Shown here in pieces: positions 1 to 32,852 of a stretch of DNA of 32,852 nt. The stretch is from an uncultured Pseudomonadota bacterium (GTDB lineage Bacteria > Myxococcota_A > UBA796 > GCA-2862545), in NCBI GenBank assembly GCA_903861005.1, contig CAIOSP010000120.1, positions 1-32,852 on the forward strand. Direction: 5' to 3'. A program made the translations under genes and the position numbers. How positions within the stretch are numbered: the stretch's first letter is position 1; each line of letters opens with the position of its first letter. Under the pieces are notes generated by a model. It ran no database searches, had not been told where the DNA came from, and worked only from the letters and a program-made list of their open reading frames with translations.

Positions 1-620
<620 letters not shown>

Positions 621-627
<7 letters not shown>

Positions 628-1145
628 GCGGTTGCGGCCCAGGTCGGGAGCGCGTCGAGCGCGCGGAGCAGCCGGTCGGGCGCCATGCCCTCCGGCGGCA
701 CGTGCACGAACACGGCGGGGCACGCGACGTTCGGCGTGACCTCGGCGATCCACGCGTTGCACAGGAACTTGCCGGCGTCCTGCGAGATGCCGGCGTTCAG
801 CGCCGTCGCGAACGCGGCGACGTCCACTGTGGCCGAGACGATCGAGGCGTCGGACGCGGGCGGGGCCTTGCCGTCCACGTCCGCGCCGTCGCGGACGCCG
901 GTCCCCCGCGCCTCCACCTGAACCTCGGTCCGCGTGGTCGCCACGCCGAACCCGACGATCAGGGCGGGCTTGAGGGCGCGGGCCGCGGTCAGCACGGCGG
1001 AGGGGCCGTGCACCCAGGACACTGGCAGGACCAAGGCATGCAGGCGGTGACCCGCCGCAGACAGCCCGTGGACCGCACGCACCAGCCGAGCGCTCGGGTT
1101 GTCTTGGACATCGCCGAAGGGCCCGTAGCCGGTGAGCAGGATCAT
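621..1145 (-). CDS. pcp: pyroglutamyl-peptidase I (C15 family)
   Basis: A 174-residue protein of the C15 cysteine peptidases, which remove N-terminal pyroglutamate from peptides in the cytoplasm. It begins MILLTGYGPFG, the typical first strand of the family. The expected catalytic triad is visible as E78 (in the R-x5-E block, residues 72-78), C129 in KFLCNAW and H148 in FVHVP. At 174 residues it is shorter than the usual 200-215, mainly because of a short C-terminus. The start is fixed by an ATGA overlap with the upstream rlmD-like gene (stop at 1142-1144, ATG at 1143-1145), which implies translational coupling. Longer in-frame extensions into rlmD have no family similarity. The 3' end overlaps the cyclophilin gene on the other strand. 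Confidence 0.85.
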
Positions 1146-2548
1146 GTTTGGTCCTTGTCGAATCGAGCGACCACCTCGACGTGTCCGGTCTGGGGGAACA
1201 GGTCGACCACCCACAGGTCGGTCATGCGCCAGCCCCCTGCCTCCAACACCACGCGGTCGCGGCCGAGGCTCTCAGGGTTGCACGCGACGTAGACCAGTCG
1301 CTCGGCGTGGGCCTCGGCGAGGGCCTTCGCAACCCGCGGATGCAGGCCCGCTCGCGGCGGATCGACGCACAGACGGCGAGGACCCTCGACCTCCGTGATC
1401 GACGCGAGCACATCCTCCACGCGCGACACGATGAAGGTCGCGTTCACGCTGTTGTCGGCGGCGTTTGCGCGCGCGTCGACCACGGCGGCCTCCACCTCCT
1501 CCACGCCCACGACGCGGCTGTAGCGCGACGCGAGCGACAGCCCGATCGTGCCGGTGCCGCAGTACAGGTCGACCAGCGTGCCGCCGCGCCCGAGCGCCTC
1601 GCCGATCGTCTCGACCAGGACCTCCGCGCCCTTGGTCGACGTCTGGAAGAAGCTCTCAGGCGACAGACGGAACGTCGTGTCTCCCAGGCACTCGTAGAAC
1701 CAGGGGCGGCCCCACACGCGACGGACCTCGCCGCGGGCCACGTCCGCGTGGCCGTCGTCCGCCTTCCACACGACGCCGACGAGCTTGGCGTCGCCCAGGT
1801 CCACCGCGAGCAGTTCGTTCGCCACGGCCTCGACGGCCTCTTCGGGGCCGTCCGACGACGTGTAGAGGATGACCATCAGCTCGTTCGTCGCGGTGCCCTC
1901 GCGCAGGCCCAGGAAGCGCCAGAAGCCCTTGTGGGCGCGCGTGTCCCACGCCGGGGGGGCGTCGGGCGCCAGCGCCACGCGGCGTACCGCGGCGAGCAGC
2001 AGGTTGACCCGCTCGCTGGCGATCTCGCAGCGCTCCACGTCCACGATGCGGTCGAAGCGGGTGGGCGCGTGGAACCCCAAGAAGTTGCCGAGCATCGGCA
2101 GGCCGGCCGCCATGTCGGCGTCGACCAGCCAGCGGCGGTTGCCGAACGTCAGCTCGAGCCGGTTGCGGTAGCCGTAGTCCGACGGCGCGCCGCGCACCGG
2201 GTGGGGCGTGGGCGTCGGACGGCCCGCGGCCACCGCGTTGGCGGCCCACGCGACCTTGGCCGCGCGCTGCGATTCGAGCGGCATCTCCTGGAGCTGGCAG
2301 CCGCCGCAGGCGCCAAACACCACGCACTTGGGCGTGGCGGCGGGGGAGGGCGGGCGAACCAGGCCGACGCGCCGGGCGAACCAGGTGCCTTTCTTGCGAT
2401 CGAAGACCTGGGCGATCACGCGGCTGCCGGGCGGCCCGCCCCGTACGTGAACCACCCGACCTTCGTCATTGGTGCCGATTCCAACGCCCTTCTGGCCCAA
2501 ACTGTCGATGTCGATCTCAAACTGTGGGATCTGGCGTCGCAACGTCAC
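1142..2548 (-). CDS. rlmD: 23S rRNA (uracil-C5)-methyltransferase, RlmD/TrmA family
   Basis: A 468-residue SAM-dependent RNA m5U methyltransferase. An N-terminal TRAM-like OB domain (about 5-65) is followed by iron-sulfur cysteines C75, C81 and C84 (CVVFGACGGC) and C174 (VDVERCEI), the four-cysteine pattern of RlmD. The catalytic domain has the SAM motif VDLYCGTG (326-333), DPPRAG (396-401), the nucleophile C423 in VACNPESLGRD and the general base E458 in HVEVV. The start is a GTG at 2548. The family includes RlmC, RlmD and TrmA; the cluster cysteines and TRAM domain favour RlmD, but substrate position cannot be decided from sequence. It is first in a two-gene unit with pcp and is divergent from the gene at 2667, with 118 bases between. 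Confidence 0.9.
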   Translation of the reverse strand: MTLRRQIPQFEIDIDSLGQKGVGIGTNDEGRVVHVRGGPPGSRVIAQVFDRKKGTWFARRVGLVRPPSPAATPKCVVFGACGGCQLQEMPLESQRAAKVAWAANAVAAGRPTPTPHPVRGAPSDYGYRNRLELTFGNRRWLVDADMAAGLPMLGNFLGFHAPTRFDRIVDVERCEIASERVNLLLAAVRRVALAPDAPPAWDTRAHKGFWRFLGLREGTATNELMVILYTSSDGPEEAVEAVANELLAVDLGDAKLVGVVWKADDGHADVARGEVRRVWGRPWFYECLGDTTFRLSPESFFQTSTKGAEVLVETIGEALGRGGTLVDLYCGTGTIGLSLASRYSRVVGVEEVEAAVVDARANAADNSVNATFIVSRVEDVLASITEVEGPRRLCVDPPRAGLHPRVAKALAEAHAERLVYVACNPESLGRDRVVLEAGGWRMTDLWVVDLFPQTGHVEVVARFDKDQT

Positions 2549-2666
2549 CTCGGGCGCGGGGTTATCCTGGCCTGCGGTGGTACGTCGGGTGTGTGTCGCT
2601 GGGGCGACGGCGGCCGACCGCTGCCCGTGCTAGCAATTCTGATCGTCGGATGAGGGTGGAGAGCGG

Positions 2667-3824
2667 TTGATCGTCGATATCGCCAACAACCCGCGGATCG
2701 TCCAGGTCCTCGGCCGCATCGAGGAGCTTCGTCGCGCCGCGGCCGAGCGTCCCGAGTCCGATCCGGAGCGCTTGCGCCTGGAAGGTGAGGTCGGCGCGCT
2801 CTATGTCGAGGTCGGCCACTACACACACTGGCTGATGCGTCAGGATCCGCAGTCGCTCGCCCGCGTGGAAGAAGAGGCCCGCCGCTACGCCGAGACGATG
2901 GGTCGGACGGCGCTTCCGCCCACGCCCACGCTCGATGCGCGCGCCTTCTCACCCAGCGCGGCTTCAGACGAGTGGGCTGACTCTGACACCATCCGTGCGG
3001 CCGACGTGCACGCGCTGGACACCGGCGCGCTGCGGGCGCTCCGCGAAGAGGGCTCCGACGGCTGGGGCCAGGCCCCTTACGACGAGCTGTTCCCCGAGCT
3101 GGACCCGGTCGCCAACCTCGACCACGACGACCCTGACGCCGAACAGACCGACGCCACCGGGCTGACGCGCCCCACCGACGCCGTGACCAGCCCCAGCACC
3201 GGCTCGTTCGGGAGCCCGTCCGAGTCGTCGCCCTGGGATGAGGGTCACCTGGCGGCGTTTGACGGCGCGGACCTCGTCCTGATCGAGCCGCCTGGCGCGT
3301 CCGCGCAGCCCAGGCCGTCGCCCGCGCCGCTGCCTATGCCGCTCCCCCCGCCCGCCATCCGTGCCCGGGTGCGCACCGCCGAGACCATCCCCATGGTCGA
3401 GCCCGAACTGGAACCCGTCGACGACGGCCCCGAGTTCACCGATCCCGAGGTCCGCGCCGACTGGATCGAGCCGCTCCGCGAGCTGCTCGACACCCTAGGC
3501 GCCCCCGAGCGCGCGGACGATCCCTCCGCGCAGGCGGCGTGTGTGTCGGCCCTCGGGCGCGCCACCACCAACCTGGAGATGCGCTGGGTGCAGTACCCGG
3601 ACGCCGTCCAGCAGGCGCTGCTCGGCTACGTCGGCGCGCGGGCCCGCAGGCTCGCGTTTGTCGCCCCGACCGACGCCGACATCCGCCTGGCGATCGGCCG
3701 CATGGAGCGCTTCATGTTGGCGCGCGGCCTGATGGCCGTGCCGTCGCTGCGCCGTGACGCCCCGTCCCGCGACTGGCGCGCGGACGAGCGGCGGTTCTGG
3801 GCGGTCTTGCAGGCCGGTCTGTAG
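2667..3824 (+). CDS. unrecognised 385-residue acidic protein
   Basis: I do not recognise a family. The product has three parts: an N-terminal helical section (about 1-85) rich in Glu, Arg and Leu that could form a coiled coil; a long acidic, Pro/Ser/Thr-rich low-complexity middle (about 90-245), probably disordered; and a C-terminal helical domain (about 255-385) with several Trp and many Arg. There is no signal peptide or membrane segment, so it is probably cytoplasmic. The start is a TTG at 2667, preceded by a GGAG Shine-Dalgarno at 2658-2661 with 5 bases spacing. The nearby ATG at 2650 runs into a stop after six codons. Codon use matches the neighbours. The gene stands alone and converges on the gene at 3844. 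Confidence 0.75.
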   Translation: MIVDIANNPRIVQVLGRIEELRRAAAERPESDPERLRLEGEVGALYVEVGHYTHWLMRQDPQSLARVEEEARRYAETMGRTALPPTPTLDARAFSPSAASDEWADSDTIRAADVHALDTGALRALREEGSDGWGQAPYDELFPELDPVANLDHDDPDAEQTDATGLTRPTDAVTSPSTGSFGSPSESSPWDEGHLAAFDGADLVLIEPPGASAQPRPSPAPLPMPLPPPAIRARVRTAETIPMVEPELEPVDDGPEFTDPEVRADWIEPLRELLDTLGAPERADDPSAQAACVSALGRATTNLEMRWVQYPDAVQQALLGYVGARARRLAFVAPTDADIRLAIGRMERFMLARGLMAVPSLRRDAPSRDWRADERRFWAVLQAGL

Positions 3825-3838
3825 GGCGCTCACGCCCT
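3823..3838. terminator. small hairpin between convergent genes
   Basis: A perfect 6-bp inverted repeat, AGGGCG-CTCA-CGCCCT, begins at the stop codon of the 385-residue gene and lies just before the stop of the minus-strand gene at 3844. It fits a compact bidirectional terminator in the 19-base gap, but there is no T-run on either strand, so this is inferred from position and symmetry only. Confidence 0.45.
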
Positions 3839-3843
3839 CAGGC

Positions 3844-4113
3844 TCAGCCGCGCAGGCCGGCCTTGTCGGGCGGCATGCCCTCGACGATAGCCTTGATCTG
3901 CTCGTCGTCCGCATACAGCTCGACCACGTCCTCGTCTTCGACCAGGACGGCGGTGATGGTCGAGATGAGCGAGGCGTGCTTGGCGACGGTCAGCCCGTCC
4001 GCAAGGCGTTCGACGACGTCATCGGTTTGGCCGGGCTCGACCTCGATCAGCTTGTCGTCGAGCAAGCTGCGCACGAGAGAGTCGGCAAAGCGGTACATGA
4101 GAGCGGAGGGCAT
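3844..4113 (-). CDS. small conserved-looking protein of unknown function
   Basis: An 89-residue soluble protein beginning MPSALMYRFADSL. It is mostly helical with acidic stretches (VEDEDVVELYADDEQ) and contains no Cys or Trp. The pattern of an N-terminal helix with paired Leu/Val residues and a VEVEPG-like turn faintly recalls short DUF507-type proteins, but this is a weak impression and no function is assigned. The start at 4113 was chosen because GAGG lies 6 bases upstream; a longer version from 4140 would include a Pro/Arg-rich leader, and the internal Met at 4098 has no Shine-Dalgarno. It is divergent from the small membrane gene at 4188 and convergent with the gene at 2667. Confidence 0.7.
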   Translation of the reverse strand: MPSALMYRFADSLVRSLLDDKLIEVEPGQTDDVVERLADGLTVAKHASLISTITAVLVEDEDVVELYADDEQIKAIVEGMPPDKAGLRG

Positions 4114-4187
4114 GCGTGGCCTCGGATAGGGGCCTCGCACGCGTCCAGCGTCGAGGTGCCCACTTGCCCCCTGTAGCCCCGGAACCC

Positions 4188-4352
4188 ATGTCTGTGCCGC
4201 TCCCGTTCTACTTCGCGTTCGCGGTTCCGACGTTTTTTGTCGTCCTGTGGTTCATGGTGCGCCTGTTTTCCGGTCGTTGGATCACTGAGGCCAAGCCGGA
4301 TCTGTTCGCCCAGATCGAGGCCACCTCGTCCGAGCAGGATCCACGGGCTTGA
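4188..4352 (+). CDS. 54-residue single-pass membrane peptide
   Basis: A small protein starting [11 protein letters not shown]. Residues 6-27 form one strongly hydrophobic helix ([19 protein letters not shown]), followed by a short polar, Asp/Glu-rich tail that would be cytoplasmic by the positive-inside rule (Arg25 and Arg30 flank the helix). A longer in-frame start at 4116 exists but adds an Arg-rich, unlikely leader. The Shine-Dalgarno is weak (GGAA at 4181). It ends 50 bases before rpsN and may share its transcript. I do not recognise a family; small size lowers confidence, although the clean hydrophobic helix and stop position support a real gene. Confidence 0.55.
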
Positions 4353-4402
4353 CCGGAGCGCCTTGGTCCGATAGAAGGGCCGGGCCTTTTCTGGAGCCTT
4401 TC

Positions 4403-4708
4403 TTGGCCAAGACCAGCATGATCCACAAGCAGTACAAGCGTGAGCGCCTCGTGCGCAAGTTCGCCGCCCGTCGCGCCGAGCTCAAGCGCAAGTCCAAGGA
4501 CCTCAAGCTCTCTCCCGAGGAGCGCCAGGGCGCCCGTGAGGCGTTGTCCGCGCTGCCGCGCAACAGCTCGCCCGTCCGCCTGCGCACCCGCTGCGTGGTC
4601 TCCGGCCGTCCGCGCGCCGTCTACAAGGAGTTCATGCTCTCGCGCATCGCGTTCCGCGCCATGGCGCTCCGCGGCGAGCTCCCCGGCATCCACAAGGCCT
4701 CCTGGTAA
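4403..4708 (+). CDS. rpsN: 30S ribosomal protein S14, zinc-independent type
   Basis: A 101-residue S14, the same length as the E. coli protein. It reads [10 protein letters not shown] at the N-terminus, has KRAEL and [14 protein letters not shown] in the middle and ends [11 protein letters not shown], all family signatures. The CxxC pairs of the zinc-binding S14 type are absent, so this is the C-minus form. The start is a TTG at 4403, fixed by the family N-terminus and a GGAG at 4393-4396 six bases upstream; the ATG at 4349 would add 18 unrelated residues. S14 normally sits in the spc ribosomal operon, but here it stands alone among unrelated genes, as alternative S14 copies often do. A long inverted repeat begins at its stop codon, and a terminator follows. 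Confidence 0.95.
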
Positions 4709-4824
4709 CGACGGCGATCCGGGCCGAGTGCTTCGTCGCTCGGTCTGTCGGGTCGCGTACGCTAGTACGCTCCCCTCCCGACCAGCCCTCGCTCCTCGCC
4801 CTCGACCCGGCTTGCCGCCGTTAC
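4705..4824 (+). other. long nested inverted repeat after rpsN
   Basis: A 120-base element that can fold as one long hairpin. The outer arms 4705-4728 and 4801-4824 pair at 20 of 24 positions plus one G-U. An inner block, 4747-4752 with 4777-4782, pairs perfectly (GTCGGG/CCCGAC). The top is a perfect GCGTAC-GCTA-GTACGC hairpin at 4755-4770. The 5' arm includes the rpsN stop codon. It could be an RNA structure in the rpsN 3' UTR or a dispersed palindromic repeat. Function is unknown; the pairing is read directly from the sequence. Confidence 0.65.
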
Positions 4825-4844
4825 GGCGCTTTCGCGGGTTGAAC

Positions 4845-4880
4845 AAGAGACGCTCCACCTTCGCGGGTCGAGCGTCTTTT
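4845..4880 (+). terminator. intrinsic terminator after rpsN
   Basis: The stem AGACGCTC (4848-4855) pairs perfectly with GAGCGTCT (4870-4877) around a 14-base loop and runs into TTTT (4877-4880). It is the only hairpin in this gap with a T-run, so it is the likely rpsN terminator. A/T pairs at the base extend the stem, and it may also serve the convergent carboxypeptidase operon on the minus strand. Confidence 0.75.
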
Positions 4881-4962
4881 GTCGTATCTGCGGATGGCTG
4901 CGCACCGTGCGCAGTTGGCCGACCGCGGGACCGCGCGCCGGTGGCGCAGCCCCTGTTGGGCG

Positions 4963-6450
4963 CTAGCTCCGGCTGACGCCGTAGAGCTTGCCGTGGCGGG
5001 ACCAGAGGTGGTCGAGGAGGTCGGTGACGCCGTCGCGGTCGCCGACGGCGGCGCGGACGATGTCCGGGGCCTCGGCGCTGTGGCCGTGGCGGTGCACGCG
5101 GTCGCGCAGCCAGGCCAGGATGGGCGCAAACTCACCGCGCTCCACCTGACCCCACAGGTCGGGCAACTCGGACTGGAGCGCCGCGGCGAGCGAGGCCGCG
5201 TAGAGGTTGCCGAGGGTGTAGGACGGGAAGTAGCCGATGGCGCCGCTGCCCCAGTGCACGTCCTGCAGGCAGCCCTCGCGGTCGGTGGCCGGGCGGATGC
5301 CGAGCGTGGTGGCATAGGCCTCGTTCCAGGCGGCGGGCAGGTCCTCCACCGCGAGCGAGCCCTCCAGCAGCGCGACCTCCAGGCGGAAGCGCACCAGGAT
5401 GTGGAGGTTGTACGTGGCCTCGTCGGCGAAGATGCGGATGAGGGTCGGCTCGACCGGGTTGGCGGCGGCGAACATGGCCTCGGGCGCCACGTCCGCGCCG
5501 ATGTGCGCCTTGATCCGCGGAGCGAGCCAGCGGAAGAAGGGCAGCGAGCGGCCGATGAAGTTCTCCCAGAAGCGCGACTGCGACTCGTGCAGGCCGTAGC
5601 TGGCGGCGTCGTCGAGCGTGGTGCCGGCGAGCGCCTTGGGCAGGCCCTGCTCGTACATGCCGTGCCCGGCCTCGTGCATGGTGCCTGACAGGCCGGCGAG
5701 CAGGTCGTCCGCGTACAGGTGCGTGGTGATGCGCGTGTCGCCGTTGGCGATGGCGGTGCTGAACGGGTGCTCGGAGAAGTCGAGGCGACCGCGGTGGGTG
5801 TCAAAGCCCAGCGCGACCATCACCTGCTCGTGCAGCGCCTTTTGGGCCGTGAGGTCGAAGGTGCCTGAGACCTCGGCGGGGGCGGGCAAGCCGCGTACGG
5901 CGTCGATCAGCGGGCGCAGGCCCTCCTCCAGCCGCGCGAACAGCGGGCGGAGCGTGGCGAGCGTGGTGCCCGGGTCGAACGCCTCCAGCAGCACGTCGTA
6001 GGGGTGCCGCGTGGGGTCGATCGCCGAGGCCTCCTGCCGCTTGAGCGCGAACAGGTGGCTGAGCTTGGGCGCGAAGGAGGCGAAGTCGTTGGACTGCTTG
6101 GCGTCGAGCCAGGCCTGGAAGCCGTCGGCTTGCGCGCGCGCCAGCTCCGACACCAGCGCCGCCGGCACGCGGATGGCGCGGGCGACGTCACGCTGCAGGT
6201 TGCGGACGGCGGCCGCCTGGTCGGCGGGGAGGGGCTGGGTCGCCAGCTCGGCGAGCGTGGCGGACAGCGCAGGGGCGACCATGTGCTCGTGGACCAGGCC
6301 CGCGAGCAGGGCGATCTGCCCCGAGCGCGCGTCGCCGCCGCCCGTGGGCATCATCACCTGCTGATCCCACTCCAGCAGCGCCGCGGTGGCGCGCAGCGCG
6401 GCGATCTTGGCGGTCTGTTCAGTGAGTGAGACCCAGGTGGCCCCGCTCAC
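4963..6450 (-). CDS. M32 family metallocarboxypeptidase (Taq type)
   Basis: A 495-residue zinc carboxypeptidase, the usual length for M32 enzymes, which remove C-terminal residues from peptides in the cytoplasm. The zinc motif HEAGH is at 259-263, followed by MYEQGLP, and the third ligand is E289 in [10 protein letters not shown], all standard for the family. There is no signal peptide. The start is a GTG at 6450 in a GTGA overlap with the thyX stop (6447-6449), indicating coupling. Extending the frame further upstream gives only an out-of-register reading of thyX. It is last in a three-gene minus-strand unit. The partners (nucleotide synthesis and an unknown protein) do not suggest a shared pathway. 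Confidence 0.92.
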
Positions 6451-7403
6451 GCGCCACCCTCCGTGGGCTCGGGCAGGTCGAGCTTCTCGAGGAATTCGCG
6501 GCGCTCGCGCGCAGACAGGTTGGAGTCGCGCAGCAGCTGGTGGACGTTCTCGCCCTTCAGGCCGCGCTTCACGATGTCGATCTCGGCGCCGGACAGGTTC
6601 ATCGCGTTGACGCGGTAGTCCTTGAACGCCTCCCAGGCGATCGGGCACCAGTCGGCCACGATGTCGCCGATCACGTCGGCGTACGCGCGGATCTCGTACT
6701 GCGCGTGCGGGTCCATGCGCAGCGCGAGGAAGTGCAGGAGGTTGTGGAGGTCGAGCTTCCAGTACCACTGCGTGTAGTAGTTCAGCGTCAGGTTCACGCG
6801 GGCCAGCTCGCGCGCGATCTGCGGCGCGTCCTCGTCCACGCGCGTGCCGTCGCCGGTGTCGTTGAGCAGGGCCTCGTAGGTCTCGTAGGCGCCCATCGCG
6901 TCGCGCTTGAGCATGCCCAGCACGCGGTTCGCCTGGTCGTCCGACACCATGTTGCCGCGGCCCTGACGGTTGGTCGCCGACTGCACGGAGATGGTGGACG
7001 GGTCCGGGAGGTAGAACTCGCGGTCCAGGATGGAGTAGCGCGCCGAGTACTCGTTCACGCTGGCCGTGCGGTGGCGGATCCACTGCCGCGCGATGAAGAT
7101 CGGCAGCTTCACGTGGAGCTTGATCTCGCACATCTCGAGCGGGGTCGTGTGGCGGTGGCGCATCAGGTAGCGGACCAGGCCGCGGTCGTTGTTGATCGAC
7201 CGGGTGCCGCGCCCGTAGGACACGCGCGCCGCCTGCACGATCGCGTCGTCGTCGCCCATGTAGTCGACCACGCGCACGAACCCGTGGTCGAGGACCGGGT
7301 GGATGCGGAAGAGGCGCTCCTCCATGGCCGGGACGGTCGGGCGCCGGGTGGGCTCAGGGGTGCCCCGGATCTGCTCCTCGAGCTGCTGGATGCGATCGTC
7401 CAT
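6447..7403 (-). CDS. thyX: FAD-dependent thymidylate synthase
   Basis: A 318-residue ThyX, which makes dTMP from dUMP using methylenetetrahydrofolate and NADPH through a flavin. The signature RHRxxSxNExSxR is present as residues 110-122 ([13 protein letters not shown]). The protein is longer than the compact 220-250-residue ThyX types because of an N-terminal extension (about 30 residues) and a C-terminal helical tail (about 265-318) containing [16 protein letters not shown]. The ATG at 7403 is 3 bases after the stop of the upstream gene, and its stop overlaps the carboxypeptidase start. No thyA is visible in the window, so this may be the main thymidylate synthase, which cannot be judged from one window. 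Confidence 0.95.
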
Positions 7404-7406
7404 CGG

Positions 7407-7787
7407 TCAGTCCTTGGGGGTGGGTGTCCAGCCGACGGCGGCCTTGGGAACCCGGAAACAGGTGTAGTGGAGGGTGTGGTCTGGCGTCGCGCCAAAGCGG
7501 AACGCCCGAAAGTGCAGGAACACGAGGTCGTGTTCGAGCTCGGCGAGGAGCACCGGCTCCGCCGAGCCGCGGCCGCGGTCGTCGTCGAACCCGGTCAGGG
7601 TGAACGACCAGCCGCCGTCGCGCAGGGTGCTATCCACGCTGGGCGTGGACCCGGGTTGGAAGGAGAACGAGACAACGAGGGGGCCCTCCGGGAGACCAAG
7701 CTGGATCTCCAAAGGGTGTCCAAAGAAGCTGGTGACCTCGCCGGACGCGACGACGCGTGCGGGTCCGCTGTGGGAGACGGCCGTCAT
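7407..7787 (-). CDS. unrecognised 126-residue protein upstream of thyX
   Basis: A soluble, probably beta-rich protein starting MTAVSHSGPARVV. The alternating hydrophobic pattern (VVSFSFQPGS, WSFTLTGFDDD, LVFLHFRAFRFG) suggests a small beta-sandwich or barrel. There is no signal peptide, metal motif or membrane helix. It ends 3 bases before thyX, so it is the first gene of the thyX-carboxypeptidase operon. I do not recognise the family and assign no function. It is divergent from the spike gene at 7911; the 123 bases between them should hold both promoters, but no clear promoter boxes were found. Confidence 0.75.
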   Translation of the reverse strand: MTAVSHSGPARVVASGEVTSFFGHPLEIQLGLPEGPLVVSFSFQPGSTPSVDSTLRDGGWSFTLTGFDDDRGRGSAEPVLLAELEHDLVFLHFRAFRFGATPDHTLHYTCFRVPKAAVGWTPTPKD

Positions 7788-7910
7788 GCGCCGTGGTTAG
7801 CCGCATGGACGGTCGCGCGCACCTGCCCGCAGCGCCCTGATTTCCGCCTGCTGCGGTGGCCGCGCGGGGGGCTCGTGCTACCGTGCCGAGCGGGTGTGTG
7901 GGGGTTCGAG

Positions 7911-8789
7911 ATGTTTCGCACGTCCAGTTCCGGTGGCGCCACCGACCAGCGCACGATCGCGCCGGTCCTCAATGCGATCGTGGTCGACAATGTCGACCCG
8001 CAGGGCCAGGGTCGGGTCAAGGTCAGCTTTCCGCACCTGTCGGGTGATCCGGAGTCGACCTGGCTGCGCATGTGCACCCCGGTCGGCGGCGACAAGTTCG
8101 GCTTCTACGCCCTGCCTGAGGTAGGCGAAGAGGTCCTGATCGCGTTCCTGCGCGGCAGCCCCGAGGACGGGATCGTGCTCGGCTCGCTGTGGAGCTCGAG
8201 CAGCATGCCGCCCGAGGAGGCCGCCCACCCGCCGTCGCCCGGGGACGCCACGATGGGCGGCGCCTCCGTGTCGACCGACACCTTCACCGCCGGCTCCACC
8301 ACCATCGAGCAGAACGACCGCCGCATGTGGCGCTCGCGGTCGGGGCACCTCCTGCTCTTTGATGACACCGCTGGGGCCGAGTCCGTCCAGCTATGGGACA
8401 TGTCGCGCAACCTGGCCATCGTGCTCGACAGCGCGTCGAGTCGAATCCTGGTGAGCAATGGCGCGGGCGATCTCCACCTTCGCGCGTCGGGCAAGGTCGT
8501 GATCGAGGCGGGTGAGGAGGTGCTCGTGCAGGCGGGCACCGACTTCAAGCAGGAGTCCAACGGCGTGACCGAGCTCAAGGCCGGCACCACCGGCCAGTTC
8601 CAGGCCCCCGCGGGCCTCACGCTCAAGTCCGACGCCGACGTCGACATCCAGGGCCTCAACATCACCGCCGCCGCGAGCGTGAAGTTCGAGGCCTCCGGCA
8701 GCATGTGCAAGGTGGCCGCCACCGTCCAGGCTGAGCTCAGCGGCAGCGCCAGCGCGACCATCCGCGGCGGAATGGTGATGATCAATTGA
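7911..8789 (+). CDS. gp5/VgrG-like baseplate spike protein, standalone
   Basis: A 292-residue protein with the OB-fold of phage gpV / gp5 / VgrG spikes at residues 17-95: NAIVVDNVDPQGQGRVKV, then STWLRMCTPVGG, GFYALPEVGEEVLIAF and EDGIVLGSLW. After a Ser/Pro linker (95-130) the C-terminal half is made of repeating short strands (GKVVIEAGEEVLVQAG, GTTGQFQAPAGLTLK, ADVDIQGLNITA) ending GGMVMIN, typical of the triple-stranded beta-helix needle. The gp27-like base domain of full VgrG is missing. The frame is open far upstream, but the ATG at 7911 is where the fold begins. No sheath, tube, baseplate or ATPase genes of an injection system are in the window. The next gene begins 17 bases downstream. 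Confidence 0.85.
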   Translation: MFRTSSSGGATDQRTIAPVLNAIVVDNVDPQGQGRVKVSFPHLSGDPESTWLRMCTPVGGDKFGFYALPEVGEEVLIAFLRGSPEDGIVLGSLWSSSSMPPEEAAHPPSPGDATMGGASVSTDTFTAGSTTIEQNDRRMWRSRSGHLLLFDDTAGAESVQLWDMSRNLAIVLDSASSRILVSNGAGDLHLRASGKVVIEAGEEVLVQAGTDFKQESNGVTELKAGTTGQFQAPAGLTLKSDADVDIQGLNITAAASVKFEASGSMCKVAATVQAELSGSASATIRGGMVMIN

Positions 8790-8806
8790 CCCCTACAGGA
8801 GGCGGA

Positions 8807-9439
8807 GTGACCCGACCGAGCGACGCAGTGCTGACCTGGCTGCGCGAGCGCATTGACGCGCGCGGCCTGAAGACCTCCAAGGTGGCCAAGGCGATCGGGC
8901 TCAAGACACCGGAGTTCCGCAAGCTGCTCGCCGGCGAGACGCCCATGCTGCTCGACGACTTCGTGCGCCTGGGCGACGTGCTCGGCCTCGACGCCAACGA
9001 CGTGGCCGGGCTGCCCGCGGCGGACCTCGCGACGACCTTCACGCCCACCGAGGTGCCGGAGCCCGAGCGCACGCCCTGCCAGGCGGAGCTGCTCTTCAAG
9101 CTCGCCTTCGACATGCAGATCGACATCCACGTCCGCTTCATCGAGGCGGAGCTGGGCGAGTGGGGCGGGCCCGACTCCGCGCGCACCGCGTTCGTCGGCA
9201 AGGACATGCCCATCCAGCTGATGGCGCAGTACCACCGCTACATGGAACCCCAGCTCGACGACGCGGGGCTCCACGTCACGCTGTCCTTCGACACGCTGTA
9301 CCGCTGCACGTTCCCGTGGTCGTCGATCCGCGCGGTGACCTTCGTGCCGTTCGCCCCGCCGCCCGTGGCGCCGCCGCCCGCCAAGGTCAAGCCGACCGAG
9401 CCTGCGCCCGCGCGCCCCACGCTGCGCCTGGTGAAGTAG
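8807..9439 (+). CDS. HTH (XRE-like) - SspB fusion, putative ClpXP adaptor
   Basis: A 210-residue two-domain protein. Residues 5-66 look like an XRE-type helix-turn-helix (TSKVAKAIGLKTPEFRKLLAG). Residues about 95-177 resemble SspB, the adaptor that brings ssrA-tagged and other substrates to ClpXP (MPIQLMAQYHRY, then LHVTLSFDTLYRCTFPWSSIRAVTF). A Pro-rich linker follows, and the protein ends RPTLRLVK, very close to RPALRVVK, the ClpX-binding tail of E. coli SspB. The start is a GTG at 8807, preceded by AGGAGG (8797-8802) with 4 bases spacing. It is probably co-transcribed with the spike gene. The HTH fold is an inference from pattern; a degenerate helical domain is possible. The SspB part and tail are better supported. 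Confidence 0.78.
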   Translation: MTRPSDAVLTWLRERIDARGLKTSKVAKAIGLKTPEFRKLLAGETPMLLDDFVRLGDVLGLDANDVAGLPAADLATTFTPTEVPEPERTPCQAELLFKLAFDMQIDIHVRFIEAELGEWGGPDSARTAFVGKDMPIQLMAQYHRYMEPQLDDAGLHVTLSFDTLYRCTFPWSSIRAVTFVPFAPPPVAPPPAKVKPTEPAPARPTLRLVK

Positions 9440-9453
9440 GCCAGAAAGCGCGA

Positions 9454-9490
9454 ACGGCCAGCAGCCCGTGGGGGGCGCTGGCCGTCGTCG
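9454..9490. terminator. strong hairpin between convergent genes
   Basis: The arms ACGGCCAGC (9454-9462) and GCTGGCCGT (9477-9485) are perfectly complementary over 9 bp. Inside, GCCC (9464-9467) can pair with GGGC (9473-9476), leaving a short loop. Only a weak T-rich tail follows (GTCGTCGTTT). The position, 14 bases after the HTH-SspB stop and before the convergent gene at 9518, fits a terminator serving both strands. Confidence 0.7.
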
Positions 9491-9517
9491 TTTGACGCGC
9501 GAGGACGCGCGCCGCGA

Positions 9518-9889
9518 TCACTTCTGGAGGTGCTGCTCAATGTCCTTGAGGAGCTGACCGGCGGGGCCGGTGCGGTGCGAGCGGATGCACTTCTTGTAGG
9601 CCTTCCACAGCTCCGATAGCATGCCGTCGCTCGTGAGGCGGTGCTCCTCGACCAGGACGTCGTTGGAGTTCAGGCTGGAGCCCGCGATGGAGCGACGGCT
9701 GTGCAGGTTGCGCAGCGCGCCCAGGAACAGGTCGGTCGCGCCGTCGTGTCCGCGCCGCTGGAGCTCGATGTACGACTGCCACACCACGCTCTCCGGCATG
9801 ACATCCGCGTCTGCGGTGCCTCCGATTCGCAGGGCTCGGATCAGCTCGCGCGACGGCATCTCGGAATCAACCAAGGAACCTTCGGTCAT
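9518..9889 (-). CDS. unrecognised 123-residue helical protein
   Basis: A small soluble protein beginning MTEGSLVDSEM. It is mainly helical, with a basic C-terminal half (ELWKAYKKCIRSH, QLLKDIEQHLQK). There is no signal peptide or recognisable motif. The start at 9889 is chosen because GGAGGGGGG lies just upstream; the frame continues upstream to 10120, but that part is Arg/Gly/Pro-rich and unlike a protein. It is transcribed alone, convergent with the HTH-SspB gene and divergent from the M16-like gene. No function is assigned. Confidence 0.65.
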   Translation of the reverse strand: MTEGSLVDSEMPSRELIRALRIGGTADADVMPESVVWQSYIELQRRGHDGATDLFLGALRNLHSRRSIAGSSLNSNDVLVEEHRLTSDGMLSELWKAYKKCIRSHRTGPAGQLLKDIEQHLQK

Positions 9890-10203
9890 TCCCCCCTCCA
9901 GGGCATTTAGGTGAGCGGGATCCCGGCGGTGGCCGAGGCCCCCAGTCCTTGCGGACGGCGGGAGGATACCACACGACAGGCCCCGTCGATCCAAAACCGT
10001 CGCCTTGCACCGAACGTTTCCGGAATGCGCTTCGGAAACCCCGCAGTCACGGCCTTTCCTGGCGCGGTCCGTAATTCCGGACCGCCCGGTGGCCCGGCAG
10101 ACGGCGGCGCGTGGCCCCATTTAGCGCGCGCGAGGCTGTGGTACTGCAGACTGCGGGCCGATGCGCCGTCGGCGCCTTACGCCTCGGTGACGCCGATCCC
10201 ACC
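9890..10203. other. divergent intergenic region, no gene seen
   Basis: About 314 bases between the start of the minus-strand gene at 9889 and the possible GTG start of the M16-like gene at 10204. No convincing coding region, tRNA or repeat family is seen. It holds two perfect inverted repeats (10016-10039 and 10064-10085), described separately. It should contain the promoters of both flanking genes, but no confident -35/-10 pair was found. Confidence 0.6.
10016..10085. promoter_or_regulatory. two inverted repeats in a divergent promoter region
   Basis: GTTTCCG (10016-10022) and CGGAAAC (10033-10039) form a 7-bp perfect dyad with a 10-base spacer. GCGGTCCG (10064-10071) and CGGACCGC (10078-10085) form an 8-bp perfect dyad with a 6-base A/T-rich spacer, TAATTC. 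Their position between divergent genes fits operators or RNA stem-loops. No regulator is assigned. Confidence 0.4.
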
Positions 10204-10215
10204 GTGAGCGTGCGC

Positions 10216-11589
10216 ATGAAGCGATGCCTGCTGTTGACCGTCACGCTCGCGCTGGCCTGCAAGCCGCTGCCGCCGCGCGGCGCCGTGCCCGTCGAGGTGG
10301 CGGCGGGCCTGCCGCGCCTGGTGCTGCTCCCGGACGACGCGCAGGATCGCGTGGTGCTGTCGGCTACGGTCGCCGCGGGCAGCGCAACCGACCCGATCGG
10401 TCAGGAGGGCCTCGCGTTCGTGACCGCGCGCGCGGCGGTGTTGGCGGCGTCGCCCGACGCGCTCCCGGTCTCGCTCGACGTGGGCAAGGACCGGGTGCGC
10501 TTCGAGGTGGTGTGCGCGCCTGCGCAGGTCGAGCGCTGCGCGGACCGGCTGGTCGGCGTGCTCACGACGCCCCGGCTGGACGAGGTGTCGCGGGTGGTCG
10601 GTCGAGAGGTCGCGTCGTTCTCACTGCACGGCCTGCCGCCTGGCTCCGCCGCGCTCGCGTCGGACGTGCTCGACCGCTGGCTCTTTCAGGCGCACCCCTA
10701 CGGCCACGCCGTCGAAGGGCGCGCGGGCGCGCTGCCGCTGTTCACCACCGCCGCGCTCAAGGCCTTCTGGACCCGCCACGTCGTGCGCGCGTCGACGGTG
10801 ATCGGCGTGTCCGGGCCGGTGTCCGGGCCGCAGGTGGAGGCGCTGATGACGCGCCTGCGCGCGCTGCCCACGTCGCTGCCGCCCGAGCTGGTGTTGATGC
10901 GGCCGGAGTCGTTCACCGGCCGCGCGCTGCTCGTGATCGACGCCGACGCGGGGTCGACGGCGATCGCCGCGGGCGCGCCGCTGCGCGCGAACGTGAGCGA
11001 CGCGGACGACGCCGCGCTGGTGGTCGCGTTCGCCGCGTTCTCGGCGCGAGGCGCTTCGGTGGGCGGCGCGCGAGACGCGTTCGTCGGGTCCCGGTCGGGC
11101 GGCGCCGACACGCTCGGTGGCCTGCTCGCCGAGCCGCGACAGCAGGGGAGCTGGCAGGTGCGTGCGCGGTCCCTCGCCGCAGGTGACGAGGTCGAGGCGA
11201 CGCGCGCGCTGCTCGCCGACCTGGAGCGCTTGGTGCGCGACGGCCTCACCCAGCCCGAGCTCGACGCGACGCGCGTGGTGCTTCAGGCCGTGATCGCCGC
11301 GCGGCGCAAGGACCCCACGGCGGCGCTGGACGCGGCGACGGACGCGCTGCTCGCGGGCACCTCAGACCCGCTCCGCCTGCTGCCCGCCGCGCTCGACGCG
11401 CTCACGCTCGATCAGGTGAACGACGCGCTTCGTCGTCACGTCGATCCCGCGAACGTGCGGGTGGTCGCGGCGACGCACGGCGCGCAGGCGCTCGCCGACG
11501 CGGTGCAGCGGTCCAGCGCCGTGGGCACCGGCGCCGCGCCGCTGTTCGGCGAGGTGTTCGTGCGGAGCGCCGCGGACCTGGCGCGCTGA
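10216..11589 (+). CDS. M16-like lipoprotein lacking the zinc motif
   Basis: A 457-residue protein with a lipoprotein signal: MKRCLLLTVTLALAC, lipobox LALAC with Cys15. The body resembles M16 (insulinase/processing peptidase) halves. An early GQEGLAFVTARAAV block aligns with the family GxxGLAHxxEHxxF region but lacks HxxEH. Later come HPYGHAVEGRAGALPLFTTAALKAFW and VIGVSGPVSGPQVEALM, like the middle and end of an M16 repeat, and a second repeat ends near VNDALRRHVDPANVRVVA. It is therefore probably catalytically inactive, like the non-peptidase subunits of M16 heterodimers, and anchored in the envelope. An in-frame GTG at 10204 is an alternative start giving a longer signal peptide. No active partner is adjacent. 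Its stop abuts the stop of the convergent tldE-like gene with no gap. Confidence 0.8.
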   Translation: MKRCLLLTVTLALACKPLPPRGAVPVEVAAGLPRLVLLPDDAQDRVVLSATVAAGSATDPIGQEGLAFVTARAAVLAASPDALPVSLDVGKDRVRFEVVCAPAQVERCADRLVGVLTTPRLDEVSRVVGREVASFSLHGLPPGSAALASDVLDRWLFQAHPYGHAVEGRAGALPLFTTAALKAFWTRHVVRASTVIGVSGPVSGPQVEALMTRLRALPTSLPPELVLMRPESFTGRALLVIDADAGSTAIAAGAPLRANVSDADDAALVVAFAAFSARGASVGGARDAFVGSRSGGADTLGGLLAEPRQQGSWQVRARSLAAGDEVEATRALLADLERLVRDGLTQPELDATRVVLQAVIAARRKDPTAALDAATDALLAGTSDPLRLLPAALDALTLDQVNDALRRHVDPANVRVVAATHGAQALADAVQRSSAVGTGAAPLFGEVFVRSAADLAR

Positions 11590-12906
11590 TCAAGCGCGGA
11601 CGGACAGCCCGTCCAAGAACAGCCCCGGCGCGTCCACGTCCAAGATGCGGTCCGTGTCCGACGACGCTGCCGCCACCTGCTGGAGCGCTGTCACGATGTC
11701 GCCGAACAGGTGAACGCCGCGCCAAGCGCCGAGCGTCTTGTGGCGTTCGTGCAGCACGCCGTTGACCACCACGTCGAACTGGCCGGTCGCCAGGTCAAAG
11801 CCGCTGGTCTCAAGCGCGTCGACCTCGAACACCATCTGGTCCTGCTCGCCGAGCAGCGCGTGGATGCTGCGCGTACCTCCGTTGAGCTGCAGGTTGGACG
11901 GCCGCAGCGTCTCGCCGTCGGTGTGACCGGTGGGGCGCGCGTCCAGCGTGCGCGCGGTCTCCGGGTCCAGGTAGCGACCCGCCACGCAGCCCTCTCGCAG
12001 GATCGGCATGGGCTCGGGCACCACGCCGCGGTCGTCGAACGCGCGCGTGCGCAGCCCGCCCGGCGCCAGCCCGTCGTCGACGATGTGCAGGCGGCGGTGG
12101 AACAGCGGCTGACCCAGAGGCACCCGCGACAGCAGCGTGTCGCCGTCGACCAGGTGCTGGTGCGTGAACGCCGTCGCCAGCCAGGACAAGATCGGCGCGA
12201 CCGCCCGCGGCGGCAGCAGCACGCGGATGGGACCGCTCGGGGCGATCGCCGCGTCGGGGATGAGCGCCGCCGCGCGTCGGCCCAGCATGGCGCCAAACGG
12301 CAGACACGCGGTGGCCGAGAACGAGCGCCCCGCGACCCGATCGCTCAGGCGAATGGGGCCCGCCGCGGTGGCCAGCGTGACCTCGCCGCTGGCCTCGTAC
12401 AGCGTGCTGCGCGACTCCCAGGACGCGCCGCGGTTGCTGACGAAGCGCCGGAGCTCGCGTGACTCGCGGTACAGGAACGGGCCCGCGATCACCGGCCCCT
12501 GCTCCTTCACCGCCGCGCGCTGGTTGGACACCAGCACGTCCACGCGGTCCTCTTCGGTCAGCTGATCATGGCGGGGGTCGTCGATGCCCAGCCCCCGCGG
12601 CGGCGCGCCGCCCGGTCGCACCGGCCCACCGTGTGGGTCCTTGGGCGCGCTGGTCGCGTCGACGAACGCGTGCGCGAGCAGCTCGGACTGGCGCTCAGGG
12701 TTGCCGTGCGCCACGCCGCGGCGGCCGTCCTCGACCCACACGCGCACCGTCAGCGACTGCTCACTCCCCTCGCTGCGGTCGATGTTCCGACCCCGGGTGA
12801 CCCAGGTCAGGCCGGCGCGCTCCGTCTCCAGCGCCTCAAACCCGCGCGCGCCGCGATTACGGGCCTCAGACGCGAGCGCTTGGAGATCATCCAGGTTGCG
12901 ACCCAT
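11590..12906 (-). CDS. pmbA: TldE/PmbA-family protein (TldD partner type)
   Basis: A 438-residue member of the TldD/PmbA family, whose heterodimers digest unfolded or modified peptides, as in microcin B17 maturation. The family features are an N-terminal dimerisation domain, a long central region (GPIRVLLPPRAVAPIL, then LVDGDTLLSRVPLGQPLF) and the C-terminal SGFDLATGQFDVVVNGVLHE block. The HExxxH zinc motif of TldD is absent (the local HERH does not fit), so it is of the TldE type, which relies on a TldD partner. No TldD gene is in the window. The ATG at 12906 has GGAGGGG just upstream; a GTG at 12918 is an alternative. A 6-bp perfect hairpin, GAGGGC-AGA-GCCCTC (12919-12933), lies immediately before the ribosome binding site and might affect translation. 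Confidence 0.82.
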   Translation of the reverse strand: MGRNLDDLQALASEARNRGARGFEALETERAGLTWVTRGRNIDRSEGSEQSLTVRVWVEDGRRGVAHGNPERQSELLAHAFVDATSAPKDPHGGPVRPGGAPPRGLGIDDPRHDQLTEEDRVDVLVSNQRAAVKEQGPVIAGPFLYRESRELRRFVSNRGASWESRSTLYEASGEVTLATAAGPIRLSDRVAGRSFSATACLPFGAMLGRRAAALIPDAAIAPSGPIRVLLPPRAVAPILSWLATAFTHQHLVDGDTLLSRVPLGQPLFHRRLHIVDDGLAPGGLRTRAFDDRGVVPEPMPILREGCVAGRYLDPETARTLDARPTGHTDGETLRPSNLQLNGGTRSIHALLGEQDQMVFEVDALETSGFDLATGQFDVVVNGVLHERHKTLGAWRGVHLFGDIVTALQQVAAASSDTDRILDVDAPGLFLDGLSVRA

Positions 12907-13074
12907 CCACCCCTCCACGAGGGCAGAGCCCTCCGGAGCAGCCTAGCCGCAACGGGGCGCGGTCCACCACAACCATTCGAGGTCCGCGGCCCGCCCGAGG
13001 TCAGCCTGCGCGCGCCCCACCGGAGCGAAGCGCGGCGTCGCTACCGAGAGAACCGCTCTGGGTATCTGTTCGGC

Positions 13075-13578
13075 CTAGGGCTTCACGTCGTCGCCCGCCT
13101 CACTCAACCTCGTCCGTCGGTCGTAGTCCCCCAGCAGCGCCGAGGTGAACCCGAAGTCGGTGATGGCGAGCAGCACGAGCTCCTCCGTCTCGGAGGTGTT
13201 GTGCGTCTGGTGGAAGATCCAACGCGGCACGAACGCGACGCTGCCTTGGCGAATGGCGCACCATTGCTCGCCAACTCGGACCTCTCCACTGCCCGCCAAC
13301 AGCACGAACAGCGACTCGTGCGCGTGCCTGTGAAGCTCGTTGCGCTTCCCTGGCGCGATCCGAACCAACCGAGGGTCCATGGTCTGGATGTCCGGGAACG
13401 CGAGGCGGTCGACCGTGAAGTCGATGTCGAGCTTGTCGTTGCGGTTTCGGTACATCACCCGGCCGTCGCCGAGCGCGTCGGTGGTCCACGCGTCGGCCGG
13501 ACGGTCTGTCCCGAGCGGGTCGCGGGCCGCGGCGATGTCGATCAGCGCCTGCAACGCTGCGGGGATCGGTTGAGTCAT
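13075..13578 (-). CDS. single-domain cupin
   Basis: A 167-residue protein with a single cupin barrel. Motif 1 is PGKRNELHRHAHESLFVLLAGSG (residues 76-98, given here as key residues H83, H85, H87 and E88), and motif 2 is GSVAFVPRWIFHQTHN (112-127) with H123. The His set would bind Fe(II), Mn or Zn. The conserved G and P positions around the strands are present. The substrate is unknown; such cupins may be dioxygenases, isomerases or small-molecule binders. It is the last of four genes: its ATG (13576-13578) overlaps the stop of the oxygenase gene (ATGA). There is no signal peptide. The start was chosen over an upstream in-frame Met at 13626, which would overlap the oxygenase gene and add an unrelated leader. 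Confidence 0.85.
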   Translation of the reverse strand: MTQPIPAALQALIDIAAARDPLGTDRPADAWTTDALGDGRVMYRNRNDKLDIDFTVDRLAFPDIQTMDPRLVRIAPGKRNELHRHAHESLFVLLAGSGEVRVGEQWCAIRQGSVAFVPRWIFHQTHNTSETEELVLLAITDFGFTSALLGDYDRRTRLSEAGDDVKP

Positions 13579-14546
13579 GGCTGGAGCTCCGTCGACTTTG
13601 TGGGGGTGGTTTGGTGGTCGATCCACAGACGCAGCATCAAGCGTGGCGCACCTGCTGTGTCGACGTACTCGTCGCGGTCGTGGACGGTGGTGGTGTTGTC
13701 GATGAAGAGCAGTTGACCGGGTTGCATCATGACGCTCAGCACGTGCTCCGGATCCTGAAGCGCGTCGTCGAGCGCGTTGAATGCGGCGACGTCGAGCGCA
13801 TCCAAAGGCTCCCCAACCACCTGATGCCCGCGCTCGATCCAGTAGCGCATGTAGCGTAGCCCGAGACGGCCATCGTAGGAGAACACGGGAAACCGGTTCT
13901 GTGCGACCCTCTCCGTGGCGCGGTCGCTTCCCGGCGTGACGATGTCACGTACGAACGACCCGTAGAGGCGTCGCAGGAGCTCGGGGCTCTTCGCGCGCAG
14001 GACCTCGTGGGCGCGGGCGGCGGAGGCGATCCGTGACCGCCCGCCGGACGCGGCTTGGCGGACGCACGCGAGGCCGACCACGCCCGGGCGTACGTGCTTG
14101 CCCGAAGAGTCGGTGTGCATGCCGGTCGAGGCCCGCGTCTGCGAGACTGGGATGGCCGCGTCTCGGTATGACGCCCCGCTGTCTCGAACCTCGTACAGTC
14201 GCCCGTAGGTCTCGATCGTCGGGCCGAACCTCAAGCCGAGCTTGAGGAAGGTGAGCCGAAGCGTGTTCTCGTCCAGCGACTCAAATCCTCGCACCCACGC
14301 GACGCCCCATCCGTGGTCCAGCTCTGCCGCGATCTGATCGCCGAGCGCGTCCAACCCTGGCGTGCGGACTAATCCACGCTCCAGCCGATTCGCGGCGTCG
14401 TCAAACGAAGCCGCCCATGCGGCCAGCGTCGCTGAGTCGCGCAGCGCGGCTGGAGACGCATCGAAGCGCCACCGAGGGCTCTGATTCATGTCGGCTGCGG
14501 CCCACGACAGCCGCGCCGCGTGCTCGGGCGGAGCCAACACGGTCAT
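13575..14546 (-). CDS. TauD/TfdA-family Fe(II)/2-oxoglutarate oxygenase
   Basis: A 323-residue protein with the pattern of clavaminate-synthase-like / TauD oxygenases. Iron ligands H144 and D146 lie in GMHTDSSGK and distal H289 in TTTVHDRDEY; the 2-oxoglutarate-binding Arg is R302 or R306 in PRLMLRLWID. The segment VGLACVRQAASGGRSRIAS (157-175) is typical of family members that hydroxylate amino acids or peptidyl substrates. It would couple decarboxylation of 2-oxoglutarate to oxidation of an unknown substrate in the cytoplasm. The start ATG overlaps the stop of the methyltransferase gene (ATGA at 14543-14546), and its own stop overlaps the cupin start. Together with the diiron protein upstream this gives two potential oxygenases in one operon. 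Confidence 0.88.
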   Translation of the reverse strand: MTVLAPPEHAARLSWAAADMNQSPRWRFDASPAALRDSATLAAWAASFDDAANRLERGLVRTPGLDALGDQIAAELDHGWGVAWVRGFESLDENTLRLTFLKLGLRFGPTIETYGRLYEVRDSGASYRDAAIPVSQTRASTGMHTDSSGKHVRPGVVGLACVRQAASGGRSRIASAARAHEVLRAKSPELLRRLYGSFVRDIVTPGSDRATERVAQNRFPVFSYDGRLGLRYMRYWIERGHQVVGEPLDALDVAAFNALDDALQDPEHVLSVMMQPGQLLFIDNTTTVHDRDEYVDTAGAPRLMLRLWIDHQTTPTKSTELQP

Positions 14547-15301
14547 GGCAGCTCGACCGAAAAGAGCACGTGGAGGGGGTATCCACGAAGCGGTCCAAAG
14601 AAGTCGGCGTCGAGCGCGAGGTGCTCGACGGTGACCGCGAGCTCCACGACGCGCGGGAGCGCCACGAACCCGGCCTCGGCGAGGGCGTCAAAGTAGTCGG
14701 AGAGGGTCTTGTGAACGCATCGCACCGGCACGTCCGCGCCGTCGCGCCTCCAGATTCGGCCCTCGAGGGTGCGATCGACGGCCGAGAAGTAGTCCGCGCC
14801 GTTCGTCTCGAAATAGAACGGGGCGGCGGGAGCGCGCATGTAGGCGAAGCAGGGGTGCGGGACGGTGAACACGAATCGGCCACCCGGTGCGAGGCGCTCA
14901 CGCGCGGTGCGCATGACTGTCTTCATGTCCGCCCGAGTCAGGTAATTAAATAGGAAGACGGCCATGATTCGGTCGTAGCTTGCCCTGGGAAACCGATTCG
15001 TCCCCACCGCGTCCGCGGCCTCGAAGGACAGCGCCGTCGACGGGTAGGTCTGCGCGGCGTCACAGGCCGCACGGACCATCTCGGGTGAGGCGTCCACACC
15101 GTGAACCGACGCGGCGCCTGCGTCCACGGCCAGGCGCGCGACGTACCCCTCGCCGCACCCCAGGTCGAGCACGTGCCGTCCATCCAAAGGACCCAGCGCC
15201 TCGATCACCCTTGGCCTGGCGGTGAAGTCGCTCAGGAGCACACGCTCGCTGCGCGCCCAACGGCTCGCGTTGGCGTCATAGATATCCTTGGTGGACAGCA
15301 T
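14543..15301 (-). CDS. class I SAM-dependent methyltransferase
   Basis: A 252-residue methyltransferase starting MLSTKDIYDANASRW. Motif I is VLDLGCGEG (44-52), with the acidic residue D70 at the end of strand 2 in VHGVDASPEMV, and motif post-I/II FLFNYLTRADM. This is the small-molecule (Methyltransf_11/25-like) type. The C-terminal part, with two aromatic-rich segments (PFYFETNGADYFSAVD), probably forms the substrate cap. The substrate is unknown. The first base of its ATG is the last base of the upstream stop codon (TGATG), and its stop overlaps the oxygenase start. The local run encoding LFNYL is A/T-rich for this window, a faint hint that this operon has a different history. A much longer upstream extension in the same frame only shadows the diiron protein gene. 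Confidence 0.88.
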   Translation of the reverse strand: MLSTKDIYDANASRWARSERVLLSDFTARPRVIEALGPLDGRHVLDLGCGEGYVARLAVDAGAASVHGVDASPEMVRAACDAAQTYPSTALSFEAADAVGTNRFPRASYDRIMAVFLFNYLTRADMKTVMRTARERLAPGGRFVFTVPHPCFAYMRAPAAPFYFETNGADYFSAVDRTLEGRIWRRDGADVPVRCVHKTLSDYFDALAEAGFVALPRVVELAVTVEHLALDADFFGPLRGYPLHVLFSVELP

Positions 15302-16545
15302 CAGAGCACCGCCTCCGCTGCTGCCGGATGGAGCGCGCGGGCGAGCATCCAGTCCCAGAACGCGCAGCGAAGCTGAAGCGACTTCAACATGCCGCGACGC
15401 AGCTCCACACGGCCGCTCTCGGTCATCGCGAAGTCGGCCGAGATCGACTGGATGGTCGCTTGGTGATGGTCGTCCACGGCCGTGTGGAGCGGAAAGAACA
15501 CCGTGTCCCTGGGAGCGAGGTCCCCGAGCCCCCGGAGCGCGGTCACGAAAGGCCCATAGATGGTGCGTACGATGTTCTCGGTGCCCAGTCCGATGGCGCC
15601 CAACGCTTCGGCGGGCGTCCCGTTGGCGAGGAGCTGCAGGAACGAGTCCCGCCAGCACACCACCTGATCGGCTTCAGGCGCCGTGCCGGGCTCGACGCCC
15701 ATGGCCCGCGCGAAGCGCTGGAAGAGGATGGGGTGCGCGATCCCTTGGATCCATTCGCGCTCCACACCGTGCACGGCGAGCTCTCCGTATTCTTCCTCGT
15801 CGTACGAGCCCGACTCTTCGCTGAGGTTCTCCAGCAGCGCCCGCCGATGCGCGGGGTTCTCCAGCCGCGAGATCACCGTGGTGAGATACCGAGGAAAGTG
15901 GGACGAGTAGGCGAAGTACTGCCGCGCAAAGTCCGCGAGCGCCCAGCGGGCGTCGGGCAGCGTGCCTTCGTTCAGGGCGACCAAGTACGGGTGATGCGTC
16001 GCGCGATGGCGGAGAGACTGCTCGGCGAGCTCTGCGACGCAGGATGTCGCGATATCGGCCGTCTCTCGGCTGCCGCTGAGGCGCTTGTTGCGCAGCTGGT
16101 CCAGGGACGTGAGCAACACATTCAGGTCCACGGGGTCGGACGCGAACGCGTTGACGAGCTCGACTCGGTCGATGCGGCGGAGCTGCGACGCGCAGTCTGC
16201 GAAGACGTCACAACGCCGAGGGGCGTTGTCCAGGAAGGCCATCTCACCCACGAGGTCACCGGTGGTGAGTTCGTGCCCGGCTCCGGGTGAGTCGGCCACG
16301 GTCACCGACCCGCTCTCGATGAGGTAGAGGTGCGTCTCCATCTGGCCGCGTTGGATGATCCGGGCGCCGGCCTCGACGGCCTCGACGCGACCCAAGCTCG
16401 CAATCCGGCTTTGGCAGGTCGGCGGCAGCGTGTCGATCCAGGGGCTCACTTCTTTTGACTCGAGCATGTTCTCGGTGGCCTCTCGCGCGCGAAGGTGATG
16501 GGAAGACACGTCATGGGTGGACGCGGGACGGGCGGTCGGGTCCAC
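15301..16545 (-). CDS. cyclic-nucleotide-binding domain fused to haem-oxygenase-like diiron oxidase
   Basis: A 414-residue two-domain protein. Residues about 35-155 form a CRP-like cyclic-nucleotide-binding fold with a phosphate-binding-cassette-like segment, GEMAFLDNAPRRCDVFA (100-116), and no DNA-binding domain after it. Residues about 165-410 match the haem-oxygenase-like iron-containing redox family (UndA, SznF, CADD types): WALADFARQYFAYSSHFPRYL, an acidic E240-E244 block, AHPILFQRFARAMG with H271, and H354-xxx-D358-xx-H361, the same spacing as the H/D/H ligands known in CADD. It would use two irons and O2 on an unknown substrate. The GTG start at 16545 has no good ribosome binding site; ATG at 16467 is possible and would keep both domains. 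It is first in the four-gene operon. Confidence 0.85.
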   Translation of the reverse strand: MDPTARPASTHDVSSHHLRAREATENMLESKEVSPWIDTLPPTCQSRIASLGRVEAVEAGARIIQRGQMETHLYLIESGSVTVADSPGAGHELTTGDLVGEMAFLDNAPRRCDVFADCASQLRRIDRVELVNAFASDPVDLNVLLTSLDQLRNKRLSGSRETADIATSCVAELAEQSLRHRATHHPYLVALNEGTLPDARWALADFARQYFAYSSHFPRYLTTVISRLENPAHRRALLENLSEESGSYDEEEYGELAVHGVEREWIQGIAHPILFQRFARAMGVEPGTAPEADQVVCWRDSFLQLLANGTPAEALGAIGLGTENIVRTIYGPFVTALRGLGDLAPRDTVFFPLHTAVDDHHQATIQSISADFAMTESGRVELRRGMLKSLQLRCAFWDWMLARALHPAAAEAVL

Positions 16546-16587
16546 TATGCTTCATCAGGTCATCCCCCACAATCAGGGCGGTTCCGG

Positions 16588-16595
16588 ACCTAGGT
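16588..16595. promoter_or_regulatory. ACCTAGGT palindrome upstream of the diiron operon
   Basis: A perfect 8-bp palindrome 42 bases upstream of the GTG start at 16545. CTAG-containing sites are expected to be rare in such GC-rich DNA, and the same octamer occurs 20 bases before the gene starting at 17706. It may be a promoter element or operator, or coincidence. Confidence 0.25.
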
Positions 16596-16722
16596 GTCCA
16601 CTGTGTCGGCTAGGGGGCGCAGCCTGAATGAGGTCGCGTGATGGGGCTCAACTGACGCGCGTTCTCCCTCGTGGCGTTCCGATCGGTCCGGGCGGCGCAT
16701 ACGGCGGCGTGAGGCGGGGGCG

Positions 16723-17706
16723 TCACTGCGGCAAGTCGGCCAGGTCGAACAACACGCTGGACTCGCTCCCCTCGACGTGGTGCGTCAGCACGACCACCGC
16801 GCCCTGATCGACCTGCGCGGGCAGCGCGATCGGCGCCCACGCGTCGGCGGTCGTCGGCGGGGGCCACGCGTCGGAGATTGTGGCGCCGTCCGGCCGCGTC
16901 ACCACCCAGGCGCTGCGCAGGTCCTGGGGTGACGGGCCGCCGCGCTGCTCCACCACCACGTGACGCCGCCCACCTCGGCCGCGCTCCACGCGGGCGCGCA
17001 CCGTGCGGCCGTCGGGGAACACGACCTCGTGGTTGACCGACACGATCGGACAGCCCGTCCCCAGTGCCCTCTGCTCTTTGCGCGCCGTGTCCGTCGCCAG
17101 CTGGGACCGCGGCACCGCGGCGGGTGTCGGCGCCGCGCCCGGCGGCGCTGGCTGCGGCGCGCCGACCGACAGGTCGAACACCGCCGCCACCGGCGTGTCG
17201 TTCGCGTGGAACCGCATGAGCTCCACCGAGCCCCCAGGTGGAATGGAGAACGGCGGATCGATCGAGGTCCACACGCCGGGCGGCTGGTCGCGGTTCACGT
17301 CGATCGCGCCTCCGACGAGCACGCCAAAGCGCCAACCGTCCTCTCCGCCGAACGGCGCCGCCTGCCCAAACCCGTCCGGCCCGTTGACGCGGAGGATCAG
17401 CTCGCCGAACGGCTGCGCCTCGGCGCGATCGTTGCGCAGCTCCAGCACGGGGAACGCGGCGCCCTCCGCGAGCGTCAGGCGCGCGGAGATGTCGCCGAGC
17501 TGGACCACGTCGCCCGCGCGGACCGATTGGCGTCCCGCTAGGGCCTTTTCGTCCGCCTCGATCGCGTCTTCGATCTGGGCTTGCGCTCGCTGGGCGCGTT
17601 CCTTGTCGACCACGCCCCACGTGACACGACCTCTGGGCGCCGAGGCTTCGATGAAGACGAAGAGTGTCAGGGTGACGATGGCAGTGGCAACGATGAGACG
17701 GCGCAT
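16723..17706 (-). CDS. exported protein of unknown function, 327 residues
   Basis: The N-terminus MRRLIVATAIVTLTLFVFIEASA is a signal peptide or uncleaved membrane anchor, so the product acts outside the cytoplasm. A short charged helix (about 32-58, DKERAQRAQAQIEDAIEADE) is followed by beta-rich sequence with alternating hydrophobics up to about 180, a Pro/Ala linker (about 183-200) and a second beta-rich part (about 215-327) ending DLADLPQ. It has one Cys in the mature part. I do not recognise the family. The ATG at 17706 has GGAGG 8 bases upstream, a good ribosome binding site, and the octamer ACCTAGGT further upstream. It is preceded by a small lipoprotein gene in the same direction, with a hairpin between them. 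Confidence 0.8.
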   Translation of the reverse strand: MRRLIVATAIVTLTLFVFIEASAPRGRVTWGVVDKERAQRAQAQIEDAIEADEKALAGRQSVRAGDVVQLGDISARLTLAEGAAFPVLELRNDRAEAQPFGELILRVNGPDGFGQAAPFGGEDGWRFGVLVGGAIDVNRDQPPGVWTSIDPPFSIPPGGSVELMRFHANDTPVAAVFDLSVGAPQPAPPGAAPTPAAVPRSQLATDTARKEQRALGTGCPIVSVNHEVVFPDGRTVRARVERGRGGRRHVVVEQRGGPSPQDLRSAWVVTRPDGATISDAWPPPTTADAWAPIALPAQVDQGAVVVLTHHVEGSESSVLFDLADLPQ

Positions 17707-17726
17707 GGTGAGGACCTCCGTCCCGC

Positions 17727-17734
17727 ACCTAGGT
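17727..17734. promoter_or_regulatory. ACCTAGGT palindrome upstream of the 327-residue gene
   Basis: The second copy of the octamer found at 16588, here 20 bases before the ATG at 17706 and just outside the ribosome binding site. A role as a -10-like element or operator is a guess from position. Confidence 0.25.
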
Positions 17735-17782
17735 CAGCCGCCCAATCCTGGGCAGGCGGGCAGGCGGAAGCCAGAGGGCCTT

Positions 17783-17800
17783 GGTCCAATTTCGTGGACC
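17783..17800 (-). terminator. hairpin between two exported-protein genes
   Basis: GGTCCA (17783-17788) and TGGACC (17795-17800) are perfect complements around a 6-base loop, 24 bases downstream of the lipoprotein stop on the minus strand. GGCC blocks on either side could extend the stem. It has no T-run, so it is a weak terminator call. Confidence 0.4.
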
Positions 17801-17824
17801 TCGGGTGGCCACCGCGGCCCCCGA

Positions 17825-18271
17825 TCAGGGCTCGATCACCAGCGGCCGCGACGTCAGGTCCACCGTGTCGACCCCGTCGTGCAGCGCCGTGTACATCTCG
17901 CGGTTCACGAACCGCTCCACGCTGCCCGCCGTCGCCTCGACCACCAGCGTGTAGTCCAGCGCGGTCAGCCAGCAGCCCGGCAGGTCGGTGATGTCGCTGG
18001 CGACCAGGGTGAACGTGCCATCGGCCGCGGACTTGGCCGTGCCCAGCTCGTCCGCGGGCGGGATGGAGCGGTCCTCCAGCGCCAGCGTCGCGTTCTTCAC
18101 GGCCTTGCCCGCCGAGTCCTGCACCACACCGACAAAGGTCAGCGTGAGGCCATTCACCGGCGCCCCGCACTCGCTCCCCGTGCTGGAGTCGGTGTCGGTG
18201 CGGTCGGGGATGACTTCCTTCGGTTCACAGGCGGCGGCGCACAACAAGATCATCAGCGAACGAAACATCAC
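17825..18271 (-). CDS. small lipoprotein with a carboxypeptidase-regulatory-like domain
   Basis: A 148-residue lipoprotein: signal MMFRSLMILLCAAAC with Cys15 in the lipobox CAAC, then a short Thr/Asp/Ser linker (PDRTDTDSSTGS). The body looks like one carboxypeptidase-regulatory or Cna-B-like beta-sandwich: GVVQDSAGKAVKNATLALED, then GTAKSAADGTFTLVASDI. Such domains are common in surface lipoproteins of Myxococcota and do not define a function. The GTG at 18271 has GGAG 7 bases upstream; ATG at 18268 is equally possible. It is divergent from gdhB. Sorting to the outer membrane is inferred, as the residue after Cys is Glu. Confidence 0.78.
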   Translation of the reverse strand: MMFRSLMILLCAAACEPKEVIPDRTDTDSSTGSECGAPVNGLTLTFVGVVQDSAGKAVKNATLALEDRSIPPADELGTAKSAADGTFTLVASDITDLPGCWLTALDYTLVVEATAGSVERFVNREMYTALHDGVDTVDLTSRPLVIEP

Positions 18272-18407
18272 AGACAGACTCCATAAGAGGCGCTCGTAAC
18301 CGCCCCCGCCCGGTGTCTAGGTGTCGATCGGCCTGTCAGGCACGGACTTTGCGGGTGGATTACAACTTGGGCGTGGGTCGTCCCTGACTCTTCCCCCCGG
18401 AGGGCGC

Positions 18408-21400
18408 GTGTCCCTGCAGAGCGATCGAGCGAGGCTGGTCCAGCGCATTCAAGCTGAGCTTGGGCGTTGGAAGGTGTCCGATGGCGTCGACGGGGCGCGC
18501 TTCGCGGTGTTCGCGCGTGAGGCTGTGGCCCGCATGCGAGGGCCGTTCCTGACCCAGCGGGCGCCCCGCGAGGTGCTCACCGCGCTGGAGGAGGCGTTCA
18601 CGTTCGCCCTCGTGCGGCCCGTGGGGGTGGCGCTGACCGTGGTCCGGCCGGCGGCCGGCGGTCGCGGCGTGGTGGCGATCGCCAACCTGGACGACCAGCC
18701 CTTCATCGTCGACACCCTCCGACTGGTCCTCCGCCGCGCCGGGGGCGAGCCGCTCCATGGCTTCAACATCGTCTTCCGCTGCGAGCGCGACGCGGCCGGC
18801 GCCATGATTGGCGTCGGGGGTGCCGGGGGCTCCACCGAGTCGCTGGCGCTGTTCATGACCGAGGAGCCCTGCGCGCTCGACGCGGACACGGCCAAGGCCA
18901 CCGCCGATCTGTCGCACGCGCTCCAGCTCGCCCGCGCGGCGGTGCGTGACTTCCACGCGATGCGCGTCGCGATGCAGCGGGTCATCGAGAAGGCCGACGC
19001 GCTGGGGGCCGAGCACCCGAGCCACGCGCTCGAGGAGACCGCGTCCTTCCTGCGCTGGCTCACCCACGAGAACTTCGTGTTCATGGGCATGGTGACCGAC
19101 GAGGGCGCGCTCGGCATCGAGTCGATCGAAGGCCCGTTCCGCGGCAGCGCCGACGGCGTCTGGCCCGATCCGCACCCACCCGGCACGGTGTTCGTGCGCC
19201 GCTCCAGCATGACCGCGCCCATCCACCGAGAGGGCCGCGTCGACGAGCTCAAGATCGTGCTCGGCGCGGGGACTGCGTCGGAGTCGACCCTCTTCGTGCG
19301 CGGCATGTTCACGCTGCGCGGCGTGTCGCAGCCCACCCGCAACGTGCCGATCGTGCGCGGCGTGCTGCGGGCGGAGTTTGAAGCGCAAGAGGCCCAGCCC
19401 GGATCCTTCCGCTACAAGTCGCTCGCCAACGCGTTCGACTCCCTGCCGACCGAGTTCGTGTTCACGTCGTCGCGCGAGTCGATCGCGCAGATGATGGACA
19501 CCGTGCTCGAGAGCGAGAGCACGCACGAGCCGGCCGCCACCGTCCTGCCGCGCGCCGATGGATCCGTGTTCTGCTTGGTGACGATGCCCAAGGGCGACTA
19601 CTCCGACGACATGCGTCGCGAGCTGCAAGCGCGCGTGCTCGACGCGCTGCGCGCGCCCCACGCCGACTACGGCGTCTACATCGGCCGCTACGACACCGTG
19701 CTGCTGCACTTCTACCTGCCGGCCGCGCCCGACCGCGATCCCGCCACCGTGGTGGCGCTCGAAGACAGCCTGCGGCGGATGGCCCAGCCCTGGCCCGCGC
19801 GCCTGTGGGCTGCGGCAGAGTCCGCCTACGGTGAGGAGCACGCCGACGCGCTCGTCGCCAAGTACCAGCACGCGTTCCCCGCGGCGTACACCTCACACAC
19901 GACGCCCACGCGCGCGCTCGTCGACATCGCCTGCATGGAGGCGCTGTCGTCCGCCAACCCGGTGGTCGCGGACCTCTTCGAGGACGTCGACGACTCGGTC
20001 ACGCTGCGCGTCTACCAGTCCGGCAATGTCTACCTGACGCAGATCGTCCCGGTGCTCGACGACTTCGGCCTGCGCGTGATCCGCTCGGTCGCCGTCCAGG
20101 TGGACCTGCGCGGCGAGGAGATCGAATTCGACTCGTTCACGCTCGCCTGCAAGGGCGCCGACCGCGAGGCGATCCTCCGCAACCGCGACCTGCTACTCCA
20201 GGCGCTCCCCGCCGTGTTCGCAGGCCAGGTCGAGACCGATCCGCTGAGCGCGCTCGTCGTCAGCGCCGGCATCGACGTGTTCGCGGTCGACGTGCTGCGC
20301 GCCTACTCGCGCTACCTCCGCCAGCTGCAGGTCAACGTCACCGTCCCGCGCATCCAGACCATCCTGGTCGCGCGCTCCGACGTGATGCGTCGCCTCTACG
20401 ACCTGTTCCGCGCGCGCTTTGATCCCGCGATCACGTCGCGACGCGACGAGCACATCGCGGTGGCGACGGACGCGCTCGACGAGCTGCTGCGCCGCGTCCG
20501 CACGCATGACGAGGACCTGGTCCTCGGCGGCCTGAACAACTTGATCCAGGCGACGATCCGCACCAACGCGTTCCGCGACGACCGCGTCAGCCACTACCTG
20601 TCGTTCAAGTTCGAGTGCGCCCGCGTGCGCGACATGCGCGGCCAGCGCCCGCTCTACGAGATCTACGTGCACTCCCGTCAGGTGGAGGGCGTGCACCTGC
20701 GCTTCGGCAAGGTCGCGCGCGGCGGCCTGCGCTGGTCGGACCGCGCGGACTACCGCACTGAGGTCTTGGGCCTTGTCACCACGCAGCAGGTGAAGAACGT
20801 CGTCATCGTGCCCGAGGGCAGCAAGGGCGGCTTCTTCCTGCGCGAGCCGGACAAGGACGGCGCCGTTCGCCGCAAGCAGGCCGACCTGCTCTACGAGACG
20901 TTCATCCGCGGCCTGCTCGACCTCACCGACAACGTGGTCGCGGGCAAGACCGTGCACCCGCCTAGCGTGGTGTGCTTGGACGGCGACGACCCCTACCTGG
21001 TGGTCGCCGCCGACAAGGGCACGGCGCACCTGTCGGACACGGCCAACCGCATCAGCCTGGCCTACGGACACTGGCTCGGCGACGCCTTCGCGTCGGGCGG
21101 CAGCCACGGCTACGATCACAAGGTCGTCGGCATCACCGCGCGCGGCGGCTGGGTGCTGGTGCGGCGGCTGTTCGCCGAGCTGGGCAAGGACCCGTACTCC
21201 GAGCCGTTCACCGCGATCGGCATCGGCGACATGAGCGGCGACGTCTACGGCAACGGCCTGATCGAGTCGCCGCACACGCGGCTGCTGGCGGCCTTCAACC
21301 ACGTCCACCTGTTCCTAGATCCGGATCCGGACGCCGCGGGCTCGTACGCAGAGCGCAAGCGCCTGTTCGACGCGGGCGGTCGCTTGGGCGGGTGGGATCA

Positions 21401-23084
21401 GTACGACCTGTCGACGGTGAGCGCGGGCGGCGGCGTCTACGATCGCGCGTCCAAGTCGGTGCCGCTGTCTGAGCAGGCGGCAGCCATGCTCGGCCTGACG
21501 CCGGGCGACACGCCCCCCGAGGACGTCATTCAGGCCATCCTCAAGATGGAGGTCGACCTGCTGTGGTCGGGCGGCATCGGCACGTACGTGAAGGCGTCGA
21601 CCGAGACGCACGACGACGCGGACGATCGCGGCAACGACCGCTTCCGCATCGACGCGAGCGCGCTACGCGTGAAGGTGGTGGGCGAGGGTGCCAACTTGTC
21701 GTTCACGCAGGCGGGCCGCATCGAGGCCGCGCAGCATGGCGTCCGGCTCAACACCGACTTCATCGACAACTCCGGCGGCGTCGATCTGTCGGACCATGAG
21801 GTCAACCTCAAGATCCTGTTGCGCGAGCCTGGCGTGCGCGGCGAGCTGGACTTTGACGCGCGCAACGTGCTGCTGGCCGAGCTGACAGACGAGGTCGCGT
21901 CGCTGGTGCTGGCCGACAACGCTGTCCAGGGCTTGCAGATCAGCCGCGACGAGCTGCGCTCCAAGAAGGACATCTACCCGTTCGCCCGCGCGATCTCGTT
22001 CATCGAGCGCTACTTCGGCGTGACCCGCAAGGTGTGGACGCTGCCGGACGAGGACGAGCTGGGTCGGCGCGCCCGCGCGGGCACCGGCCTGACGCGACCC
22101 GAGCTGGCCACGCTGTCCGCGCACGTGAAGCGCTTCGTCTACGCGGAGCTGCTCATGAGCGGCCGCGCGCGCAGCGTGTTCGGCCACCGCGACTTCCTGG
22201 TGAACTACTTCCCCAAGGCCATTCAGGAGCGCTACCTGCCGGACGTGCTGGGCCACCAGCTCGCCGACGAGATCGCCATGACCGTGGCGACGACGCGCGT
22301 GGTCGGTGACGCGGGCGCGTCGTTCGTGCCGATGGCGGTCGACTTCTCTGGGCGCGGCGTGGTGGACGTGGTCGACGCCTACCTGCGCGCGCTCGACGTG
22401 GCGCGCGCCGACGATGTGCGCGGAAGCCTGGAGGCGCTCGGCCCGGCCAGCGTCCTGCCGGTCCGCTACAAGCGCTGGATCGATCTGGACTTCGCCTGCC
22501 GCGCGGTCGCCGCCTACTGGCTGGGCGCCGGCGCGACGGTGCCGTCCGACGCCGCGCTGCCCGCGATCACCTCGCTGGTCGACGTGGTGTGGTCGCGTCT
22601 GCCTGAGGCCGATCGTGCGAGCGCTCCGCCCTCGGACGCGATGGACCCGATCGCGGCGCTCCGCATCCGACAGTCGGCCCAGCTGGCGACCGCGCTGCTG
22701 GTGCTGGAGCAGCCGGCGAGCGTGCGCACCCACCTCGACGACGCGGCGACGCTGCAGCTGGCCGCGGGCCGCGCGAGCCGCCTGCAGGACATCGCCGCCG
22801 AGCTGCGCGCCCGCCCGGCGCACGGCGAGTGGGAGCCCATCGCGACGCAGATCTTGGCCAACCGCCTGCTCCGCTTGCTCCGCGATCTGGTTTCCGCGCT
22901 GCCGCGTCCGCCCGCCGGGACGCTCGTGGAGGATCTGGAGCCCGCGCTCGCCGCGGGGGCGCTCGCGCCGGTGCGCGCGCAGATCGACGCGATGCTCGGC
23001 CAGCGCGGCGGCGACCTCGCCACGCTGCTCGTCTTGGAAGAGCGCGTCGCCAGCGCGATCGCCGGGCTGCGGAGCGGCGCGTGA
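18408..23084 (+). CDS. gdhB: NAD-specific glutamate dehydrogenase, large type
   Basis: A 1558-residue member of the giant bacterial NAD-GDH family, which oxidises glutamate to 2-oxoglutarate and ammonia in the cytoplasm. The N-terminal half is the ACT-rich regulatory region. The catalytic part starts near residue 770 with GGLRWSDRADYRTEV, then VIVPEGSKGGFF (catalytic Lys, about 800), ADKGTAHLSD (about 868), GGSHGYDHK (about 897) and GIGDMSGDVYGNGL. The last 500 residues are the family's helical C-terminal domain. The length is close to the usual 1590-1620. The start at GTG 18408 is preferred because GGAGGG (18399-18404) lies just upstream and similarity begins soon after; a GTG at 18321 would add 29 low-complexity residues. 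It leads a four-gene operon. Confidence 0.95.
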   Translation: MSLQSDRARLVQRIQAELGRWKVSDGVDGARFAVFAREAVARMRGPFLTQRAPREVLTALEEAFTFALVRPVGVALTVVRPAAGGRGVVAIANLDDQPFIVDTLRLVLRRAGGEPLHGFNIVFRCERDAAGAMIGVGGAGGSTESLALFMTEEPCALDADTAKATADLSHALQLARAAVRDFHAMRVAMQRVIEKADALGAEHPSHALEETASFLRWLTHENFVFMGMVTDEGALGIESIEGPFRGSADGVWPDPHPPGTVFVRRSSMTAPIHREGRVDELKIVLGAGTASESTLFVRGMFTLRGVSQPTRNVPIVRGVLRAEFEAQEAQPGSFRYKSLANAFDSLPTEFVFTSSRESIAQMMDTVLESESTHEPAATVLPRADGSVFCLVTMPKGDYSDDMRRELQARVLDALRAPHADYGVYIGRYDTVLLHFYLPAAPDRDPATVVALEDSLRRMAQPWPARLWAAAESAYGEEHADALVAKYQHAFPAAYTSHTTPTRALVDIACMEALSSANPVVADLFEDVDDSVTLRVYQSGNVYLTQIVPVLDDFGLRVIRSVAVQVDLRGEEIEFDSFTLACKGADREAILRNRDLLLQALPAVFAGQVETDPLSALVVSAGIDVFAVDVLRAYSRYLRQLQVNVTVPRIQTILVARSDVMRRLYDLFRARFDPAITSRRDEHIAVATDALDELLRRVRTHDEDLVLGGLNNLIQATIRTNAFRDDRVSHYLSFKFECARVRDMRGQRPLYEIYVHSRQVEGVHLRFGKVARGGLRWSDRADYRTEVLGLVTTQQVKNVVIVPEGSKGGFFLREPDKDGAVRRKQADLLYETFIRGLLDLTDNVVAGKTVHPPSVVCLDGDDPYLVVAADKGTAHLSDTANRISLAYGHWLGDAFASGGSHGYDHKVVGITARGGWVLVRRLFAELGKDPYSEPFTAIGIGDMSGDVYGNGLIESPHTRLLAAFNHVHLFLDPDPDAAGSYAERKRLFDAGGRLGGWDQYDLSTVSAGGGVYDRASKSVPLSEQAAAMLGLTPGDTPPEDVIQAILKMEVDLLWSGGIGTYVKASTETHDDADDRGNDRFRIDASALRVKVVGEGANLSFTQAGRIEAAQHGVRLNTDFIDNSGGVDLSDHEVNLKILLREPGVRGELDFDARNVLLAELTDEVASLVLADNAVQGLQISRDELRSKKDIYPFARAISFIERYFGVTRKVWTLPDEDELGRRARAGTGLTRPELATLSAHVKRFVYAELLMSGRARSVFGHRDFLVNYFPKAIQERYLPDVLGHQLADEIAMTVATTRVVGDAGASFVPMAVDFSGRGVVDVVDAYLRALDVARADDVRGSLEALGPASVLPVRYKRWIDLDFACRAVAAYWLGAGATVPSDAALPAITSLVDVVWSRLPEADRASAPPSDAMDPIAALRIRQSAQLATALLVLEQPASVRTHLDDAATLQLAAGRASRLQDIAAELRARPAHGEWEPIATQILANRLLRLLRDLVSALPRPPAGTLVEDLEPALAAGALAPVRAQIDAMLGQRGGDLATLLVLEERVASAIAGLRSGA

Positions 23085-23677
23085 CGACTTGGATCTTCGC
23101 CCGCCACGGGCAGTCTACGGCCAACGCCGTCCCGATGCTGTCGGGCCATATGGATGTCGCCCTGACCGACCTGGGTCGCGAGCAGGCGGCGACGCTCGGC
23201 GCGGCGCTGCGCGCGCACCGCATCGCGCGCGTCGTGTCGTCGGACCTGTCCCGCGCCTACGACACCGCCGTGATCGCCATGCGCGATCGGCCCCACGCGA
23301 TCCGCACCACGCCGCGCCTGCGTGAGCGGCATCTGGGGTCGTGGACGGGGCTTCACTACGACGACATGCACCGCGTCGCGGGGCCCAACTTCCTCTCCAC
23401 GCTGGACGCGGCGCCGCCGGACGGCGAGTCGCTGCGCGACGTGGCGCTGCGCGTGTTCGACGAGCTGGACGCGATGGACGACGGCCTGCCCACGCTCGTG
23501 GTGGCTCACGGCGGCGTGCTGCGTGCCATCCTGGGGCTGTTCGACGCGCGGCCCGCGGTGCGGGTGCAGCGCGCGTTCGTGGTGAACGCGGCGCCGCACG
23601 TGCGCGTGGTGCCCCAGGGGACGTGGGGTGAGCTGCGTGACGCGGTGCGTCGCGCCCCGTTTGGAGGGACTCCGTGA
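23081..23677 (+). CDS. histidine phosphatase (phosphoglycerate-mutase-like)
   Basis: A 198-residue histidine phosphatase. The catalytic RHG motif is ARHGQSTAN with H9, the acid E82 lies in RERHLGSWTG, and the second active-site His is H143 in VVAHGGVLRA. This branch includes broad phosphatases such as GpmB/PhoE-like and alpha-ribazole phosphatase; the true substrate is unclear, and it is too short and divergent to be called the glycolytic mutase. The GTG start at 23081 overlaps the gdhB stop (GTGA), with GGAG 6 bases upstream, so it is translated in coupling with gdhB. It ends in another GTGA overlap with the thioesterase gene. Confidence 0.88.
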   Translation: MTTWIFARHGQSTANAVPMLSGHMDVALTDLGREQAATLGAALRAHRIARVVSSDLSRAYDTAVIAMRDRPHAIRTTPRLRERHLGSWTGLHYDDMHRVAGPNFLSTLDAAPPDGESLRDVALRVFDELDAMDDGLPTLVVAHGGVLRAILGLFDARPAVRVQRAFVVNAAPHVRVVPQGTWGELRDAVRRAPFGGTP

Positions 23678-24165
23678 GCATGAACCCGGACGTGACGCAG
23701 ACTGAGATGACCTGGATCGTGATGCCGGGTCAGGCCAACGCGCTGGGCACGGTGTTCGGCGGGCAGGTGATGGCCTGGGTGGACGTGTGCGCGGCCGTCG
23801 CGGCCCAGCGCTTCGCGCGAACGAATGTCGTGACCGCGGCGATGGACTCGTTGAGCTTCCTCGCCCCCGTTCGGCAGGGCGACATCGTGATCGTGAAGGG
23901 CATGGTGAACTGGGCGGGTCGTTCGTCGATGGAGGTGGGCGTGCGCGTGGAGCGCGAGGACCCGCGCACCGGCGTCCGCGAGCGCACCTCGACCGCGTAC
24001 CTGACCTTTGTCGCGCTGGGCGACGATGGCCGCCCCACCGCCGTGCCCGACCTCAAGCCCGAGACCACCGAGCAGCGCCGCCGCTGGGACGAGGCTTGCG
24101 TCCGCAGACAGCAGCGCCTCGCAGCCAAGGCCGCCCTGCTCGCGAGCAAGGACCGCCCGCTGTGA
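23674..24165 (+). CDS. acyl-CoA thioesterase, hotdog fold (YciA/BACH type)
   Basis: A 163-residue hotdog-fold thioesterase that hydrolyses acyl-CoA to free acid and CoA. The family block NALGTVFGGQVMAWVD (22-37) carries the conserved N22 and D37, followed by MDSLSFLAPVRQGDIV and the GRSSMEVGVRVERED strand. The C-terminal tail (about 130-163) is helical and basic. The start is the GTG at 23674 in a GTGA overlap with the phosphatase stop and with GGAGGG 5 bases upstream; an ATG at 23680 is possible. Chain-length preference cannot be read from the sequence. It sits third in the gdhB operon. Confidence 0.9.
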   Translation: MSMNPDVTQTEMTWIVMPGQANALGTVFGGQVMAWVDVCAAVAAQRFARTNVVTAAMDSLSFLAPVRQGDIVIVKGMVNWAGRSSMEVGVRVEREDPRTGVRERTSTAYLTFVALGDDGRPTAVPDLKPETTEQRRRWDEACVRRQQRLAAKAALLASKDRPL

Positions 24166-24719
24166 GCGCGGTGTGGCTGGCGAGCGGATCACCGCGTCGT
24201 CGTGAGCTGCTGACGTGGTCGGGCATCGCCGTCGACGTCCACCCCACCGGCGTGCCCGAAGAGCGCGAGCCCGGCGAGGACCCGGTCGCGTGGGCCCGCC
24301 GGTTGGCGCTCGCGAAGGCCACGCACGCGCAGACCGATCGCGTCGTGGTCGCGGCGGACACCGTGGTGCACCGTGAGGCGCGCGTGTTCGACAAGCCGGT
24401 CGATCGGACGGAGGCGGCGTCGCACCTGACCGCGTTGGCGGGCGGCTGGCACGCGGTGACCACCGGCGTCTGCGTCCGCCGCGGCGACCACCATCACGTG
24501 TTCCACGTCACGACCGAGGTGCGCTTCCGTGCGCTCTCAGAGTCGGAGATCGCCAGCTACCTGGCAACCGGCGAGGCGGACGACAAGGCCGGCGCCTACG
24601 GCATCCAGGGCCGCGGCGGCGCTTTTGTCGCCGAGCTTCGAGGCAGCTGGACGAACGTCATGGGTCTGCCGGTCGAGGAGACCCTGGCGGCGATCCGCGC
24701 GCGGGTCGACGCCAGCTAG
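24162..24719 (+). CDS. maf: Maf-like nucleotide pyrophosphatase
   Basis: A 185-residue Maf/YhdE/YceF-family protein. These enzymes hydrolyse canonical and modified NTPs such as dTTP, UTP or m7GTP to monophosphates and are linked to septum control. Signatures are LASGSPRRRELL (6-17), VAADTVV with D66, FDKPVDRTEAASHLTALAGGWHAVTTGV and AGAYGIQGRGG. The start is a GTG at 24162 in a GTGA overlap with the thioesterase stop; no other start is nearby. It closes the four-gene gdhB operon. Its TAG stop overlaps the TAG stop of the convergent TPR gene within the palindrome CTAG (24716-24719), leaving no room for a terminator between them. Confidence 0.92.
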   Translation: MSAVWLASGSPRRRELLTWSGIAVDVHPTGVPEEREPGEDPVAWARRLALAKATHAQTDRVVVAADTVVHREARVFDKPVDRTEAASHLTALAGGWHAVTTGVCVRRGDHHHVFHVTTEVRFRALSESEIASYLATGEADDKAGAYGIQGRGGAFVAELRGSWTNVMGLPVEETLAAIRARVDAS

Positions 24720-26215
24720 ATCGGGCCGCGCATGCGGCGCACGGCCATGCCGAACGTGATCACCCCCGCGAACACGAACACCACCATGCCCGTGTTCACG
24801 AGCGGGTCGCCCACCGCCTCGTGCAGGCCCGGCGCGACGACCGTCGCCAGCGCGACGGCGAACGCCACCAGGGACATCGTGGCCCACGGCGTGGTGTCGG
24901 CCTCCCGCGCGAGCTCCGCCTCCACCTCGCGGATCACCGGGTGCGTGCCCTCCTGCGCGGCCTCTTCGGCGGCCTGACGCTTGAGCTCGATGTCGCGTCG
25001 CCAGCGAATGGCGGCGCTGTCCTCGGCGGGGGCGACTGGCGAGGCGGTGACTGCGGCGTCGAGCGGCGAGGGCGGGTCCATCTCCGACACCCAGGCGCGC
25101 TGCGCGAACGGCCCGCGCGTGGCGTCCGGGCTCAGCGCGCGGATGCGGGAGCGGGCGTCACATGCGGACAGCAACGAGCCCATGATCCGCGCGCGGGCGA
25201 GGCGGGCCTCGTCCTGGAACTGACGACGGACCTCGGCGGCGGCCTCTGAGTCGTCGTCGTCGATGGAGCGATCCCAGCGGTTCAGCATGTCCTCCACCTC
25301 ACGACGGACGTGCTCGTGCTCGTCGTGGACGGCGCGCAGCAGCTCGTCATGACAGACCAGCAGGTCGGCGTCGGCGGCGAGGCGGAGGCCCGCGGCCGGG
25401 TTGCGCGAGAGCAAGGCGCGGGCTCGGTCGTACACGGTGGGGAAGGGGAGCGGCCGACCCGCGGTGGCCAGGCGACCACAGGCCTTGAGCGTGATGAACG
25501 CGAGGTCCCGCGCGATGGGCTCGGCGGCGCGCGACCACAGCCCGACGCCTTGCTCGGCGCCGAGGGGGCCGAGCTGCTCGCGGGCCACGTCCAGCAGGTC
25601 CTCCTCCTGCCCGGCCCGCAGCGCCAGCCACGCCAGGATGTAGACCGAGTACAGACGCACGTCGGTGCCGGGCTCGGTGTGCTGGCGCGCGGCGTGGGCG
25701 GCCTCTCCGGCGGCGCGCTCGTCGTGGGCGCGAACGGCGACCTGCGCCTTGAGCAGCCAGGCCTCGGCCGAGGCGGGCTCGAGCCCCAACACCTCGTCGA
25801 GCGAGGCTCGGGCTTCGTCCCAAAGGCCCTTGCTGTACTGGTTGACCGCCCGCTGCAGCGCGGGGCGCGACGGCCCGTCGTGCATGAGCGCGGCGCGAAC
25901 GGGGCCGAGGAGCGCGTTGATCTCTCCGGTCTCCTCCGACGACGCGCGGAGGGCCTCCAGCTCGTTCTCGAACGCGACGCCGCAGGCCGACTCGAAGTCC
26001 CGCAGCTCGTCGCACTGGCGCGCCGCGGTGGTGGTGGACCACACCCCTTCCGGGTCGCCTTCCGGGTCGGTCTTCCGTCCCTCCAGGCCGCGGCGGGTGG
26101 TCGCGTCCTCGGACGCCACGGCGTCGAGGAGCTGACGGTCAAAGCGGACGACGACGGGCACGTCCAGATCGGCCCGCACGACGTCCCGTTCATACGGGCG
26201 GTCGTAAAGTGACAT
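24716..26215 (-). CDS. TPR-like protein with two C-terminal membrane helices
   Basis: A 499-residue protein. The first 110 residues are polar and unassigned. From about 115 to 260 helical repeats resemble TPRs (YSKGLWDEARASLDEVLGLEPASAEAWLLKAQVAV). A charged helical region with DEHEHVRREVEDMLNRW and DDDDSEAAAEVRRQFQDEARLARARI follows. Two hydrophobic helices lie near the end (about 440-460 and 470-490: TMSLVAFAVALATVV and TGMVVFVFAGVITFGMAV), making it a tail-anchored inner-membrane protein with a cytoplasmic N-terminal domain. The ATG at 26215 has GGGGAGGG just upstream and lies 18 bases after the kinase stop, so it is probably the last gene of the two-component operon. Its precise role is unknown. 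Confidence 0.78.
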   Translation of the reverse strand: MSLYDRPYERDVVRADLDVPVVVRFDRQLLDAVASEDATTRRGLEGRKTDPEGDPEGVWSTTTAARQCDELRDFESACGVAFENELEALRASSEETGEINALLGPVRAALMHDGPSRPALQRAVNQYSKGLWDEARASLDEVLGLEPASAEAWLLKAQVAVRAHDERAAGEAAHAARQHTEPGTDVRLYSVYILAWLALRAGQEEDLLDVAREQLGPLGAEQGVGLWSRAAEPIARDLAFITLKACGRLATAGRPLPFPTVYDRARALLSRNPAAGLRLAADADLLVCHDELLRAVHDEHEHVRREVEDMLNRWDRSIDDDDSEAAAEVRRQFQDEARLARARIMGSLLSACDARSRIRALSPDATRGPFAQRAWVSEMDPPSPLDAAVTASPVAPAEDSAAIRWRRDIELKRQAAEEAAQEGTHPVIREVEAELAREADTTPWATMSLVAFAVALATVVAPGLHEAVGDPLVNTGMVVFVFAGVITFGMAVRRMRGPI

Positions 26216-26233
26216 GAGGCCCTCCCCAGGGCA

Positions 26234-27277
26234 TCAGCCCTTCACACGTCCCGAGCCTCTTGGCAGGTCAATCCAGGTGTGTGCGCCGCCGGTTGGGCTG
26301 TTTGCAGCCCCGGCGTCGCCCTGGTGGGCGCGGGCGATCTGCCGCACCAGCGCGAGCCCAAGTCCTTCCCCACGGGGCGGTTGGGCGGTCGTCGTGGGGC
26401 CACGCCAAAACGGCTCGAAGGCGCGCTCCTCGTCTCCGGGGGCGAACCCGGGGCCGTTGTCCTTCACCAGGAAGCGGACCCGGTCCGGCGTGGCCTGCAC
26501 GGTGAGCGACACCTGCGTGCCGCCATAGCGACGGCCGTTGTCCAGCAGCCCGGAGAGCGCCCGCGCGAGCAGTGTGGCGTCGGCGGTCAGCTCGCCCGCC
26601 TCGCCCTCGAACGTGGCGGAGTCGGACGGCAGGTGGGCCAGCTCCAGCGCGCGCGCGGCGACGTCGCGGACCGAGAGCTCCCGCGGGGCGATCGCCTCGA
26701 AGTTGATGCGCGCCGCGGCGAGCAGGTCGCCGACGAGCCCGTCCATGCCGGCGATCTCGGCGTCCAGCTCGTCGTAGAGCGTGGGGGGCGCGCTGCCCTC
26801 GCGGGCCATCTCCACCAGCACCCGGGCGCGCCCCAGCGGGCTGCGCAGCTCATGGGAGACGGCGGCCATCAGGGCGCGCTGGTCGCGCAGCTGCGTCGCC
26901 AGGCGGTCGGCGAGCCCCCGCAGCGCCTCCGACACCTCGCCCACCTCACCGGGCTCCGTCACCAGGGCCGAGCGGCGGTCGAGCTGGCCACCCTGGAGTT
27001 CACCCGCCACGGCGGCCAGCCGCCGCAGCGGCCGGGCGATGCGCCACGTCGCCGCCCAGCCCAGCGGCCACAGCAGCGACACGGTCGTGAACCACAGGCA
27101 GAGCAGCCCCGACAGACTGGGCGAGGGGCCGAGCGCGGAGCGCCCCCACGCGCCCGCCACTGCGCCCACCGACAGCGCGACCAGCCCGAACAGGAACACC
27201 GTGCGGTGGATGCCGCGCGCCAGGATCCAGGCAGGTGACCACCGGCGGCGGTGGTGGCGATCGTGGCGGTGCCTCAT
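26234..27277 (-). CDS. sensor histidine kinase with minimal periplasmic loop
   Basis: A 347-residue kinase. It starts with a His/Arg-rich cytoplasmic stretch (MRHRHDRHHRRRW), then two membrane helices (about 24-43 and 56-78) separated by only about 12 residues. A HAMP-like linker (79-130) follows, then the HisKA box AVSHELRSPLGRAR with H142, the N box SGLLDNGRRYG with N247, DNGPGF (273-278) and GEGLGL (303-308). All catalytic parts look intact. The lack of a sensory periplasmic domain puts it near intramembrane-sensing kinases rather than CpxA. The ATG at 27277 overlaps the regulator stop (ATGA). A longer frame upstream is an out-of-register reading of the regulator gene. Confidence 0.93.
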   Translation of the reverse strand: MRHRHDRHHRRRWSPAWILARGIHRTVFLFGLVALSVGAVAGAWGRSALGPSPSLSGLLCLWFTTVSLLWPLGWAATWRIARPLRRLAAVAGELQGGQLDRRSALVTEPGEVGEVSEALRGLADRLATQLRDQRALMAAVSHELRSPLGRARVLVEMAREGSAPPTLYDELDAEIAGMDGLVGDLLAAARINFEAIAPRELSVRDVAARALELAHLPSDSATFEGEAGELTADATLLARALSGLLDNGRRYGGTQVSLTVQATPDRVRFLVKDNGPGFAPGDEERAFEPFWRGPTTTAQPPRGEGLGLALVRQIARAHQGDAGAANSPTGGAHTWIDLPRGSGRVKG

Positions 27278-27960
27278 CCCGGGTCCTTCGACAGCTGGTA
27301 GCCGGCGCCGCGCACGGTGCGGAGGCGCTTGGGGTCGCGCGCGTCGTCCCCAAGCTTGGCGCGCAGGTGCGACACGTGCACGTCGAGCGTGCGGTCGCCG
27401 ACGACCGTGTCGCCGCGACCGGCCAGGTTCCACAGGTCGTCGCGCGACACCACGCGGCCGGCGCGCTGGGCCAACGCCAGCAGCAGGTCGAACTCCAGGC
27501 CCGTCAGCGCCAGCACGCGCTCCCCGATCCGCGCGCTGCGGGCGCTTGGGTCGATCTCCAGATCCCCCACCACCAGGCGCTCGTCGGGCGCGCGGGGGGC
27601 CACGCGGCGCAGCACGGCGCGGATGCGGGCGAGCAGCTCGCGCGGGCTGGCGGGCTTGGCCAGGTAGTCGTCCGCGCCCAGCTCCAGGCCCACGACGCGA
27701 TCGGTCTCGTCGCCGCGCGCGGTGAGCATCACCACCGGCAACGCGCTCTTGGCGCGCAGGCGCCGCAGCACCTCCAGGCCATCCAGCCCGGGCATCATGA
27801 TGTCGAGCAGGACCACGTCGATGCCGCCCAAGTCGACGAGCGCCAGCCCGCGCGCGCCGTCCGTGGCGTGCGCGAGCGCGACGTCGTGCGGCGCCAGGTA
27901 GGCGCGCAGCAGCTCCGCCAGGCGGACGTCGTCGTCGATGAGGAGGGCGCGCAGCGTCAT
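27274..27960 (-). CDS. OmpR/PhoB-family response regulator
   Basis: A 228-residue response regulator. The receiver domain (1-120) has the acidic pocket LIDDDV, the phospho-acceptor D53 in VVLLDIMMPGLDG, T80 and K102 in YLAKPASPREL. The C-terminal winged helix (about 128-225) has LALTGLEFDLLLALAQRAGRVVSRDDL, RTLDVHVSHLRAKLGDD and IRTVRGAGYQL-like RLRTVRGAGYQL, typical of OmpR-type DNA-binding domains. The ATG at 27960 is where the receiver begins; the frame continues upstream but overlaps the CpxP-like gene. It is 49 bases after the CpxP-like gene and overlaps the kinase start. Direct repeats upstream of the operon are candidate binding sites. Confidence 0.94.
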   Translation of the reverse strand: MTLRALLIDDDVRLAELLRAYLAPHDVALAHATDGARGLALVDLGGIDVVLLDIMMPGLDGLEVLRRLRAKSALPVVMLTARGDETDRVVGLELGADDYLAKPASPRELLARIRAVLRRVAPRAPDERLVVGDLEIDPSARSARIGERVLALTGLEFDLLLALAQRAGRVVSRDDLWNLAGRGDTVVGDRTLDVHVSHLRAKLGDDARDPKRLRTVRGAGYQLSKDPG

Positions 27961-28009
27961 GGTTGGGTCCCTAGCCACCGACGACCCCGCGCGTCCAGCC
28001 CGGCCATGG

Positions 28010-28516
28010 CTAGGCGGGCTCGCCGTGGTGGCCCTGACCGCGCGACACCCAGTCCGCGAGCATGGCGCGCTGGCCCGGGTCGAGCTGCGCGTGCAGGCGG
28101 CGCACGGCCTCGACGATGCTGTCACGCGTGGCGTGCAGCGTGGCCTCCTGGCTGGCGAGGAGCGCGTCCAGGTGGCCGTTGTCGAGCGCCTCACCACGGA
28201 TCAGATCGGCCAGCTCGCCCCGACGCGACTTCATCTCCGTGCGCGCGGCGTCCATGGCGGCGCGCACCTGGTCCATCGACGCGTCCAGCGTCTCCGCCTG
28301 CTCAGCGCGCAGGCCGAGGCGCCGCGAGATCATGTGCCGCATGAACCGCGCGCGGCCCATCCGGTAGCCGCCGTAGCGCCCGTGGCCGCAGCCGCCGCGG
28401 TGGTGACCGCAGCCACCGCCGCCATGGCGCATCCAACGACGCCGACGGACGATCTTCGCCACGACGATGAACCCAAACACCACTGCCGCTGCCACTCCGA
28501 CTTCGAGACCGGTCAT
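28010..28516 (-). CDS. membrane-anchored CpxP/Spy-like protein with a His/Gly/Cys-rich segment
   Basis: A 168-residue protein. An N-terminal membrane helix (4-20) and the RRRRW stop-transfer are followed by a Gly/His/Cys-rich stretch (28-51, with CGHHRGGCGHGRYGG) that could bind metal. A long helical domain follows with two LTxxQ-like motifs: LGLRAEQ (67-73) and LDPGQRAML (145-153), the hallmark of CpxP, Spy and ZraP. Its position before a two-component pair resembles the cpxP and zra systems, where this protein feeds back on the kinase. Orientation by charge would put the helical domain in the cytoplasm, unlike CpxP, so topology needs checking. The ATG at 28516 has AAGGAGG 5 bases upstream. 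Confidence 0.8.
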   Translation of the reverse strand: MTGLEVGVAAAVVFGFIVVAKIVRRRRWMRHGGGGCGHHRGGCGHGRYGGYRMGRARFMRHMISRRLGLRAEQAETLDASMDQVRAAMDAARTEMKSRRGELADLIRGEALDNGHLDALLASQEATLHATRDSIVEAVRRLHAQLDPGQRAMLADWVSRGQGHHGEPA

Positions 28517-28553
28517 GATGACCTCCTTGTGTGGAGAGAGCATCACCCCCGCA

Positions 28554-28593
28554 TGCGAAGGCACTGTGAAGCGGCGTGTGAAGAAGCCTGAAG
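28554..28593 (-). promoter_or_regulatory. direct-repeat array, candidate response-regulator boxes
   Basis: On the minus strand four copies of a CTTCACA-like heptamer occur with 5' ends at 28593 (CTTCAGG), 28583 (CTTCACA), 28571 (CTTCACA) and 28560 (CTTCGCA), spaced 10, 12 and 11 bases. About one helical turn between direct repeats is the usual layout of OmpR/PhoB-family sites. The array lies 38-77 bases before the CpxP-like start, where a regulator would act. Binding is inferred. Confidence 0.5.
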
Positions 28594-28615
28594 TCCGCGG
28601 CTGTGCCGGTCGAGC

Positions 28616-29458
28616 TCAGCTCCCGTTGTCCGAGCAGCCCCACACGAGCAGGCCGACCTCCCAGTCCCAGTCGGACAGGTCGAAGACGCCGGATCGGCGC
28701 TCCGTCCAGGTGGCGCCCGCGGCTAGGGCGAGCAGATCTTCGCCGCTCAGCATGATGTGCGCGTTGAAGAGGAAATCATCCGAGTCGACCGCAATCAAGG
28801 CGGCGGCGACGCCGGTGATGGGCTTGTTCGCCGGGAAGGACCACAGCTTGGCGTTCTGTGTGGCGCCCTGCTCCGTGGCCGCGTTGGTGACTGCCGTGAC
28901 GAGGGAGTCGTAGGCGGCGATGTCGTCGGACTCCAAGCAGGCCACCGTGATCAGCATCGAGCCTGACGCAGCGCGCGGCGCCAGGACGTCGCCCCACATG
29001 ATCCCGTCGGTGAGCGGCAGCGACACGGAGTCGCCCTCGTTGAGCGGCTTGGTCGGCGTGGTGATGCGGACCTCGGACCCCACCGACGACTCGACCTGGG
29101 TCACGCAGTAGATCACGTCGCCTGAGATGTCGTCCTGCGCGGCGCGGACCGAGATGTCGCGCAGCGCGATGAGCAGCTTGGGCTCGCCGCAGGCAGGCCC
29201 CTGGTCGGTGGCGGTGACGCTGTCTGGAACGTCCAGGTAGGTCGGCGCCGCCGGAACGGCGCCAAACCCGGTGCACGTCGGCACCACGTCACAGGTGGCG
29301 CCGTCGGTGTCCGCGGCGACGTCGGTGTCGCCGTCGGTGTCCGCCGTCACGGCGTCGGTGTCCGTCGTGGCGTCGGTGTCGGTCCCGGGCTTGTCCGACG
29401 AGGACGTGCAGGCGGCGAGGGCGAGCAGGAGCAGCCACCGGGGGGAACGAACAAGCAT
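28616..29458 (-). CDS. lipoprotein with an Asp/Thr-rich linker
   Basis: A 280-residue lipoprotein: signal MLVRSPRWLLLLALAAC with Cys17 in lipobox LAAC, followed by an Asp/Thr-rich linker (about 18-53, units such as TDTDA and DTDGDTD) as often found in Myxococcota surface lipoproteins. The remaining 220 residues are a beta-rich domain with Cys residues at CDVVPTC, ACGEP, YCVTQ, ACLES and a final WGCSDNGS that may form disulfides. I do not recognise the domain. The ATG at 29458 has GGAG 5 bases upstream; a longer frame from 29488 lacks support. It is 10 bases after the stop of the large membrane-protein gene, so the two are probably co-transcribed. Confidence 0.8.
   Translation of the reverse strand: MLVRSPRWLLLLALAACTSSSDKPGTDTDATTDTDAVTADTDGDTDVAADTDGATCDVVPTCTGFGAVPAAPTYLDVPDSVTATDQGPACGEPKLLIALRDISVRAAQDDISGDVIYCVTQVESSVGSEVRITTPTKPLNEGDSVSLPLTDGIMWGDVLAPRAASGSMLITVACLESDDIAAYDSLVTAVTNAATEQGATQNAKLWSFPANKPITGVAAALIAVDSDDFLFNAHIMLSGEDLLALAAGATWTERRSGVFDLSDWDWEVGLLVWGCSDNGS
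29303..29380. repeat. short degenerate repeat encoding the Asp/Thr linker
   Basis: Five exact copies of GTCGGTGTC begin at 29303, 29321, 29333, 29354 and 29372 on the plus strand, encoding DTD on the minus strand. They make a low-complexity, slippage-prone stretch inside the lipoprotein gene. Confidence 0.75.
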
Positions 29459-29468
29459 GAGGTCTCCG

Positions 29469-32400
29469 TCACTCACCCTGGGGATCAACGACCGTGCCGG
29501 TCGGCGCGGCCACCGCGCGCGTCGGCCCGCGGAAGAAGCCGCCCTCGCCCATACACGCCCACGCCCACCGAGCCCAGCCCACCAGCCGCGACGCCAACCA
29601 CAGCGCCCAGGCCAGCATGGTCAGGCGCCACGCCAGGATGGGCACCGACACCACCGTGGGCAGCGGCATGCTGCCGTCGATGCGGTCCTCGAACCAGCGC
29701 AGGCCGTCGTAGGTGGACGATCCGTTGCCCATCACCTGGAAGTCCGGCTCGAACAGCAGGCCCGCGTGGACCGCGAAGTACATCGTGCCGACCGACAGCA
29801 GGACCATGCCCAGCAGGGTGAGTTGCACCAGGTCGAACACGAACCAGTGCGTCGCCTGCGCGCGCTGGCGCAGCCCAAGCGCCAGGAAGGTGATCGCGAC
29901 GAACGCGACCATCACCATCGGCAGCTGCGTCAGGCCCAGGCCGAGCAGGAACCACTGCAACGTGGACAGCGGCGTGAACGGGATGCGCGACAAGAGCGGC
30001 GCGCACAGCAGCACCAGGAAGAGGAACGCCCAGTAGTGCGGCACGGGGCCCCAGGTGGGGCCGATCAGCGCCAGGATCCAGCGCCCCTGCGGGTAGGTGA
30101 CCACCACGTTCGCGTTGACCGCGGGCGCGCCCAGATCGACGCCGGGCACGGTGTCGAAGATGCGCTGCTCGTGGGTCTGCTGCCACGACACGTGGATGGC
30201 CTGCGCGCCGGGCTGCAGCGGGATCGGCAGCTCGCCGTCGTCGCGCAGCTGGATCGGGCGCGCGGCGCCGTCGATCGTCACCGACTGGAGCTTGGCGCCC
30301 GCGGGCAGGTGCAGCGGCAGCTTGCCGCCCTGCGAGGTGCGCACGGTCAGGTCCAGGCTGCCCTCGCCGATGCGACGGCCCGACGTCCAGCTGAGCGTCG
30401 CAGACTCCACCGTCATGGTCTGGCCTGCGATCGCCTGCGGGCGCACCACCGACACCTTCACAGACTCGCCGGGCCACACGCGCCACTCGGGCGCCCAGCG
30501 GCCGTCGGCCTCGTGCTGGAGCGGCGCGGGGCCCTCCTCGGCGCAGTGGTAGATCGGGCTGCACGACACCACCCACGACTCGGTCCACGGCACGCCGGTC
30601 GGCGCGGTCAGCGTGATCACCTCGCGCACGTCGAGCGTGGAGTCGATGGTGGCCTGCGCCTCGTCGCGGTCGAGCGTGACGAGCACCACGCCGTCCTTGG
30701 GCTCGTAGCCGTCGGAGTTCACCGACTCGCCGTCGAGCAGCGGCAGGCGCAGCGCGAGCGGCTCGGTCGCGGGGCCCACGCGGGTCACGGTCGTGCGCAC
30801 GCGCCACGGCATGCCCAGGTCCAGGAAGCGGCGGACCTCGACCCACGGCGCCAGGTTGGAGCCGCTGGTGGGGGTGTCGGCGCGGAGTTGATCGCGGACG
30901 AGCTGTACGGTGGACTCCGGCGTGCCGTCGGCGCGCACGCCCTGCACGGTCCAGCCGGTGCTGGAGAAGCGGACGTGGCGCGGCGGCAGGCCCAACTGCA
31001 GCGCCAGCGCGTCGGTCGCGGGGAGCGGGCCCTCGACGTGGATGTGGTGGACGCCGGGGCTGACCCGCACGTGCAGGAAGCCGTCCGCCTGGCGCGCGAG
31101 CGCGGTCGTGTCCTTGCCGTCGAGCGTGACGCGCTTGGGCACCCACGTCGCGGTGGGGCCGGGCACGGGCCAGGACGACAGGTCGTTCGCGCTGACCTCG
31201 GCGTCGATGGTCAGCGTGTCGGCGTCGACCGACAGGCTCGCGGACGGCACCGACACGCAGTGCGGGCGGCAGGCCGGGGCCGCGGTCAGGCGCTGCTCCA
31301 GCTCATCGAGCAGCGTCTTGTCGGGCGCGGCGTGCGCGAGCGTGGGCAGCAGGAACAGCGCGAGCAGGGGTGCCGCGCGGCCGATCGCGTCCCAGCGGAT
31401 GCGGTGCACGTTCGTCAGCTTGAGCGCGAGCGCGCCGAGCAGGAGGGTGCGCAGGATGGCGAGCAGCAGGTTTCCGCGCGGGCCGACCAAGATCAGGCGG
31501 ATGCTGTGCTCGGCGTTGACCGGGCCCGTCCAGGCCAGGCGGTACGTAGTCCAGCCCCAGGTGGGCACGCCGGGGCCGGTCTGCACGGTCATGGCGTTGT
31601 CGTACTGGCTGGAGAGGTACCGTCCGCCGTCCTTGCCGAGCGAGCCGCCCATCAGACCTTCGACGGCCTTGTCCTCCGCCCGGTTCCCGCGCGCGGCGTA
31701 ATCGGACTCCGACATGGCTGCGTCGGTGGGCGCGGGCGAGGCGATCGGCACCATCACCTCCATGGAGGCCTCGCGGCCGAACATGCCCTGGTCCGCGCCC
31801 GCCCACGGCTGCGACAGCGAGGGGAACAAGCCGTCGCGGATCTGCAGCAGGCTGAACGACGCCAGCGCGACCAGCAGCGTCACCGCCGAGGCCCCGCGCG
31901 CCACCTGCAGCACCTTCTGCACGCGGCCCTCGGGCACCGCGCGGATCAGGGCGACCAGCACCAGCAGCGTCACCCACAGCCACATCGGCGCGCCGTCCTC
32001 ATGCCTGGCGAGCCCCACGCCGAACAGCGCCAGCACGCCCCAAGGCGCGCCGACCAGCTTGGCCACGCTCATGCCGACCACCAGCACGAAGAACAGGTCG
32101 AACAGGCTCCAGGGGGCGACCGGACCGCCCACGTCGTCCACGCCGAACGCGCCGAGCAGGCGCCACCCGGGCTGCACGTGCAGCGTCGCGGACAGGCTGC
32201 CGACGTCGGTGGACCAGCCCACCGCGGGGAGCGTGGACGTGCCACCCTCGACCCGAGACTCCGCGACCACCTGCGTGGCGCCGTCGCGCAGCTCCACGCC
32301 CGGCTTGCCGTCCCAGGTGGTGATCACCTGGTCCGTCCCGCTCGCGGCGATGTGCCCCAGCGACAGCGGCGGCGCGGCGTCCAAGCGCCAACCGCGGTGC

Positions 32401-32852
32401 ATGACGCCGCTGAAGGTGTCGCGCACGGTGTAGCCGTCACCGCCTGCGTCCAACCACAGCTCGCGCGTCAGGCTCAGCGTGTTGGGCGCAGGCTCCGGCT
32501 CGCCGCGCCGCAGCTCGTCGAAGTGCAGCGGCACGGTCGGCGTCAGGATGAAGGCGGGCAGGTTGCGCCACTCGCCGGGGAGCGTGGTGCGCGCGGGGTC
32601 GACGCCGGCGGGGCCGGTCAGGTTCACGGCGCGCACGCGATCGTCGGCCTGCACCACCCAGGTCTCCTCCAGCGGCCAGGGCGGGGCCAGGCTGGGCGCC
32701 GACAGGTCCGTCGCCGGGCCGTCGTGCAGGGCGCTCACGTCGACGGTGAACGAGCCGGGCCGGGCCTGGACGACGAGCGATCCCGACGCGTCCAGCCGGG
32801 CAGGCAGGTCGGCGCTGAGCGACACGGCGTGGGTGCCGGGCACCAGCACCGC
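29469..32852 (-). CDS. very large multi-pass membrane protein, 5' partial
   Basis: The last 1127 residues of a protein whose start lies beyond the window edge; the frame is open to base 32852. Visible parts in order, counted from 32852: a beta-rich domain (1-about 245); several membrane helices (about 246-345: FDLFFVLVVGMSVAKL, MWLWVTLLVLVALI, AVTLLVALASF); a Met/Ala-rich linker and a small domain (QTGPGVPTWGW); more helices (about 450-505), the last of which, PLLALFLLPTLAHA, looks like a signal-peptide core; a long extracytoplasmic beta-rich region (about 510-930); and a final bundle of helices (about 935-1095). I do not recognise a named family. It precedes the lipoprotein gene by 10 bases. 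Confidence 0.85.
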   Translation of the reverse strand, partial: AVLVPGTHAVSLSADLPARLDASGSLVVQARPGSFTVDVSALHDGPATDLSAPSLAPPWPLEETWVVQADDRVRAVNLTGPAGVDPARTTLPGEWRNLPAFILTPTVPLHFDELRRGEPEPAPNTLSLTRELWLDAGGDGYTVRDTFSGVMHRGWRLDAAPPLSLGHIAASGTDQVITTWDGKPGVELRDGATQVVAESRVEGGTSTLPAVGWSTDVGSLSATLHVQPGWRLLGAFGVDDVGGPVAPWSLFDLFFVLVVGMSVAKLVGAPWGVLALFGVGLARHEDGAPMWLWVTLLVLVALIRAVPEGRVQKVLQVARGASAVTLLVALASFSLLQIRDGLFPSLSQPWAGADQGMFGREASMEVMVPIASPAPTDAAMSESDYAARGNRAEDKAVEGLMGGSLGKDGGRYLSSQYDNAMTVQTGPGVPTWGWTTYRLAWTGPVNAEHSIRLILVGPRGNLLLAILRTLLLGALALKLTNVHRIRWDAIGRAAPLLALFLLPTLAHAAPDKTLLDELEQRLTAAPACRPHCVSVPSASLSVDADTLTIDAEVSANDLSSWPVPGPTATWVPKRVTLDGKDTTALARQADGFLHVRVSPGVHHIHVEGPLPATDALALQLGLPPRHVRFSSTGWTVQGVRADGTPESTVQLVRDQLRADTPTSGSNLAPWVEVRRFLDLGMPWRVRTTVTRVGPATEPLALRLPLLDGESVNSDGYEPKDGVVLVTLDRDEAQATIDSTLDVREVITLTAPTGVPWTESWVVSCSPIYHCAEEGPAPLQHEADGRWAPEWRVWPGESVKVSVVRPQAIAGQTMTVESATLSWTSGRRIGEGSLDLTVRTSQGGKLPLHLPAGAKLQSVTIDGAARPIQLRDDGELPIPLQPGAQAIHVSWQQTHEQRIFDTVPGVDLGAPAVNANVVVTYPQGRWILALIGPTWGPVPHYWAFLFLVLLCAPLLSRIPFTPLSTLQWFLLGLGLTQLPMVMVAFVAITFLALGLRQRAQATHWFVFDLVQLTLLGMVLLSVGTMYFAVHAGLLFEPDFQVMGNGSSTYDGLRWFEDRIDGSMPLPTVVSVPILAWRLTMLAWALWLASRLVGWARWAWACMGEGGFFRGPTRAVAAPTGTVVDPQGE

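Follow-up and report, generated by a model that had tools for sequence, protein, structure and literature searches.

Four overlapping genes in the window, a 32,852-nucleotide stretch of DNA from an uncultured bacterium, raise the question of what a haem-oxygenase-like diiron oxidase (HDO), a methyltransferase (MT), a TauD-type oxygenase and a cupin may accomplish together. It is well supported that the operon encodes one oxygen-using small-molecule pathway. The more detailed reading that we prefer, tentatively and at somewhat less than an even chance, is that the oxidative enzyme of this pathway is gated by a second messenger, and that the HDO and the cupin form a pair acting on a methylated amino-acid-like substrate.

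Organisation of the operon

The genes were called as four co-oriented open reading frames on the minus strand (positions 13075-16545, Table 1). The stop codon (TGA) of the HDO gene and the start codon (ATG) of the MT gene share one A (TGATG), and the MT-TauD and TauD-cupin junctions each consist of an ATGA common to both genes; the extent and the junctions agree with the initial annotation, which had also rightly counted an MT among the products. The natural start of the cupin gene is the ATG at 13578, and a longer GTG frame reaching 13626 falls within the TauD gene. A sister species carries all four genes in identical order, with dN/dS of 0.13-0.24. The substrate may, as first suggested, be a cellular metabolite.

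Table 1. Genes and domains of the operon, with the evidence for each assignment
Feature	Position	Strand	Evidence
Gene 1: cyclic-nucleotide-binding domain and HDO fusion, 414 aa	15301..16545	-	Pfam cNMP_binding 4.9e-14, Haem_oxygenas_2 9.3e-19; AlphaFold mean pLDDT 87.7
Gene 1, cNMP-binding domain, aa 35-158	16072..16443	-	VIA match to HCN4 CNBD; phosphate-cassette motif
Gene 1, HDO domain, aa 160-405; E244, H271, E323, H354, D358, H361; helix-1 Q209	15331..16068	-	VIA; alignment conservation
Gene 2: class I SAM methyltransferase, 252 aa, signature LLSD(Y/F)TARP	14543..15301	-	Methyltransf_25 2e-18; family alignment
Gene 3: TauD-type Fe(II)/2OG oxygenase, 323 aa; H144, D146, H289, R302/R306	13575..14546	-	TauD 2.9e-34; invariant ligands; FrbJ nearest solved relative
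Gene 4: cupin, 167 aa, H83/H85/H87/E88...H123	13075..13578	-	Cupin_2 7.5e-15; family alignment; gentisate 1,2-dioxygenase nearest solved

Gene 1 had been described as a diiron HDO, which is correct for its C-terminal part, while the N-terminal cNMP-binding domain, and hence the link to sensing, had been missed. The Pfam match to this domain spans residues 56-136, and its model superimposes on the CNBD of HCN4 with a VIA Z score of 17.8 (rmsd 2.1 over 120 residues). The phosphate cassette retains E101 and R110 (GE...R), and the residues after the arginine are R-C (PRRC), departing from the PR(S/T)A consensus. Judged by predicted fold and cassette, the domain is of the cyclic-nucleotide-binding type, with nucleotide binding being putative. 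The genome from which the window derives has Guanylate_cyc matches in six reading frames.

Metal sites and nearest relatives of the enzymes

The E-H-E-H-(D/E)-H metal motif is a hallmark of the HDO superfamily (PMC11363339). All six residues are present in gene 1 and are invariant in 78-80 sequences, apart from one V at H271 and variation at D358 (74 D, 3 E and 1 V in the family alignment); together with the predicted seven-helix haem-oxygenase-like fold, they place the domain in this superfamily. The helix-1 position matching the seventh carboxylate of SznF is Q209 (Q in 59, E in 11 and H in 5 of 79 sequences), in a register taken from the profile alignment only. The TauD enzyme has an HxD...H iron triad and a 2OG-binding arginine, as predicted for a TauD/TfdA member, and H144, D146, H289, R302 and R306 are invariant in 45-46 relatives. 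In the cupin, H83, H85, H87, E88 and H123 are invariant in 11 sequences; H83, H85 and H123 would form a three-His mono-iron type site, and the protein is paired with the HDO, adjacent or fused, in three clades. The three metal sites that had been called intact-looking, including the iron ligands named for TauD, are conserved, or nearly so, among relatives.

In VIA comparisons, the HDO model scored Z 20-25 against HrmI, CADD, BesC, FlcD and UndA. The best match was HrmI, an N-oxygenase that hydroxylates lysine (Z 25.4, rmsd 2.5 over 223 residues), yet with only 17% identity. By sequence, the nearest solved proteins are CT610/CADD (4-aminobenzoate synthase; profile E-value 7e-20) and BesC (3e-19), which share the fold and the metal motif and differ in having 18-20% identity; the top NCBIfam match is the CADD-family TIGR04305, below its cut-off. 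CADD and BesC are C-C bond cleavage enzymes. We know of no MT, TauD or cupin partners for these two enzymes, and of no partner genes that HrmI has in common with the module. It is possible, if rather unlikely, that the HDO cleaves a C-C bond of an amino acid in the manner of CADD and BesC and that the cupin, the nearest solved relatives of which are gentisate 1,2-dioxygenases (4e-11, profile against PDB sequences), oxidises the resulting aromatic or enol compound, all without N-oxygenation or N-N chemistry. On the other hand, the position of the sacrificial tyrosine of CADD (Tyr27) is an invariant Leu (L188) in the profile alignment of the HDO family, and the modelled fold scores of HrmI (25.4), CADD (24.4) and BesC (23.1) do not decide on the chemistry.

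The precedent for the preferred reading, an HDO-cupin pair acting on a methylated substrate, is SznF, in which a diiron HDO and a cupin act in series on methylated arginine (PMC11705231). SznF/StzF of streptozotocin synthesis and the methyltransferase SznE make up an enzyme set comparable to that found here, a diiron HDO and a three-His cupin following an N-methyltransferase. At the six metal positions of the HDO, residue type and order agree with SznF, and H-x3-D-x2-H is exact. Unlike SznF, the HDO and the cupin of the window are separate genes without detectable sequence relation to it, the MT is of the generic class I type and shows no detectable kinship with arginine methyltransferases, and the TauD enzyme and the cNMP domain are additional. 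No SznF-named chain was among the 18 PDB chains found with the HDO profile at E<=10, in a copy of the PDB sequences from which SznF may be missing; SznF was also not among the 50 VIA structural matches listed, which does not settle kinship, and its cupin was absent from the best 60 PDB sequence matches of the cupin profile at E<=0.01. The two profile searches thus gave no hit that would place the enzymes in the SznF family, and the comparison with SznF and UndA originally drawn holds for fold and architecture, whereas in sequence the HDO is nearest CADD and BesC. The solved CADD-like Nostoc protein 3b5p was discarded as a candidate for the Nostoc-type HDO, as it was absent from the HDO sequence profile search.

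The ham cluster, in which separate HamA (HDO) and HamB (cupin) genes lie in the operon making the diazeniumdiolate signal of the fragin-valdiazen group (PMC11659414, PMC11705231), resembles the window in keeping both genes apart within one operon. Unlike the window operon, it encodes an AurF-type N-oxygenase as well as an NRPS and lacks a TauD enzyme; HamB was reported to be non-essential for valdiazen.

Conservation of the module and its links to sensors

A search of other genomes for the neighbourhood, as had been suggested, found it well beyond the window, with HDO-MT-TauD sets in Myxococcota, Planctomycetota, Verrucomicrobiota, Flavobacteriales, Microbulbifer and cyanobacteria. With the metal ligands conserved as well, neither of the two outcomes named beforehand as refuting the initial annotation was observed. 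Of the 46 loci that are not of the Nostoc type, 44 have TauD after the MT, with a 4-nt overlap in about half, and 37 have an HDO nearby. Cyanobium, other cyanobacteria, Microcystis and a Bacteroidia bin keep the whole four-gene set with its order altered. As in SznF, a single protein combines HDO and cupin in Microcystis and two genomes of Myxococcota, and four other Myxococcota genomes carry MT-TauD and HDO-cupin operons on separate contigs; HDO-cupin and MT-TauD are the two tight pairs of the module. Several lineages have no cupin, which is therefore not essential to the module. Among 379 genomes of the phylum, HDO (E<=1e-60) and TauD (E<=1e-30) occur together in 9 and singly in 13 and 12 (Fisher p 4e-13, kinship uncorrected), and the distance matrices of HDO, MT and TauD correlate at 0.63-0.84 (0 of 2000 permutations). 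Across phyla, the HDO, MT and TauD genes are inherited together, often along with that of the cupin, and the single small pathway of the initial annotation is strongly supported by the cross-phylum neighbourhoods, the shuffled orders that keep the set, the split operons and the fusions. No close TauD was found on plasmids. In the model of the Microcystis fusion the HDO part is good and the cupin part poor, with pLDDT <50 from residue 347 onwards. The cause is the mixed alignment, which left the cupins unaligned, and this model was not used for the cupin.

The HDO is often tied to sensors. Fusions to a cNMP domain occur in the window and at four other loci, and in Brasilonema calcium-sensing EF-hands, HDO, MT and TauD form a single 1049-aa protein. 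H-NOX is a sensor of NO or O2; operons encoding it with an HNOBA histidine kinase neighbour the module in cyanobacteria of the Nostoc type, in Acaryochloris, in a planctomycete, in Co_bin.47 and in G059, the two genes adjoining it at three loci as well as at 36 of the 40 loci of the Nostoc type. The window operon differs from these in having no H-NOX alongside, its genome encoding one on another contig. At the genome level within the phylum, co-occurrence of H-NOX and the module was non-significant (5/12 vs 70/367, p 0.07). The Nostoc-type X2OG protein had no Pfam or PDB match.

Proposed pathway and further readings

In the preferred pathway, the MT would methylate an amino-acid-like substrate, the HDO and the cupin would act as a pair on the methylated compound, perhaps by N-oxygenation and subsequent rearrangement as in SznF, and the TauD enzyme would hydroxylate the same scaffold. 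In the window organism, the HDO may be controlled through binding of a cyclic nucleotide by the N-terminal domain of gene 1. Rather than a bulk compound, the pathway probably yields a signal or a metal-binding metabolite of low abundance. N-oxygenation draws on the SznF precedent and on HrmI being nearest in fold, with CADD near-tied; the lack of detectable sequence kinship of the HDO and the cupin with SznF in the profile searches and of the MT with arginine methyltransferases, the C-C cleavage performed by CADD and BesC as nearest relatives in sequence, the lineages without cupin, the weak phylum-level co-occurrence with H-NOX and the off-consensus cNMP cassette count against the proposal.

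The module might instead be catabolic or detoxifying, induced by NO, O2 or second messengers and degrading a methylated amine or similar compound opened by the TauD enzyme, which is nearest to FrbJ among solved proteins (8e-33) and, in this reading, related to the dioxygenases acting on butyrobetaine and trimethylaminoethylphosphonate. The sub-threshold best NCBIfam matches of this enzyme, TmpA and gamma-butyrobetaine dioxygenase, and the accompanying sensors agree with such a role; the presence of an MT favours building over breaking, and no transporter or dehydrogenase recurs beside the module genes in relatives, which makes it improbable. Modification of a peptide, lipid or other macromolecule is less probable still: genes for substrate activation or export are not conserved next to the module, as such a target would allow, but no conserved short peptide frame or carrier protein was noticed nearby (frames of at least 80 aa in relatives), and known HDOs use amino acids or fatty acids (PMC11363339). 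Gene overlap is common in bacterial genomes, but a chance meeting of four unrelated genes is contradicted by the cross-phylum conservation, split operons and fusions and can practically be dismissed.

As to the preferred pathway, searches of the literature library found no published description of an HDO with TauD, cupin and MT, of HDO-cNMP fusions, of the H-NOX neighbourhoods or of alr2276-2279. The pathway is compact and oxidative and occurs in several bacterial phyla, with bloom-forming Microcystis and Nostoc among its carriers, and the sensor domains fused to its metal enzyme suggest a signal-producing system over ordinary secondary metabolism. The sensing role of Alr2278, a structural model for H-NOX, has been questioned in the literature; the link to the module, if true, would provide a concrete partner for the related cyanobacterial proteins. 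There is also a slim chance that the module supplies a nitroso or other NO-releasing signal independently of NO synthase. Under the control of a cyclic nucleotide or Ca2+, its HDO-cupin pair would then turn a methylated amino acid into an N-oxygenated, NO-donating metabolite, with H-NOX, encoded next to the module in several phyla, as the receptor; if true, this would give bacteria an equivalent of signalling by NO synthase and guanylate cyclase.

Layout of the operon and its metal sites

The four reading frames lie on the minus strand, exactly where the initial annotation had placed them in the window, whose genome is of 5.8 Mb and 97% complete, and are joined, in order, by the junctions TGATG, ATGA and ATGA. 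The first gene had been correctly recognised as encoding a haem-oxygenase-like diiron oxidase (HDO), but its cNMP_binding domain (Pfam, residues 56-136) had been missed. In the AlphaFold model of this protein (pLDDT 87.7), the cNMP half matches the nucleotide-binding domain of HCN4 (Z 17.8, rmsd 2.1, 120 residues), and the second half aligns with HrmI (Z 25.4), CADD (Z 24.4) and BesC (Z 23.1), with rmsd of 2.0-2.5 over 210-223 residues. The phosphate cassette of the cNMP domain keeps its Glu and Arg and is off consensus after the Arg. We infer that a ligand bound to this domain controls the HDO.

The published HDO metal motif, E-H-E-H-(D/E)-H (PMC11363339), is represented in the window by E244, H271, E323, H354, D358 and H361. 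Five positions are invariant in 78-80 relatives, save for one V at H271, while at D358 there are 74 D, three E and one V. The helix-1 position, where some HDOs have a carboxylate, is Q209 in the window and Q in most relatives, with the register taken from the profile alignment. H144, D146 and H289 of the TauD-type oxygenase (TauD), together with two C-terminal Arg, are kept throughout 45-46 sequences, as are H83, H85, H87, E88 and H123 of the cupin in 11 of 11.

Comparison of the window with its sister species gave dN/dS of 0.13 for HDO, 0.14 for the methyltransferase (MT), 0.19 for TauD and 0.24 for the cupin, as against 0.35 for the gene upstream of the operon. This upstream gene (16723-17706, minus strand) has no Pfam match and diverges fast, with 86% nucleotide identity between the sister species.

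Features of the operon and of related loci (L, fetched loci; C48, a contig of the window genome, G000)
Feature	Location	Strand	Remark
HDO with N-terminal cNMP domain	window 15301-16545	-	Pfam well above cut-off
MT	window 14543-15301	-	Pfam well above cut-off
TauD	window 13575-14546	-	Pfam well above cut-off
Cupin	window 13075-13578	-	Pfam well above cut-off
Unnamed HSD...H...R protein, 330-350 aa	L062 5897-6949	-	relatives in about 33 Nostoc-type loci
Only H-NOX of the window genome, then HNOBA-PAS-histidine kinase gene	L130 1420-3481 (G000 C48)	+
Brasilonema fusion, 1049 aa: four EF-hands, HDO, MT and TauD in a single chain	L124 6723-9872	+
HDO fused to 2OG-like HSD...H...R protein, Pleurocapsales genome	L086 8747-10423	+

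Distribution, fusions and relics

The module is real and widespread, and apparently new to description. Within the class, the full operon was found only in the window genome and its sister species, and is hence rare; a third genome, G059, carries HDO-MT-TauD. The MT family was scanned against 84,980 species genomes and the best 80 loci were taken, so counts are lower bounds: at least 46 loci of type A, six of them fetched by genome search, and at least 40 of type B. Among the listed type A loci, which belong to Myxococcota, Planctomycetota, Verrucomicrobiota, Flavobacteriales, Microbulbifer and cyanobacteria, TauD adjoins MT in 44 of 46 and HDO is close by in 37. In the 40 listed type B loci (Nostoc and relatives), the HDO that comes after MT is more distant (about 25% identity), and TauD's place near MT is taken in 33 of them by an unnamed protein with the conserved pattern HSD...H...R, that of Fe/2OG oxygenases. 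It matched nothing in Pfam or PDB and may represent a new Fe/2OG-like oxygenase family. Very similar HDO-MT-TauD clusters (L058, L059, L060, L083 and L085) occur in MAG bins named Gemmatimonadetes, Planctomycetes, Kiritimatiellia and Verrucomicrobia, and therefore reflect either gene transfer between phyla or mis-binning.

There is good support for placing the four enzymes in a single pathway. HDO and cupin are fused in Microcystis, G340 and G037, and given also the EF-hand-HDO-MT-TauD and HDO-2OG-like chains, the functional link is direct. All four functions are kept in varied order in L067, L117, L119, L111 and Microcystis. Four Myxococcota genomes have a lone MT-TauD pair, with an HDO-cupin pair (61-65% and 55-58% identical to the window) on another contig. 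Strong HDO and TauD matches coincide in nine of 379 phylum genomes and occur singly in 13 and 12 (p 4e-13, kinship ignored). On the HDO tree, a short search with several long branches, cupin association changes at least 7 times and sensor type at least 10 times; both therefore recur in separate clades.

Possible relics were also observed. A truncated cNMP-domain frame directly ahead of MT-TauD (L041 960-1290, plus strand), in a genome (G234) where HDO was not found, is possibly left from a lost cNMP-HDO gene. A 31-codon frame over the TauD end, resembling the cupin N-terminus and then stopped (L052 5883-5978, plus strand), might be a cupin relic in the same place as the window cupin. A lone C-terminal half of HDO in G055 (L031 1000-1461, minus strand), 55% identical to the window and without MT or TauD nearby, is possibly a broken gene.

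Relation to known systems

The module belongs among HDO-based oxidative pathways, already known as a kind. Among solved structures, the nearest sequences are CADD and BesC for the HDO and gentisate dioxygenases for the cupin. A CADD-like self-sacrifice of the HDO is unlikely, since the position of CADD's sacrificial tyrosine is an invariant Leu in the profile alignment. SznF uses its HDO to hydroxylate nitrogens and its cupin to turn the product, by rearrangement, into an N-nitrosourea able to shed NO (PMC11705231). The module resembles SznE/SznF in that a methyltransferase accompanies a tight HDO-cupin pair, which occurs as a fusion in more than one clade. Sequence gives no support for assigning either protein to the SznF family, so SznF-like working may be hypothesised from architecture, not from membership. 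A second precedent is the ham cluster, where HDO and cupin are separate genes, as in the window, and the product is a diazeniumdiolate signal; HamB was reported to be non-essential for valdiazen (PMC11659414).

Sensors around the module

The link of an HDO-based pathway to sensing is unusual. HDO carries a fused cNMP domain in the window, L050, L059, L060, L067 and L159, and fused EF-hands in L124. Genes for H-NOX and an HNOBA histidine kinase adjoin or diverge from the module in L028/L114, L061 and L066, and are found at it in 36 of the 40 type B loci listed; the cyanobacterial H-NOX is clearly related to Alr2278. Within the phylum, co-occurrence of H-NOX and module by genome is only suggestive (p 0.07), and the link to NO therefore rests on adjacency in a few lineages. 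In the window genome, several reading frames match Guanylate_cyc.
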